DNA from: Acidobacteriota bacterium
Lineage (GTDB): Bacteria > Acidobacteriota > Terriglobia > Acidiferrales > UBA7541
Direction of reading: 5' to 3'
Assembly (NCBI GenBank): GCA_003224085.1
Contig: QHYK01000059.1
Location: 1-58,737 of the forward strand
DNA: 58,737 bases
Shown: piece by piece, positions 1-58,737 of the stretch
Layout of the letters: each line of letters opens with the position of its first letter
How positions within the stretch are numbered: position 1 is the first letter of the stretch
Notes under the pieces: generated by a model
The model's database searches: none
What the model was told of the DNA's origin: nothing
Seen by the model: the letters and a program-made list of their open reading frames with translations, nothing else
Program-made: the position numbers and the translations under genes

Positions 1-2
1 GG

Positions 3-53
3 AGCGTCCCGCTCGCCAAATATCTAGGTCATACAAATGTCTGCGGCAATTAA
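3..53 (+). pseudogene. Possible C-terminal tail of a tyrosine recombinase
   Basis: Reading in from the window edge, frame 3 gives a 16-residue tail containing LAKYLGHTNV before a TAA stop. The LGH triplet with a following beta-branched residue resembles the third catalytic box of phage-type integrases. The expected downstream catalytic Tyr is missing, so this would be a truncated gene end at best. The call rests on a very short match and could be chance. Confidence 0.2.
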
Positions 54-650
54 AGGAAAAAGGCAATCGGCCAACTTCTTAAACTGCAAGCGGATACGGC
101 TGGATAGGCGGACTAAAAGACGAAGCTAATCCCAAAAGTCAGCTACATCTTGTAAACTCCCGCTAGTAGGGGAGGAGTACTCTGAGACCTGACCAGTCAC
201 GAGAGTCCCTCTCACTGAATTGCGGGACGTCAGCGGGACATTGACTGGAGAGCGCGTACGGTGCCTTGATCAGGGGTGGCCTCGCTGACCTGCTAAGAGC
301 TGGGGCTAGGTCAATTCGTAGTGGCCAACTGGGCCAACTGTGGCTCGAAGCTCAGGTGGATGCCGATGCGCCAGCGATTTGAGTTCTGGAAAACGGTTCG
401 ACCTCAAATTTGCCGATCCAACGAAGCCTATCTGCCTGAAGCCATTTCCGAATGAGACTGTTTACATCGCCTCGGAGTGGCGTGGACGCGCAGACAAATG
501 TTTGATTTTGCCAGAAAAATATCACGAATACTGCGAAGGTGAGCCGCGGTATTGCGCGGGCCAGAGGGGGTATGGTAGCGTCGGCGAAATAAGGGCAGCG
601 CGCAAGGAGCGCTGCACGGTGGTAGCACGTCTTCGCCAAAGGCCAAACCA
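54..650. other. Intergenic stretch without a recognisable gene
   Basis: About 600 bases with no reading frame that resembles a known protein. The open frames here (for example 340-741 on + and several on -) are Cys/Arg-rich, have no domain-like pattern and overlap each other. No tRNA or terminator was recognised. It may hold the promoter of the following gene. Confidence 0.4.
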
Positions 651-1292
651 TTGCCGGCTGAACTGCTGCGCGTCAACCCAATCAACCCGGAACCGGAAAC
701 GCTGCGGTATGCGGCGAACTTCCTCTCGCGCGGAAGTGTGATCGCGATACCTACAGACACGTTTTATGGGCTGGCGGCGGACCCGTTTAATCTGGCGGCG
801 GTGGACGAAATTTACCGCGTGAAGGGGCGGCCCGAGGCGCGGGCACTTCCGATCCTGGTGAACTCGATCGAGCAGGCGGTGGCGCTTTCGCGGGGAACGC
901 CGGGAAGCTTTTTGCGGCTGGCGCAGAAGTTTTGGCCGGGGGCGCTGACGATTGTGGTGAACGCCGCGCACAAGATTCCGCTGAAGGTGACGGCGGGAAC
1001 GGGGCGCGTGGCTTTGCGCTGGCCGCGGAGCGAAGTCGTGCGGTGCTTGATTGAAGAGTTCGAAGGGCCGGTGACGGGAACGAGCGCGAACATCTCGGGA
1101 TTTTCTTCTTGCGCGAGCGCGGCGCAGGTGATGAAGCAACTCGGCTCGCGCGTGCCGCTAGTTTTGGATGCGGGAGAGACGGGCGCGACGCTGCCGTCCA
1201 CGATCGTGGAATTGAATGGGGACGCGTGGAGGATCGGGAGAGAGGGTGCGATTCCAGTGGAAGACATTGAGAAGGCCATGAAGGAGAAGTGA
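651..1292 (+). CDS. tsaC: Threonylcarbamoyl-AMP synthase (Sua5/YrdC/TsaC family)
   Basis: A 213-residue YrdC-fold protein. The family makes threonylcarbamoyl-AMP from Thr, bicarbonate and ATP for the t6A37 modification of ANN-decoding tRNAs in the cytoplasm. Visible signatures are the N-terminal substrate pocket IPTDTFYGLAADPF (about residues 34-47), the K-x-R motif VKGRPEARALP (59-69), FWPGALTIVV (93-102), and the C-terminal GTSANISG plus LPSTIVEL. The length fits the single-domain TsaC type rather than long Sua5. It opens with TTG, with no clear ribosome-binding site, so the start may be slightly different. It stands alone; the next intact gene points the other way. Confidence 0.9.
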   Translation: MPAELLRVNPINPEPETLRYAANFLSRGSVIAIPTDTFYGLAADPFNLAAVDEIYRVKGRPEARALPILVNSIEQAVALSRGTPGSFLRLAQKFWPGALTIVVNAAHKIPLKVTAGTGRVALRWPRSEVVRCLIEEFEGPVTGTSANISGFSSCASAAQVMKQLGSRVPLVLDAGETGATLPSTIVELNGDAWRIGREGAIPVEDIEKAMKEK

Positions 1293-1298
1293 CGAGCT

Positions 1299-1442
1299 TT
1301 GCGCCGTAAAATCCTCCAGGATCTTGCCAACGTCTTTTGCCAGCGTTTCGTCGATCTACCCGCCGGTTACGACCTCGCCGCATTCGGGCGGCATGGTTCC
1401 GGCCTCTACCAAACGGACATTCTAAGCGGGGTGCCCGCTTGA
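1299..1442 (+). pseudogene. Short gene relic downstream of tsaC
   Basis: A TTG-initiated frame of 47 codons (MRRKILQDLANVFCQRF...) has the look of real coding sequence and starts 7 bases after tsaC. It ends at TGA (1440-1442), but a coding-like continuation in a shifted frame follows (LDGKPIWYYVQRYGNLP, about 1438-1490). The parsimonious reading is a small decayed gene with one frameshift. I do not know the family; the N-terminal pattern resembles small uncharacterised acidobacterial proteins, which I recall only loosely. Confidence 0.35.
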
Positions 1443-1486
1443 CGGCAAACCAATCTGGTATTACGTCCAGCGATACGGAAATCTTC

Positions 1487-3184
1487 CTACTTGCGCGGAG
1501 TCTGTGTCGGGTGGATCGTAGCGAGGAAGCTGTAGTCGCCGCGGGAGGAAGGGTCGAAGGGGCCGAGTGCGCGCCGGTGGACGGAAACGACATCGTTGAA
1601 CCATAGCGGCAAGTAGGGAAGATCGTCCGCAAGAATTTTTTGGACTTCGCTGCACAGGGCTTTGCGTTTTTCCTGATTCATTTCCACACGAATCTGATCG
1701 GTGAGCGCGTCGATGTGCGGGTTGCGGTAGTGTCCGCGATTGGCGCCGTCGGGCGGGAAGCGTTTCGAAGAGAAGGCGAATTCGAAGAAATCGGGATCGG
1801 TGTTGGCTCCGACCCAGCGCTGATAAGTGAGCTGAAAGTTTCCGCGGCTGACATCGGAAAAAAGAGTGGCGAGTTCGAGCGGGCGGACTTCGAGTTCGAT
1901 GCCGGCGCGGCGCCATTGTTCTTGGAGTGCGGCGCCGAGGATGCGAGCGCGCTCATCGGTGGAACATTTCAAAGTCAGGTTCAGGCGCACGCCGCCCTGC
2001 TTGCGTGGCAGACCGGCGGCTTCCAGAAGTTGTTCTGCGCGAGACGGATCATACGCGTATTGCGCCACGTTGGGCTCGAAGGCCCAATGGTCGGGAGGAA
2101 GGATGCCGGAAGCGACTTTCGCTTCGCCGTGAAGGAGATAGCGGATGAACGCTTCGCGGTCGGTGGCGAAAGCCAGCGCCTGGCGGACTTCGCGGCGCGA
2201 AAGAAGGGGGTCCTCGAAATTGAAGCTCAGGTAGTCGAGGTTGGTGCCAGGGCGGTCGGTGACTTCGAGTTCAGGGCGGCGCGCGAGGATGGGAATTATG
2301 TCGGGAGAGAGAGAACTCATTTCGATGTCGGCGGAGCCTTTGCGAAGTTCGAGCGCGCGCACGACGGCGTCTGGCACAACGCGGAAGCGAACGCGGGAAA
2401 TGAATGGCGGCGGACCTGGATCGTAACCTGGGTTGCGCTCGAGACTGGCCTCCTCATCCTGCGTTTGGCTGACAAAGCGGAACGGGCCCGAGCCGATGGG
2501 ATGGCGCGAGAAATCGGTGCCAGCGTTTGCGGGAACGATGCCGAGCGTAGGGCGAACGAGGTTGATTGGAAACGAAGCGTAGGGTTCGCTGAGATGGAAG
2601 ACGACGGTTGTGGCGTCGGGAGTGTCAATGGAAGTGAGCAAGCGGAAGGCACCGCGCTTGGGCGATTTGTTCGCGGGATGGAGGATGAAATCGAGAGTGG
2701 CTTTGACATCGGCGGAGGTGAGCGGGGTGCCATCGTGGAAGCGTGCGCCGTGGCGGAGATGAAAAACGTAAGTGAGCGGGTCGGGCGCAGACCAGGATTC
2801 GGCGAGGTCGCCACGAAGATTCATGCGATCGTCGCGGTCGAGCAGGCTCGAGAAGAGCAGGCCGTCGATGCGCTGGGATTGCGAGTCCGTGGCGAAGCGC
2901 GGATCGAGATTGGTGGGATTGGCTTCGATTAGGAAGGTCAAGGTTGAGGGATCGCGGTTCGGTTGGGAGCAGGCTGCGGCGAAACAGGCGATTGTGGCGA
3001 GGAAGAAAGTGGCGAGTGGCGAGTGGCGAACAACGAGCGAGGAAAAGAGGGAAAGAGATTTAACACAAAGGCCACAGAGATAAGAGCACCGAGAACACAG
3101 AGAAACCGGAAGAGGGATTCCTCGGTCGCCAAAGACGCAACCTCGGAATGACGGGCTTTCGCAGGACTTAGCGGGGCGGGGCAT
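1487..3184 (-). CDS. Oligopeptide-type ABC transporter substrate-binding lipoprotein (SBP_bac_5 family)
   Basis: A family-5 extracellular solute-binding protein (DppA/OppA type) that would capture peptides or similar ligands outside the inner membrane. Seen: a hydrophobic stretch ending in the lipobox FAAAC, then the family hallmarks NPTNLDPRFATDSQSQ, LAESW, FHDGTPLTSADV and FEDPLLSRREVRQALA. No permease or ATPase gene is adjacent, so it is an orphan component here. The start is uncertain: the only in-frame ATG before the signal peptide is at 3184, 17 bases inside anmK, and the intervening residues are encoded by a dispersed repeat. The true mature protein begins at the lipobox Cys (around 2972). 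Confidence 0.8.
   Translation of the reverse strand: MPRPAKSCESPSFRGCVFGDRGIPLPVSLCSRCSYLCGLCVKSLSLFSSLVVRHSPLATFFLATIACFAAACSQPNRDPSTLTFLIEANPTNLDPRFATDSQSQRIDGLLFSSLLDRDDRMNLRGDLAESWSAPDPLTYVFHLRHGARFHDGTPLTSADVKATLDFILHPANKSPKRGAFRLLTSIDTPDATTVVFHLSEPYASFPINLVRPTLGIVPANAGTDFSRHPIGSGPFRFVSQTQDEEASLERNPGYDPGPPPFISRVRFRVVPDAVVRALELRKGSADIEMSSLSPDIIPILARRPELEVTDRPGTNLDYLSFNFEDPLLSRREVRQALAFATDREAFIRYLLHGEAKVASGILPPDHWAFEPNVAQYAYDPSRAEQLLEAAGLPRKQGGVRLNLTLKCSTDERARILGAALQEQWRRAGIELEVRPLELATLFSDVSRGNFQLTYQRWVGANTDPDFFEFAFSSKRFPPDGANRGHYRNPHIDALTDQIRVEMNQEKRKALCSEVQKILADDLPYLPLWFNDVVSVHRRALGPFDPSSRGDYSFLATIHPTQTPRK
3059..3105. repeat. Dispersed CACAGAG-rich repeat, copy 1
   Basis: A stretch built from near-repeats of AACACAGAG/CCACAGAG (for example AACACAAAGGCCACAGAG and GAGAACACAGAG). 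A second copy lies at 4381-4424. Both sit just upstream of leftward genes. Such low-complexity CACAGAG elements are common in metagenomic genomes and create spurious Cys/Leu-rich peptides, as seen in the N-terminal extension of the overlapping lipoprotein frame. Confidence 0.55.
3115..3153 (-). repeat. Dispersed GTCATTCCGAGG/CGAGGAATC-type repeat, copy 1
   Basis: On the minus strand it reads GTCATTCCGAGGTTGCG and ends in GACCGAGGAATCC. The two ends are related to partly degraded copies at 18912-18966 and 55950-55998. The arms CATTCCGAGG and CGAGGAATC look like the ends of a short interspersed palindromic element. Confidence 0.5.
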
Positions 3185-4364
3185 AGGAGATTTTTCCAAG
3201 GATGGCGGGGCCGCGCGCGCCCGTTGCGGAAGGCAGATTCGCCGGGCGCTGGTGAGCTGTTTCGTAGGCAAGAAGGGCGAAGGCGAAGGCTTCCTTGGCA
3301 ACTTCGGGGATACCAAAGCTGGAAGAGGGAAGCACTCCGATGGGACGGGACGAGGAGCCCCTCAGGGCGGCGGAGAGTTGGGCGACGATGAGGGGGTTGC
3401 GCGCGCCGCCACCAGAGACGATGAGCTGATGGATTTTCGTTCTGCGAAGAACGAAGCGATGGAGCGCGTCGACGACGGAGAGCGCGGTGAAAATCGTCGC
3501 GGCGCGAATGAGGTCCGCGGGTTTGGCACGATGGCTGCGTCCGAGGCGGATTATTTTTTCGATATAGGAGCGACCGTAGTATTCGCGGCCGGTGCTTTTT
3601 GGCGGCGTGAGTTTCAGATAAGGGTCCTTCATCAGTTCGTTGAGAAGAGCGCGAATGGAACGGCCGGATTGCGCGAGGCGCGCGTCTTTGTCGAAACGCT
3701 GGTGGCCACGGGTGAAATGTTGAACGAGGGCATCAATGAGCATGTTGGCAGGGCCGGTGTCGAACGCGAAGACTTGCGAAGGTTTTGCGTCCGCGGGAAT
3801 CACGGTGATGTTGGCAATGCCGCCAAGATTGAGGGAAATGCGGCCGAGTTTGGGATGGCGGTAGAGAAGATAATCAACATACGGAACGAGTGGAGCGCCT
3901 TGGCCGCCAAGGGCCATGTCGGCGGGGCGGAAGTCGGAGACCGTCGTGATACCGGTGCGCGCAGCGATGCTGGACCCTTCGCCGATTTGCAGAGTACAGG
4001 CGGTGGGCCGGCCGAAGTAGGGGGAAGGTTGCCCCTGATGAAAAATCGTCTGGCCGTGCGAGCCAAGGAGGGAAACGCGCTTCGGGGAGATGCGGAATCG
4101 ACGGCAGGCGGCGAGAGCGGCCTCGGCGAAAATTTCTCCGAGACGGAAATTCAGCCGGCTCAGGGCGCCGGCAGAGATGGGTTGTTGATCCGCGACGCGA
4201 AGAATTTCTTTGCGCAGCTCGAGAGGAAAGCTGAAGGAAGTGTGGCCGAGCAACTTGGGGTTCAGCTGCGGCGGCGCGCCCGAGATGCGAGCGAGGGCGA
4301 CATCTATGCCATCGGCGGACGTGCCGGACATGAGGCCGAGGACCAGCATGGGCTTGGCGGTCAT
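3168..4364 (-). CDS. anmK: Anhydro-N-acetylmuramic acid kinase
   Basis: A 398-residue AnmK of normal family length. It converts 1,6-anhydroMurNAc and ATP to MurNAc-6-P during cell-wall recycling in the cytoplasm. The N-terminal phosphate loop GLMSGTSADGIDVALAR (about residues 10-26), LLGSHGQTIFHQG (98-110), the GGIANITVI stretch and FDTGPANMLID (about 200-210) are all present, as is the C-terminal VSGGGARNP. ATG start at 4364. It is followed closely by the peptide-binding lipoprotein, which would fit uptake and recycling of muropeptides, though that link is inference. No mur ligase or etherase (murQ) is nearby. Confidence 0.95.
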   Translation of the reverse strand: MTAKPMLVLGLMSGTSADGIDVALARISGAPPQLNPKLLGHTSFSFPLELRKEILRVADQQPISAGALSRLNFRLGEIFAEAALAACRRFRISPKRVSLLGSHGQTIFHQGQPSPYFGRPTACTLQIGEGSSIAARTGITTVSDFRPADMALGGQGAPLVPYVDYLLYRHPKLGRISLNLGGIANITVIPADAKPSQVFAFDTGPANMLIDALVQHFTRGHQRFDKDARLAQSGRSIRALLNELMKDPYLKLTPPKSTGREYYGRSYIEKIIRLGRSHRAKPADLIRAATIFTALSVVDALHRFVLRRTKIHQLIVSGGGARNPLIVAQLSAALRGSSSRPIGVLPSSSFGIPEVAKEAFAFALLAYETAHQRPANLPSATGARGPAILGKISYAPPR

Positions 4365-4380
4365 AAATGGTGAAAGGGAT

Positions 4381-4424
4381 TTTTAACACAGAGGGGACAG
4401 AGAACACAGAGGACACCGAGCCAG
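4381..4424. repeat. Dispersed CACAGAG-rich repeat, copy 2
   Basis: Contains TTTTAACACAGAGGGGACAG followed by AGAACACAGAGGACACCGAG, the same unit pattern as 3059-3105. It lies between the start of anmK and the end of mutS, directly upstream of the anmK start codon. Confidence 0.55.
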
Positions 4425-4479
4425 AGGGAGATAAAGAGTGAACAGGAGCTAGGGGCTAGCTTGGCTAGCTTAGCTATAG

Positions 4480-7185
4480 CTAGGAGATCTGCTTTTTGAG
4501 TTCGGCCAGGAGGTTGAGGGCGTCGAGAGGTTTCAATTGGTCGAGGTCGGCGTCGCGCAGCTTGTCGAGAACGGCGCGGTCGAGCGGCGTGAAAAGAATT
4601 TGTTGGTGGCCGTCGCTGCCGGGGGGTTCGTCGGAAACGCCGGGAGAGAGGGTTTCGCTCAGTTCGTGCTCGCTCTGCTCGTGGCGCTTCAAGACTTCGC
4701 GGGCGCGCTCGATGACGCTGCGGGGCAGGCCGGCGAGGCGGGCGACTTCGATGCCGTAACTTTTGTCGGCGCTGCCAGGCTCAACGCGGCGGAGAAAAAT
4801 GATTTCGCTGGGCGTTTCTTTCACCGAAACGTGAACATTCTTCACGCCGGGGAGAAGGTCGGCGAGTTCGGTGAGCTCGTGATAGTGGGTGGCGAAGAGC
4901 GTGCGCGCGCGAGTGTGCTTCTGGAGATGCTCGACCACAGCCCAAGCGATGGAGAGGCCGTCGAACGTGGCGGTGCCGCGGCCAACCTCATCGAGGAGGA
5001 CGAGGCTGGAAGGAGTGGCGTAATTGAGAATAGCGGCGACTTCGCTCATTTCGACCAGGAAGGTGGAACGCCCACGCGCGAGATTGTCACTCGCGCCGAT
5101 GCGCGTGAAGATTCTGTCGGTGATGGGCAGTTTCGCCTGGCGCGCAGGAACGAACGAGCCCATCTGCGCCATGAGAATGATTAGCGCGGCTTGCCGAAGA
5201 TAGGTGGATTTGCCGCCCATGTTCGGCCCGGTGATGAGGAGCAGTTGCTGGCGGCCCGGCTCGAAGCAGAGATCGTTGGGTACGAAGCGCTCGCCGCGCT
5301 GGCGAAGAAGTTCCTCGATAACCGGATGGCGGCCGCCGATGATGAGCAGTTCGCCGGTGGCATTGAATTCCGGGCAAGTGTAGCCGCGGTCGGCCGCGAG
5401 CTTCGCGAAAGCCGCGAGGACATCGAGTTGCGCGACAGCGGAGGAGGTTCGGCGCACGCGCGCAGCCTTTGCGGCCACCGAGGAGCGGACGTCGATGAAG
5501 AGCTGGCGCTCGATTTCGAGAATTCGCTCGTCGGCAGCGAGGATCTTGCGTTCGTATTCCTTCAGCTCGGCCGAAGTGAAGCGTTCCGCGTTGACGAGAG
5601 TTTGCTTGCGCTCGTAATCGGCGGGAGCGAGATGGAGGTTGGGCTTGGAAATCTCGATGTAGTAGCCAAAGACTTGATTGAAGCGGATTTTGAGCGAGCC
5701 GATGCCCGTGCGTTTGCGCTCGCGCTCTTCCATGGCTGCGATAATTTGCTTGCTGTCCTTGCTCAAGGTGCGTAGTTCGTCCAGTTCCGCGTGATAGCCG
5801 GTTCGAATGATGCCGGGCTCGGTGGCAAGAGCAGGCGGTTCGTCGGCCATGGCGCGTTCGAGGCGTTCGCGAACGTCGGCAAGCTCGTCAATTTCCCCGT
5901 GAAGGTGGCGAAGGAGGTCGCTGCCGCCGACAGGGGGCGGGGTGACGAAATTTTTCAAGACTGGCAGTTGGCCAAGGGATTTGCGCAACGCGACTAGTTC
6001 GCGCGGAGTCGCAAGGCCTAGTGTGACGCGGCTGGTGAGGCGTTCGAGGTCCAGTATCCCGCGCAGCTCTTTGCGGATCTCCCCGCGCACAACCGTTTGC
6101 TGGACCAAGTGAGTCACTGCAGCGAGGCGGGCTTCGATGGCGTCGCGATCAATCAGCGGGCGCAGCAGCCAGGAGCGCAGTAGGCGCGCGCCCATTCCCG
6201 TGACTGTGACATCCACGGCCGCAATCAACGTTGTAGGGCTCGCTGGGCGGCCGGCTTCCTCGGAAAAAATCGGGGTAAGCAGCTCAAGATTGCGGACGGA
6301 AACGGGATCGAGGACGAGCGCGTCGCGATGTTCATAGTAGCCGACGCGATCCAGATGACCGAGCGCCCTGACACCGGGAGCGTCCGGTTTTTCATGGGCC
6401 TCGTCGCAACGGTCGCCGCGAGCAGCATTCTCGCGCAGGTAATGAATGATGGCGCCTGCAGCCGAAAGCGCTTGTGGGTGATCGTCGAGGCCGAAGCCGG
6501 TCAGTTCCGCAACGCCAAACTGTTCGCGCAGGATGCGCTCACCGTAGTCGCGCTGGAAGGTCCAGTCTTCGAGGCGGGACTCGATTCCGCCGGTGCCTTC
6601 GAGAAGCGAAGTCTTAGCGGTTTCGAACAGCTGTTGAGGCCGTGGAAGCAAAGTTTCGCGCGGGCGGAGCAGCTGAAGCTCGTCGCGAAGGGCTTCGTCG
6701 GCGCGCGGCCCGGAGAATTCGGTAGCCTGGAATTCGCCGGTGGAAAGATCGACGAAAGCGAGGCCAATAGGCGAGCCGGTGGGATGAGGCGCGACAGCGG
6801 CAAGAAAATTGTTCTCGCGAATATCCAATACGCCGAGGTCGGTGGCCGTACCTGGTGTGATGACGCGCACGACTTCGCGGCGAACGAGCTTCTTCCCGGG
6901 ACCGGGCTGCTCCATTTGGTCGCAGATGGCGATTTTGAAGCCGGCGCGAATTAATCTGGCAAGATAACCTTCCGCAGCGTGGTAGGGAACGCCGCACATG
7001 GGAATGGGCTGGCCCTTTTCGCGATTGCGCGAGGTGAGCGTAATCTGCAGCTCGCGCGACGCGATCATCGCGTCTTCGTAGAAAAGTTCGTAGAAATCGC
7101 CCAGACGGAAAAGCAGCAGCGCATGCGGATAGCGCGTCTTGATTGCGTGATACTGCTGCATCAGCGGTGTAGCAGGTTCGGTCAT
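4480..7185 (-). CDS. mutS: DNA mismatch repair protein MutS
   Basis: A 901-residue MutS of full length. It recognises mismatches and small loops and, with MutL, starts strand excision. Domain order is visible: the mismatch-reading N-terminus with the Phe-x-Glu element in GDFYELFYEDA (about residues 29-39), the connector, the lever and clamp region rich in charged helices, then the ABC-type ATPase with Walker A TGPNMGGKST (about 649-660), Walker B/signature region LLDEVGRGTATFDG (about 729-742) and the switch His in LFATHYHELTEL. The C-terminus keeps the helix-turn-helix dimer segment (NLLAELKKQIS). ATG start; it stands alone, with no mutL in the window. Confidence 0.97.
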   Translation of the reverse strand: MTEPATPLMQQYHAIKTRYPHALLLFRLGDFYELFYEDAMIASRELQITLTSRNREKGQPIPMCGVPYHAAEGYLARLIRAGFKIAICDQMEQPGPGKKLVRREVVRVITPGTATDLGVLDIRENNFLAAVAPHPTGSPIGLAFVDLSTGEFQATEFSGPRADEALRDELQLLRPRETLLPRPQQLFETAKTSLLEGTGGIESRLEDWTFQRDYGERILREQFGVAELTGFGLDDHPQALSAAGAIIHYLRENAARGDRCDEAHEKPDAPGVRALGHLDRVGYYEHRDALVLDPVSVRNLELLTPIFSEEAGRPASPTTLIAAVDVTVTGMGARLLRSWLLRPLIDRDAIEARLAAVTHLVQQTVVRGEIRKELRGILDLERLTSRVTLGLATPRELVALRKSLGQLPVLKNFVTPPPVGGSDLLRHLHGEIDELADVRERLERAMADEPPALATEPGIIRTGYHAELDELRTLSKDSKQIIAAMEERERKRTGIGSLKIRFNQVFGYYIEISKPNLHLAPADYERKQTLVNAERFTSAELKEYERKILAADERILEIERQLFIDVRSSVAAKAARVRRTSSAVAQLDVLAAFAKLAADRGYTCPEFNATGELLIIGGRHPVIEELLRQRGERFVPNDLCFEPGRQQLLLITGPNMGGKSTYLRQAALIILMAQMGSFVPARQAKLPITDRIFTRIGASDNLARGRSTFLVEMSEVAAILNYATPSSLVLLDEVGRGTATFDGLSIAWAVVEHLQKHTRARTLFATHYHELTELADLLPGVKNVHVSVKETPSEIIFLRRVEPGSADKSYGIEVARLAGLPRSVIERAREVLKRHEQSEHELSETLSPGVSDEPPGSDGHQQILFTPLDRAVLDKLRDADLDQLKPLDALNLLAELKKQIS

Positions 7186-7326
7186 TCTTTGGTGGTCAGG
7201 TGTTAGTCTTCAGGCTTCAGTACAGAGTCCCTAATGATGGCGTATCGGGACAAAAACGCAAGTGCTCAGATTGTGCCGAGAGCGAGCTGAAAAGCTTTAC
7301 AAATACCTCGAACAGTCGCAGCCAAC

Positions 7327-9468
7327 TCACTCGCGTATACCCAATTCCGAAAGCAGAAACGCATAATCGAGCGCGATTTCGCGAAGATGGTCGTAGCGGC
7401 CCGAAGCACCGCCATGGCCCGCGCCCATGTTGATTTTCAGAAGCAGGGGATTCGGATCAGTTTTCAGCGTTCGCAGTTTGGCGACGTATTTTGCGGGCTC
7501 CCAGTACATTACCTGACTGTCGTTTAAAGCCGTCTTGAGCAACATCGCGGGATAAGCTTTGCGCACAAGATTCGTGTAAGGACAATATTTCTTCATGGTG
7601 AAGTAATCTTCCGCGATTTGCGGATTCCCCCATTCTTCATATTCGCCGACGGTGAGCGGCAGCGAAGCGTCCAGCATGGTGTTCAGCACGTCGACGAACG
7701 GCACCTGACTGAGGACCACACGAAAAAGTTCCGGGCGCATGTTGACGACACCGCCCATCAGCAAGCCGCCGGCGCTGCCGCCCTGAATGGCGAGTTTTTC
7801 GGGCGAAGTGTACCTCTGCGCAATCAGGTATTCGGCGGCAACGATGAAATCGGTAAAGGTATTCTGCTTTTGTTGCATCCTCCCGGCGTCGTGCCAAGGC
7901 TTTCCGAGTTCGCCGCCACCGCGGATGTGTGCGATGGCGTAAATGACACCGCGATCCAGGAGGCTCAAACGATTCGAATTGAAGTTCACGGGCACAGAAA
8001 TGCCGTAGCTGCCATAGCCGTAAAGGAGCAAAGGGGAGGAGCCATGGCGGGGAGTGTCCCGCCGATACACGAGCGAAATCGGAACCCGCGTGCCATCCAA
8101 GGCGGACGCGTGCAGGCGCTCGCTCACATATTGCGAAGCATCGTAGCCGCCAAGCACGGGTTGCTGCTTGCGTAGGACGCGCTCCCGCGTGTAGACATCG
8201 TAGTCGAAGACCGAGCGCGGAGTAACAAGCGATTCGTATTGGAAGCGCACATGCGAAACGTCGAATTCGGGATTCTCGCCGAGAGAGGCATTGTAAGCAG
8301 GCTCCAGGAATTCAATCCGGTGCGAGGCAGCGAGCGCATTTTCCGCCTTCGAAGCCAAGTCCACGATGCGCAAATAGGGAAGACCGCCGTCGCGCTCGAA
8401 CAAGACGAGATGGTTCTTGAAAGCTTCCGCGGAAGCGAGCATGACTTCCGGCCGATTCGGAACAATCTCTCGCCAGAATTCCCGGCCGGGTTGATGGACA
8501 GAGGCGATCACGACGCGAAACGTGCGCCCGCCGGAGTTTGTCCGCATGAGGAAAATCCCTCCGCTGGCGCCAGGTAAGGGCCCGGGATGGTGGTCTGCGT
8601 AGTACTCGTGATTGTCCTCGCGCGGTGCGATGAGCTGGAATTTACCGAGCAGGTCGTCGGCGCGTAGGAAGCGGACTTCGCTGGTGGTGTGGCTCGCCGA
8701 CGTCAGCAGGAGGTATCCGTCACTTCGCGTGCGTTGGACTTCGACGTGAAAACGCTCATCGGACTCCCCATAGAGCAAAGGGTCGGGACCAGTTAAACCA
8801 AGTACGTGCCGATACAGGCGGTAGGAGCGCTTGGTCATCTCGTCTTCGATGGTATAGAAGAGAGTCTTGTTGCCGGCAGCCCAGGCCACGCTGGTAACAC
8901 GCTCGATGCGCTCGGGGAGCGTTTCACCAGTGCGCAGATCCTTCACACAAAGAGTGTATTGGCGAAATCCGGTGGTATCGGTCGAGTACGCCAGCCAATG
9001 ATTATCGTCACTAACCTCGAAGGCGCCTAACCCGAGGAAGGAGTGTCCCTCCGCCAGTTGATTTAAGTCGAGCAGAAGTTCTTCGGGCGAGCCTTCTGCA
9101 TCGCGGCGGCGGTAATGGTAAGGATACTGCTTGCCCTCGACGGTCTTCGTGAAGTACAGATACCCGCGCAGGCGGTAGGGAACCGCAAGGTCGGTCTGCT
9201 GGATGCGCCCGAGCATCTCCTGATAGAGCTTCTGCTGGAAATTCTGAGTGGGCTTTAGGAGCGCATCGGTATACGCATTCTCGGCCTCGAGGTAGGCAAG
9301 CACTTCCGGCCATTCTTTGTGCCGAAGCCAGTCGTAATGGTCGATGCGGCGGTCGCCGTGAAGGATGTGCTCCACCGGCTCGCGCCGGGCTAGCGGCGGG
9401 GCAGGGGCCGCATCCGTCATGTTTTCGTCGGAAACCGCTGGTGATGTCTTCTCGGAGTCTAGGTTCAC
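7327..9468 (-). CDS. Oligopeptidase B-like prolyl oligopeptidase family serine peptidase
   Basis: A 713-residue S9A peptidase: N-terminal seven-bladed propeller and C-terminal alpha/beta-hydrolase. Family enzymes cleave short peptides; the oligopeptidase B subgroup cuts after Arg/Lys. Visible: the N-terminal cap DHYDWLRHKEWPEVLAYLEA (about residues 42-61), catalytic Ser in QGGSAGGLLMGG (about 561), Asp in LNDSQVMYWEP (about 647) and His in GAGHGGASGRY (about 682). No signal peptide is visible, so it is probably cytoplasmic. The frame opens with GTG at 9468; an in-frame ATG at 9420 is an equally plausible start because no strong ribosome-binding site precedes either. Confidence 0.9.
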   Translation of the reverse strand: MNLDSEKTSPAVSDENMTDAAPAPPLARREPVEHILHGDRRIDHYDWLRHKEWPEVLAYLEAENAYTDALLKPTQNFQQKLYQEMLGRIQQTDLAVPYRLRGYLYFTKTVEGKQYPYHYRRRDAEGSPEELLLDLNQLAEGHSFLGLGAFEVSDDNHWLAYSTDTTGFRQYTLCVKDLRTGETLPERIERVTSVAWAAGNKTLFYTIEDEMTKRSYRLYRHVLGLTGPDPLLYGESDERFHVEVQRTRSDGYLLLTSASHTTSEVRFLRADDLLGKFQLIAPREDNHEYYADHHPGPLPGASGGIFLMRTNSGGRTFRVVIASVHQPGREFWREIVPNRPEVMLASAEAFKNHLVLFERDGGLPYLRIVDLASKAENALAASHRIEFLEPAYNASLGENPEFDVSHVRFQYESLVTPRSVFDYDVYTRERVLRKQQPVLGGYDASQYVSERLHASALDGTRVPISLVYRRDTPRHGSSPLLLYGYGSYGISVPVNFNSNRLSLLDRGVIYAIAHIRGGGELGKPWHDAGRMQQKQNTFTDFIVAAEYLIAQRYTSPEKLAIQGGSAGGLLMGGVVNMRPELFRVVLSQVPFVDVLNTMLDASLPLTVGEYEEWGNPQIAEDYFTMKKYCPYTNLVRKAYPAMLLKTALNDSQVMYWEPAKYVAKLRTLKTDPNPLLLKINMGAGHGGASGRYDHLREIALDYAFLLSELGIRE

Positions 9469-9620
9469 GGGTCTCTTTTGTACTCAAAGGACCGGAAGTG
9501 GTCCTCGAATCTTGTACAGCAAGGGCGGCGAGGCGCCGGCCAAAATGGTTCGAATACCTTCGTTATACTAGCGGAAGTCATCCACGGGCGAAAGGAAGCG
9601 ACCAAAGCTAGGGAAATCTT

Positions 9621-10274
9621 GTGCCGCGCGAAACCGAAATCAAACTGAAGATCGAAGACGTGAAGGCTCTGCGCCGGCGTTTGAAGCAGCTCGGAGCGCG
9701 GCCCGTGACCGCAAGACAGGCCCGCGTTCATCAAGAAAACGTCATCTTCGACACGCCCCAGGGCGGCTTGGCGAAGCATGGGCAATTGCTGCGGATTCGG
9801 ACCGAGACACCGCAAGGCCCAGGAAAAGCAAGAAAAGCGAAGCCGCGCGTCCTGCTGACTTTCAAGCGGCCCGTCCCGCAGGCTCCCGCTTGGGCGGCTC
9901 CGTCGGACGAGTTCCACAAAGTGCGGGAAGAAATCGAGATGGAAGTCACCGATGCCGCGACGCTAACCACCATCTTCGAGGGGTTGGGGATGAAAGGATG
10001 GTTCCGCTACGAGAAGTACCGCACTACGTTTCAGCTTCCGGCGTCGAAGGCTTGGGCTCGAGGGCTGCTTATTGAGCTGGACGAGACCCCTATCGGCACG
10101 TTTATCGAGCTAGAAGGGCCCGCCGCCGCGATCGACCGAGCCGCCCAGGAACTGGGCTATTCCAAGCGCCACTATGTTTTGAAGAACTACCTTATGCTTT
10201 ACGTGGAAGAATGCCGCCGCAGGGGCGAGCAGCCGGTGCACATGGTCTTTCCAGTGCGGGTATTCCCAGAGTAA
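9621..10274 (+). CDS. CYTH domain protein (class IV adenylate cyclase / triphosphatase family)
   Basis: 217 residues, single CYTH domain. The N-terminal E-x-E-x-K signature is present as ETEIKLKI (residues 4-11), followed by basic strands expected to line the triphosphate tunnel: RLKQLGARP, HQENVIFDTP, LLRIRTE and VLLTFKRP. Family members hydrolyse triphosphates (thiamine triphosphate or tripolyphosphate) or, in the CyaB group, make cAMP; the sequence alone does not decide. GTG start preceded by AGGGAAA. It is transcribed away from the oligopeptidase and is separated from the next gene by a 400-base leader region. Confidence 0.85.
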   Translation: MPRETEIKLKIEDVKALRRRLKQLGARPVTARQARVHQENVIFDTPQGGLAKHGQLLRIRTETPQGPGKARKAKPRVLLTFKRPVPQAPAWAAPSDEFHKVREEIEMEVTDAATLTTIFEGLGMKGWFRYEKYRTTFQLPASKAWARGLLIELDETPIGTFIELEGPAAAIDRAAQELGYSKRHYVLKNYLMLYVEECRRRGEQPVHMVFPVRVFPE

Positions 10275-10420
10275 CTCCATTGAAAAAAAATGCTTAGAAC
10301 GCTATTCTGCGCTTGACTTTGCGATACGCGCAGCTTATCAATGCGTTGGGGACCGAAAAATGGTCTCAAGTTTGCACGGATCCTCTCGATGAGCACGAGC
10401 AACGAACTCGAGCCTGGCCC

Positions 10421-10604
10421 TAAAAGCTTCACGGAGAAGCATGTCCTGGCGTCGTTTCATGGGCTGAGTAACCCGATGGAGTCGCTCAAGGTTCAGGCAA
10501 CCGCGCGACAGGCCGGGTGGGGAGGATTCACCGGCGGCTGAAGGTAAGTCCATTTGTGTCAGGCACTTGCCCGCCGCCGAGGTTCTTCGGTGAGCGGGTT
10601 TTTT
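10421..10604 (+). promoter_or_regulatory. Structured leader RNA upstream of the Mg2+-sensor/NRAMP operon, riboswitch-like
   Basis: Consecutive hairpins can be drawn: GCTTC/GAAGC (10426-10440), GGG/CCC around CTGAGTAA (10461-10474), a two-part stem GTCGC (10481-10485)/GCGAC (10505-10509) enclosing GGTT/AACC with loop CAGGC, and GCCGGGTG/CACCGGC (10512-10535). They are followed by a terminator. CGGCGGC at 10532-10538, overlapping the 3' arm of the last hairpin, is perfectly complementary to GCCGCCG at 10573-10579 in the 5' arm of the terminator, so an antiterminator is possible. The sequence did not match the metal riboswitch classes I can recall (M-box, yybP-ykoY, NiCo). The ligand is unknown; Mg2+ is a guess from the downstream genes. 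Confidence 0.5.
10570..10604 (+). terminator. Rho-independent terminator in the leader
   Basis: CCCGC (10570-10574) pairs with GCGGG (10594-10598), and CCGA (10577-10580) pairs with TCGG (10587-10590) around loop GGTTCT. Six T residues follow directly. It lies 75 bases before the start codon of the sensor gene and 300 bases after the CYTH gene, a position that fits attenuation of the downstream operon. Confidence 0.7.
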
Positions 10605-10678
10605 ATTGGCGAATTTCGTCCTGAAGACTCGGCCGGGAGCAGCCTAAGCACGAAGGCCTACCAAGGCAGGAGGTGAAC

Positions 10679-11920
10679 ATGGAGCTGTTCGCCACAGAAC
10701 TGATGGGCGTGAAAGCCTACGACGCTCAAGGGAATTACGTGGGTCGCGTTCGCGAGTTTTTCATCGAGCCTGCCGAGGCGCCGAATCGCATCTCGCATTT
10801 TTTGCTGTCGCGCGGCCGTTTTCAGCCGCTTGTCGCCAAACACAATCAAATTGCTTCGGTGTCCGACAAAAAGATTCAGCTCAACGTGGGAGAGAAAGCT
10901 CTGGAGATTTACCAGCCCAACGAATCCTGGTTGGCCGTGCAGAAAGACCTGCTAGACCAGCAAATCATTGACACGCGCGGCCGAAAAGTCGTGCGCGTGA
11001 ATGACCTCGACTTGGCCGAGCAGCGCTCGAACGGCAATGTGGAATTGCGCTTGACCCAGGTGGACGTGGGCCTTCCCGGCGCCGTGCGGCGGCTCCTGCA
11101 GGGCGTGGTTCCTTCCAAGGTGGTTCGCAAGCTCCAGAGCCGGCTCCCCCCGAGCACTATCCGGTGGGAATTTGTCAACTTGATCGAACCCGATCCCTTG
11201 CGGCGCGTAAAGCTGCGCATCACGCACGAGAAGCTGGAAGATCTGCACCCGGCCGATTTGGCCGACATCATGGAAGATCTCTCCGCATCGGAACGCCAGA
11301 GCATCATTGCCTCCTTGGACGAAGAGACCGCGGCTGCCGTCTTGGGCGAATTGGACGCCAGACTGACCACGCAAATCGTCGAAGACCTCGATCCCGAAAA
11401 AGCCGCCGACATTCTCGAGGAAATGCCTCCAGACGCCGCGGCCGACGTGCTCGCGGATTTGCCCAAGGAAACTTCGGAAGAGCTGCTCGAGGAGATGCCC
11501 GGCCGGGAGGCCAATGAAGTTCGGGAGCTGCTGGAATTTGACCCGGCGGCGGCGGGCGGCATGATGAACACGGAATTTGCGTTTGTCAGTGAGTCCGCGA
11601 CCAGGGACGAAGTGGTCGACCGGATGCGCAAACAAGACCATAGCTTTGACCAGCTTGACACGGTGGTCTTGCTGGATGACAAGGCTCAGTTTGCCGGCGT
11701 GGTTCCCATGGTGCGAATGCTCCTGGCCGCGCCCGACGAGCGCTTGTCGGCCTTGAAGATGGAACCGGTAGTCAGCCTTCCCCCCGAAGCCGATGAGAAG
11801 GAAGTGTTCGAGCTCTTTGACAAATACAATTTGCGAATGTTGACGGTCGTAGATAAGCAAAATCGTCCGATCGGGACCATTGCCGTGGACGACGTCGTTT
11901 CCCGTCTGGTGAAGCGCTAG
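10679..11920 (+). CDS. Channel-less MgtE-type Mg2+ sensor: PRC-barrel, MgtE N-domain and paired CBS domains
   Basis: 413 residues with no membrane segment. An N-terminal PRC-barrel-like region (MELFATELMGVKAYDAQGNY, about 1-85) and a second similar beta-rich part (about 88-150) precede an acidic helical MgtE N-domain with repeated motifs (LHPADLADIMEDL, LDPEKAADILEEM, MPPDAAADVLADL, about 185-285). A CBS pair follows (about 290-410, MMNTEFAFVSES... and MEPVVSLPPEADEKEV). In MgtE channels this cytosolic part senses Mg2+ and gates the pore; here the pore domain is missing. AGGAGG at 10668-10673 sets the start at ATG 10679 rather than the GTG at 10673. The transporter gene follows 15 bases later, so the two probably act together. 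Confidence 0.88.
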   Translation: MELFATELMGVKAYDAQGNYVGRVREFFIEPAEAPNRISHFLLSRGRFQPLVAKHNQIASVSDKKIQLNVGEKALEIYQPNESWLAVQKDLLDQQIIDTRGRKVVRVNDLDLAEQRSNGNVELRLTQVDVGLPGAVRRLLQGVVPSKVVRKLQSRLPPSTIRWEFVNLIEPDPLRRVKLRITHEKLEDLHPADLADIMEDLSASERQSIIASLDEETAAAVLGELDARLTTQIVEDLDPEKAADILEEMPPDAAADVLADLPKETSEELLEEMPGREANEVRELLEFDPAAAGGMMNTEFAFVSESATRDEVVDRMRKQDHSFDQLDTVVLLDDKAQFAGVVPMVRMLLAAPDERLSALKMEPVVSLPPEADEKEVFELFDKYNLRMLTVVDKQNRPIGTIAVDDVVSRLVKR

Positions 11921-11935
11921 GAAGGCAGCGGCCGA

Positions 11936-13258
11936 ATGGATTGGTCCATCCTCAAGACGGGAGTGGAAAGCCTGCAGAACCGTGGCGCGGGTTTGCAGAA
12001 GCGGCTGCGCAGCCTGCGGCGCCGCCTGGTTTTGCTGCTCGCGGTGATCGGGCCGGGGCTAATCACTTCCAATGTGGACAACGATGCCGGCGGGATCACC
12101 GTTTACACGCAGGCCGGCGCACAATACGGTTACACGCTACTCTGGGCGCTCATTCCGATGACTATCGCGCTGTATGTTACCGAAGAGATGTGCGCGCGCA
12201 TGGGCGTGGTGACCGGCAAGGGGCTCTCCGACCTCATTCGGGAAGAATTCGGATTCCGCCCGACGTTTTTCGTGATGATCACGGGCTTTTTTGTCGACCT
12301 GGCAAACGTGGTAGCGGAGTTCGCGGGCGTCGCGGCAGCCATGCAAATCTTTCACGTCAGCAAATACGTTGCGGTCCCGCTCGCGGCAATACTCGTGTGG
12401 ATTTTGGTGATTCAAGGAACTTACAGACAGGTGGAAGTCATCTTTCTTTTTGCCTGCGTTCTTTATTCGTCGTACGTGTTTTCTGCGGTTCTGGCGAAGC
12501 CGGATTGGCTGATTGCCGCTAAGTACACCGTGATTCCAAATATTCGTTTCGATTTGGGCTATCTGATCACGTTGACGGGGCTCGTCGGCACCACCATTGC
12601 GCCGTGGCAGTTTTTCTATCTGCAGGCGGGATTCGTGGAGAAGAAAGTCGGGCCGAGGCAGTATCCGCAGGCGCGAGCGGACGTTATGTTTGGAAGCGTG
12701 AGCTGCATGGTTATCGTGTTCTTCATCATCGTCTGCTGTGCGGCGACCCTGTGGGTTTCCGGCCAGCGGGACATTTCGGACGCGGGGCAGGCGGCGCAGT
12801 CGCTCATTCCGTTGGCGGGCAAATGGGCTGGGGGTCTATTCGCATTTGGCCTTCTCAACGCTTCGCTTTTCGCTGCTTCCATCTTGCCATTATCTACTGC
12901 CCACGTGGTTTGCGAAGGGCTCGGGTTTGAGGCCGGGCTCGACCACAAGTTCACGGAAGCCCCGATATTCTACTGGCTGTACACCGTGTTGATCGTTGTT
13001 GGCGCGGGCGTGGTGCTTTTGCCTCATGCGCCGCTCTGGAAGATTCTGATTTTCTCCCAGGTGGGCAATGGAATCTGGCTTCCCGTGGTGGTCATTTTTA
13101 TTTTGTTGCTGGTGAACCGGCGCGACTTGATGGGTGAGTACGTAAACACCATGACCTACAACATTGTGGCCTGGGTGACCGCCATTGCCATGATTGTGCT
13201 GACTCTCATCTTGACCTATACGGCGTTCCTCCAGCAAACCCCGCTGCCGGCCGCCTGA
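11936..13258 (+). CDS. NRAMP-family divalent metal transporter, probably of the Mg2+-transporting (NRMT-like) branch
   Basis: 440 residues with 10-11 hydrophobic segments. Relatedness to NRAMP is clear from VIGPGLITSNVDNDAGG (about 38-53) in TM1 and from TM6 (about 213-230). The two metal-site motifs of Mn/Fe transporters are changed: DPGN of TM1 reads DNDAGG, and A-x-x-M-P-H of TM6 reads TTIAPWQ, so the soft-metal-binding Met is absent. Loss of that Met is characteristic of NRAMP-related Mg2+ transporters, which I recall from published work. The MgtE-type sensor gene just upstream supports Mg2+ as substrate. AGGAAGG lies 10 bases before the ATG. An Mn2+ role cannot be excluded by sequence alone. 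Confidence 0.85.
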   Translation: MDWSILKTGVESLQNRGAGLQKRLRSLRRRLVLLLAVIGPGLITSNVDNDAGGITVYTQAGAQYGYTLLWALIPMTIALYVTEEMCARMGVVTGKGLSDLIREEFGFRPTFFVMITGFFVDLANVVAEFAGVAAAMQIFHVSKYVAVPLAAILVWILVIQGTYRQVEVIFLFACVLYSSYVFSAVLAKPDWLIAAKYTVIPNIRFDLGYLITLTGLVGTTIAPWQFFYLQAGFVEKKVGPRQYPQARADVMFGSVSCMVIVFFIIVCCAATLWVSGQRDISDAGQAAQSLIPLAGKWAGGLFAFGLLNASLFAASILPLSTAHVVCEGLGFEAGLDHKFTEAPIFYWLYTVLIVVGAGVVLLPHAPLWKILIFSQVGNGIWLPVVVIFILLLVNRRDLMGEYVNTMTYNIVAWVTAIAMIVLTLILTYTAFLQQTPLPAA

Positions 13259-13354
13259 TGGCTTTCATGACAACGTGACGTTGCTTCGTCGCGGACGGTG
13301 TGTTAACTTTGCCGCGTAAAGAGATTTTCGTAAAAAACCATCTAGACAAAAATC

Positions 13355-14200
13355 GTGTCCCAAACCAAGACCCATAAGACACTGCACGGCCCTGCTCCGG
13401 AATCGCTGGGTCCCGTCACCTCGGAAGAAGCCCAGCTTCTCGAAAAGCTGGATTTGACGCGCTTGCCCCGCCACGTCGCTGTCATCATGGACGGCAACGG
13501 CCGCTGGGCGCAGAAGCGGCATTTGCCCAGAATCGCGGGGCACCGTTCCGGCGCGCAGTCCGCGCGCACGTCCATCGAAACCTGCGCGCGATTGAAGATT
13601 GAAGCGCTGACGCTCTATGCGTTCTCCGTGGAAAACTGGCGTCGACCAAAAACCGAAATCGACTTCCTCATGCAGCTCTTGCGCGAATACCTGAAGAACG
13701 AAATGCCGCTCCTCCAGAAAAATGAAATCCGCATGCGCTTTCTGGGCCGCATCGAAGAATTGGCCCCCGCGGTTCAAAAAGACGTTCGCGAGGCGATGGA
13801 GAAGACCGCCGGGAACAAGGGCATGGTGCTCTCGGTCGCGGTGAATTATGGCGGTCGCGCGGAAATTGTGGATGCCATGAATGCCATCCTGAGCGAGCGA
13901 AATGGAAATGCGGCGTCGCCGCAAATCACTGAGGAGCAGCTCGCGCGGCATTTGTATACCGGTGGCCTGCCGGACCCGGACTTGCTGATTCGAACCAGCG
14001 GCGAGATGCGCTTGAGCAATTTCCTGCTTTGGCAAATCGCCTACTCGGAGATTTTTGTGACCGAGACGCTCTGGCCGGACTTCAACCGCGCCCGGCTCCT
14101 GGAAGCTTTGGTGGAATTTCAAAAGCGCGAACGCCGCTACGGCGGTATTCGCGAAGGCCAGCCCGACACGGAGAGGCCCGCGCGTGTCGCCGGCGAATGA
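13355..14200 (+). CDS. uppS: Isoprenyl transferase (undecaprenyl diphosphate synthase family)
   Basis: 281 residues. Condenses isopentenyl diphosphate onto farnesyl diphosphate to give the C55 lipid carrier for peptidoglycan and O-antigen. Signatures: MDGNGRWAQKRHLPRIAGHRSG (catalytic Asp and P-loop, about residues 42-63), LTLYAFSVENWRRP, and the C-terminal RTSGEMRLSNFLLWQIAYSE with the diphosphate-binding Arg and Ser. An N-terminal extension of about 35 residues precedes the usual start. GTG start, no obvious ribosome-binding site; an internal ATG just before the motif (13488) is a less likely start. It heads the envelope cluster uppS-cdsA-dxr-rseP, normally contiguous, but here a toxin relic sits between uppS and cdsA. 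Confidence 0.95.
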   Translation: MSQTKTHKTLHGPAPESLGPVTSEEAQLLEKLDLTRLPRHVAVIMDGNGRWAQKRHLPRIAGHRSGAQSARTSIETCARLKIEALTLYAFSVENWRRPKTEIDFLMQLLREYLKNEMPLLQKNEIRMRFLGRIEELAPAVQKDVREAMEKTAGNKGMVLSVAVNYGGRAEIVDAMNAILSERNGNAASPQITEEQLARHLYTGGLPDPDLLIRTSGEMRLSNFLLWQIAYSEIFVTETLWPDFNRARLLEALVEFQKRERRYGGIREGQPDTERPARVAGE

Positions 14201-14404
14201 TTTGCCTCCATTTGTTTCTCGCCCGGCGCGACGCATTCTTCCAGGCCAGGTGCCTTGATGAGTGAGTCAACAGTTTTCTAGAAGCCTTATATCCCCATGC
14301 CTGAAGGCAAGGGGCTTTACGGCTCCCCTCGGTAAGGGCAGCGGATGCGCCAAGTGACTGGTAATCTGGAAAACTCTTCCTGTCCCTGAAGTTCCGCGCA
14401 TTCG

Positions 14405-14667
14405 CTGAAGATCAGGCTGGACGAGAATTTTCCTTCCGGCTTGCAACCCTGCTGCAGAAAATCAGTCACGATGTTCGCACCGTGCCTGACGCACGGCTCA
14501 TCGGCCAGGTGGACCAAGAAAGTTGGGAGGCGGCAGAGAAGGAATCGAGATTTTTGATTACCCAAGACTTGCACTTCTCGGACTCGAGAACATTTGCTCC
14601 TGGTTCTCATCACGGCATTTTGTTGATACCGCTTCACTCTCACTGTTCAGACGGCTCCGCGGCGTGA
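14405..14667 (+). pseudogene. Decayed DUF5615 (PIN-like) toxin gene
   Basis: Two frames together give one DUF5615 protein. The first (14405-about 14450) reads LKIRLDENFPSGLQP, the family N-terminus with the acidic LDEN motif but CTG where ATG is expected. The second, shifted by one base, continues LLQKISHDVRTVPDARLIG and then FLITQDLHFSD, RTFAPGSHHGILLI, to a stop at 14667. The ITQDxDFSD and HHGI motifs are typical of these toxin-antitoxin nucleases. Start loss plus a frameshift indicates an inactive gene. The usual DUF433-type antitoxin is not visible upstream. The relic interrupts the uppS-cdsA junction. Confidence 0.65.
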
Positions 14668-14723
14668 TTTTTCCCCTTCATTGTGATGAGATGGGGCCTG
14701 CATTCTCAAGGAATTCCTCTTTC

Positions 14724-15602
14724 ATGACCTGGAAACGTGTGGCGACAGCCGTTGTGCTGGTTCCCCTTACGGTGGGTGTAGTGTTGTGGGGCTCCACGGC
14801 GATTGTGGCCATCGCCGTCGCGCTAGTCACAGAGCTCGCCCTCTTTGAATATTTCGCACTGGGCGAAGCCATCGGCCACCGCGCGTACCGCTTCTGGACG
14901 GGCACGTGCGCTCTTGGTTTAATTTTCGTTCAGTGGGCCGCAAGCAGTACGTGGGCTGTGCTCACGCGCTCAAACTACACGTTTGAGGTTTACAAAGGCG
15001 GCCATCTTTCTCCGATTCGGCTCTTGGTCCACGACGTTTTTTTTGTTTTTGTTATTGGCGTGGCCATCATCACGCTGTTTGCTCGGAGGCCGCTCGTCGA
15101 GGTCCTTCCTGCCGCCGGAATCAGTTCGAGCGGCCTGATCCTCGTGGCTTTCCCACTTTCCTTTGCCATTCCCTTGCACGCCGTAAATGGGCAGGGACCG
15201 GCGTTGCTTTTGTTTGCTTTCGTCATCGTCTGGGTTGGGGACACGGCTGCCTATTTCCTGGGAAGGTGGATCGGGAAACATCCGCTGGCGCCTCATCTCA
15301 GTCCCAAGAAAACCTGGGAAGGAACCGTTGCTGGATTTGTGGGTTCACTGCTTGTCCCGCTGGCATTTATGCCTTGGATGAATGTGCCGCTAATGCATTT
15401 ACTGGGGATGGCGGCCCTGGGAAACATCGCGGGGCAAGTGGGCGACTTGCTGGAATCAGGCTACAAGCGCAGCGCAGGGATTAAAGATTCCGGCACTTTG
15501 CTCCCTGGCCACGGGGGTGTGCTTGACCGGATCGACGCCCTCATCCTGGCGGTGCCGGTTGTCTGGTATTATTGGATTCTGATCTATTCGCCGCGATCGT
15601 AG
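14724..15602 (+). CDS. cdsA: Phosphatidate cytidylyltransferase
   Basis: About 292 residues with seven to eight hydrophobic helices. CdsA makes CDP-diacylglycerol from phosphatidic acid and CTP in the inner membrane. The C-terminal signature is present: WVGDTAAYFLGRWIGKH, LSPKKTWEGTVAG, and the final GDLLESGYKRSAGIKDSGTLLPGHGG-type block with DRIDAL (metal and CTP binding). The open frame extends upstream through the toxin relic; the start chosen is ATG 14724, with AAGGA upstream and the first membrane helix (RVATAVVLVPLTVGVVLWG) beginning at once. ATG 14691 is an alternative. The stop lies 47 bases before dxr. Confidence 0.93.
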   Translation: MTWKRVATAVVLVPLTVGVVLWGSTAIVAIAVALVTELALFEYFALGEAIGHRAYRFWTGTCALGLIFVQWAASSTWAVLTRSNYTFEVYKGGHLSPIRLLVHDVFFVFVIGVAIITLFARRPLVEVLPAAGISSSGLILVAFPLSFAIPLHAVNGQGPALLLFAFVIVWVGDTAAYFLGRWIGKHPLAPHLSPKKTWEGTVAGFVGSLLVPLAFMPWMNVPLMHLLGMAALGNIAGQVGDLLESGYKRSAGIKDSGTLLPGHGGVLDRIDALILAVPVVWYYWILIYSPRS

Positions 15603-15649
15603 ACCGACGACGGCAACTCTCCAATTGGCAAAAGGGAATAAGAAACCTC

Positions 15650-16840
15650 GTGAAGCAGCTTTCTATTCTCGGCTCGACAGGTTCGATTGGCCGCCAGTGC
15701 CTTTCCGTAGTGGAATCGCTGCCGGGAAAGTTTTGCGTGGCCGCGCTCGCTGCCGGCGCCAACCTTGCCGAATTGATCGCCCAGATTGAACGCCATCAGC
15801 CGGAAATCGTGTCCGTGGCCGACGCTCGGCGAGCCGACCAACTGTCGCAGTTACTCCACCAAAAAGGTATCGCGCGCAAGCCGGAAATTCATCATGGCCG
15901 CGAGGGAATGCTTGCCGTTGGCACGCATCCGAAGGCCGAAATTGTCGTCTCCGCAGCGGTCGGTGTCGTCGGACTGGAAGCAACCTATGAGGCCGTGAAG
16001 CTTGGAAAGACCGTCGCTCTTTCGAACAAAGAGGTTCTCGTCGCAGCGGGCGAGTTGGTGATGGCCGTCGCAAGGAAGTCTGGGCGCGAACTTCTTCCCG
16101 TGGACAGCGAGCACAACGCGCTGCACCAGTGTTTGCGCAGCGGAGCGCATGGCGAAGTTCGGCGTCTTGTGCTCACCGCGTCGGGTGGCCCGTTTCGAAA
16201 GACACCGCTCGAGCAACTCGCCAACGTCACTCCGGAACAAGCTTTGGCGCATCCCAACTGGCGGATGGGCAACCGCATCACCGTCGATTCCGCCACCATG
16301 ATGAACAAAGGGTTCGAAGTCATCGAAGCGCACTGGCTGTTTGGAATTCACCGCGAGCAAATCGAAGTGGTGATTCACTCTCAATCCACGATCCACTCGA
16401 TGGTCGAGTTTGTGGACGGTTCCGTTTTAGCGCAACTCGGCCCCACCGACATGCGCATGCCCATCCAATATGCGCTAACTTATCCCGATAGGATCGCATG
16501 CAATCGAGTAGCCCTCGATTGGAGCAACCTGAAGCGGCTCGATTTCGAGAAGGCTTCGACGCGGCGATTTCCCTGCTTGCGGCTCGCGCGGGAAGCGATG
16601 AAAAGAGGCGGAGCTTATCCCTGCGCCCTGAACGCCGCAGATGAAATTGCCGTTTCCGCATTTCTGGAACGGCGCCTCGCGTTTTTGGGCATTCCTGAAG
16701 TAATCGAGCGCGTGCTCGCACGCACTCCGCGCGTGCGGCTGGAAAAGATGGAAGACGTGCTTGCTGCCGATGCCGAAGCCCGTCGCATCGCACAGGAAGA
16801 AGTAGGAAAATTGGCGGCAACGGCCGCGGTCGCGAAATAA
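15650..16840 (+). CDS. dxr: 1-deoxy-D-xylulose 5-phosphate reductoisomerase
   Basis: About 396 residues. Second enzyme of the non-mevalonate isoprenoid pathway, giving MEP from DXP with NADPH. Seen: the N-terminal nucleotide loop LGSTGSIGRQCL (about residues 6-17), ALSNKEVLVAAGE, the metal-binding region LLPVDSEHNALHQCL (about 143-157), the loop LTASGGPFRKTP, and NWRMGNRITVDSATMMNKG-type substrate binding. The start is GTG 15650 (MKQLSILGSTGSIG), because the frame upstream overlaps cdsA and lacks homology. Its product pathway feeds the UppS reaction encoded upstream. Confidence 0.95.
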   Translation: MKQLSILGSTGSIGRQCLSVVESLPGKFCVAALAAGANLAELIAQIERHQPEIVSVADARRADQLSQLLHQKGIARKPEIHHGREGMLAVGTHPKAEIVVSAAVGVVGLEATYEAVKLGKTVALSNKEVLVAAGELVMAVARKSGRELLPVDSEHNALHQCLRSGAHGEVRRLVLTASGGPFRKTPLEQLANVTPEQALAHPNWRMGNRITVDSATMMNKGFEVIEAHWLFGIHREQIEVVIHSQSTIHSMVEFVDGSVLAQLGPTDMRMPIQYALTYPDRIACNRVALDWSNLKRLDFEKASTRRFPCLRLAREAMKRGGAYPCALNAADEIAVSAFLERRLAFLGIPEVIERVLARTPRVRLEKMEDVLAADAEARRIAQEEVGKLAATAAVAK

Positions 16841-16934
16841 TCCTTGCTGCGCATAGGTCCTTAAGCAGGAAGCAAGCGAATGACTGCGCATAAGCTATAC
16901 TTGGAAGATTGAAAGAACGGAGCGCGTCGTAAGC

Positions 16935-18281
16935 ATGAACACGGTTTTTGGTTTCATCCTCGTTCTCGGGGTACTCATTCTGGTCCATGAGTGGGGGCAC
17001 TTTATCGTCGCCAGGCTCTTTGGAGTCCGCGTGGACGTTTTCTCCATCGGTTTCGGCCCGCGTCTGTTTGGCGTGAAGCGAGGCGCCACGGACTATCGCA
17101 TTAGTGCAGTTCCTCTGGGCGGCTACGTGCGCATGGCCGGCCAGGACCTCTCCGAAATTGATTCCGGCAACCAGGCTCCAACCGGCGCTACCGACGAGCT
17201 GATGAGCAAGAAGCGCTGGCAGCGCGCGCTTATCTCTCTTGCGGGTCCCACCATCAACCTGGTTTTCCCCATTTTTCTTCTGACTGGGTATTTCATTGTC
17301 AAGGGCCAGCCCTATCCGAAATATGAAGACAAGCCTTTGGTTATTGATTCTCTTCCGAGAGACTCGCCCTTGGCATCGGCTGGAGTGGCGCGAGGAGACC
17401 GCATCGTCTCGCTGGAAGGAAAAACCAATCCCACATGGGGAACCGTCGAGACGCTTCTAGAACAGGGTGCAGCAGGCAAGACCTACCACCTCGTCGTCGA
17501 TCATCAAGGGACCACGCGGTCTGTGTCCGTCAGCACCACGGGCATGCCATCGCCGGAACTGGTTTTCGGATATCCGCCGGAAGGTCCGGTTGTAGTCAAC
17601 GACGTGGACCCCAGCCTGCCCGCCAAAGCCGCTGGTGTGAAACCGGGCGACCTCATGGATTCCGTCAACGGCGTCCACATGGACAGCTGGCCCGCGTTCG
17701 TGGACGCCATTCAGCAGGCCGGAGGCAAGCCCATCACGCTGACCGTCCGGCGCAACGGCGAACTGGTGAAGCTGCAAATCACGCCGCAGAGAGGGAAGAA
17801 CGAGCTTGGCGAAACGATGTGGATGATTGGCATTCACCGGGCCGAGACCAAACCGGAAATGGCCATTCGCAAAGTTTCCGTGACGCAAGCCGTGACGCAG
17901 TCGGGGCGTTCCACTTGGCAGGATACTTTGATGGTCGTGGACGTCGTGGGCCGCCTGGTTTCCGGCAAGACCTCGCCCAAGCAATTGCAGAGCGTCATCG
18001 GCATCGCCGCCATGGCCGGTAAAGCCGTGGAAGCTGGTTCGTACGTGGTAGTTCGATTCATGGCCGGCTTGAGTATCAATCTGGGCGTCCTCAACTTGCT
18101 TCCCATTCCTATCCTTGATGGCGGAAACATCCTGCTGCTCTCGCTGGAAGGCATCCGCCGCCGCGACTTCAGCCTCGCCTTCAAGGAACGGTTCATCCAG
18201 GTGGGGCTGGTGTTTCTGCTCATCCTTTTTGCCTACGTCATGTACAACGACGTGATGCGCCACCTCCCCTTCCGCTCCTGA
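16935..18281 (+). CDS. rseP: Site-2 intramembrane metalloprotease RseP
   Basis: 448 residues. A membrane zinc protease that, in the family, cuts anti-sigma factors or signal-peptide remnants within the inner membrane. The active-site H-E-x-x-H is HEWGH in VHEWGHFIVARLFGVRV (about residues 17-33) in the first helix. Two PDZ-like parts follow (about 130-205 and 210-290; GVARGDRIVSLEG and GVKPGDLMDSVNG). The third zinc ligand is in LNLLPIPILDGGNI (about 390). ATG start. It ends the uppS-cdsA-dxr-rseP cluster. An ECF sigma/anti-sigma pair is encoded at 53-54 kb, a conceivable but unproven target. Confidence 0.95.
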   Translation: MNTVFGFILVLGVLILVHEWGHFIVARLFGVRVDVFSIGFGPRLFGVKRGATDYRISAVPLGGYVRMAGQDLSEIDSGNQAPTGATDELMSKKRWQRALISLAGPTINLVFPIFLLTGYFIVKGQPYPKYEDKPLVIDSLPRDSPLASAGVARGDRIVSLEGKTNPTWGTVETLLEQGAAGKTYHLVVDHQGTTRSVSVSTTGMPSPELVFGYPPEGPVVVNDVDPSLPAKAAGVKPGDLMDSVNGVHMDSWPAFVDAIQQAGGKPITLTVRRNGELVKLQITPQRGKNELGETMWMIGIHRAETKPEMAIRKVSVTQAVTQSGRSTWQDTLMVVDVVGRLVSGKTSPKQLQSVIGIAAMAGKAVEAGSYVVVRFMAGLSINLGVLNLLPIPILDGGNILLLSLEGIRRRDFSLAFKERFIQVGLVFLLILFAYVMYNDVMRHLPFRS

Positions 18282-18365
18282 GACTCCGAGTCCTCGTAGC
18301 GGATCGCCACTGGTTTTCACTCCGTGCGCCAACCTGCTAGACTGGCCCTGTTGAGGTTTCCTTCT

Positions 18366-18860
18366 ATGGCGGCTAGTCCATCGCACCGCGTTTCCACCGG
18401 CGAGCGCCTCAATACCGCGGAAACCACCGGGAGGCTCCAGCAAGCCGCAGCTTCGCGCGGCATCCGCATGACGCGCCAGCGCCGCGTCATCTTGCAGGTG
18501 ATGGACGACGCCGAGCAGCACCTCGACGTGGACCAGATTCTCGAGCGCGCGCAAAAAATTGACGCGGGCGTGCATCTGGTCACCGTTTACCGCACGATTG
18601 ATCTGCTAAAAAAAGAAGGCCTGATCGACGAACTGGACTTGCTGCATCTGCGCGGCGACCGCCACTATTACGAAACGCACGGACCGCGCGACCACATTCA
18701 CGTCGCCTGCCTGCGCTGCGGCAAGGTGCGCGAATTCGAGAGCCGCCTCTACGAACAGTTGAAGGAACAGATCTGCCGCGACTTTAGGATGAAGGTCACC
18801 GTTTCCCGCACCGAAGTCGGCGGCTACTGCGCCGACTGCCTGCAAGCCATGAAGGGGTAG
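18366..18860 (+). CDS. Fur/PerR-family metal-dependent transcriptional regulator
   Basis: About 164 residues. Winged-helix N-terminus (RMTRQRRVILQVMDDAEQHLDV, then HLVTVYRTIDLLKKEGLI) and a C-terminal dimer and metal domain with HYYETHGPRDHIHVACLRCG, then YCADCLQAMKG. Two C-x-x-C pairs give a structural zinc site. Whether it senses iron, peroxide or zinc cannot be told. The ATG at 18366 is preferred over GTG 18324, which only adds a non-homologous stretch. Oddity: a second, decayed copy of its last 69 bases lies at 19618-19686. Confidence 0.9.
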   Translation: MAASPSHRVSTGERLNTAETTGRLQQAAASRGIRMTRQRRVILQVMDDAEQHLDVDQILERAQKIDAGVHLVTVYRTIDLLKKEGLIDELDLLHLRGDRHYYETHGPRDHIHVACLRCGKVREFESRLYEQLKEQICRDFRMKVTVSRTEVGGYCADCLQAMKG

Positions 18861-18911
18861 CCGGCTGTCTTCCCGAACCCAGACCTGTGGATGACCGCAC
18901 GACGCCCTTCG

Positions 18912-18966
18912 ATTGTCATTCCGAACCCGATGCGCTTTTTGCGAGCGATGTGCGGAATCGGCTTCT
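18912..18966. repeat. Dispersed GTCATTCCGA.../...CGGAATCGGC-type repeat, copy 2
   Basis: Starts TTGTCATTCCGAACCCGATG and ends GAGCGATGTGCGGAATCGGC. The ATTCCG and CGGAAT ends are inverted relative to each other, as in the related copies at 3115-3153 and 55950-55998. It lies between fur and the end of the response-regulator gene. Confidence 0.45.
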
Positions 18967-19043
18967 CTCCTTTTGTATCGAGTGCAGGCGGACAAGGACC
19001 CGAGTCGAGTGATGCAAAAACAGGGAGCCCAGAGACGACAAGG

Positions 19044-19427
19044 CTAAGGGGAGAAATTCTTCGGAAGTTCCTCTTGAATGATTCGTTCCACATTCCGCAT
19101 CAATTCCGGAGCGGAAAAAACTTTCATCAAGATTGCGGTTGCGGCGTGGCGCGCATCCGGCGAGATTTTTGACTTTGCTCCAGAGAGTATCAAAACCTGC
19201 GTTTTCGGCGGGACGCCCTTGATAACTTGCAATGCCGCCGTACCCGGCATTTCCGGTGCCTCATAATCCAAAACGACAGCATCAACATTGGTGCTCTTTA
19301 ACAGCCGGATGCCCTCCGTTCCGGTGGGTGCAGCGAGTACTCGATACCCGCGTTCTTCAAAATAGCTGCGAAACACGCTCAGGAACCGGATCCGGTCGTG
19401 AATACAGAGAATAGTTTTGGTGACCAC
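19044..19427 (-). CDS. Single-domain response regulator (receiver domain only)
   Basis: About 127 residues, CheY-like. The phosphorylatable Asp is in AVVLDYEAPEMPG (about residue 50), the Thr/Ser switch in VLILSGAKS (about 80), and the conserved Lys in ILMKVFSAPEL (about 101). The first acidic pair is changed to HD in LCIHDRIRFL, which would weaken Mg2+ binding. No output domain. The start is GTG 19427 because AGGAGG lies six bases upstream; the longer frame to 19457 is unsupported. No histidine kinase gene is adjacent. It is flanked by fur and a fur remnant, so the locus has been rearranged. Confidence 0.85.
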   Translation of the reverse strand: MVTKTILCIHDRIRFLSVFRSYFEERGYRVLAAPTGTEGIRLLKSTNVDAVVLDYEAPEMPGTAALQVIKGVPPKTQVLILSGAKSKISPDARHAATAILMKVFSAPELMRNVERIIQEELPKNFSP

Positions 19428-19460
19428 AGGGGCCCTCCTGCCTCTCCACCCGCCCATGCT

Positions 19461-19497
19461 TCCAATTTAATATATATCGTAATACGATACAATTGGA
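19461..19497. promoter_or_regulatory. AT-rich nested palindrome upstream of the response regulator, candidate operator
   Basis: TCCAATT (19461-19467) and AATTGGA (19491-19497) form outer inverted arms; ATCGTA (19476-19481) and TACGAT (19483-19488) form an inner palindrome around a single A. It is strikingly AT-rich in a GC-rich window and lies 34 bases upstream of the response-regulator start. The inner site resembles operators of small winged-helix repressors, but no such gene is next to it. Confidence 0.4.
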
Positions 19498-19617
19498 ATC
19501 GGCCAACCGGTGCCCAATCTCACATTTCCCGATCTCACGCTTTCAGCTTTGGCCGTGGTTTTTGGGGCCTCCCCTGTATCCTTCGCCAAGAATCAGATCG
19601 CGCCCGTATTCCATAGT

Positions 19618-19686
19618 AAAGTCACCAGTTCCCGCACCAAAGTCGGCGGCTACTGTGCCGACTGCCTGCAAAAGATGAACGAATAG
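19618..19686 (+). pseudogene. Remnant of a fur-like gene (last 22 codons)
   Basis: Reads KVTSSRTKVGGYCADCLQKMNE then TAG. It matches the end of the fur gene at 18793-18860 (KVTVSRTEVGGYCADCLQAMKG) at about 56 of 66 bases. Nothing upstream in the frame resembles Fur. It is either the end of a deleted paralogue or a partial duplication. Confidence 0.65.
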
Positions 19687-19755
19687 CCCAGCCTCTCTTA
19701 TCTCCCTATCTGATTGCCCCTAAGGAAACCTGAATCTAAAGACCCGCCATTACAC

Positions 19756-21621
19756 TCAGGAACGCGGCGCGGAAACGGGGGCGTCACGGAGGGAGCGGAA
19801 GCGGCGGAGGCGGGAGAAGAATTTGTTGGCGGTGGAGATGTCGCGGGCGATTTGCGCACGCAGCCCTTCGGGGCCGTTGAACTTTTTTTCGTCCCGGAGG
19901 CGATACCAAAAGCGCACCTCGATGCGTTTCGGCGCGGAAGACAGTTGAGCGTTCAAAAGATGCGTTTCGATGCTGAGGGCGGAGCCGTCAAAGGTGGGGC
20001 GCATGCCGATGTTGGTGACCGAGCGGCGGCTGCAGGGCTCGCCGTCGAGGCCGGTACGCGTGATGTAAACGCCGCGCTGGGGAAGCAGTCCCTGTTCCGG
20101 GGCGAGGTTCAGCGTGGGAAACGTGAAGCGGCGGCCCGTGCCGGTGCCGGGCACTACTTCGCCGGTGAGGACAAACTGCCGTCCCAGCAGGCGCGCGGCG
20201 CGGGACACGTCGCCATCCGCAATTTCTTTGCGGATGAGCGTGCTGGAGACCACTTCGCCGCGATAAATCACGGGCGGAAGAACGACGACCTCGAAGCCGT
20301 GCTGCGGGCCTAATCTCCGCAGAAGAGTCACGTCGCCGGCTTGCTTGTGGCCGAAGCGGAAATTTTCGCCGACAAAGAGCGCCTTTATGTGCAAGTCGCG
20401 AAGGAGAATTCGCTCAACGAACTCCTCCGGCGTAAGGCGAGAGAGTTCCAGGGTGAAGGGCAAGACGACGGCGGCCTCGAGTCCAAGCGCTTGGAAGCCT
20501 GCGAGGCGCTGCGCAATGGTGGAAATTTGCGGCGGAGCGGTGTCCGGCCGAAGGACTTTGCGCGGTGAGGGGTCGAAGGTCAGCGCGGTTGGCACGGCGT
20601 TGAGCGCGCGGGCGCGCTCGGCGACGGAGCGCAGAATGGCTTGGTGGCCGAGATGGATGCCGTCGAAGCTGCCGATGGCCAGCACGCTGCTGTGGCCAAA
20701 TTGGCCGAAGCGGGAAACCCACGCTTCGGATGAAGTGAACGTGGAGAAGCGCGGCGCGGCGCCACCTGCGCTCGCCGCGGCACGCTTCTCTTCGAAGGCT
20801 TCTTGTTCGCCGGAGGGTTCCTCGGCCGGGTCCACGCGCACTTCGAATTGCAGCCCGTCATAAGCCAGTTGCACATGAGGAAAGCCAAGCTTGACGAGGC
20901 GCTCGTTGGTCTCCACGTGCGGAAGGTCGTGAGCAATGTGCGTGAACCACGCGCGCCGCGGCTTGAGTTTTTCGATGAGTTCGAGCGCGGAATCGACGGT
21001 CTGATGCATCGGGTGAGGAATGTCGCGCAGTGCGTCGAGGATGAGCTCGTCGAGCCCTCCGAGAAGGGCCATGGAGGAATCCGGCATGGAGCTGAAGTCG
21101 GTGAGGTAAGCGGCGCGGCCAAAGCGGAAGCCCAGCACATTCATTTCGCCGTGGAACAAGGGAACGGGGGTGAAAGGAATACCGAGCAATTCGAATTGGC
21201 GGTCAATGACCTGGAGAGTGACGCTCGGCACGGTGCTCAGAGTGGGCCTGTCGTCGAAAACGTAAGCGAAAATACGCCGTATGATTTGAAACGTGTCTCC
21301 GTTGCCGTAGACCGGTATGGCCGCGCGCTGGTGGATGTTGTAAGGCCGAATATCGTCGAACCCAAGAACATGGTCGGCGTGGCCGTGGGTCAGCAAGATG
21401 GCGTCGAGGCGATCCAGGCCGGCACGCATGGCTTGCTGGCGAAAATCGGGAGTGGTGTCGATTACCACATGCTGGCCGTCACGAGAAAGGAGGATGGAGG
21501 GGCGGAGACGTTTGTCGTGCGGATCGGTGGAGCTGCAGACCCGGCACGGACACCCGAGCGTGGGAACGCCCATCGAGGTGCCGGAACCCAGAACCGTAAC
21601 TTTAAGCGGAGTGCGAGGCAT
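19756..21621 (-). CDS. ribF: Fusion of a metallo-beta-lactamase-fold phosphodiesterase-like domain with RibF (riboflavin kinase/FAD synthetase)
   Basis: About 621 residues in one frame. Residues 1-260 are a PhnP-like metallo-beta-lactamase domain: VLGSGTSMGVPTLGCPC with a Cys-x-Cys pair, and the metal motif THGHADHVLGFDD (about 78-90). After a Gly/Ala/Glu linker (about 262-290) comes RibF: nucleotidyltransferase motif GSFDGIHLGHQAIL (about 318-331), VGENFRFGHKQAGD and SSTLIRKEI, then the flavokinase domain GTGTGRRFTFPTLNL and VTNIGMRPTF. RibF makes FMN and FAD. The fusion is unusual; the role of the first domain is unknown. ATG 21621 is chosen; a TTG at 21684 overlapping the previous gene's stop (TTGA) is possible. 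Confidence 0.9.
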   Translation of the reverse strand: MPRTPLKVTVLGSGTSMGVPTLGCPCRVCSSTDPHDKRLRPSILLSRDGQHVVIDTTPDFRQQAMRAGLDRLDAILLTHGHADHVLGFDDIRPYNIHQRAAIPVYGNGDTFQIIRRIFAYVFDDRPTLSTVPSVTLQVIDRQFELLGIPFTPVPLFHGEMNVLGFRFGRAAYLTDFSSMPDSSMALLGGLDELILDALRDIPHPMHQTVDSALELIEKLKPRRAWFTHIAHDLPHVETNERLVKLGFPHVQLAYDGLQFEVRVDPAEEPSGEQEAFEEKRAAASAGGAAPRFSTFTSSEAWVSRFGQFGHSSVLAIGSFDGIHLGHQAILRSVAERARALNAVPTALTFDPSPRKVLRPDTAPPQISTIAQRLAGFQALGLEAAVVLPFTLELSRLTPEEFVERILLRDLHIKALFVGENFRFGHKQAGDVTLLRRLGPQHGFEVVVLPPVIYRGEVVSSTLIRKEIADGDVSRAARLLGRQFVLTGEVVPGTGTGRRFTFPTLNLAPEQGLLPQRGVYITRTGLDGEPCSRRSVTNIGMRPTFDGSALSIETHLLNAQLSSAPKRIEVRFWYRLRDEKKFNGPEGLRAQIARDISTANKFFSRLRRFRSLRDAPVSAPRS

Positions 21622-21680
21622 CTTGAATGAGCCGAACAAACCAGTGCGCGTGGCCGAGCGCGGGCGCGTTCGTGAAGCGC

Positions 21681-22157
21681 TCAACGGGTCTTGGCTTTGG
21701 CCTGCGCCTTAGCCTGGGCGGCCACGGCCTGGTTGACCTCGACGTAAGTCAGCTTGAGCTTGCCGAGCAGGTCCAGAAGAAGATTATCTTCTTCGGGAGA
21801 CAGGTTGCCTTTGGTTTTTTCGTGCAAGGCGTCGAGCATGTCGATTAATTCGCGAGCCGCTCCCGGATCGACGACCGGCTGCCCGGTTTGCGGGTCGGCG
21901 TAAGCACCGAGAACCATGGCCGCGTTCTGGCCGAGCATGCGCACGAGGTTTTCGAAGGCGGCGAGGCGCTTGGGCGCGTCGGCAGGCGGATTCGCAGGCG
22001 ATTTTGCTTGCTCGGCGGGAGGCGGTGAAGCCTTTGCCGCTTCCACTTTGGCTTCGCGCTCCTGCTCTTCAACGACGTCTTTTCGCAGCTCGCCCTCGGA
22101 AGTAAACGGACGGCGATCAATGACGCGGAACGTCTCTTCGTTTTTTTGGTCAGACAA
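21681..22157 (-). CDS. DUF1844 domain protein
   Basis: 158 residues. The C-terminal half (ENLVRMLGQNAAMVLG, then ELIDMLDALHEKTKGNLSPEEDNLLLDLLGKLKLTYVEV) is the DUF1844 helical domain; the N-terminal half is charged and Pro/Ala-rich. No signal peptide. Function unknown. Its stop overlaps a possible TTG start of the metallo-beta-lactamase/RibF gene, suggesting co-translation. It begins the leftward operon and is divergent from mazG. Confidence 0.85.
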   Translation of the reverse strand: MSDQKNEETFRVIDRRPFTSEGELRKDVVEEQEREAKVEAAKASPPPAEQAKSPANPPADAPKRLAAFENLVRMLGQNAAMVLGAYADPQTGQPVVDPGAARELIDMLDALHEKTKGNLSPEEDNLLLDLLGKLKLTYVEVNQAVAAQAKAQAKAKTR

Positions 22158-22225
22158 GGTGCATTCCCCAGTAATTATTTCGAATTCAGTTTAACATGGG
22201 TGGCTTGCGCAAGTCGCTGGGGCGG

Positions 22226-22254
22226 CTTGTAAAACGGAATACCTTGTAAAACGG
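22226..22254. repeat. Direct repeat CTTGTAAAACGG, two copies
   Basis: CTTGTAAAACGG at 22226-22237 recurs exactly at 22243-22254, with a looser third version TCCGTAAAGTGG near 22263. They lie in the divergent DUF1844-mazG intergenic space. It could be a regulator binding array or a piece of a dispersed repeat. Confidence 0.5.
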
Positions 22255-22311
22255 GGCGTGGCTCCGTAAAGTGGAACATTTGATTCACATTGTGAGAAAC
22301 CGAAAAAACCG

Positions 22312-23250
22312 ATGCCTGCAAAGACGAAACCAAAGACGAAAAGAACCAAGCAACGCACGGAAAAAACGCGAGGGAGCAAATTGAAACATTTGGCTCCTGG
22401 CGAATGGTTTGCAAAGCTGGTGGCCGTCCAGGCGCGGCTAAGGGCCCCGAAAGGGTGTCCCTGGGACCGCGAGCAAACGCACCAAACGCTGCGGACCTAT
22501 CTGCTGGAAGAAGCTTACGAAGTGCTGGAGGCTCTCGACACGGGAGATGACAAGAAATTCGCGGAGGAGATGGGGGACTTGCTGCTGCAGATTGTTTTTC
22601 ATTCGCAGATCGCGCAGGAGGAGGGGCGCTTTGGCGTGGCGGATGTGATCCGGGAGATTCATGACAAGATGATCCGGCGGCATCCGCATGTTTTTGGGGA
22701 GACACGCGCGCGAGACTCGGCGGAGGTGTTGAGAAATTGGGAGCGGATCAAAGCGGAAGAGCGGCGCGCGAGGAAAGAAGAAGGCGAAAACGAAGAGAGG
22801 CAGGGAGAGGCGGCGTCGTTGCTTGACGGTGTTTCACGCTCACTGCCGGGAACGCTCGAAGGCCTCCAACTCACGCGCAAGGCGTCGCGAATCGGCTTTG
22901 ATTGGCAAAACGCGGACGGAGTCATGGAGAAGATTCGTGAGGAGACGGCTGAGTTGGAAATCGCGATAAAGGACAAAGACCAGCACAGAATCGAAGAAGA
23001 AATGGGTGACTTTTTATTTGCGGCGGTGAACCTCGCGCGATTTTTGCATGTGGATCCGGAAATCGCGCTGAAGAAAGCAAACGCGAAATTTTCCCGCAGG
23101 TTCCGCGCGATGGAGGCCTTGGCGCGGGAATCGGGGCGAGAGTTCAAGGGCCTTCCGCGCGAAGAGATGGAAGCGCTGTGGGATAGAGCGAAGAATGCGG
23201 AAGGGAAGTCCGAGGCCAGCGAGCTGGAGAAGGCACAGGCGCGCAAATGA
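22312..23250 (+). CDS. mazG: Nucleoside triphosphate pyrophosphohydrolase MazG
   Basis: 312 residues with two MazG domains. It hydrolyses NTPs and dNTPs to NMP and PPi, limiting damaged nucleotides. Domain 1 (about 40-150): CPWDREQTHQTLRTYLLEEAYE with the E-x-x-E pair, then EEMGDLLLQIVFH. Domain 2 (about 190-290): EETAELE and EEEMGDFLFAAVNLARFL. An unusually basic N-terminal tail (MPAKTKPKTKRTKQRTEK) and a charged linker are present. It overlaps the following GNAT gene by four bases (ATGA), so the two are translationally coupled. Confidence 0.95.
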   Translation: MPAKTKPKTKRTKQRTEKTRGSKLKHLAPGEWFAKLVAVQARLRAPKGCPWDREQTHQTLRTYLLEEAYEVLEALDTGDDKKFAEEMGDLLLQIVFHSQIAQEEGRFGVADVIREIHDKMIRRHPHVFGETRARDSAEVLRNWERIKAEERRARKEEGENEERQGEAASLLDGVSRSLPGTLEGLQLTRKASRIGFDWQNADGVMEKIREETAELEIAIKDKDQHRIEEEMGDFLFAAVNLARFLHVDPEIALKKANAKFSRRFRAMEALARESGREFKGLPREEMEALWDRAKNAEGKSEASELEKAQARK

Positions 23251-23987
23251 GCGGAAACTTCCTTGTCCGCAAGCTCGAGACGCTGGAGGAGTTCCATTGT
23301 TGCGTGGAACTCCAACGGCAAATCTGGGGTGAGGCGGACCTGGAAGTCGAGCCCGCCACGCTGTTCGTGGTGGCAGCGCATACGGGCGGCCAAGTGCTTG
23401 GCGCGTTCGAGGATGGCCGCTTGATCGGCTATACGCTGGCGGTCGTGGGCCTGCGCAACGGCACCGCGTACCTGCATTCGCACATGACCGGAGTGCAGAA
23501 CGAATATCGCGACCGGGGTGTTGGTAGAATGCTGAAGCTTTTTCAGCGCCAAGAGGCGCTGAGCCGCGGGATCCGGCTGGTTCAGTGGACTTTTGATCCG
23601 CTCGAACTCCGGAATGCGCACTTCAATTTGAACCGCTTGGGTGCGATTTGCAGGCAATACCTTCCGAATCTTTACGGCACGACGACGAGTCCGCTGCATC
23701 GCGGCATGGCGACGGATCGACTGTTGGTTGAGTGGCACCTCGATTCCAAGCGCGCGGTGGCGGCGATCCAAAATCTCGTTAAGGAACCTGTCGAAGCGCC
23801 GGGGATCATTGAATTGCCCGCCGAACTGGAGCACTGGATTGAAAAAAACGAGCCGGAAATCAGGAAGATGCAATCCAGGCTGCGCGAAGAATTTACCAAA
23901 TGGTTTGCAAAAGGCTATGCCGCGGTTGGCTTGAGAAACGGGCCCCGCAATCGCGCGTACCTTCTCACGCCGTGGAGCGACTTTTAA
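23247..23987 (+). CDS. GNAT-family acyltransferase (COG3375-like)
   Basis: 246 residues. Acetyl-CoA fold visible as VQNEYRDRGVGRMLKLFQRQEAL (the R/Q-x-x-G-x-G/A pyrophosphate loop, about residues 85-107) and the preceding strand AYLHSHMTGV. The C-terminal half (HFNLNRLGAICRQYLPNLYG) is a hallmark of the COG3375 group. Relatives are often encoded beside N-acylamino-acid racemases and are thought to succinylate D-amino acids; the next gene is such an enolase-superfamily protein. Start ATG overlaps the mazG stop. Confidence 0.8.
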   Translation: MSGNFLVRKLETLEEFHCCVELQRQIWGEADLEVEPATLFVVAAHTGGQVLGAFEDGRLIGYTLAVVGLRNGTAYLHSHMTGVQNEYRDRGVGRMLKLFQRQEALSRGIRLVQWTFDPLELRNAHFNLNRLGAICRQYLPNLYGTTTSPLHRGMATDRLLVEWHLDSKRAVAAIQNLVKEPVEAPGIIELPAELEHWIEKNEPEIRKMQSRLREEFTKWFAKGYAAVGLRNGPRNRAYLLTPWSDF

Positions 23988-24011
23988 AGAAAGGTTCCAC
24001 TAGGCACGAAT

Positions 24012-25118
24012 ATGCACATTCAAGGAATCACGCTTCGCGAATTATCCATGAAACTGGTGACGCCGTTTGAGACCAGCATGGACAGGCTCGAGGTTCGCCG
24101 AATCATTCTGTTGGAGGCGGACGTAGATGGGGTAACAGGCTGGGGCGAGTGCGTGGCGGCAGAGGCGCCTTTTTACAGTCCGGAGTACGCAGACACGGCG
24201 TGGGCCGTGCTGCGCGATTTTCTGTGGCCCATGGTGAAAGGAGTGAAATTCAATTCCGCGTGCGAAGTCTGGGGGCTATTGAAGCGCGTTCGCGGCCACA
24301 ACATGGCCAAGGCTTGCCTGGAAGCGGCGGTGTGGGATGCAGAGGCCAAGCAGAAGGGCGTTCCCCTGGCGAAACTCTTGGGCGGGACGCGCGAAGAAAT
24401 TGTTTCCGGCGTTTCGATCGGGATCAAGGATACGCTCCATGAATTGGTCGCGACGGTAAAGAAGGAACTCGCGGCGGGGTACCAACGGATCAAGATCAAG
24501 ATCAAACCGGGGAAAGATCTGGAACCGGTGCAGCGACTGCGGCAAGAGTTTCCGCGAATCAAGCTGATGGTGGACGCCAATTCCGCATACACATTGGCGG
24601 ACTTTCCGCGCTTGAAGCAGCTCGATGGTTTTTACCTGATGATGATCGAGCAGCCGCTGGGGTGGGACGATCTTTACAGCCACGTGGAACTTCAAAAACA
24701 ACTGGAAACTCCCCTCTGCCTGGATGAATGCGTGCACACGGAAGAACAGGCGCGCGCGGCGGTGGAACTAGGCGCTTGCAAGATTATCAACATCAAGCTA
24801 GGGCGCGTGGGCGGCTTCACGATGGCGCGGCGCATTCACGATCTTTGCCAGCAGAATGGCATTCCCGTATGGTGCGGCGGCATGCTCGAATCCGGCATCG
24901 GGCGTGCGCACAACATTGCCCTGGCCACGCTGCCAAATTTCTCGCTCCCTGGCGACGTGACGGCGAGCAAGCGTTACTGGGCGGAAGACATCATTTCTCC
25001 GGAAGTCACCGTGTCGCCACAAGGATCAATTCGCGTTCCCACCAAGCCCGGCATCGGATTCGAGCCGCGACTCGACCTGATCGAAGAACTTACCGTTCGA
25101 AAAGAGCGACTGGTTTGA
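24012..25118 (+). CDS. menC: Enolase-superfamily o-succinylbenzoate synthase / N-succinylamino acid racemase
   Basis: 368 residues. Muconate-cycloisomerase-type barrel with the expected catalytic Lys pair: KIKIKPGKD (about residues 163-171) and NIKLGRVGG (about 264-272), and the metal-ligand Asp in LMVDANSAYT, Glu in MIEQPLG, and Asp in CLDECVHT. The family includes MenC (menaquinone) and racemases of N-succinyl amino acids, which share active sites. With the acyltransferase gene 25 bases upstream and no other men gene in the window, a D- to L-amino acid conversion role is at least as likely as menaquinone synthesis. Confidence 0.85.
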   Translation: MHIQGITLRELSMKLVTPFETSMDRLEVRRIILLEADVDGVTGWGECVAAEAPFYSPEYADTAWAVLRDFLWPMVKGVKFNSACEVWGLLKRVRGHNMAKACLEAAVWDAEAKQKGVPLAKLLGGTREEIVSGVSIGIKDTLHELVATVKKELAAGYQRIKIKIKPGKDLEPVQRLRQEFPRIKLMVDANSAYTLADFPRLKQLDGFYLMMIEQPLGWDDLYSHVELQKQLETPLCLDECVHTEEQARAAVELGACKIINIKLGRVGGFTMARRIHDLCQQNGIPVWCGGMLESGIGRAHNIALATLPNFSLPGDVTASKRYWAEDIISPEVTVSPQGSIRVPTKPGIGFEPRLDLIEELTVRKERLV

Positions 25119-25466
25119 TGCGGTGAAGAGGGAATCGCCCGGAGGGCGCCCTCCCAGCGGTCCAGCCATGCCGCTTCCATTGCCGTTTTAGTTGTCTCTT
25201 GCGCTCCCCGCCTGGGGCCGGCCGAGCGATGGCCCTGGGCCGGGCGGAGGGTATTTGGATTGGGTCAAGCCGTACGCCTATCGTGAAAGCTAATACCGTT
25301 ACGTAAACTCCGTTTCGCGATTCCGTTGACGCGGGTTGTTTTCGCTGCCTACCATCAGCTAAGTCGGCGTGGCCCTCTTACTGACTCCCCTGTGACTCTG
25401 GTGTGAGGATCCGGCTGGGGCGCAAGTTCCCTCGCATCGAGTTCATTCGCGCCCGAAAGGTCTTTC
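25119..25466. other. Intergenic region
   Basis: 348 bases without a convincing gene. It contains a perfect 14-base palindrome GGAGGGCGCCCTCC shortly after the racemase stop (about 25140-25153), a GC-rich imperfect hairpin around 25209-25248 and a TTACGTAA palindrome near 25300. No T-run follows either hairpin. It may hold the promoter of the TPR gene. Confidence 0.4.
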
Positions 25467-27389
25467 GTGAAAACCAAGCCCTTGGTGGCCGGGTTGCTTC
25501 TCATCCCGCTTGCAGCGGGTGCCTTCTGGTATTCGAGAGATACCGTCAAGCTGACGGACAAAGACACACTCCTCATCGGCGATTTTACAAACTCCACGGG
25601 CGACGCTGTTTTCGACCGGTCACTGCGAGAGGCCTTGTCCATCGGTCTTGCTCAATCACCCTTGCTAAATCTCATCTCCGCGGGAAAAGTGGCGGAAACT
25701 CTGCATGCACAATCGCTTTCGCCAAGCATTCCCATCAACGGCGAGATCGCTCCCAAGATTTGTTCGCACGTGGGCGCGACGGCATTCCTGACAGGGACAA
25801 TCAAAAAGGAGGAAGACACTTACGATCTGAAGCTCAGCACGTTCCAATGCGAGAGTCGCGAGGAAATTGCCACCGTAAAGAGCGAGGCGAAAGGAAAAGG
25901 GGAGGTGGTGCACGCGCTCGGCGAGGCGGCCGCCAAACTGCGCAATGAACTGGGAGAAAGCCCCGACTCCGTGAAGAAATACAACTTGCCGCTGGAGAAA
26001 GCCACCAGTGCGTCAGTGGAGGCGATTCAATCGTTTGCGGAGGGCCGCCGGCTGAGCCGGGAGCGCGGTCCTCTTGACGCTGTTCCGGCGCTCAAGAAAG
26101 CCATCGAGTTCGATCCCAGATTTGCTCTGGCTCGCTCCAATCTGGCCGTCAGCTACTACAACCTCAACCAAAACGCGCTAGCGGCCGACAGCATCCGCCA
26201 GGCATTCGAACTCGCGGACCGTCAAACCGTGCGGGACCGCCTGCACATCACTACGCTCTACTACGACCTAGGCACAGGCGACATTCAGAAGGCCATTCAA
26301 AGCTATAAGAAATGGGTCGCGCTTTATCCACGCGACGACATCGCCAAAGGGAATTTGGCTTCGGAATATTTCCTCCTCGGAGATTACGAACAAGCGGCCA
26401 ATTTTTCTCAGCAAGCGCTGCGCCTCGATCCAGGCAGCGTTGCGTGGTATGAGAATGTCGCGACTGCCGACATTGCCCTTCTGCGGCTCGCGGACGCCCG
26501 TTACGTCTTAAACCTGGGCTTTTCACGGAGGCTGGACGATCCAGCCATGCACACGGCAGGCTACGCGCTGGCTTTTTTGAAAGGCGACGCCAACGCCATG
26601 GAGCATGAAATGGAGTGGGCGGTCGGCAAAGCAGGCGGTGAGGACGCCATGCTGGCCCTGCAAGCGGATACGGAAGCTTATGCGGGTCATCTGCAAAAGG
26701 CGCGCGAACTCTCTCGCCAAGCGGTCCAGGCGGCGCAGGCGGCGAATCTTGCCGAGCCGGCAGCCATTTGGCAGGGCACCGCTGCGCTGCGCGATGCGGT
26801 TTACGGCAAGACGCAAGAGGCTCACGCAGAGGCGGAGAAAGTGATGGATATTGCCCCGAACAGCCGCGATGCGCGAACCCTGGCCATTCTTGTTTTTGCG
26901 CGCACCGGCGACTTGCGCCGCGCGAAGGCCATGCTGGACGATTTGGCGGCTGCGCAGGTGTCCAATACGATTGTGCAATCGGCTTGGTTGCCCACTGTGA
27001 AGGCGCAGGCCAATCTGGTGAACCAAAAACCTGCTCAAGCATTGGAGTTGCTGGAGTCCGTGAAGCCCTACGAGCGCGGGCAGCTTATTGGCAATCTGAG
27101 TTATTCCTGCATGGTACCTGTGTATCTGCGCGGCGAAGCTTATCTGGCAGCGAAGCTGGGTGCGCAAGCGCTGGCGGAATTTCAGAAGTTGACCGAGAGC
27201 CGAGGAATTGTGGGGAATTGCTGGTCGGGAGCGTTGGCAATTCTGGGGCAAGCCCGCGCCAAGGCGGTGGCCGGTTCCACAAGCGCGGCGCGCAACTCCT
27301 ACCTGCGGTTCTTCGATCTCTGGAAGACAGCGGAGGCGGACCTTCCGATCCTTAAATCCGCACGTTTGGAATACGCTAAGCTGAAGTAG
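25467..27389 (+). CDS. Membrane-anchored TPR protein resembling the C-terminal half of acidobacterial Ser/Thr kinases
   Basis: 640 residues. One N-terminal membrane helix (LVAGLLLIPLAAGAFWYS, about 6-23), then a domain beginning DTLLIGDFTNSTGDAVFD (about 34-51) with the small-molecule-binding-like fold seen after kinase domains, then TPR-type repeats (about 170-640; AVPALKKAIEFDPRFALARSNLA, YEQAANFSQQALRLDPGS). In many acidobacterial proteins this module follows a Pkn kinase domain; here the frame starts with GTG directly before the membrane helix and no kinase part is present upstream. Function unknown; likely scaffold or sensor facing the periplasm. Confidence 0.75.
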   Translation: MKTKPLVAGLLLIPLAAGAFWYSRDTVKLTDKDTLLIGDFTNSTGDAVFDRSLREALSIGLAQSPLLNLISAGKVAETLHAQSLSPSIPINGEIAPKICSHVGATAFLTGTIKKEEDTYDLKLSTFQCESREEIATVKSEAKGKGEVVHALGEAAAKLRNELGESPDSVKKYNLPLEKATSASVEAIQSFAEGRRLSRERGPLDAVPALKKAIEFDPRFALARSNLAVSYYNLNQNALAADSIRQAFELADRQTVRDRLHITTLYYDLGTGDIQKAIQSYKKWVALYPRDDIAKGNLASEYFLLGDYEQAANFSQQALRLDPGSVAWYENVATADIALLRLADARYVLNLGFSRRLDDPAMHTAGYALAFLKGDANAMEHEMEWAVGKAGGEDAMLALQADTEAYAGHLQKARELSRQAVQAAQAANLAEPAAIWQGTAALRDAVYGKTQEAHAEAEKVMDIAPNSRDARTLAILVFARTGDLRRAKAMLDDLAAAQVSNTIVQSAWLPTVKAQANLVNQKPAQALELLESVKPYERGQLIGNLSYSCMVPVYLRGEAYLAAKLGAQALAEFQKLTESRGIVGNCWSGALAILGQARAKAVAGSTSAARNSYLRFFDLWKTAEADLPILKSARLEYAKLK

Positions 27390-27526
27390 ACATCGCGCAT
27401 CCCGGTCGCAATTCCTGTTCGAGCCGCAGCGGATACTGGCGCGTGTTTCCCTTTAATGAAAGAATAGCCCGGTCGCACCGCGAACTTTCGTTGCGAGAAC
27501 TCGCTGCGGCGATCAGGAGGCTAATC

Positions 27527-28636
27527 TTGCCGGGCATTCCCATGCGCAATGGCGGCCCAAAGGCCCGCATTGCGGTTATTCCAGGCGACGGCATCGGGGC
27601 CGAGGTTACGCCACAAGCGGTGAAAGTGCTAAAGGCAGTCTGCGCGCCGACGCAACGCCCACTAGAATTCGTAGAATTTGACTGGGGCGCCGATAAGTAC
27701 CTGCGCGAGGGGGTGACGCTGCCGCCGGGAGCGGTGGAAATGCTGCGCGACGAGTATGACGCGATCCTGTTTGGGGCGCTGGGGGATCCGCGCGTCCCCT
27801 CGAACCAGCACGCTGCGGACATTCTGCTCGGACTGCGCTTCAAGCTGGACCTTTACGTGAATGCCCGTCCTGTCGAACTGCTGCATGACCGGCTTACGCC
27901 GCTTCGTGACCGCACCGAGAAAGACATCCGGCTGATTGTGTTTCGCGAAAATACGGAAGGTTTGTATGTCGGCGTTGGAGGCGTGTTCAAGCAGGACACG
28001 CCCGACGAGATTGCTGTTCAGGAAGACGTGAACTCCCGGAAGGGAGTGGAGCGCATTGTTCGTTACGCGTTTGAGTACGCGCGACGGAAGGGCTTGAAGC
28101 GCTTGTGCATGAGCGACAAGTCGAATGCCATGCCGTTCGCACATGGCCTTTGGCAGCGCGTGTTCAAGGAAGTCCGCCGCGAATATACAGACATTGACTC
28201 CCGCCACTTGTTTATTGACACGCTGGCGATGGAGATGGTGCGCGACCCGAGCCAGTTCGACGTTGTCGTCACCTGCAACCTTTTTGGGGACATCCTCAGC
28301 GATTTGGGGGCGCAGCTCGCCGGAGGGCTGGGCTTGGCACCATCGGGAAACATCCATCCAGGCCAGACGTCGCTCTTTGAGCCAGTCCACGGTTCCGCGC
28401 CGCATATCGCCGGCCAGGGCATTGCGAACCCGCTCGGCTCAGTGCTTACTTCGGCCATGATGCTCGAGTTTCTGGGATGGAGGCAGGAAGCGGAAACGCT
28501 TCGACGCGCCGTTCGCGCGGGTCTTCGGGAGAATTGCGTTACCCCCGACCTGGGAGGCAAGCAGAGCACCGCTGCGGTTGGGGACTGGCTCGCGGAGCGA
28601 GTAGGTAGAGCAGACCTGGCCGCCCAGCTAAAATAA
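27527..28636 (+). CDS. leuB: Isocitrate/isopropylmalate dehydrogenase family protein (LeuB-like)
   Basis: About 369 residues. NAD-dependent beta-decarboxylating dehydrogenase. Visible: IAVIPGDGIGAEVTPQAVKVL (about 11-31), substrate-binding Args in VNARPVEL, RENTEGLYVG, and the metal and NAD-site motifs FGDILSDLGAQLAGGLG and HGSAPHIAGQGIANP. This fits 3-isopropylmalate dehydrogenase, but the substrate helix (HAADILLGLRFKLDLYVN) differs from classic LeuB, so homo-isocitrate or tartrate-type substrates are possible. AGGAGG at 27515-27520 sets the start at TTG 27527 rather than ATG 27542. Convergent with the rhomboid gene; no other leu genes nearby. Confidence 0.9.
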   Translation: MPGIPMRNGGPKARIAVIPGDGIGAEVTPQAVKVLKAVCAPTQRPLEFVEFDWGADKYLREGVTLPPGAVEMLRDEYDAILFGALGDPRVPSNQHAADILLGLRFKLDLYVNARPVELLHDRLTPLRDRTEKDIRLIVFRENTEGLYVGVGGVFKQDTPDEIAVQEDVNSRKGVERIVRYAFEYARRKGLKRLCMSDKSNAMPFAHGLWQRVFKEVRREYTDIDSRHLFIDTLAMEMVRDPSQFDVVVTCNLFGDILSDLGAQLAGGLGLAPSGNIHPGQTSLFEPVHGSAPHIAGQGIANPLGSVLTSAMMLEFLGWRQEAETLRRAVRAGLRENCVTPDLGGKQSTAAVGDWLAERVGRADLAAQLK

Positions 28637-28680
28637 AGTTAAAATAAAGCCTGAAGCACGCTCCTTGGAAGAACAGCCCT

Positions 28681-29349
28681 CTAGCGCCACCGCACGATGG
28701 CGGTGATTAGCATCCCCAGAAGAAAACCGCCGACGTGGGCCATCACGGCGATTCCTCCCGAGGGGCCACCTCCTAATGTGCTGATCCCCAACAAAAACTG
28801 ACCGAGGAACCATTCGCCGAGAACAAGCACGGCGGGGATAGGAAGAAGAAACACAAACACAAGGGTCAGAATCCGCGCCCTCGGATAGAGCAGAATATAA
28901 GCTCCCATGACGCCTGAAATCGCACCGCTAGCCCCAATGGCGGGGACGTGGGAGTAGAAGTTAAAGAAAACGTGAGCCACCCCAGCCCCGATCCCGCAAA
29001 CGACATAAAACAGCAAATAAGGGATGTGGCCAAAGAAGTCTTCCACGTTGTCTCCAAAAATCCAAAGGAAAAGCATGTTTCCGGCGATGTGCACAAATTC
29101 CGTGTGCAGGAACATGCTCGTGAGGATCGGCAAGAACGTCGCCTCGAGTGTTCCGTGACCGGCAAAATAGGCAGGCACTCGCGCTGGAACGGTGGCATAG
29201 GTTGAGAGGAAGGCAGCATAGGCCCGCGGAGTCATCGTGAACTGCAGGCTCAACTGATAGAAAAACACGACCACATTCGCCACGATCAGAGTGATGTTGA
29301 CGAAGGGGTAGGTTCGCGAAGGGTTGATGTCCTTGAGCGGGATAAACAT
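28681..29349 (-). CDS. Rhomboid family intramembrane serine protease
   Basis: 222 residues, six hydrophobic helices. Catalytic Ser in IGASGAISGVMGAY (about residue 133) and His in AHVGGFLLGM (about 205); the Asn/His helix reads HTEFVHIAGNMLFLW. It would cut substrates within the inner membrane. Start ATG 29349 (MFIPLKDINPS) is well supported because family homology begins there. Confidence 0.9.
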   Translation of the reverse strand: MFIPLKDINPSRTYPFVNITLIVANVVVFFYQLSLQFTMTPRAYAAFLSTYATVPARVPAYFAGHGTLEATFLPILTSMFLHTEFVHIAGNMLFLWIFGDNVEDFFGHIPYLLFYVVCGIGAGVAHVFFNFYSHVPAIGASGAISGVMGAYILLYPRARILTLVFVFLLPIPAVLVLGEWFLGQFLLGISTLGGGPSGGIAVMAHVGGFLLGMLITAIVRWR

Positions 29350-29815
29350 GGAATAGGCCCGGAGCAGAGTAGCGAACCATGGCAAAAATGAAAAGGGTAC
29401 TCTGGCAGCGTCCGATAATGTTTGTAGTGGAAGTGGCCTGGTTAACAGAATGTTTTCGCGCCCCAAACTGCCTCAATTTGCGTGTCTTACGTCGAAGCGA
29501 AGGAAGGGGCGATGGAGGAGGGGAGAGGCAGACTCTTGGGGCGAGGAAGGGAGCCGCGTGTGGGCTTCCGAGGCAAATTAGGGAGAAGGGGTTGAGGCGG
29601 GATGATGAGGCTTTCTTTGAGCAGAACAAGGGCCTGACGATTCCGTCTTAGCTTTTCTACCTGGCAGTTTTGCGCTGTTTTTCGGTTTCTTGCGAGTTTC
29701 TTGCGAAGGAGACATTGCGTCGGAAGGAAGCGTGTGGTAATTAATGGAGTTCTAGCGTGTACGTGCCTCGGACGTGTCGCACTTGTCCGGCGCAGCGTCG
29801 GCGCGCCGACTGCCC
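29350..29815. other. Divergent intergenic region rhomboid-recO
   Basis: About 466 bases. It includes a purine-rich tract (29490-29610), a tandem TTTCTTGCGA doublet near 29686-29705, and a perfect palindrome GTCGGCGCGCCGAC (29797-29810) just before the recO start. The open frame at 29379-29651 has no recognisable features, so no gene is called. Confidence 0.4.
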
Positions 29816-30556
29816 ATGCCTGCCCGGGAAACGGAAGCCATCATCCTGAAAACATTTCCGCTGGGCGAGGCGGACCGTGTAGTGAGTTTTCTCGGCCGCA
29901 CCTCGGGACGGCTTCGGGGTGTAGCTGCAGGGGCCAGACGTTTGAAGAATCGCTTTGGCTCGACACTGGAAATTCTTTCGCACGTCCAGATTTGGTACGT
30001 CGAGCGGGAAACCCGAGAGTTGGTGCGCATCCAGCAGGCGGAATTGCTCGATTCGCTGCATAAGGCGCAAAGCGACTACGGGCTCAGTACGGGCTTGGCC
30101 GTGATCAGCGAGATCGCGGAACTTGTTCTGCCGGAGCACGAAGTTTCGGAAGCCATGTTCCGATTGATTCTTCTGTGCGCGCGAGAAATCGAGCGCACAG
30201 GGAATTGGGAGCTGCCGCTGAGTTATTTCGCGTTTTGGACCGTCCGTCTGGGTGGTTGGCTGCCGCGATTTGATCGGTGCGCGGCTTGTCAGGCGGCTTT
30301 CGATGCCGGCCCGGCGTTTTACGATGCGCGGCGCGCCGGCCTGTTCTGCGGGAAGTGCAGGCGGCCTGGAATGAAACCACTTCAAGGGGAGGCCAGGGCT
30401 TTGGCAGAGAGGTTCACGGGCGAGAGATTGGATCGCATTGCCTATGACAAGTCTATGCGCGGGTGCGTGGACGAATTGAGGGCCGCGGCATTTGCGTGGA
30501 TTGAGTTGAATGCAGAACGCCGCTTAACCACGCCGGAATTGCTGGAGACTGCTTGA
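29816..30556 (+). CDS. recO: DNA repair protein RecO
   Basis: 246 residues. RecO anneals single strands and loads RecA with RecF/RecR. The OB-fold N-terminus RETEAIILKTFPLGEADRVVSFLGRTSGRLRGVA and the zinc motif C-x-x-C...C-x-x-C (DRCAACQA and FCGKCRRP, about 168-190) are present. The ATG at 29816 is preferred; GTG 29774 would add 14 non-homologous residues. Its TGA overlaps the glyQ start TTG (TTGA), indicating translational coupling. Confidence 0.92.
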   Translation: MPARETEAIILKTFPLGEADRVVSFLGRTSGRLRGVAAGARRLKNRFGSTLEILSHVQIWYVERETRELVRIQQAELLDSLHKAQSDYGLSTGLAVISEIAELVLPEHEVSEAMFRLILLCAREIERTGNWELPLSYFAFWTVRLGGWLPRFDRCAACQAAFDAGPAFYDARRAGLFCGKCRRPGMKPLQGEARALAERFTGERLDRIAYDKSMRGCVDELRAAAFAWIELNAERRLTTPELLETA

Positions 30557-31497
30557 AAGTTAAAGTAAAACTTGAAGAGAGGGCGCAAGGGCTGACCTTC
30601 CAAGACTTGATCCTTCAGCTCTCGCAATTCTGGGTAAAGCAGGGGTGCGTGCTTCAGCAACCCTACGATGTGGAAGTGGGGGCGGGCACGATGCACCCGG
30701 AAACGTTTCTCCGCGTTCTCGGCGCGCAACCCTATCGGGTCGGATACGTGCAGCCGAGTCGTCGGCCCGCCGACGGTCGCTATGGCGAGAACCCCAATCG
30801 ACTCTACAAGCACACCCAATTTCAAGTCATCCTAAAGCCGTCGCCCGCGGATGTGCAGGATGTTTATTTGCAGAGTCTCGGAGCCCTGGGCATTGACCTC
30901 AAGAGGCACGACATTCGCTTTGAGGAAGACAACTGGGAGTCACCGACCCTGGGAGCATGGGGCATCGGTTGGCAGGTTCTCCTCGACGGTTTGGAGATCA
31001 CGCAATTTACGTATTTCCAGCAGAGCGGGGGAATTGATCTTGACCCCATTTCGGTGGAGCTAACGTACGGGCTTGAGCGGATCTGTGCCTTCCTTCAGAA
31101 CGTCGAGAGTGTTTACGCGCTGCGCTGGTCTGCGGATAAGACCTACGGCGATATCCGGCTGATGGAGGAGCAGCAGCTTTCCGAATACAGCTTTGATCGG
31201 AGCGATGCCGCCGCTATCCGCTCGGAGTTCGAGTTGCACGAAAAGCAAGCGAAGGAGCTTCTCGACGGATTTGAAACCGCGGAAGGGAGGTCCCGCAGCC
31301 GGTATCCGTTACTGGCGGCCTACGATCATTGCCTAAAGTGCTCGCATTTATTCAATTTGATGGATGCGCGAGGGGTGATCTCCACGACGGAGCGTGCGGC
31401 ACTGATGAGTCGGGTTCGAGCTATTGCTTGCCGCACCGCCTCCTCCTATCTAGAGCAGCTGGGCGAGAAACAGCGAGCGCTTGAGGTGCGCGCATGA
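30553..31497 (+). CDS. glyQ: Glycine-tRNA ligase alpha subunit
   Basis: 314 residues. Class II catalytic subunit of the alpha2beta2 enzyme: TFQDLILQLSQFWVKQGCVLQQPYD (about 15-39), EVGAGTMHPETFLRVLG, HTQFQVILKPSP, and YGLERICAFLQ (motif 3). TTG start overlapping recO. The short stretch before homology (KVKVKLEE) is encoded by GTTAAAGTAAAACTTG. It overlaps glyS by ATGA (31494-31497). Confidence 0.96.
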   Translation: MKVKVKLEERAQGLTFQDLILQLSQFWVKQGCVLQQPYDVEVGAGTMHPETFLRVLGAQPYRVGYVQPSRRPADGRYGENPNRLYKHTQFQVILKPSPADVQDVYLQSLGALGIDLKRHDIRFEEDNWESPTLGAWGIGWQVLLDGLEITQFTYFQQSGGIDLDPISVELTYGLERICAFLQNVESVYALRWSADKTYGDIRLMEEQQLSEYSFDRSDAAAIRSEFELHEKQAKELLDGFETAEGRSRSRYPLLAAYDHCLKCSHLFNLMDARGVISTTERAALMSRVRAIACRTASSYLEQLGEKQRALEVRA

Positions 31498-33647
31498 AAG
31501 CGGCTGCCGCCACCAAAGAGAAGCCGATAGAATTACTCTTCGAGATAGGATGCGAGGAGATTCCCGCTGGAATGTTGCCTAAGGCCGAGGAAGAGCTGCG
31601 TGTCAACCTGGAGAAGCTCCTGGCGGCCGAATCTCTCTCTCAGGGAACCACGGTCGAGACATTTAGCGCGCCGCGCCGGTTAACAGCTTGGGTCCGGGGC
31701 CTCCCGGTTAAGCAGGCGGATGTAGAGCTTGAGATTACCGGCCCGCCAAAGTCGGTGGCTTATGATGCCGTCGGCGCGCCGACACGCGCGGCGCTGAGCT
31801 TCGCCGAGAAGCAAGGTGTTCACGTCAACTCCGTGTATCTCGTGCAGACGGCCAAAGGCGAGTACCTTGCGGCCAAACAAGTCAAGGCTGGCCGCGCGAC
31901 AGAGCAAATCCTGACCGGCGCACTGCCGCGTGCGGTCCACGATTTGAGCTGGCGGAAATCCATGACATGGACCGGGCTTAATGGCCCGCGGTTCATCCGC
32001 CCGATTCGATGGGTTGTTGCCGTCCTCGATGGGAAACCTCTCCACGTTGCCGTGGCTGGCATTGCGGCCGATAATTCCACGCGAGGACATCGTTTCCTAG
32101 GAGCGGCCGCTATCCGTGTTCGGAATTTTCCGGACTACGAGAAGAAGCTGCACGCGAATGGAGTCATCATCCGGCCGTCGCGGCGGCAGGAAAAAATCAG
32201 CAGGGAGTTAGAAGCTTTCGCAAAGAAGGGGAATTGCCGCGTCCATGAGGATGCCGACCTTCGCCGCCTTGTGACCTATCTCAACGAGTATCCGACGGTG
32301 ATTCAGGGGAACTTCGATCCTGCGTTCCTGAATCTGCCGGATGAGATCCTGGTCACGGTCATGCGGGACCATCAAAAATACTTCGCGATCGAGAAAAGAA
32401 ACGGGGAACTCGCATCACAATTCCTGGCAGTCATCAATTCGGACAAAGACCCCCAGGGCATTATCCGGGCCGGGCACGAGCGCGTGCTCCGTGCCCGCTT
32501 TGCCGACGCACGGTTCTTTTGGGAGTCCGACCAGAAATGTCGGCTCGCCGACTATCTGCCTAAGCTCGAGCGTGTTACCTATGAATCCCGTCTTGGCAGC
32601 TATGGGCACAAGGTGGAGCGCGTCCGCGACCTTGCCCGCTGGCTTACCGAGCAGTGGTTCAATCTGGGCATACAGCAGGCGCACGTTTCAGAGGCCGACC
32701 GGGCCGCGGAATTAGCAAAGTGCGATTTGGCGACGGAAATGGTCCGCGAATTCCCAGAGCTCCAGGGCATTGTGGGAGGTCTTTACGCGCGCGCGCAGGG
32801 CGAACCGCATGAGATCGCCGACGCCGTCTATGATCATTACCGGCCCGTGGGCTTGGATGATTCCATCCCGCGCAACCTCACGGGCTGTGCCGTGGCCCTC
32901 GCAGACAAGCTCGACTCCGTGGTGGGATGCCTCGCCGTGGGTATCGTTCCCACAGGCTCCAGTGATCCTTATGCGTTGCGGCGCGCCGCGCTGGGGATGG
33001 TGAAGATCATTTTGGAGAGGAAGCTTCCGCTCTCCCTGTCCTTGGCGATAGGAGCTGCGGGGAAGGCGCTTGTGAGCTTCAAACCGAAGCGCAGCGTCAC
33101 GCCGGACCAGGAAAAGAAGATCCTGGATTTCATTCTAGACCGGGCCAGGTTCGTATTTAGAGAGAAAGAGCAATTTGCTTATGACGAAGTCTCTGCGGTG
33201 TTTCGTTCGGGGGCGGACGATCTAGTCGATGCCCAGAAACGGCTCTCGGCGCTGCGGGCTATCCGTAAGTCCCGGAACTTCGAACCCTTGGCTGTCTCCT
33301 TTAAGCGCATTCGGAAAATTCTGGAGAAGGCGGGAGTCGGCCTAGGGGTAGATGGCCGTGCGAACCCCGAGCTGTTTGAGAGCGCAGCGGAGCGCGAGCT
33401 GCACTCGGCATCTCAGGCCGCGGCGTCGAAAGTGCAATCGCTGAAGCGGGGAGGGAAGTATCAGGAAGCCCTGGAAGTGATTGCGAGCCTCCGACCCGTG
33501 GTGGACAAGTTTTTTGATGGCGTGATGGTCATGGCGGAGAAGGACGAGGTGCGGAAGAATCGGCTCGCGTTGCTCGCCGAGCTGCTCGGCGAGTTCACGA
33601 CGATTGCGGATTTTTCAGAGATTGGCGGAGAAGAGCGTTTGGACTGA
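31494..33647 (+). CDS. glyS: Glycine-tRNA ligase beta subunit
   Basis: 717 residues. Beta subunit carrying the tRNA-binding and accessory domains: LLFEIGCEEIPAGMLPKAEEEL, SAPRRLTAWV, HDLSWRKSMTW with RFIRPIRW, VTVMRDHQKYF, DPYALRRAALGM and the C-terminal anticodon-binding DALRxxF-like helices (FFDGVMVMAEKDEVRKNRL). Full length. Its stop codon lies inside a perfect 14-base-pair palindrome. Confidence 0.96.
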   Translation: MKAAAATKEKPIELLFEIGCEEIPAGMLPKAEEELRVNLEKLLAAESLSQGTTVETFSAPRRLTAWVRGLPVKQADVELEITGPPKSVAYDAVGAPTRAALSFAEKQGVHVNSVYLVQTAKGEYLAAKQVKAGRATEQILTGALPRAVHDLSWRKSMTWTGLNGPRFIRPIRWVVAVLDGKPLHVAVAGIAADNSTRGHRFLGAAAIRVRNFPDYEKKLHANGVIIRPSRRQEKISRELEAFAKKGNCRVHEDADLRRLVTYLNEYPTVIQGNFDPAFLNLPDEILVTVMRDHQKYFAIEKRNGELASQFLAVINSDKDPQGIIRAGHERVLRARFADARFFWESDQKCRLADYLPKLERVTYESRLGSYGHKVERVRDLARWLTEQWFNLGIQQAHVSEADRAAELAKCDLATEMVREFPELQGIVGGLYARAQGEPHEIADAVYDHYRPVGLDDSIPRNLTGCAVALADKLDSVVGCLAVGIVPTGSSDPYALRRAALGMVKIILERKLPLSLSLAIGAAGKALVSFKPKRSVTPDQEKKILDFILDRARFVFREKEQFAYDEVSAVFRSGADDLVDAQKRLSALRAIRKSRNFEPLAVSFKRIRKILEKAGVGLGVDGRANPELFESAAERELHSASQAAASKVQSLKRGGKYQEALEVIASLRPVVDKFFDGVMVMAEKDEVRKNRLALLAELLGEFTTIADFSEIGGEERLD

Positions 33648-33673
33648 GTTAAAGTAATACTTTAACTCAGTCC
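33641..33673. repeat. Perfect 14-bp inverted repeat across the glyS stop codon
   Basis: GGACTGAGTTAAAG (33641-33654), spacer TAATA, then CTTTAACTCAGTCC (33660-33673). The glyS TGA (33645-33647) is inside the left arm. No T-run follows. It could act as a transcription or mRNA-stability element, or be a palindromic repeat: the core AAGTAATACTT recurs at 35124-35134 after the ppdK remnant. Confidence 0.6.
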
Positions 33674-33723
33674 AGTCGGCCCGCCGACATTCCGCCTGGG
33701 GCCATGCAAGGAAGTTCCCGGCC

Positions 33724-35106
33724 ATGGCAGTCCCCTGCCGCAACAAAACAATGGGAAGTGCGGACGACTGTGAAAAAGTGGGTGTTATTCCTTTGGTGCA
33801 GGAAAACCGGAAGGAGATGGGACCTGGCGCGATCTTCCTTGGAGGAAAAGGTGCAGGGCTTGCCGAGATGACGAAAATCGGCTTGCCGGTGCCGGCAGGT
33901 TTCACCATTGCCACCGAAGCTTGCGATTACTACTACAAGCACGGCAAGCAGTTTCCGCCCGAACTAAACAAACAGGTGGCGGACAACTGTCGCGAAGCTC
34001 GAGCGTGTCACGAACAAGCAGCTGGGCGATCCGAACAACCCTCTCCTTGTGAGCGTGCGATCCGGTTCCGCTCGCTCGATGCCCGGAATGATGGAGACGA
34101 TTCTAAACTTGGGACTGAATGACCGTTCGGTCGCGGGCCTTGCCGCCGCCACCAAGAATGAGCGCTTTGCTTACGATGCGTATCGCCGCTTTGTGCAAAT
34201 GTATTCCACGGTGGTGATGGGTTTGTCAAAGGAGGACCTCGAGCACCATCTCCGCGCCATGAAACAGCGCCTTGGAATCAAGGGAAGACACCGCCGTTCC
34301 CGCGAGCGGCTGGTAAGAATTGGTCGCGGAATACAAAGCGTACTTCCGCGCGTACTTCCGCGAAAAGCCAGGGAGCAGCTCTGGGGAGCTAGGGCGGCGG
34401 TTGTTGCTCGAGGCTGGGGAAAATGTTGCGTAGTCGGTGCGCAGAAGCTAGCCATCGGGGATCGTTTACACCGAAGCACTTCCGCTGGTAGTGCAGCGCC
34501 ATCATCGAGGCGGCCATCGAATGCCAAAAAGCCGGAGTTAAAGTTTTACCTGAGATCATGCACCCGCTGACGCTGGACCGAAAGGAGCTCTGGATTCTGG
34601 AGCAAGCGACACGCCGAGTGGCCGACGAGTTGATCAAAAATTCCGGCGTCAAGCTGAACTATCTGGTCGGCACAATGATCGAGCTTCCTCGGGCGGCTCT
34701 GTTGGCTCGAGAAATCGCCGAAGTTGCGGAATTCTTCTCCTTTGGCACCAACGATCTCACCCAAACGACGATGGGCCTTTCCCGCGACGATGCCGGTCGC
34801 TTTTTGCCGGATTACGTGGACGAGAAAAAGGCCGGTGTTTTCAGCGCGGACCCCTTCCAATCTCTCGATACCAAAGGCGTCGGCATGCTTATGCGCTGGG
34901 GAATTGAGCAGGGACGCAAAACCCGGCCGAGGCTCAAAGTTGGCATATGCGGTGAGCATGGCGGCGACGCCGATAGCGTCAAGTTCTGCCACACACTAGG
35001 TATGGACTACATCAGCGCGTCGCCTTTTCGCGTCCCCATTGCGCGTTTGGCCGCAGCTCAAGTAATGGTTGAAGTCAAGCAAACAAAGCAAAAACGCGCG
35101 AAATGA
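33724..35106 (+). pseudogene. ppdK: Decayed pyruvate phosphate dikinase gene
   Basis: Only about half of a normal 880-codon gene remains, in several frames. N-terminal part (33724-about 33987): [23 protein letters not shown]. After a frameshift near 33987, [18 protein letters not shown] and [17 protein letters not shown] continue to about 34280, where a second shift follows. A scrap of the phosphohistidine domain ([15 protein letters not shown], about 34395-34440) lacks the catalytic TSH His, and then the C-terminal barrel ([14 protein letters not shown] ... GICGEHGGDADSVKFCH ... SPFRVPIARLAAAQ) resumes. A 12-base tandem duplication GCGTACTTCCGC lies near 34338-34361. Inactive; PPDK would interconvert pyruvate and PEP. 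Confidence 0.85.
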
Positions 35107-35121
35107 CGGAAAAGCCTTACC

Positions 35122-35136
35122 TCAAGTAATACTTGA
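35122..35136. repeat. Palindrome TCAAGT-AAT-ACTTGA after the ppdK remnant
   Basis: TCAAGTAATACTTGA shares its AAGTAATACTT core with the larger palindrome at 33641-33673. The two bracket the ppdK remnant. It lies between convergent genes and could also act as a weak bidirectional terminator. Confidence 0.4.
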
Positions 35137-35230
35137 ACTGCCCAAATTGAGGGCCAACCCTTGGCGACGCAGTAGTTGGCGCGCGCTTCTTTGCTGACGG
35201 CTGGGAAAACGGAGGTCGCGGCAACTTTCT

Positions 35231-37558
35231 TCACGTGGGCATTTTGAAGAAAAAATAGAGCCCCAGGAAGAAGAAAACAATGTCAGGAGACCATCCCGCC
35301 AAAAAAGGTGGAAGCTGGCCCACTCCGCCCATGGCATCCAATAGCTTGGCAATCGCCCAATACGCGACAGCGATACCCACCCCCAACGCCACTCCACCGA
35401 GGGCTCCGCGTGTCCCCACGAGAAACGCAAAAGGAATCGCCAGCAGCATGCTCACCGGAGCCATCAACGGATAAGCCATCTTCTTGTGCCACTGCACCAT
35501 CAGGGTGGCCACATTGAAGCCGGCCCGGTGTAGCCCTTCAATGTAGCTGCTCAGTTCTCCCACGCTCATCTGGAAAGCTTGACGCACTTCCCGGTTGAAA
35601 TAGCTGGGTGGTTCCGACAATTCAGGCGGTGCCGCAGACGTGAAAGTCTCGAACTTGGCCACCGAACCGTCCGAAAAATCGCGAATCCAGCCGTTCTCCA
35701 ACATCCACACGTGTTGTGCGTCCGCCCAACGGGCCCTGGCGGCAAAAATCCGCCGCCGCAAGTGGAAATCGGAGGGATCCAGTTCCAACACGCTGAGCCC
35801 GCCAAACAAGTTGTTCTCTTGATCGAATACGTCGTAGTTGTAGATTTTCGAATTCTCGCCAAAAATCCAACGCTGCGGGTGCGCATACGTTTGCGGCGGC
35901 CGCCCCTTGATCTGGTTGTGGAGCGCGTCCTGCCTCTGGTTGAAGTACGGCAAGTACGTGTCGTCGAGCAGCAGCAACGTTGCTGCCAGCGCAAGCCCTG
36001 CGAACAGCAGCGGCATTGCAACGCGAAACAGGCTTAAGCCGCTGGCCTTGATAGCTACAATTTCGTTGTTCTTGCTCATGATTCCCAGCGTCACCAGCAC
36101 CGCCACCAGCCCCGCTAATGGCGCCAGGTTGTAAACGAGAAACGGAGTGAGGTATTGAAAGTACTCCACCACCGTCAGGAAGGGCACGCGACCGCGGCCA
36201 ATGTCATCCAGCAGTTCAAAAAACGTAAACGCCTCGTACAGAAAAACGAACACTGCCAGAAACACTGCAAAATGAAAAAAGAACTTTCGGAGGATATAAA
36301 GGTCCATCAAACGGGGAAAGCTGCCGCTCGAAGGCGCAGGCGGCTCGTGCGCGCCGCGCTCTCCGTTTGCCGCATGCGCCGCTGCCGCGCGCGCCCGGGC
36401 TTGCGCCCTTCGGCGGCGGGCCAGACGAATGCGCCGAATGAGGTATCCGATCGGCCGCAACCAGTGGCTCTCTCCGCGAAACTGCTCCATCCTCGGCAGC
36501 AAAGCCAAACCCAAAACCGCGAGAATCCCATTGGCCATCCAAATTCCCGCCGCCGGAGAGATCTTCCCCTGCCGCGCCAGCCCTGCACCCATGATGAGCA
36601 ACAGGTAGTACGCAGCGATCAGCACGACTGCCAGCAGGGATCCTGCCGCGCGTCCACCGCGCCTCGGTTGCGCGCCTAGGGGCACGGCCACAAGCGCGAA
36701 AACCAGGCAGGCTACGGGGAATGCAAGCCTCGCGTGTAATTCCACGCTCGCCTCGCGCAAGCCCGCCGCATTTTCAGCAACCAATTCTTTCATGGATTGT
36801 TCCGGAATGCTCCGCTGCCGTGGCTGAGCCGATCCCAATCCGCTCACTTCAATCGGCCAATCACTCTGTCCAAACGACGTGACGGAGTAGTGGTTTGCAT
36901 CCTCGCGTGAAAACTCGTGGGTTGTGCCACCTTTTAGGTGCAACTCCAGCTTGCCCTGGCGAGGCTCAGCGATTACGATCGCGCTGTCGGCCAAGGTGAC
37001 CCGCGAACCGCTTTCTCCGCCCGTTTCGGCAACAAATACACCGCGCCACTTTGTTCCGCCGGCTAATACGTCATTGACGTACAACACCATTTTGGGAAAC
37101 CGCTCGTCAAACACGCGGGCTTGCACTTGAAAGGAGATTTGCGAACGGAGCAGTTCCGCTTCGGCCGCGTGAAGCGTCCGCAATGCAGCAGGTCCCACCC
37201 ACGCTGTCATCAGCAACGTGAGTAGCGCCCCCGCCAGCGCCAACGTGCCAACGGGAAAAAGAATCCGGCGTCGCCCGATTCCTAACGACGTCAAGGCGAT
37301 GATTTCGCTGTCCGCCGACATCCGCCCAAGCCCCAGTAAAACTCCGATCAGCGTGGCCATAGGCACGGTGAACACAAACACGCCTGGAAAAATGCAGAGG
37401 AAGAGCTTCAGAATCTGCGCGCCGGAGCCCACATGGCGCACGTAAATCTCCATTACCCTTTCCAACCTTGGGACCAAAAACACAAACGTGAAGACGACCA
37501 GTCCGAGGAATGCGTGGCGGGACACCTCGCGGACGATATAACGATCCAGAATGCGCAT
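35231..37558 (-). CDS. LptF-LptG fusion, lipopolysaccharide export permease
   Basis: 775 residues containing two complete YjgP/YjgQ permease units. Unit 1 (about 1-375): RILDRYIVREVSRHAFLGLVVF, helices, the periplasmic beta-jellyroll, and C-terminal helices (FPVACLVFALVAVPLGA). A basic Ala/Arg-rich linker (about 376-415) leads to unit 2 (about 416-775): MDLYILRKFFFHFAVFLAVFVF, IKASGLSLFRVAMPLL, and YPLMAPVSMLLAIPFAF. LptF and LptG normally form the inner-membrane heterodimer of the LptB2FG ABC exporter as separate proteins. A single chain would fix their stoichiometry. No lptB gene is adjacent. Confidence 0.92.
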   Translation of the reverse strand: MRILDRYIVREVSRHAFLGLVVFTFVFLVPRLERVMEIYVRHVGSGAQILKLFLCIFPGVFVFTVPMATLIGVLLGLGRMSADSEIIALTSLGIGRRRILFPVGTLALAGALLTLLMTAWVGPAALRTLHAAEAELLRSQISFQVQARVFDERFPKMVLYVNDVLAGGTKWRGVFVAETGGESGSRVTLADSAIVIAEPRQGKLELHLKGGTTHEFSREDANHYSVTSFGQSDWPIEVSGLGSAQPRQRSIPEQSMKELVAENAAGLREASVELHARLAFPVACLVFALVAVPLGAQPRRGGRAAGSLLAVVLIAAYYLLLIMGAGLARQGKISPAAGIWMANGILAVLGLALLPRMEQFRGESHWLRPIGYLIRRIRLARRRRAQARARAAAAHAANGERGAHEPPAPSSGSFPRLMDLYILRKFFFHFAVFLAVFVFLYEAFTFFELLDDIGRGRVPFLTVVEYFQYLTPFLVYNLAPLAGLVAVLVTLGIMSKNNEIVAIKASGLSLFRVAMPLLFAGLALAATLLLLDDTYLPYFNQRQDALHNQIKGRPPQTYAHPQRWIFGENSKIYNYDVFDQENNLFGGLSVLELDPSDFHLRRRIFAARARWADAQHVWMLENGWIRDFSDGSVAKFETFTSAAPPELSEPPSYFNREVRQAFQMSVGELSSYIEGLHRAGFNVATLMVQWHKKMAYPLMAPVSMLLAIPFAFLVGTRGALGGVALGVGIAVAYWAIAKLLDAMGGVGQLPPFLAGWSPDIVFFFLGLYFFFKMPT

Positions 37559-37760
37559 AACGCGAAATCAGTCTACCACGCACGCAGTTGGTCGGTCTGA
37601 TTGCTCTCTGCGTAATGGCGGAAGCATCCACAGTATTGCAAATTTTGTCACCACGTGTCTCTCTTGCATCTCTTGCAGCCCTTACCTGTATACTTTTGAA
37701 ATCGTCTATGCCTACTGCAACCGACCTCCTGCTTGATTCTCGCTTCGGGACGCGGGCCGA

Positions 37761-39953
37761 ATGAATCGCATCCATCTGGTTGTGCTGTGGCATATGCACC
37801 AGCCGCAATATCGCGACCCGGAAACCGGGCGCTACGTTCTGCCTTGGACGCGTTTGCATGCCCTCAAGGACTACTACGGGATGGTCGAAATGCTTCGCGA
37901 GTTTCCTAAGTTTCATGCCACCTTCAATATGGTTCCTGCCTTAGGCGTCCAGCTTGAGGAGTACGCAAGCGGGAAATTCAACGAGCCCTGGTTTTTCCTT
38001 GCTTACAAGAACGCTGATGATCTCACGCGCGAGGACAAAGCCGAGATTCTGACGCGCGCCTTCCAGGTCAATCAGGAGCACCTAATGTCGCGCTGGCCGC
38101 GTTTCGTCGAACTGTATGAATGGTCGCGCCCTGCCGGCGGCGCACAAGCACTCGTCACTTTCACGGCGCGGGATTGGCGCGACCTCCAGCTTCTGTCGCA
38201 GCTCGCGTGGATGGAAGAATCCTGGTTTCAGAAGGACGAAGTGATCAGCCGCCTCGCCTCAAAGGGCAAAGACTACACCGAAAACGACAAGTCAGACTTG
38301 AAACAGAAGCAGCAGGAACTTCTGCGCTTGATTCTGCCGTCGTACTGCGACGCCGCTTTACGTGGCCAGGTCGAAATCAGCACCACGCCGTTCTACCATC
38401 CCATTCTGCCGCTCATTTGCGATTCGGATATCGCGCGCGTCGCCAATCCTTCCACGCCTCTTCCGCGCCGCGCGTTCCGCCACCCGGGAGATGCTCGCGA
38501 ACAACTGCAGCTGGCGCGCCAGTATCATGAAAAAACCTTCGGCGCAAAGCCAGGGGGCTTGTGGCCTTCCGAGGGCGCGGTCTCCAATCAAGCGCTCTCC
38601 ATCGCCGCGGAAGAGGGATTCCAGTGGTTCGGTACCGATGAGGGCGTGCTCGGCCGCACTCTAAACATCGGCTTTTTTCGCGATTCCAACGGGGTTCCCG
38701 CCAATGCCGACCGCCTATACAAGCCCTGGCGCATTCAGCTCGACGAGAAGTCCATCAGCGGGCTGTTTCGTGATCACCACCTGTCGGATCTCATCGGCTT
38801 CGTCTATAGCCGCATGGAAGCCAAAGCGGCCGCAGCCGATCTTCATGCGCGTTTGCGCATGCTCGGCGAAAAAGTCTCCAGCAATCAGCCGCTTACGGTT
38901 TGTCTTTTTCTCGACGGCGAAAACGCCTGGGAATATTACCCCGGCAACGGCCGCGAATTCCTGCGTGAGTTTTACCGTGGTGTCGAGTCCGATCCTGATT
39001 TCCGTGCCCTCACCGCGAGCGAAGCCATAACTGCTGCGGGAGAGGTTCCCGTGATCGGCGAAATTTTCCCAGGTTCCTGGATTAACGCTAACTTCGATGT
39101 TTGGATCGGGCACGGCGAGGACGTCACGGCTTGGGAGCTTCTCTGGGACGCCCGCGAAGTCTATGCGCACGCCGTCGAAGCCCATCAGAAAGGGCGGCCC
39201 GGAGCGCCGATGGAAAATGGTCTTAAAGAGGCTCATGAATCACTTCTCGCCGCGGAAGGCAGCGATTGGTGCTGGTGGTTCGGCCCTGAGCACAGCACCG
39301 CAAACGACGCAGAGTTTGACGCGCTTTATCGCAAACATCTCACGGGAATTCACCTGGCGCTCGGTCAAATCGCGCCGGAGGAACTTGCCAAGCCCATCAA
39401 GCGCCGCCCGGAGCACGCGTTGCAGCTCGCGCCCACCGGTTTCTTGCGTGTCAAAGTGGACGGCCGCGAAACTTCTTACTTTGAGTGGCTTGGCGCGGGG
39501 CTTTATTCGCCGGAGCGCCGAGGCGGGTCCATGCACGGCCGCATTTTATACCTTCATGAGATGCGCTACGGTTTTGAAGAGGACCGCTTCTGCATCCGCA
39601 TTGACACTTTCGCGGAAACCATGAGCGAGCTCGAAGACCCGGAATTCCGCATCACTGTCAGCGCCCCGGAGGAACTCGTCATCGTCGTGAAGCTGCAGCG
39701 CGGCCGCATTCAGGAATTCGTCGTGGAGAAGGCCCGCGTATGCCTATTGAATCTAGAGTCGGTTGCGATGGCCGCGTTCGAACGCATTCTTGAAGTTGCC
39801 ATCCACCGCGACCAGTTTGACCTCCAGGGGCAAAACAAGCTGAGACTTGGCGTCGCCCTTTGGCACGGGGGACTGCCTGTGGATGTTCTTCCGGCGGAAG
39901 GTTTCCTCGACATCGCCCTCGGCGAAGACAATTTTGCCTGGGGACCCGAGTAA
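37761..39953 (+). CDS. Glycoside hydrolase family 57 protein (alpha-glucan-active)
   Basis: 730 residues. GH57 barrel signatures: HLVVLWHMHQPQYRDPETG at the N-terminus (region 1), FNMVPALGVQLEEY (region 2), GLWPSEGAVSNQAL (about 263-276) with the nucleophile Glu, FQWFGTDEGVLGR, and LDGENAWEYY (about 384-393) with the acid/base Asp. The C-terminal part (about 560-730) is a beta-rich domain (LQLAPTGFLRVKVDGRET). Family members are amylases, branching enzymes or pullulanase-type enzymes; substrate uncertain. No signal peptide, so intracellular glycogen or starch-like substrates are likely. Confidence 0.9.
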   Translation: MNRIHLVVLWHMHQPQYRDPETGRYVLPWTRLHALKDYYGMVEMLREFPKFHATFNMVPALGVQLEEYASGKFNEPWFFLAYKNADDLTREDKAEILTRAFQVNQEHLMSRWPRFVELYEWSRPAGGAQALVTFTARDWRDLQLLSQLAWMEESWFQKDEVISRLASKGKDYTENDKSDLKQKQQELLRLILPSYCDAALRGQVEISTTPFYHPILPLICDSDIARVANPSTPLPRRAFRHPGDAREQLQLARQYHEKTFGAKPGGLWPSEGAVSNQALSIAAEEGFQWFGTDEGVLGRTLNIGFFRDSNGVPANADRLYKPWRIQLDEKSISGLFRDHHLSDLIGFVYSRMEAKAAAADLHARLRMLGEKVSSNQPLTVCLFLDGENAWEYYPGNGREFLREFYRGVESDPDFRALTASEAITAAGEVPVIGEIFPGSWINANFDVWIGHGEDVTAWELLWDAREVYAHAVEAHQKGRPGAPMENGLKEAHESLLAAEGSDWCWWFGPEHSTANDAEFDALYRKHLTGIHLALGQIAPEELAKPIKRRPEHALQLAPTGFLRVKVDGRETSYFEWLGAGLYSPERRGGSMHGRILYLHEMRYGFEEDRFCIRIDTFAETMSELEDPEFRITVSAPEELVIVVKLQRGRIQEFVVEKARVCLLNLESVAMAAFERILEVAIHRDQFDLQGQNKLRLGVALWHGGLPVDVLPAEGFLDIALGEDNFAWGPE

Positions 39954-40026
39954 TTCCATCTTAGAACCCACAAACGAATAGCGGTTTGCCGTTTGGACTC
40001 TTGAACCTCATACTTTCGACTTGCGG

Positions 40027-40075
40027 TTCCTTGCCTTGCCTCCTTACTTCCTTACCTTGTTACCTCCTTATTTCC
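40027..40075. repeat. Low-complexity CCTTACTT/CCTTACCTTG tract
   Basis: A degenerate tandem of CCTTGCCTTGCCTCCTTACTTCC-like units running into the end of the beta-propeller gene, which ends with the codons for NKEVTR. Probably repeat-derived sequence at a gene boundary. Confidence 0.35.
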
Positions 40076-41209
40076 ATACAGCTTCACCGCTAAATCCTGC
40101 GGCCGATCTCCCACCGGAACCATCGTGACCAAGAAGTTTGTCCGCACGCGAATCACGGCCAGATCGCCGGAGCCCTGACTAACCACCAGCAGCAAGGTTT
40201 CCTCCGGGTCAAATCGCAATGCACCCGGCGCATCTCCTGCGGGAATGGGAAACCCCTTCCCAGGGTCACGGATGATTCGCCGGTTCGCAATATCCACGGG
40301 GGTAACGCGGCCTGCCGCCGTATCCGAAACGTAGAGCAAGCTGCCGTCGGCGCTAAGTACCCCTCGCGTTGGGGCCGAGCCCAGGATCATCGTGTCGCCC
40401 ACTTCGTGCGTCCAAGTGTTGATGGCTTGTAGCCCGTGCGCTTCCGGCGAAATCACATACAACTCTCCCCCATCAGGCTTGAGCAGCATGCCGGTTGGCT
40501 TTCCCGCCAGGTCGAGAGTTGTCGCCAGCACGCTGCGCCGCAAGTCCACAACGGAGAGCCGCGGTTCCGAGCGGCTCATGACAAACGCCACGGAATTGTC
40601 AGGCGACACGGCCACATCGTCCGGCAGCGGAACGACCGCAACGGTGTTGCGTAGGGCTAGCGTAGCAGCGTCATGAATGCCCAGCGAACCCTCTCGACGA
40701 TTGACCACCAGCACGCTTTTCCCGTCCGGTGAGACGTGTGCGAGCACGGGTTCTCGGCCAGTGTGGCCACGCGCCACAATGGTGCGCGTAGGGATATCGA
40801 TCGCCAGCACTGTGTCGTTTCCTGAAGTAGTTGTGTAAATTCGGCTGCCGTCGGGCGAAAAATCGAGCGCATAAGGAAGCGGCCCCACGGGGATGCGCGC
40901 ACTCACCTGGTAAGCGCGGGCATCGAAAATCCACACATAGCCGCCCGGCGAATTGACACCAAGAATTTCAGGTCTCGCGGGATGTTCGCGCATCCCGGAA
41001 AGTCCGGGGCCAACGGGGATATGGGCAACTGCTTTGAGCTTCACGAGATCCACAACGGTCACTGAGCCATCGCCCGTGCTCACGTAAGCGCACAAATGCA
41101 GATCTGGGCGCAAAAACGAGGGTCGATGCTCGCGCAGCAACACGATTAGCGCACCGGTGGCCAGCACCACTGAGAGAAAGTAGACGCGAAAGTTCCCTGG
41201 TCGGTCCAT
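40052..41209 (-). CDS. YVTN/YncE-type seven-bladed beta-propeller protein
   Basis: 385 residues. N-terminal membrane or signal helix (VYFLSVVLATGALIVLL, about 9-25), then beta-propeller blades with YVSTGDGSVTVVDL, GPLPYALDFSPDGSRIYTTTSGNDTVLAIDI, VSPDGKSVLVVNRREGSLGI and VSPDNSVAFVMSRSEPRLSVVDL repeats. Such exported propellers bind partners or ligands; no enzyme residues are evident. The last residues (KEVTR) are coded by the low-complexity tract, so the C-terminus may have been altered. Confidence 0.8.
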   Translation of the reverse strand: MDRPGNFRVYFLSVVLATGALIVLLREHRPSFLRPDLHLCAYVSTGDGSVTVVDLVKLKAVAHIPVGPGLSGMREHPARPEILGVNSPGGYVWIFDARAYQVSARIPVGPLPYALDFSPDGSRIYTTTSGNDTVLAIDIPTRTIVARGHTGREPVLAHVSPDGKSVLVVNRREGSLGIHDAATLALRNTVAVVPLPDDVAVSPDNSVAFVMSRSEPRLSVVDLRRSVLATTLDLAGKPTGMLLKPDGGELYVISPEAHGLQAINTWTHEVGDTMILGSAPTRGVLSADGSLLYVSDTAAGRVTPVDIANRRIIRDPGKGFPIPAGDAPGALRFDPEETLLLVVSQGSGDLAVIRVRTNFLVTMVPVGDRPQDLAVKLYGNKEVTR

Positions 41210-41264
41210 GTCGGAGCCGGAATTCTCCCATGCGGGCGAAGATTTGCGCTAGACTCACCTTGAC

Positions 41265-41480
41265 ATGGGTGCCAAAGTCAAGCTTGACCCGATCATGGAA
41301 GCCCTCGAATTGCCTGACGACTCCATCTCGTCTTACCTAGACGCGAGAAGGGCGAAGTTTGCTCGTTCACTCGAGAGGCGCTGCACCTTGCGGAAAATCC
41401 GTTGACCATTCTCGAAGACCTGCAGGAGTGGCTGCGTGAAGCGGTTGAACTTGCCCGGACCATTCCGGCAGGGGCGACGT
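41265..41480 (+). pseudogene. Frameshifted UPF0158-like gene remnant
   Basis: ATG 41265 starts MGAKVKLDPIMEALELPDDSISSYLDARR, then the frame is lost and TGA follows at 41403. In the shifted frame the text continues GEVCSFTREALHLAENPL and then TILEDLQEWLREAVELARTIPAG. Together they resemble the UPF0158 family N-terminus (MxALELPDDSISSYLD ... EWLREAVELA). The downstream family sequence does not follow. One frameshift plus a truncation. Confidence 0.55.
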
Positions 41481-41546
41481 CGGGGCCGTTGCTCGTATCC
41501 GTCGCTCCCAGCATGAATGACAGCAATGTCGTTCAATTCGCGGTGA

Positions 41547-41777
41547 CCTGGCAACCTCTCCCGCCCTCATGGCTGGATCAGGACGTCGGCGCTGAAAAGA
41601 AGCGGGAACGTGTTCGCCATGTATGGCTCTTCCGATGGCGTGAACTGGACGCAAGTGGGGGCTAGCCAGACGGTGACCATGGCATCGAGCGTTTACCTTG
41701 GACTGGCTGTAAGCAATCGCACGACAACGTCGTTGGCCACCGCGACCTTCGACAACGTTTTCATTACATCGCCTTAG
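41547..41777 (+). pseudogene. C-terminal fragment of a concanavalin/DUF1349-like beta-sandwich protein
   Basis: Open from 41547 to TAG 41777: ALKRSGNVFAMYGSSDGVNW, TQVGASQTVTMASSVYLGLAV and ATATFDNVFITSP. This is the usual ending of carbohydrate-binding-type beta-sandwich domains at the C-terminus of large secreted proteins. No N-terminal part exists; the fragment abuts the UPF0158 relic, so the junction is a rearrangement scar. Confidence 0.55.
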
Positions 41778-41879
41778 TGCAGTTAGACCTCCCTGGCTAC
41801 CAGTGGAGCGTTCCCCGCGTTAGTGTAGGGAATTCTCTCGCTTTGTCCTTCACCATCTCCTGTCATAATGTTCTAGGAC

Positions 41880-43265
41880 ATGCTTCCTAGAGAACCATTC
41901 TCTGGGCTGTTGACCGACCTCTACGAGCTCACCATGGCGGCCGGTTACGTCCAGAACCGCTTCAACGCCCGCGCCACGTTCGAGCTTTTTGTGCGCCACC
42001 TTCCGCCCCGCCGGAATTACCTCGTGGCCGCCGGGTTGGAGCAGGCTATCGACTTCCTGGAAAACGTACGCTTTTCCAGCGAAGACGTTTCTTATCTCCG
42101 CGCCCTGCCATTCTTCCGCCACGTTCGCTCGGAGTTCTTCGACTATCTCTCGCGGTTCCAGTTCACCGGCGACGTTTGGGCTTTGCCCGAGGGAACGATT
42201 TTTTTCCCAGGCGAGCCGCTGCTTCGTGTGACCGCTCCCATCGCCGAAGCGCAGCTTGTCGAAACTAGTCTTCTCAGTATTGTTCACTTCCAAACGCTGA
42301 TCGCCAGCAAGGCTGCTCGTGTCACCACGGCCGCTGCTGGACGCCCTGTCGTGGAATTCGGCTCTCGGCGTGCTCACGGCGTGGAGGCCGGCGTGCTCGC
42401 CGCGCGCGCTGCCTTCGTCGGTGGGTGCCAGGGCACATCCAACACCTTTGCCGGCCGCCGCTTCGGTATCCCTGTCTATGGAACGCAAGCGCACTCATGG
42501 ATTATGGCGCACGAGGACGAAGCGGAAGCTTTCCGCGATTTCCTCGACGTTTTTCCGGAGCAGTCCACGCTTCTCGTGGACACCTACGATGTTCGCGCTG
42601 CCATGGAGAAGATCATTGCGCTGGGGCGTAAGCCTGCTGGCGTGCGCCTCGACAGCGGCGACATCTTGGCTGACAGCAAGTGGGTGCGAAAGAGACTCGA
42701 TCAGGCTGGATGGAAGGAGGTGCAGATTTTCGCCTCGGGAGAGCTCGACGAGGATCGCATCGAAGTTCTGTTGCGGAGCAGTGCACAAATCGATGCTTTT
42801 GGTGTTGGCACCGCGCTTTCCACTTCATCGGACTCACCGAACGTCGGCGTGATTTATAAATTGGTCGAAGTGGGCCTTGGAGACACCGTGCGAAGCGCCG
42901 CCAAGTTCAGCCAGGAGAAGATCACTTACCCGGGCCGCAAGCAGGTTTTCCGCTTTGCCGGAAAAGACGGAAAAGTTTCAGGGGATGTCATCGGCTTGGA
43001 TACGGAGTCTTTCCCCGGAGGTGAGCCCTTGCTGGTGCCGGTAATGCGCGATGGCAAGCAGATCGAGGCCACGGACGAAGAAGCTCCTCTCGCCAGGATA
43101 CAGCGAGTGCGCAACCGCTGCCTGGCTGATCGTGCCCGCATGACAGAACGCATCTTGGTTCTTCGCGTCGCAGAACCGCCGTTTCCCGTTCGCTACAGCA
43201 AACAACTCGAACAGTTGCACGACCAGGTGCGGCAAACCGTTGCGAAGACGGCACGCATCGGGTAA
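41880..43265 (+). CDS. pncB: Nicotinate phosphoribosyltransferase
   Basis: 461 residues. Makes nicotinate mononucleotide from nicotinate and PRPP in NAD salvage. Typical motifs: LLTDLYELTMAAGYVQN (residues 10-26), FSSEDVSYLRALPFF, GTIFFPGEPLLRVTAP, EFGSRRAHGVEAGVLAARA, GTSNTFAGRRFGIPVYGTQAHSWI, and RLDSGDILADSKWVRKRLD. The nicotinamidase gene follows 18 bases after its stop, forming a two-step salvage pair. Confidence 0.95.
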   Translation: MLPREPFSGLLTDLYELTMAAGYVQNRFNARATFELFVRHLPPRRNYLVAAGLEQAIDFLENVRFSSEDVSYLRALPFFRHVRSEFFDYLSRFQFTGDVWALPEGTIFFPGEPLLRVTAPIAEAQLVETSLLSIVHFQTLIASKAARVTTAAAGRPVVEFGSRRAHGVEAGVLAARAAFVGGCQGTSNTFAGRRFGIPVYGTQAHSWIMAHEDEAEAFRDFLDVFPEQSTLLVDTYDVRAAMEKIIALGRKPAGVRLDSGDILADSKWVRKRLDQAGWKEVQIFASGELDEDRIEVLLRSSAQIDAFGVGTALSTSSDSPNVGVIYKLVEVGLGDTVRSAAKFSQEKITYPGRKQVFRFAGKDGKVSGDVIGLDTESFPGGEPLLVPVMRDGKQIEATDEEAPLARIQRVRNRCLADRARMTERILVLRVAEPPFPVRYSKQLEQLHDQVRQTVAKTARIG

Positions 43266-43283
43266 ACAGTGGAGGTGACCTTC

Positions 43284-43961
43284 ATGAACACGATTCTTTG
43301 GGAAGTGGACGCGCAGGCGGATTTCATGTTGGCGGGCGGCAAACTCTATGTTCCCGGCGCCGAAAAAATCATTCTGAATCTAAATCGTCTCGTCGAATGC
43401 GCGCGTCAAAATCGAGTTCTCCTGATCTCTTCGGCAGACGTGCACAGCCCCGACGATCCTGAGTTTCGCGAATGGCCGCCCCATTGCGTCAAGGGCACTG
43501 CGGGAGCGGAATTGATTCCTGAAGCGCGAGCTGGCAGCCAGATGGTCATTCCCAACGAGCAAAATTTTGCTTTCCCTGGCGACCTTAGCGCCTACCAGCA
43601 GATCCTTTTGGAAAAGAACACGCTCGACGTCTTCGACAATCCCCATGTGGACAGAGTGCTCGCCAAACTCAATGTCTCACAGAAAAAGGATCACGATTCC
43701 GGGACTGATTTCCTTGTTTTCGGTGTCGTGACGGAATACTGCGTTCGCTACGCAGCCGAAGGACTGCTGCGCCGTGGTTTTCAGATCAGCATCGTCGAGG
43801 ACGCCATCCAATCCATTGACGAGAAAAAGGGTCGCGCCATCCTCGACGACTTAGAGTCGCGAGGCGCCCGGCTCATTAGCACCAAAGAAGCATTGGCACT
43901 CATTGGACACGACACGTCTACGGCGCCCAAGAGCAAAACGCAGAAAGCAGCTGGAACCTGA
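43284..43961 (+). CDS. pncA: Nicotinamidase-like isochorismatase-family hydrolase
   Basis: About 225 residues. Catalytic triad parts visible: Asp in WEVDAQADFM (about 10), Lys in PPHCVKGTAGAE (about 79) and Cys in GVVTEYCVRYAAEG (about 155). Converts nicotinamide to nicotinate, the substrate of the PncB encoded upstream. GGAGGTG at 43271-43277 favours ATG 43284 over the GTG at 43269. Confidence 0.88.
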   Translation: MNTILWEVDAQADFMLAGGKLYVPGAEKIILNLNRLVECARQNRVLLISSADVHSPDDPEFREWPPHCVKGTAGAELIPEARAGSQMVIPNEQNFAFPGDLSAYQQILLEKNTLDVFDNPHVDRVLAKLNVSQKKDHDSGTDFLVFGVVTEYCVRYAAEGLLRRGFQISIVEDAIQSIDEKKGRAILDDLESRGARLISTKEALALIGHDTSTAPKSKTQKAAGT

Positions 43962-44109
43962 AATCGGCCTCGCACTGCTTTGCAGGTGGTGCCGCAGAAC
44001 AAACAATCTCGACAGCCGAAGCTTTTTCATTATAATGGCCGCCGAACCTAAGCCACACCGGTAAGGCCCAGCAGCACATCTTCGCCGAACACGGAGAGTC
44101 CCCGCTGCC

Positions 44110-44816
44110 ATGAACCAGCCCCTTAACCTCGAATTTGTACTGGTGTCCAGCGATTACGCCATGATGCAAGCGGTTTCAAAAGGCGTGAAGAAGTTTGGCG
44201 CCAGATTTGTATTGGTGCCGACCGCCCACGAGGCTAGGGATTGCCTGTACCGCAGAAAAATCGACGGCGTGTTTGTGGACCTGGAGGTGCCGGGAGCGCT
44301 GGGCCTGATTGAATCCACGCGCAAAGGTTCCTCAAACAGCAGAGCGGTGATCTTCGCTTGCCTGGTGAACGCGAAGGAATCTGCACAGATTTTGGCCGTG
44401 GGTGCAATTTCCTCATGCGCAAGCCCCTGACCGAAGACGCCGTGATGATGCACATTGCCATTTCCAAGGAACTTCTTGTGCGCGAGCAGCGCAGGTATTT
44501 CCGGCACCCCGTCAATCTTCCCTTGCCCTTGAAGGAAGGAGAGTTTGAACAGCAGGCGCGCATCACCAATTTGAGCGGCGGCGGCATGGCCGTGCGCACC
44601 GCGAAGCCGCTCAAACATGGCGCCGTGCTGGACCTCACATTCGAATTGTCCATGGGGCTCCGCATCAGTGCCCGGGGCCAGGTGGCTTGGGTCAACCCCG
44701 AAGGAATGGCGGAGATTACGCTGCAGACGCTGCGGGGAAAAGGAAGCGAGCAACTGGACACTTGGCTCGCGGCGCGGGAAAAACTCCACCTAGAGGGAAA
44801 ACCGCCGGAGGCGTGA
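44110..44816 (+). pseudogene. Receiver-like plus PilZ regulator gene interrupted by one frameshift
   Basis: The first frame (44110-44430) gives MNQPLNLEFVLVSSDYAMMQA and a receiver-like fold to LVNAKESAQILAVG, then stops. A one-base shift at about 44400-44405 restores CNFLMRKPLTEDAVMMHIAIS and a PilZ domain (YFRHPVNLPLPL, RITNLSGGGMAVRTAK) to the stop at 44816. The combined protein is a known acidobacterial layout. Either the gene is broken or there is a base-calling error; the rest looks under selection. Confidence 0.75.
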
Positions 44817-44878
44817 AACCCGTTTGGGCACGGAAGGCTTGTCGCTGGCTGACATCTACGGCTAACGCTTGAATCTTA

Positions 44879-45208
44879 TCAAGCGATTTTTTGTCGCAGG
44901 GGAATGACCTGCCGTGGCCGGCCGGCATATTTGAGGTAAGTGGACCAAGCCACCTCGCCATTTGGGAAGCTCAAGCCGATGGCGTACCGATCTTCGCCGC
45001 ATCTCCGGCAGTGGACGACCCTCCCCCGCATTGCCATCTGAGCGGACAACGGAGTGATTTCTGCGACTTCCCCCGCTTGCCAGGGATGATTGGAGAACAC
45101 GCAAGCACCGTGGGCGCTCACATTGTCGGTGTATGTCAGCTCGGTTCCGTCGCGGCTTTGCGCCGCCGCCAAGTTCACAACCATTGCGATCGGGAGCCGC
45201 TTTTCCAT
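44879..45208 (-). CDS. Small PilZ domain protein
   Basis: 109 residues. PilZ beta-barrel: EKRLPIAMVVNLAAAQSRDG at the start, then the D/N-x-S-x-x-G motif as DNVSAHGACVFS (about 29-40), and MRGRVVHCRRCGEDRYAIGLSF. PilZ domains often bind c-di-GMP, but the R-x-x-x-R motif is missing (MEKRLPIA holds only part), so binding is doubtful. Faces the neighbouring receiver-PilZ gene tail to tail. Confidence 0.75.
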   Translation of the reverse strand: MEKRLPIAMVVNLAAAQSRDGTELTYTDNVSAHGACVFSNHPWQAGEVAEITPLSAQMAMRGRVVHCRRCGEDRYAIGLSFPNGEVAWSTYLKYAGRPRQVIPLRQKIA

Positions 45209-45399
45209 CTTTTCACCAAAGGAGTCGAGGGACCGTGGGGCTAGGCGCGTACGCTCGACTCGGCCACAAGACGGGTGGGCTTAAACATGTAACTTGATCC
45301 AATGCGACGTTCATCTCACGGTTAGCATGAGAAGGTGGGGCCGCCAATCGAAGAGAAACCCGGAAAGGTCATCCGGTATATTGCTTATTAAATGTCCCG

Positions 45400-46428
45400 T
45401 CAATTGATTGTGCGGTGGAGGATGGCGGCGATTTGGCGCATTTCGTCGGCGAGTTCGGCGAACTCTTCGGGGAGAATGGACTGCATGCCGTCGGAGAGAG
45501 CTTTGTCCGGTTCGTGATGCACTTCAATGAGCAGGCCATCCGCGCCGACGGCCACCGCCGCGCGCGAAAGCGGCAAAACCTTGTGGCGTTTACCCGTGCC
45601 ATGACTCGGGTCGACCAAGATGGGCAAGTGACTGCGTTTTTTGACAGCAGGGACGACTGCCAGGTCCAGGGTGTTGCGGGAAAAGTCCGAGAAGGTTCGA
45701 ACGCCTCGCTCGCACAACATCACGTTGTAGTTGCCCTCGGAAAGGATGTATTCCGCGGCCATTAGGAACTCATCGAGCGTGGCGGACATGCCGCGCTTCA
45801 GGAGAACGGGCTTCCTGGCGCGGCCGGCGCGTTTGAGGAGCGAAAAATTCTGCATGTTGCGGGCGCCAATCTGGATAACGTCCGCATATTCCTCGACGAG
45901 ATCCAGCGATTCGTTGTCAATCGCCTCGGTGACAATACCGAAACCGTACGTGGCGCGGACCTTCGAAAGAATCTTCAGGCCGCTTTCACCCAACCCCTGA
46001 AAGCTATATGGGGAAGTACGCGGCTTGTACGCGCCGCCGCGAAAAAGCCGCGCACCGGATTTCTTCACGCGCTCAGCAATAGCCAGACATTGCTCTTCTG
46101 TTTCGACCGCACACGGCCCCGCGACCAAAGCGACGTGCCCACCGCCTACGACCACGTCCCCCGAAAGCGTGGGGATGCGTAGGATGGTGTCCTCTTCCTT
46201 GGCATCACGGCTGACCAGCTTGTACGGTTTGCTTACGGGAATGCATTCGACGACGCCCGGGAGGGACTCGAGTACACCGAGATCAATTTCGCCTTTGTTG
46301 CCGGTGATGCCGATGGCGGTTCGAAGGGAGCCAGGAATCGGGTGGGCTTTTAGCCCAAGGCTTTCAATGCGCTGGCAGACGGCGCGAACCTGCTCTTCGG
46401 TTGCATGGGACTGCATAACCACTAGCAT
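45400..46428 (-). CDS. aroF: 3-deoxy-7-phosphoheptulonate synthase (DAHP synthase, type I beta)
   Basis: 342 residues. First enzyme of the shikimate pathway, joining PEP and erythrose-4-phosphate. The N-terminal ferredoxin-like regulatory domain ([21 protein letters not shown], about 2-70) precedes the barrel with [15 protein letters not shown] (about 103), [52 protein letters not shown] and [13 protein letters not shown]. Standalone leftward gene. Confidence 0.95.
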
Positions 46429-46484
46429 GGAAGGCTCCCCCAGCGTTCTGAGTAGAGAGCCTAAGTCTACGGCAAGGCGGCGCA

Positions 46485-47024
46485 GTGCCGCAAACCCCGA
46501 AGAAGCGACCTAAGATTCGAAAGCGATTGGCTAGAAGTTCTGCTAGGCAGGGACAGGATCTTTTTGTTTCACCGTTCGCGGAAAGGGCCGTACTCTTGAC
46601 CAAGAGGGCTGGCGTCGCGTCACAGGTGCTTGATTTTGTAAGAGATAACCAGTCACAATGGTTTCACGTCAATGTGGAACAGCCCAGCCGGGAGGATAAG
46701 GTGCTCTCGGACTTTCCGTTACATATTTTAGGCCGTACCATCAACATTACGGGGCGTGAGCAGTTTTTGGGATTGGTTTTCCTGACCGTTGCAGTCCTAA
46801 CGTGGGGTGTGCTGCAATTGCGGCAGAGGCGTTCGGTCGTTTTGCAGCGCTCCGCGGCGAGCGACCAGATCGTCTACGAGCTGTCGCGCATCGCTGACGC
46901 CCTGGATCGCTTGGGGAACCGCTCCCTGGATCAGGCAATTCACCCCACGATTCCTGCCGCCAGCAGCTTCAAGGAAGGTGAGCCTCGCTCCATGCCGTTT
47001 TCCATGTTCGGCAGGGAACGCTAG
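46485..47024 (+). CDS. Hypothetical protein with one membrane helix
   Basis: 179 residues from a GTG start. A basic N-terminus ([19 protein letters not shown]), a middle segment, one hydrophobic helix ([19 protein letters not shown], about residues 95-113), and a C-terminal helical part ([18 protein letters not shown]). No family recognised. The reading frame is long for its length class and codon use seems normal, so it is probably real, but the start is uncertain. Confidence 0.45.
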
Positions 47025-47220
47025 CGGACCTGGCTTCGGTCTTGGTTTCGTACGGATTCCCTTTCGAAGGGCAGTAGCTGGTTAATCTTCGGACGACCAT
47101 CCTAGCGGCTCAGCTCCAAGATATAGGTGTAGGCAGACCTTGACAGCAGCGCCAAAACCGGGGGTTTGGGGCGTGTGTTAGAATAAGTAGTTCAATACGG
47201 AGCAGAAATCCTTAACAGGC

Positions 47221-48378
47221 ATGCCCGAAGAACAACGCATCGCCGTACCTGCGGAGTTCGATCCCGAAGACGAATACCGCCCGGAACCTGAGCCCGAACC
47301 CCTGCCGCCAGCCTGGATGGATGGTAAAGTCCGAATCGGCATCCACACCTCCATCGCCGGGAGCTACCGAAATGCCCTGGAATCCGCGCGGAAGCTCGGC
47401 TGCAACTCGCTGCAGATTTTCTCCGCGAGCCCACGCATGTGGCAGGGCAGACCTGCGAGAATACCTGAGCTGGATGCTGAAGCATTCCGCACCAGAAGGG
47501 AAGAGCTGCGCCTCGGGCCGCTTGTCGTTCATGCGAATTACCTCATTAATCTGGCGGCAGCCCAGCCCATGCTGCGGACACGTTCGATCCAGGCTTTTCA
47601 TGACGAAATTGTGCGGGCTGTTGCCCTGGGAGCCGACTTCTTGGTGGTTCACCCGGGCGCCCGAGGCGAAGGAAACGCAAAACAGGCGATTGACACCATT
47701 GTGGAGTCGGTGAAGCAGGCGACCAAGCGTGTTCCGCTGGCTGGGCTGAAGATTCTGATTGAGAACACCGCGGGGATGGGAACGGCGATCGGGTCGCGCT
47801 TGGAAGAGGTAGGGGAAATCGTTGCTGGTCTTCAGCGAGATTTGCCAGCTGGGGCGTGCCTGGATACCGCCCACTTGTTTGCCGCAGGTTACGACATCAA
47901 GAGCGAAAGCGGACTCGCGTCAACGATAGCGCAAATGGAGACCACCGTCGGACTCGAAAACGTGCCCGTTTTCCACGCGAACGACTCCAAGGTTCTGCTA
48001 GGCGGCCGTGTAGACCGTCACGAGCACATCGGCAAAGGCAAGATTGGCAGAGAAGCCTTCGCCAGGATTCTTCAGCACCCTCAATTGGGCGCACCCGCGG
48101 GTGAGGACCAGTCGGGGCGGGCGTTTCTGGCGGAGACGCCAATCGATGACCCCGGCGACGACCGGCGCAACGTGGCGACGCTCTGGGAACTGGCGGGATT
48201 GAAGGATCAAGCGCCGGAAGCGGAAAAAGGCTTCTCGATGCTGACGCCGGCGTTGAAAAGAAAGATTTCAGCCGAGAGGCGACGCCGTTCAAGGAGCAAC
48301 AAGAGTTCGGTCGCGAGAAGCACAAAATCAGGAACAAAAAGAGCAAGGGCGACGAAAAGAGCGCGGAGAAGAGGATAA
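47221..48378 (+). CDS. nfo: Endonuclease IV (apurinic/apyrimidinic) with extra termini
   Basis: 385 residues. TIM-barrel AP endonuclease: [20 protein letters not shown] (about 37-56), [14 protein letters not shown] (about 101-114), [66 protein letters not shown] and FLAETPIDD; the zinc ligands are in the H/D/E-rich strands. An acidic Pro/Glu N-terminus (about 1-32) and a strongly basic tail ([18 protein letters not shown] to the end) flank the usual domain. It is followed by leuS after 5 bases. Confidence 0.9.
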
Positions 48379-48383
48379 GCAGC

Positions 48384-50924
48384 GTGGCGGAGCAAACCAC
48401 AACGAGTGCGGGAACGGCGAGCGGCTACGACCCGCAAAAAATAGAGGCCAAGTGGCAGAAGCGTTGGGCCGAAGAACGTATGTTTGAATCGGAAGCTGAC
48501 CCCTCCAAACCAAAATACTACGTCTTGGAAATGCTCCCGTACCCCAGCGGCACGATGCACATGGGCCACATGCGCAACTACGCCATTGGCGACGTCGTGG
48601 CTCGCGTGAAGCGCATGCGCGGCTTCAACGTGCTGCATCCGATGGGCTGGGACGCCTTCGGCCTGCCCGCCGAGAACGCGGCCATCAAGAACAAAACGCA
48701 TCCGCGGATTTGGACGAACCACAATATCGCGCAATTCCAGCGCGTGCTACGCCGCTTCGGCTTCAGCTACGACTGGCGGCGCGAAATTTCCACCTGCGAG
48801 CCGGGATACTACCGCTGGAACCAGTGGTTTTTCCTGCGGATGCTCGAGCGCGGCCTGGCCTATCGCAAGAAAAGCCTGGTGAACTGGTGTCCAAAATGCC
48901 AAACGGTGCTGGCGAACGAACAAGTGATCAACGGCGGCTTCTGCTGGCGGCATGAAGATACGCGCGTGGAATCGCGCGAGATCGAGCAATGGTTTCTGAG
49001 GACGACCACCTATTCCGACCAACTGCTCGATGATCTGAAACAGCTCGAAGGCGGATGGCCCGAGCGCGTCATCCTGATGCAAAAAAATTGGATTGGCAAA
49101 TCGCAGGGCGCAAAGGTGAAGTTTGCCGTGGCCGGCGCCGCAGGTGCTGGCCCAATCGAGATTTTCACCACCCGCATCGACACGATTTACGGCGCAACGG
49201 CGGTGATTCTTGCGCCCGCGCATCCGCTGGCTGCGAAGCTGCTCGAAGGCTCCCCCGCGCCCGCAGAAGCCGAAGCGAGGCTCGCCAAGATGCGGCAGAC
49301 CTCCGTAAAAACCGAAGACCTGGCGACCATGGAGAAAGAAGGGTTCTTCACCGGACGCTACGCCGTGAATCCCTTTAACGACGAGAAGATTCCGATTTGG
49401 GTTGGGAATTTTGTCCTGATGGAGTACGGCACGGGCGCGATTATGGCCGTGCCCGCGCACGATCAGCGCGACCTGGAATTCTGCAAAAAATACAAACTGT
49501 CGGTTCGCGTGGTGATCCAGCCGCTGGTGGGCGAGGAACTCTCAGGAGAAAAGCTGGAAACCGCCTTCGACGAGCACCTGCACGGCAAGCTCGTCAATTC
49601 CGGGCCATTCAACGGCCTCTCGCCCGAAGAAGCTATTGCGAAGATGACCGCATTTGCCGAGCAAAAAGGATGCGGCCGCGGCGAGACCATTTACCGGCTA
49701 AGAGATTGGGGAATTTCCCGCCAACGCTATTGGGGCACGCCGATTCCCGTCGTGTATTGCGCCAAAGACGGCATGCTTCCCGTCCCAGACAAGGATCTGC
49801 CGGTAGTGCTTCCCCCGAATCCGAAGCTGACCGGTGAAGGGCAATCGCCGCTCGCTTCAACGCCGGAGTTTGTGAATACGACATGTCCGAAATGCGGTGG
49901 TCCTGCGCGTCGTGAAACAGACACCATGGATACGTTCGTCGACTCGTCGTGGTATTTCTACCGCTACTGCGACCCCCACAACGACAAAGCGCCTTTCGAC
50001 TCGGCAAAAGTGAGTTACTGGTTTCCTATCGACCAGTACATCGGCGGAATTACGCATGCGATTCTGCACCTGTTGTACTCGCGCTTCTGGTGCAAAGTGA
50101 TGCGCGACCTGGGTTTGGTCAAGCACGATGAACCGATTGCGCGGCTGTTTACGCAAGGGATGGTGCAAAAAGGCGGCGTGGCCATGTCCAAATCGCGTGG
50201 CAACGTCGTTGGCGCGGAAGAGATGGCGCAAAAATACGGTGCGGACACTGGCCGCCTCTACACGCTTTTCGCGGCGCCGCCGGAAAAAGACCTGGAGTGG
50301 AGCGAAGAAAGCATCGAGGGTTCCTGGCGATTCCTCAACCGCGTTTACCGGCTCATCGAACGCCATTCGCAAGCCGTGCGCGGCGTGAAGGGCGGAAAAT
50401 TCGACGCTGCCGCTGCGTCCCGGAAAGAAAAAGCGCTGCTGCGCAAAGTGCATCAGACGCTGCGGCGCGTGACCAGCGACTTCGAATCCAGATGGCATTT
50501 CAATTCCGCGATCGCGCTCATCATGGAGCTGACGAACGATGTTTACGCGCAGGAGCCGCTCGAACAAGGCGTTCGTCCCGAAGTGCGCAAGGAAGTTCTG
50601 GAGCTGCTGACGCTGATGCTCGCGCCCATGACGCCGCACCTCGCCGAAGAGCTTTGGGAAATGCTCGGCCACGGCGAGGGAATGGGGAAGGTAAGCTGGC
50701 CCACATTCAATCAGGAACTCGCCCGCGAAGACGAAGTCGAAATCGTCGTGCAAGTGAGCGGCCGCGTGCGTGGAAGAGTGAAAGTGTCGGCCGGAGCGGG
50801 GGAAGAAGAGGTAGTCAAGCTGGCGCTAGCCGAGGCGGGCGTGGCGCATCATGCCGACGGAAAGCGCATCGTGAAAAAGATTTTCGTGCGAGACAAGTTG
50901 CTCAACTTGGTCGTGTCCGGATAA
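48384..50924 (+). CDS. leuS: Leucine-tRNA ligase
   Basis: 846 residues. HIGH motif as [15 protein letters not shown] (about 50-64) and KMSKS-type loop as [14 protein letters not shown] (about 595-608). The editing CP1 insert with [18 protein letters not shown], and the anticodon-binding C-terminal domain ([18 protein letters not shown]) are present. GTG start (48384). Full length. Confidence 0.97.
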
Positions 50925-50968
50925 CGTGTTGCTCAACAAGTTCTGATGGTGCGGGGGCCTTGTAGTGG

Positions 50969-50998
50969 CGGGTCTTTAGACCCGTTCTTTTTCTTTTT
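50969..50998 (+). terminator. Rho-independent terminator after leuS
   Basis: CGGGTC (50969-50974), loop TTTA, GACCCG (50979-50984), then a T-rich tail TTCTTTTTCTTTTT. It lies 45 bases after the leuS stop and 23 bases before the guaA start, separating the two genes. Confidence 0.7.
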
Positions 50999-51020
50999 GT
51001 AGCGCGGTCTAGGAGGCGGC

Positions 51021-52646
51021 ATGGCAGAAGCCGCGGCGAAGCCAGTTGCGGTGGACGAGCGCGGAGGCAAGATGAAGGCGGAACTCGGCGGAGTGGTCGT
51101 GCTGGACTTCGGCGGGCAATATACGCAATTGATCGCACGCCGCATCCGCGAGCAACAAGTCTTTTCCTCGATTTTGCCCTGCACCGTTTCGCTCGAAGAA
51201 ATACAGAAGCTCGAGCCAATCGGGATTGTTTTGTCGGGCGGCCCGAGTTCCGTATACGACGCCGATGCTCCCAAGTGCGACCCGAAAGTTCTGGCTCTGG
51301 GGATTCCCGTCCTGGGAATCTGCTATGGCATGCAGTGGATCACGCACGTGCTGGGCGGCACGGTCGAAAAAGCCGAGCGGCGCGAATACGGCCGCGCGCA
51401 CCTCAAAGTGGATTGTGCGGGTGGACCAGAAAGTTCCGAATTGTTCACGGGGGCGCCGGCCACGCTGCGGATTTGGAATAGCCACGGCGACCACGTAAGG
51501 AGCCTTCCCGGGGGTTTCCGGGCAACGGCACATACGGAAAATGCCGTCGCTGCGCTCGAGGATCCGCAGCGGAAGATTTACGCTACGCAGTTTCACGTGG
51601 AAGTGAAGCACACCGAGCGCGGAACCGAGCTGCTCCAAAATTTTCTCTTCCGCGTTTGCAAAGCGGAGCCGACGTGGAGCGGGGCTGCGTTTATCGAGGA
51701 AACCACTGCCGCCATCCGCGAAAAAGTTGGGAATAAATGGGCCATCTGTGCGCTCAGCGGCGGCGTGGACTCAACCGTGGCCGCAGTGCTGGTTCACAAA
51801 GCAATCGGCAACCATCTCACAAACATCTTTGTGAACACGGGTTTGTTGCGAAAGAATGAATTTGAAAACACGTTGGAAATGCTGCGCGACCGGCTGAAGC
51901 TCCACGTCATCGGCGTAGATGCTTCCGATCGTTTCCTCGCTCAGCTCAAAGGGATTACCGACCCGGAAGAAAAGCGCCGCCGCATCGGCAGGGAATTCAT
52001 TGCCGTGTTCGCCGAAGAGGCTCAGAAGCTGCAGGCGGGAGAAGCTCACGGCGAAATCGGCTACCTGGTGCAAGGAACGCTTTATCCCGATGTCATCGAA
52101 TCGGTATCTGTGAAGGGCCCTTCAGCCACCATCAAAACGCATCACAACGTGGGCGGCTTGCCGGAAAAAATGCCCTTTGCCCTCATTGAACCTTTGCGGG
52201 ACCTCTTCAAGGACGAAGTGCGCCGCATTGGAAAGGATCTCGGCCTTCCGGCAGAAGTCCTTGTGAAACACCCGTTTCCTGGCCCGGGACTCGCCGTTCG
52301 CTTGCTTGGCGAGGTCACTTGCACCCAACTGGTTACCCTGCAAGAGGCAGATGCGATTGTGGTGGAAGAGATTCGCAGGGCGGGCCTTTACGAAAAGATA
52401 TGGCAAGCCTTTGCCATCCTTTTGCCGGTCCGGAGCGTCGGAGTGATGGGGGACTTTCGAACCTATGGGCTAACTGTGGTCGTTCGTGTGGTGGAATCGG
52501 ATGACGCCATGACCGCGGACTGGGTAAAGCTGCCTGGGGATGTGCTCGAACGGATCTCCACAAGAATCGTGAACGAGGTTCCGGGCGTCACCCGCGTCGT
52601 TTATGACGTCAGTTCCAAGCCGCCCAGCACTATCGAGTGGGAATAG
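51021..52646 (+). CDS. guaA: GMP synthase (glutamine-hydrolysing)
   Basis: 541 residues. Class I amidotransferase domain: VVLDFGGQYTQLIARRIREQ (about 27-46), catalytic Cys in LGICYGMQW (about 99), His/Glu in TQFHVEVKH (about 194-202). The ATP pyrophosphatase part: ALSGGVDSTVAA (about 242-253), and the GMP synthase C-terminal dimerisation domain GPGLAVRLLGEV and DWVKLPGDVLERISTRI. Converts XMP to GMP. AGGAGG at 51011-51016 places the ATG start. Confidence 0.96.
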   Translation: MAEAAAKPVAVDERGGKMKAELGGVVVLDFGGQYTQLIARRIREQQVFSSILPCTVSLEEIQKLEPIGIVLSGGPSSVYDADAPKCDPKVLALGIPVLGICYGMQWITHVLGGTVEKAERREYGRAHLKVDCAGGPESSELFTGAPATLRIWNSHGDHVRSLPGGFRATAHTENAVAALEDPQRKIYATQFHVEVKHTERGTELLQNFLFRVCKAEPTWSGAAFIEETTAAIREKVGNKWAICALSGGVDSTVAAVLVHKAIGNHLTNIFVNTGLLRKNEFENTLEMLRDRLKLHVIGVDASDRFLAQLKGITDPEEKRRRIGREFIAVFAEEAQKLQAGEAHGEIGYLVQGTLYPDVIESVSVKGPSATIKTHHNVGGLPEKMPFALIEPLRDLFKDEVRRIGKDLGLPAEVLVKHPFPGPGLAVRLLGEVTCTQLVTLQEADAIVVEEIRRAGLYEKIWQAFAILLPVRSVGVMGDFRTYGLTVVVRVVESDDAMTADWVKLPGDVLERISTRIVNEVPGVTRVVYDVSSKPPSTIEWE

Positions 52647-52831
52647 GGAAGTCACGACGGATTCAACAGGCATCGCTCTCGAAAGGGAAGTACGGGAGTA
52701 AGCAAAGGTTCTCAAGGATGCGATGGTACGGAAACAGGAGGGGGCAAAAAAGCAAAAAAACTCTCTTCTCTTCCTGGTTCTTAAAGTCTGGCGAAATGGG
52801 GCCAGCTTACTTAATTGGTGGGATCGCTCAA

Positions 52832-53203
52832 CTACCGATTAGCCATTTTCTGGGCCATGTACAGAATCAGCTTGCGATCGCCTTCTTCCGCCTTGCTCAG
52901 CAAGCGGCGAAGCTTGTTGAGAAAACGGGCTTCTTTGCCGACACTGCCCCAGGCGATATCGTCGGAAGACCGGCGCTTGGGGAGGTTCGGCAGTTGTGGC
53001 GGTTCTTCACCGTCATAAAAGAGTTGATAGAGAGGCACTTCAAGAGCACGAGCCAGCTTTTCAAGCGTTTCGATCGCGGGAACTGTATGGCCGTTCTCCA
53101 CGCGCGAAATGTAACACCGAAGCAGGCCGGTACGCTTCTCGATGTCGCCTTGAGAAAGTTTCTTTTCTTCGCGGAGTGCGCGAAGACGATCACCGATAAT
53201 CAT
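52832..53203 (-). CDS. XRE-family transcriptional regulator
   Basis: 123 residues. The N-terminal helix-turn-helix (MIIGDRLRALREEKKLSQGDIEKRTG, then YISRVENGHTVPAIETLEKLARALEVPLYQLFYDG, about 1-65) is typical of the Cro/C1 fold. The C-terminal tail (about 70-123) is a charged helical domain of unknown role. The frame upstream to 53494 has no homology, so ATG 53203 is the start. Divergent from the ECF sigma factor operon, 117 bases apart; the shared intergenic region may carry operators. Confidence 0.85.
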   Translation of the reverse strand: MIIGDRLRALREEKKLSQGDIEKRTGLLRCYISRVENGHTVPAIETLEKLARALEVPLYQLFYDGEEPPQLPNLPKRRSSDDIAWGSVGKEARFLNKLRRLLSKAEEGDRKLILYMAQKMANR

Positions 53204-53320
53204 GAAGCTATTATTCCATAAGGGTAAGAAGAGAAGCAAGTGGAAATTTTTCAACAGGCAAAACGAAACTCTTGATGCGCGACAAGCCAATCCAGAGATA
53301 ATGGCCGTAACCAAAACCCG

Positions 53321-53983
53321 ATGGTACACGTCCCAAAAACAGAGCCCTTGGACGCCCCGTCCTCGGAAAAGGCCGGGAAGCACGGTCCGGCATCCTCGGT
53401 GGCAGTGGCGTCCTCGGACGACCGTGAGTTGGTGCGTCGGGCCCAGCGCGAGGATAAAGAGGCATTCGAGGAGCTCATCCGTCGGCATCAGCATCGGGTA
53501 TTTGCCGTAGCCGGCGGGATCATCCGGCGGCGCGAAGACGTGGAAGACATCGCGCAGCAGGTCTTCGTGAAGGCCTACTTCTCGCTGAAGCGGTTCGACC
53601 AGCGGGCGGCATTCACTACCTGGCTGTATAAGATTACGGTGAATGAGTGCTGGGACATGCTGCGAAAGCGCAAGGTCCGGCCGCTGGTTTACGAAGCAGA
53701 CTTGAGTGAGGAGCAGTCAAGGCAGGTCATCACTTCCGCGGAAAAGGGCAAGGACGAGACGGACATCAGCGAACGATTGGACGCACGCCAGCGCGTTGAG
53801 CGGCTGTTGCAGGGATTGGAAGAGCGGGACCGGCTCATGCTGATTTTGAAGGAAGTGGAAGGATTCTCGATTGAAGAAATTGCGGACATTCTCGACTTGA
53901 ACCCGAACACGGTAAAGGTAAGGCTCTTCCGGGCGCGGCGTCGTGTGGTAAGCCGGGAAAGGGCCGGAGAGTTTGAAAAATAA
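53321..53983 (+). CDS. ECF RNA polymerase sigma factor (RpoE-like)
   Basis: 220 residues. Sigma region 2 (ELVRRAQREDKEAFEELIRRHQHRVFAVAGGIIRRREDVEDIAQQVFVKAYFSL, about 35-90), including the -10 recognition segment FTTWLYKITVNECWD. Region 4 (RLMLILKEVEGFSIEEIADILDLNPNTVKVRLFRARRRV, about 170-210) follows. A disordered N-terminal extension (residues 1-30) precedes region 2. The anti-sigma gene follows after 24 bases. Confidence 0.93.
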   Translation: MVHVPKTEPLDAPSSEKAGKHGPASSVAVASSDDRELVRRAQREDKEAFEELIRRHQHRVFAVAGGIIRRREDVEDIAQQVFVKAYFSLKRFDQRAAFTTWLYKITVNECWDMLRKRKVRPLVYEADLSEEQSRQVITSAEKGKDETDISERLDARQRVERLLQGLEERDRLMLILKEVEGFSIEEIADILDLNPNTVKVRLFRARRRVVSRERAGEFEK

Positions 53984-54007
53984 AAGCGGCCAGCCAGGAG
54001 GCCGGTT

Positions 54008-54508
54008 ATGTGGAACCTGCTGAAGAGAGAAAACCAAGAATGCAGAAGGCTACGGGACGCTATCGAAGCCGCGGCGATGAAGAGTGCTGATGCCGTGAGT
54101 GTCAAGAGTTTGACCGAGCCGTTGGCAGCACACGACCGCAAGCACCTCGAGACTTGCGCCGATTGCCGTAACGCGGTTCAGGACCTTGTCGCAATGAAGG
54201 AACTCTTTCGAGGAGCCATCAGCTTCAGACAGGAAGAAAGGCCGTGGTTTGCCGCGCGCGTCATGGCGGCCATCGCATCGCGCAAACTCGCTGAACGCGT
54301 AAGCGCTTGGACGGAATTTCCCCGTTTTGCTTCGCGGCTCACCTGGATCACTGCCATCCTGTTACTGGTTGGAACGACGTGGTTTTACGAGAGCGTCTTG
54401 CGCGCCCCAAGCTATCCGACGTCTGGTTCGCAGGAATCGATTTTTGAGGCGCCGCAGCAGGCCCCTCCCGACGATATCCTGGTTAGCAGGGCGAGTGACA
54501 ATCGATGA
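54008..54508 (+). CDS. Zinc-finger-type anti-sigma factor with one membrane helix
   Basis: 166 residues. H-x3-C-x2-C-type motif in HDRKHLETCADCRNAVQDL (about 42-60), the ZAS-like binding domain for ECF sigma factors, then a membrane helix (LTWITAILLLVGTTWFYE, about 112-129) and a short periplasmic tail. AGGAGG lies six bases before its ATG. Its stop overlaps the next gene's ATG (ATGA). Confidence 0.82.
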   Translation: MWNLLKRENQECRRLRDAIEAAAMKSADAVSVKSLTEPLAAHDRKHLETCADCRNAVQDLVAMKELFRGAISFRQEERPWFAARVMAAIASRKLAERVSAWTEFPRFASRLTWITAILLLVGTTWFYESVLRAPSYPTSGSQESIFEAPQQAPPDDILVSRASDNR

Positions 54509-54918
54509 GCCAGGCTATGAATGAGTCACCGGCCTCGCGGAAAGCAGCCATTTGGGTCGTCATCGTGTTCCTGCTGGGCGCGGCGGCAGGGTGCATGTTC
54601 GGCTACGGGTATGCTCACCATTCCGTCGCGGCGGCCAATGCTCCCATGCCCGAGCCCGAGCGCCGTGCCAAGCGGGTTGCAGAATTGACGGAAGAGTTGG
54701 GCCTGACCAGCGATCAGGCGAAGCAGCTTGACGCCATTCTTCTACAGCGCCACACAGAAGCGAAGGCCGTTCACGAGCAAGCTGATGGGCAGCTCGAAAA
54801 AATTCGCCAGAGCGGGCGCGATCAGATTCGTGCAATTCTCACTCCGGAACAAAAACCGAAATTCGAAGAGTTCCTCCAAAAACTGGACGCCGAAAAAAAG
54901 CACAACGCCCCGAAGTAA
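54505..54918 (+). CDS. Periplasmic Spy/CpxP-like helical protein
   Basis: 137 residues. A signal-anchor helix (AAIWVVIVFLLGAAAGCMFG, about 12-31), then a helical domain with LTEELGLTSDQAKQLDAILLQRHTEAKAVHE and LTPEQKPKFEEFLQKLD, the L-T-x-x-Q-type arrangement of CpxP/Spy-like stress chaperones and metal sensors. Coupled to the anti-sigma gene by ATGA, so it likely contributes to the same envelope stress circuit. Confidence 0.75.
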   Translation: MSQAMNESPASRKAAIWVVIVFLLGAAAGCMFGYGYAHHSVAAANAPMPEPERRAKRVAELTEELGLTSDQAKQLDAILLQRHTEAKAVHEQADGQLEKIRQSGRDQIRAILTPEQKPKFEEFLQKLDAEKKHNAPK

Positions 54919-54936
54919 CTCGCCGCGACCTGGGGG

Positions 54937-55938
<1,002 letters not shown>

Positions 55939-55949
55939 TTCCAATTTAC

Positions 55950-55998
55950 TGCCATTGCGGACCCGCGAAGCGGAGTGGGGGGATCTGCTTTTGCACGT
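55950..55998. repeat. Dispersed CATTGCGGAC.../...GAAGCGGAG...GGATCTGCTTTT-type repeat, copy 3
   Basis: Contains GCCATTGCGGACCCGCGAAG and CGGAGTGGGGGGATCTGCTT. The arrangement CATT-CGGA, CGAAGCGGAG, GGATCTGCTTTT is a diverged form of the CATTCCGAG / CGAAGCGAGGAATC element seen at 3115 and 18912. It lies between ssb and the oxidoreductase gene. Confidence 0.4.
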
Positions 55999-56037
55999 AA
56001 AGGATGCAATCGATTCCGATGACGCGGGCAAGGATCG

Positions 56038-56523
56038 CTAGAACGGAATGTCTTCGTCGGAGATTTCAGGGCCGCCGGCCGGGCCGCCGCCGTAACTTTC
56101 TTCCGATGGCGGGGATTGGTCGAAGTCGTCGCCGCTTCGCGGTGACGCTCCGCCCATAGCGCCGGCGCCGGCCGCAGCCGCGGCCGCGGCGTCGCCGCGC
56201 GAACTGAGCATCTTCATCGTGTTCGCCACGATGTCGAAGCTGGTGCGCTTTTGGCCTTCCTTGTCCTGCCACTCGCGCGACTGGATGCGTCCCTCGATGT
56301 AGACCATCGTTCCTTTCTTCAGGTATTGCTGGCATATTTCCGCGAGTTTTCCCCACGCGGTGATGCGATGCCACTCCGTGCGCTTCTGGCGCTCGCCGTT
56401 GCGGTCTTTGTACGTTTCGTCGGTGGCCACGGAGAAATTTGCGACCGCCTGGCCGCTGCCGGTGTAGCGCGTTTCGGGATCGCGGCCCAATCGGCCCACA
56501 AGAATCACTTTATTGACGGACAT
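56038..56523 (-). CDS. ssb: Single-stranded DNA-binding protein
   Basis: 161 residues. OB-fold core ([63 protein letters not shown], about 2-100), a Gly/Ala/Ser-rich flexible tail, and the acidic C-terminal tip EISDEDIPF that recruits partner proteins. ATG start at 56523. Standalone leftward gene. Confidence 0.96.
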
Positions 56524-57130
56524 GATGGCTCCCCTGCGATGGCGAAGATATCATGCGGCGAACGAAAAGGGAAACGGAAATTGACTGGTGTGACTGGTGA
56601 GACTGGTGACTCGCGACTGGTGCTTTGTGAAAAGTCGGACGGTCGCTCAGCTCGCTTTCTCGCTTTTCGGCGTTGCTGCAAAAGAAATGCCGCCATGGCA
56701 AACCGAACACCTTTGCGGTGACGGCGGTCCAAGCTAGCGTCAAGGACGACCACTCGCTTTCTCCAATCGCATGCGGGTCCGAAAAAAATGGAAGCCAACC
56801 TGGCAGCAAGAACGCCAAGGACAAGAACAGCAGGAGTGGGGATGGGAGGAAGTACGCGCCGGCGTCGCACAGCGCGCCGACTGCCCGTATAGCACAGAAA
56901 ATCCGTGCGTAGGGGCGCCCCATTTCGATGCCTGAGCGACTTCCACCTGAATTGTTTCGCGACGTCGTATCGCGCGCAAGATGAGCCGAGCGCCAGCGGC
57001 CTGGCACTAGTACAGCCACGGACTGTCCTAGTCCCAAGCCTCCGGCCAAATTGACAAGGGAGCGCCGGCGGACTAAGGTTCCGTCGGGCGCTGGGGTCGC
57101 GATTCGCGATTGGGGATGGAGGAGTGCCTT
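56524..57130. other. Intergenic region with short GACTGGTG repeats
   Basis: 607 bases. GACTGGTG occurs four times in 56583-56622 (GACTGGTGTGACTGGTGAGA and onward), a degenerate tandem just upstream of ssb. The minus-strand frame in 56740-56980 holds a hydrophobic stretch (PLLLFLSLAFLLPGWLPFF) and may be a gene relic, but no homology was recognised and the overlapping frames contradict each other. Near its right end GGAGGAG (57118-57124) serves the next gene. Confidence 0.4.
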
Positions 57131-58737
57131 GTGAAACGACAAAGTTTGGCTCAGTCGTTGCATTGGAAAACGCTTGCAAAGTGGGCCGCCTTGGTGGCAG
57201 AGGTTCTCGCAGTTGCCGGGATTCTCGCGATGGCTTTCACGGCGGGGAATTATTTCGCTGTGCAAAAAGCTGCCCTGCAGGCTGCCAACTATCCGGGAAT
57301 TTTTGAAGGGCATGGCGACGTTGGCTCGGTGTCGCACGCTGGGTTTGTTGAATACGACGCGGCGAAGAAAACGTACACGATCTCAGCCAGTGGCGAGAAC
57401 ATGTGGTCCACCAAGGACGCGTTTCACTTCGCGTGGAAGAAAGCGTCCGGCGACGTGGCCGTTACCGCCGACATTTCGTTTCTCGGCCAGGGCGCGCAGG
57501 AGCATCGCAAAGCGGTGCTGATGGTGCGCCAGAGCCTGGACGCGGACTCCGCCTATGCCGACGTCGCGCTGCACGGCAACGGGCTCACTTCGCTGCAGTA
57601 CCGCGACGAGAAAAGCGCGAATACACACGAGATTCAAGCCAACATCTCCGCACCGAAACGCCTGCGCCTCATCAAGCGCGGCGCGTACTTCTCGATGTGG
57701 CTGGCGGATGAAAACGGCAAGTTTCAACTGGCCAGCGGATCGACGCGTATTGCGTTGCAAGAGCCGTTTTACGTGGGCATTGGCGTGTGCAGCCACGACG
57801 ACAAGGTCGTGGAAAGAGCAGTCTTCTCGAATGTGGAGGTGAAGACGGAAACGCCGCGCGCGGCGAACACGAGTGCGGCCACGCTCTACAGCGCCCTGGA
57901 AGTGATCTCCATCGATTCGACCGATCGCCGCGTCGTTTATATCGCGCCGGAGCGCTTCGAGGCGCCGAACTGGATGCCCGATGGCAAGACGCTGCTCTTC
58001 AACCGCAACGGCCGCATCGAGAAAATTCCCGTCACCGGCGGCACGCCCGAGGTGCTCGACACGGGATTTGCCACGCGCTGCAACAACGATCACCTCGTTT
58101 CTCCCGACGGAACCCAACTCGGCATCAGTGACAATTCACAGGAAAACCAGCAGTCGCTTGTGTACATCGTGCCGATCAGCGGAGGAGCGCCGCGCCGCAT
58201 CACGCAGAAGTCGCCTTCCTACCTACACGGCTGGTCGCCCGATGGCAAGACGGTCGCTTTTGTCGGCCAACGCAACGGCGATTTCGAGGTCTACGCGATT
58301 CCTGCGGCGGGAGGGGAAGAGACACGGCTGACCACGGCGAAAGGTCTGGACGATGGCCCGGAATACACGCACGACGGCAAGTACATCTATTTCAACTCCG
58401 AGCGCACCAGCCACATGCAAATCTGGCGCATGAAGGCCGACGGCAGCGAGCAGGAGCAGGTCACCTTTGGCGAGGAGAACGACTGGTTCCCGCACATTTC
58501 GCCTGACGGCCAGTGGATGGTTTTCCTCACATATGACAAGTCCGTTACTGGCCACCCGGCAAACAAAGACATCTCCCTCCGCCTCATGAACCTCGCAGGT
58601 CTAAGCAAAGCCTCGGCTACCTCCGTCCGTCCGGGCGAAGCGAGGAATCCCTCTTCCTTCAAGGATGCAAAGATCACCGTTCTCGCCAAACTTTTCGGCG
58701 GCCAAGGCACCATCAACGTTCCCTCCTGGTCCCCCGA
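57131..58737 (+). CDS. TolB-like WD40/PD40 beta-propeller protein, 3' end cut by window
   Basis: At least 535 residues, still open at the edge. An N-terminal membrane helix (about 17-40, [18 protein letters not shown]), a beta-sandwich part ([31 protein letters not shown], about 85-220) like DUF1349-type domains, then PD40 blades: [48 protein letters not shown] and [13 protein letters not shown]. This combination is common in secreted acidobacterial proteins. GGAGGAG six bases before GTG 57131 fixes the start. The segment [13 protein letters not shown] near 58630-58665 looks like repeat-derived sequence. Confidence 0.8.

Follow-up and report, generated by a model that had tools for sequence, protein, structure and literature searches.

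The window, a 58,737-nucleotide stretch of contig QHYK01000059.1 from the genome of an uncultured soil acidobacterium, contains a probable magnesium-uptake operon with a long leader on its forward strand (Table 1). The first gene encodes a protein with PRC-barrel, MgtE_N and CBS domains, which is a probable cytosolic Mg2+ sensor. Its N-terminal PRC-barrel domain lies outside the part covered by the matched solved MgtE relatives. The second gene encodes an NRAMP-related transporter, and its best solved relative is the Mg2+ transporter EleNRMT (7qia; E = 9.3e-94, compared with 3e-31 for the next match), with NDAGG and GTTIAPW common to both. The signature of NRMT proteins has been described as DxxG-TxxA (or T) (PMC8806188), and we found DxxG-TxxA in the NDAGG and GTTIAPW segments aligned with 7qia. 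The transporter is thus probably a Mg2+ transporter of the NRMT type, and the designation "metal operon" in an earlier note on this DNA was right and can be sharpened to this extent.

Table 1 Features of the leader and the operon in the window
Feature	Positions	Strand	Basis
Promoter-like -35 TTGACT and -10 TATCAA, 17-nt spacer	10313-10318 / 10336-10341	+	Sequence reading; TTGACA/TTATCA-like in aligned relatives
Leader ORF, 50 codons: MSTSNELEPGPKSFTEKHVLASFHGLSNPMESLKVQATARQAGWGGFTGG; stop TGA 10539-10541	10389..10541	+	Open frame, conserved motif
Acidic-proline motif E-L-E-P-G-P, codons 6-11; proposed ribosome-destabilising sensor	10404..10421	+	[DE]P counts across leaders
SD-like GGGGAGG shortly 5' of the leader stop codon	10519..10525	+	SD-like 5-mer counts in 70 leaders
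Antiterminator outer helix, 5' strand CGGCGGC (last ORF codons, directly before the stop)	10532..10538	+	Pairs with 10573-10579
Antiterminator inner hairpin: GGTAAGTCC 10543-10551 with GG 10562-10563 and ACTTGCC 10565-10571	10543..10571	+	Predicted helix
Intrinsic terminator: stem CCCGC 10570-10574 / GCGGG 10594-10598, inner CCGA/UCGG, T-run (T6) 10599-10604	10570..10604	+	Fold -21.9 kcal/mol
Antiterminator outer helix, 3' strand GCCGCCG (within the 5' arm of the terminator)	10573..10579	+	Pairs with 10532-10538
Probable cytosolic Mg2+ sensor with PRC-barrel, MgtE_N and CBS domains; closely preceded by SD AGGAGG	10679..11920	+	Pfam; MgtE cytosolic domain 2yvy, E 8.4e-25
NRAMP-related transporter, NRMT type; NDAGG in TM1, GTTIAPW in TM6	11936..13258	+	Pfam Nramp; 7qia

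Upstream of the operon, the earlier note had described a possible riboswitch or attenuator ending in a terminator, and had overlooked the promoter, the leader's upstream portion and the ORF it contains. From the position of the promoter-like elements, the transcript is expected to start near 10348. Across the 70 leaders described below, the distance from TTGAC to the ATG had a median of 54 nt and fell between 50 and 58 nt in 35. The final ORF codons, GGC GGC beside the stop, form the strand that would break the terminator, and the 5' arm of the terminator is common to terminator and antiterminator. We could read the terminator and the 75 nt from its T-run to the sensor ATG directly from the sequence, as previously noted, and a sequence check confirmed that CGGCGGC is the exact complement of GCCGCCG. 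From the sequence, the terminator is predicted to be intrinsic, with a T-run, rather than Rho-type; a simple terminator scan listed none. A further "last hairpin" had been proposed between CACCGGC (10529-10535) and GCCGGGTG (10512-10519); this pairing exists but needs one bulged G, and in 27 leaders it was 72.0% paired compared with 68.3% when slid by +3, with shuffles matching it in 2-13 of 500 on four of five measures. The fold of the whole 260-nt leader was not beyond chance (-97.8 kcal/mol, z = -0.72, 47 of 200 shuffles as low).

Similar leader or gene-start DNA was detected in 30 of 61 genomes, comprising 29 of one genus (the window's own genome included) and one of another family, in which the similarity covered the coding part only. 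The genus alignment was built from 27 of 30 loci chosen by a conserved sequence pattern; L019, L025 and L029 failed the pattern, and L011 entered after one pattern base was made optional. All 27 pattern-matched leaders contained a short ORF when read in the frame of the conserved GGC-stop; in most of the peptides, the N-terminus resembles M-S-x-S-x-E-x-E-P-G-P and the C-terminus G-W-G-G-F-x-x-G-stop. The middle of the ORF showed no codon-position bias (2740, 2620 and 2495 differences by position in the 27 leaders); it was open in frame in 27 of 27, with the other two frames interrupted in 22 and 5 of 27. The case for translation comes from the open frame, from the motif at the N-terminus and from the codons used in different genera. 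The window peptide, the sole one scanned, had no Pfam match and no credible protein family.

We then extended the comparison beyond the genus. Of 89 genomes of the family, 81 had a match to the sensor gene, and a named-genome scan, from which the best 80 of 113 relatives were taken, assigned the group to Acidobacteriota gp2, around Ca. Acidiferrum. After removal of redundancy, 149 sensor loci left 97 upstream regions, in which leaders were called by a rule blind to the peptide motif (an ORF stop 10-35 nt before a terminator stem, behind TTGAC). Promoter, ORF, stop and terminator were present together in 70 of the 97 regions, while 19 had no terminator and 8 had a terminator but no such ORF. 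In the called leaders, the stop lies 13-33 nt before an intrinsic terminator, which is followed by the MgtE_N-like sensor, and the ORFs are 26-77 aa long by rule. With the family of the named loci defined as sensor identity of at least 60%, and not by taxonomy, a leader was called in 70 of 78 loci at or above this value and in 0 of 19 below it. L062 and L156, in which an ORF can be seen, are among the eight family loci where the rule called no leader. Two starts needed attention: that of L007 was wrong by rule and was set by hand, and that of L024 lies upstream of the aligned start. At L070, tandem repeats of about 22 nt (GCTCAGTGCAAGCACGTTCGCC) stand directly before the sensor gene, and no leader ORF was seen within 231 nt upstream. 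The sensor of the operon also occurs on contigs titled Betaproteobacteria (L121, 72%) and Bacillota (L149, 64%), which are perhaps mislabelled bins.

An acidic residue followed by proline ([DE]P) was found within residues 2-16 in 61 of the 70 leaders, which are related and not independent of one another, compared with 6.9% of 173 gene N-termini (ORFs of at least 250 aa in 20 stretches of the window's genome, read from the most upstream ATG with no gene finder). The motif was far rarer in the two other frames of the leaders (2/70 and 1/70) and in later windows (9/141). All of GAG, GAA, GAC and GAT, and of CCT, CCC, CCG and CCA, are used to encode it. Outside the genus, the peptides resemble that of the window little beyond the early Asp/Glu-Pro (e.g., MSESEELEPFPSSK, MERSSNSEPGS, MSYSLDQEPLP, MSPQTEQEPLP). 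That the same amino acids are kept through different codons argues for a translated peptide and not an aptamer, and the existence of a leader peptide in the leader of the sensor-NRMT operon is nearly certain. The acidic residue of [DE]P stands at position 8 or 9 in 51 of the 61 leaders (range 3-13, the 3 being L024 with its upstream rule start), and is followed by the stop after a median of 42 codons (18 to 60; 74 for L024). At least two acidic residues occurred among residues 2-16 in 64 of 70 leaders, often not adjacent; outside the genus they are often 6-7 apart (E2 and E8), rather than adjacent or one apart. [DE]P was absent from residues 2-16 in nine leaders (L010, L028, L068, L071, L074, L135, L147, L161 and L163), of which L071, L074 and L135 belong to one genus. 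These three have short ORFs ending in GPGI, and the signal may have changed there.

Several further features of the ORFs were recorded. In 53 of 70 leaders, the stop is preceded at 11-20 nt by an SD-like 5-mer, compared with 12 of 200 other windows within the same ORFs and 28 of 260 gene ends; its spacing to the stop clusters at 14 and 18 nt. Such a site may slow or hold the terminating ribosome over the antiterminator strand. At the other end of the ORF, the last SD-like 4-mer upstream of the leader ATG is 13-15 nt away in 40 of 70 leaders, which is longer than usual, and is missing in 17. Out-of-frame TAG or TAA (CCTAGT, GGTAGT, AGTAGC) was seen by eye soon after the acidic-proline motif in many leaders. 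In L080, from the same order but another family, inspection by eye revealed an acid- and proline-rich leader ORF (MTDEGRRANRVEETRGLPSEDVPDPERGWLMPTLL) that ends about 45 nt before a terminator; it may belong to a related switch beyond the family.

Prediction supports the attenuator part of the earlier proposal: within the genus, and likewise in further genera of the family, a terminator is repeatedly accompanied by an antiterminator that competes with it. In the genus alignment (27 leaders), the antiterminator was 94.6% paired, the terminator 91.7%, and the antiterminator inner hairpin 97.5% of cells; within the genus the helices are nearly invariant and have no covariation power. The non-genus alignment comprised 27 of 37 leaders (omitting L061, L063, L067, L069, L071, L074, L123, L124, L135 and L146), and a 23-row subset leaves out L078, L130, L132 and L139, whose stop is placed elsewhere so that the strand is misaligned. 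In these 23 leaders, the six-pair outer helix was 91.3% paired, compared with at most 49.3% when slid, and one pair changed from G-C to A-U in two rows (L064 and L137; score 0.090 vs 0.062 shuffled, 8 of 500). A structure-informed version, with the four remaining rows trimmed to align the strand, gave 92.5% paired and five double-change rows in 27. Covariation of the outer helix is limited and rests on one base pair. The non-genus terminator was 93.8% paired, with three pairs changed on both sides. Both the terminator and the pairing that competes with it are conserved in homologous leaders.

We further modelled the folding of the 70 leaders. The terminator 5' arm paired upstream with a mean of 0.70, compared with 0.55 in shuffles, and 63 leaders exceeded their own shuffled mean, but only 18 beat nearly all of their own shuffles. 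Masking the footprint of a ribosome with the stop in the A site raised the mean terminator probability from 0.61 to 0.87, with a rise in 59 of 70 leaders (above 0.2 in 29) and a fall of more than 0.2 in one; a control mask placed 8 codons earlier gave a mean of 0.79. In this model, the geometry fits "full translation = termination", with moderate specificity for the stop position. The unmasked equilibrium terminator probability was 0.83 for the window leader and 0.75 on average for the non-genus leaders. Since the terminator is already favoured in the free leader, the ON state would need folding during transcription. The two mutually exclusive leader structures are predicted and recurrent, and their coupling to translation is a modelled one with a partly unspecific control.

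The orthologous operon outside the family points to the likely signal. Of 20 loci outside the family, 7 have an M-box (RF00380) 150-400 nt ahead of the orthologous sensor, and 6 of these are distinct (L082 and L169 come from one genome); three of the 20 loci (L168, L171 and L174) have less than 460 nt upstream. An Nramp gene is then present in 6 of the 7 M-box loci, and the seventh (L176) ends first. The occurrence of a Mg2+ device on the same operon elsewhere is the main argument that the leader senses Mg2+. M-boxes have also been reported before nrmT genes of Clostridia and Deltaproteobacteria (PMC4072509). Within the called leaders, an Nramp gene with N-D/E-x-G-G lies downstream in 60 of 60 with enough DNA (10 had too little), and of the 35 transporter genes long enough to include it, 30 had a recognisable TM6 motif. 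In the window's genome (97% complete), we found no CorA, no MgtE channel and no second Nramp, and no MgtA over the cut-off, with only weak P-type ATPase matches far below it.

On balance, we favour the reading that the leader is an mgtL-like, translation-sensing transcription attenuator that is switched on at low Mg2+ through ribosome drop-off, and consider it reasonably probable. In silico, we observed the ORF, its conservation at the amino-acid level, the terminator, the competing helix overlapping the stop region and the NRMT character of the transporter. We infer, largely by analogy, that the ORF is translated, that ribosomes drop off, that the signal is Mg2+ and that the switch has the polarity described. 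RNA polymerase would start near the position given above, and a ribosome would begin the 50-codon ORF at 10389. On reaching the stop (10539), this ribosome would sit over the antiterminator's 5' strand, made up of the last codons and the GGUAAGU behind them, so that the terminator could form and transcription would end before the operon. If the ribosome dropped off early, at E-L-E-P-G-P, the antiterminator (GGCGGC..GGUAAGU / ACUUGCC..GCCGCC) would form first and the operon would be read. The sensor-NRMT operon would hence be on at low Mg2+ and off at high Mg2+. The ribosome exit tunnel spans 30-40 residues. The acidic-proline motif is mostly too far upstream to touch a ribosome at the stop codon from within the tunnel, the shortest leaders being the exceptions, and this fits drop-off during translation of the motif itself.

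The proposed polarity follows from the destabilisation of ribosomes at low Mg2+ by early acidic-proline stretches, as in MgtL of E. coli. There, the EPDP of MgtL is reported to cause ribosome drop-off at low Mg2+, which changes the leader RNA so that mgtA is transcribed, and changing the two acidic residues of MgtL abolished expression of an mgtA fusion (PMC11282234). The same source describes EttA-dependent effects as requiring acidic residues within the first 30, with at least DPEE needed for a clear effect in the test construct (PMC11282234), and ribosome destabilisation in E. coli has been reported to be suppressed by high Mg2+ (PMC9718836).

Among other explanations, the same leader-peptide attenuator might respond to a signal other than Mg2+ (e.g., Mn2+, prolyl-tRNA supply or EF-P state) or operate with reversed polarity, which we consider rather unlikely. 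In its favour, the motif includes proline in 61 of 70 leaders, and the free window leader prefers termination. A relative also bears on this point: the NrmT of A. capsulatum, described as lying beside an MgtE_N gene without an M-box, is reported to have restored Mg2+ uptake only when Mg2+ was at low millimolar levels, to have rescued Mn2+ uptake and to resemble a Mn2+ transporter more closely (PMC4072509). However, acid and proline are kept together in those 61 leaders, the best solved relative of the transporter is a Mg2+ transporter with the same binding-site motifs, and the M-box at 7 of 20 orthologous loci outside the family is a Mg2+ device.

A new class of RNA-only riboswitch, with the conserved 5' and 3' blocks as aptamer and the ORF incidental, appears very unlikely. 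It would account for the conserved nucleotides at the two ends of the leader within the genus, for the alternative helices and for the absence of codon-position bias in the ORF middle. The same reading would suit the lack of a match to any known Rfam class, which the earlier note had already suspected: there was no match in the window at the gathering score, and none credible for the leader at E 10, where matches lay far below the cut-off only (Mu-gpT-DE and PyrR210). No Rfam family was matched in any of 20 family loci, and the M-box covariance model had no match in the window, in the 20 family loci or in 37 genomes of the own family (the last searched with filters that lose weak matches). Against a riboswitch, the conserved 5' block had no consistent RNA pairing partner over the 27 leaders, and the ORF frame is the one that stays open in all 27 middles, the other frames being interrupted as given above. 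A covariance model of the 3' part recovered 33 own-genus genomes and one weak same-family match among 399 genomes. We found no conserved, translation-independent aptamer fold; between genera, conservation lies at the amino-acid level, where acidic-proline residues survive in an open frame through different codons, and the riboswitch part of the earlier proposal is not supported. A third alternative, in which the ORF product is a small protein with a function of its own and the terminator sets a basal level only, is extremely unlikely. The presence of ORF and terminator in 70 of 78 family leaders would suit it. Against it, the peptides range in length from 26 to 77 aa around an unconserved middle, their C-termini vary between genera together with the encoded RNA strand, and the only peptide scanned, that of the window, had no Pfam match.

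For a broader proposition, we put the chances at about even. It holds that this is a second, independently evolved Mg2+ switch by ribosome destabilisation, in which an acidic-proline leader peptide in one acidobacterial family occupies the position that the M-box has before the same operon at related loci; the last codons of the ORF and the stop region would be the antiterminator strand of an intrinsic terminator, and the SD-like site may hold the terminating ribosome. Literature searches, judged by titles and abstract openings, found no prior report of this leader. If true, Mg2+ sensing via ribosome stability would be a reusable design and not an enterobacterial oddity, given the distant phylum, the other transporter, the intrinsic terminator and the other layout. 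It would also predict which residues sense, and might account for the regulation of MgtE_N-NrmT operons that have no M-box, such as the type described for A. capsulatum (PMC4072509). A natural comparison would be offered by the same operon standing under an RNA aptamer (M-box) in some acidobacteria and under a leader peptide in others.

Among known systems, the leader resembles mgtL of the enterobacterial mgtA and corL of corA in having a short ORF in the leader of a Mg2+ transporter gene (PMC11282234, PMC11552253), and mgtL in having acidic and proline residues early in the peptide (PMC11282234). Efficient translation of mgtL and corL is reported to turn the operon off via a change in RNA structure, the same direction as proposed here (PMC11282234, PMC11552253). 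Unlike these systems, the acidobacterial leader has an intrinsic terminator, whereas Rho has been reported for Salmonella mgtA and for corA, and the same source notes that there is no evidence for Rho at E. coli mgtA (PMC11552253). It further differs from both in having an ORF of about 50 codons whose stop coincides with the switch strand, a median of about 42 codons after the motif, and in the lack of an Rfam match, the NRMT transporter family and the phylum. Similarly, in mgtQ, from the interval between mgtC and mgtB of Salmonella, Asp/Glu codons near the start are described as aborting translation and favouring the downstream gene (PMC8092293), but mgtQ has 8 codons and controls translation, with no terminator. 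The M-box (ykoK, RF00380), which precedes the orthologous sensor outside the family, is a pure RNA aptamer, unlike the acidobacterial leader ORF. The trp-type leader-peptide attenuators likewise combine an ORF with an antiterminator and an intrinsic terminator. In them, however, ribosome stalling switches the operon on, whereas the operon studied here is predicted to be switched off by a ribosome that has reached the stop, and its sensing motif is a long way 5' of the switch. With no Rfam match and an intrinsic terminator in place of Rho, the leader is not a member of the mgtL family; it looks like an independently built counterpart that works as mgtL does.
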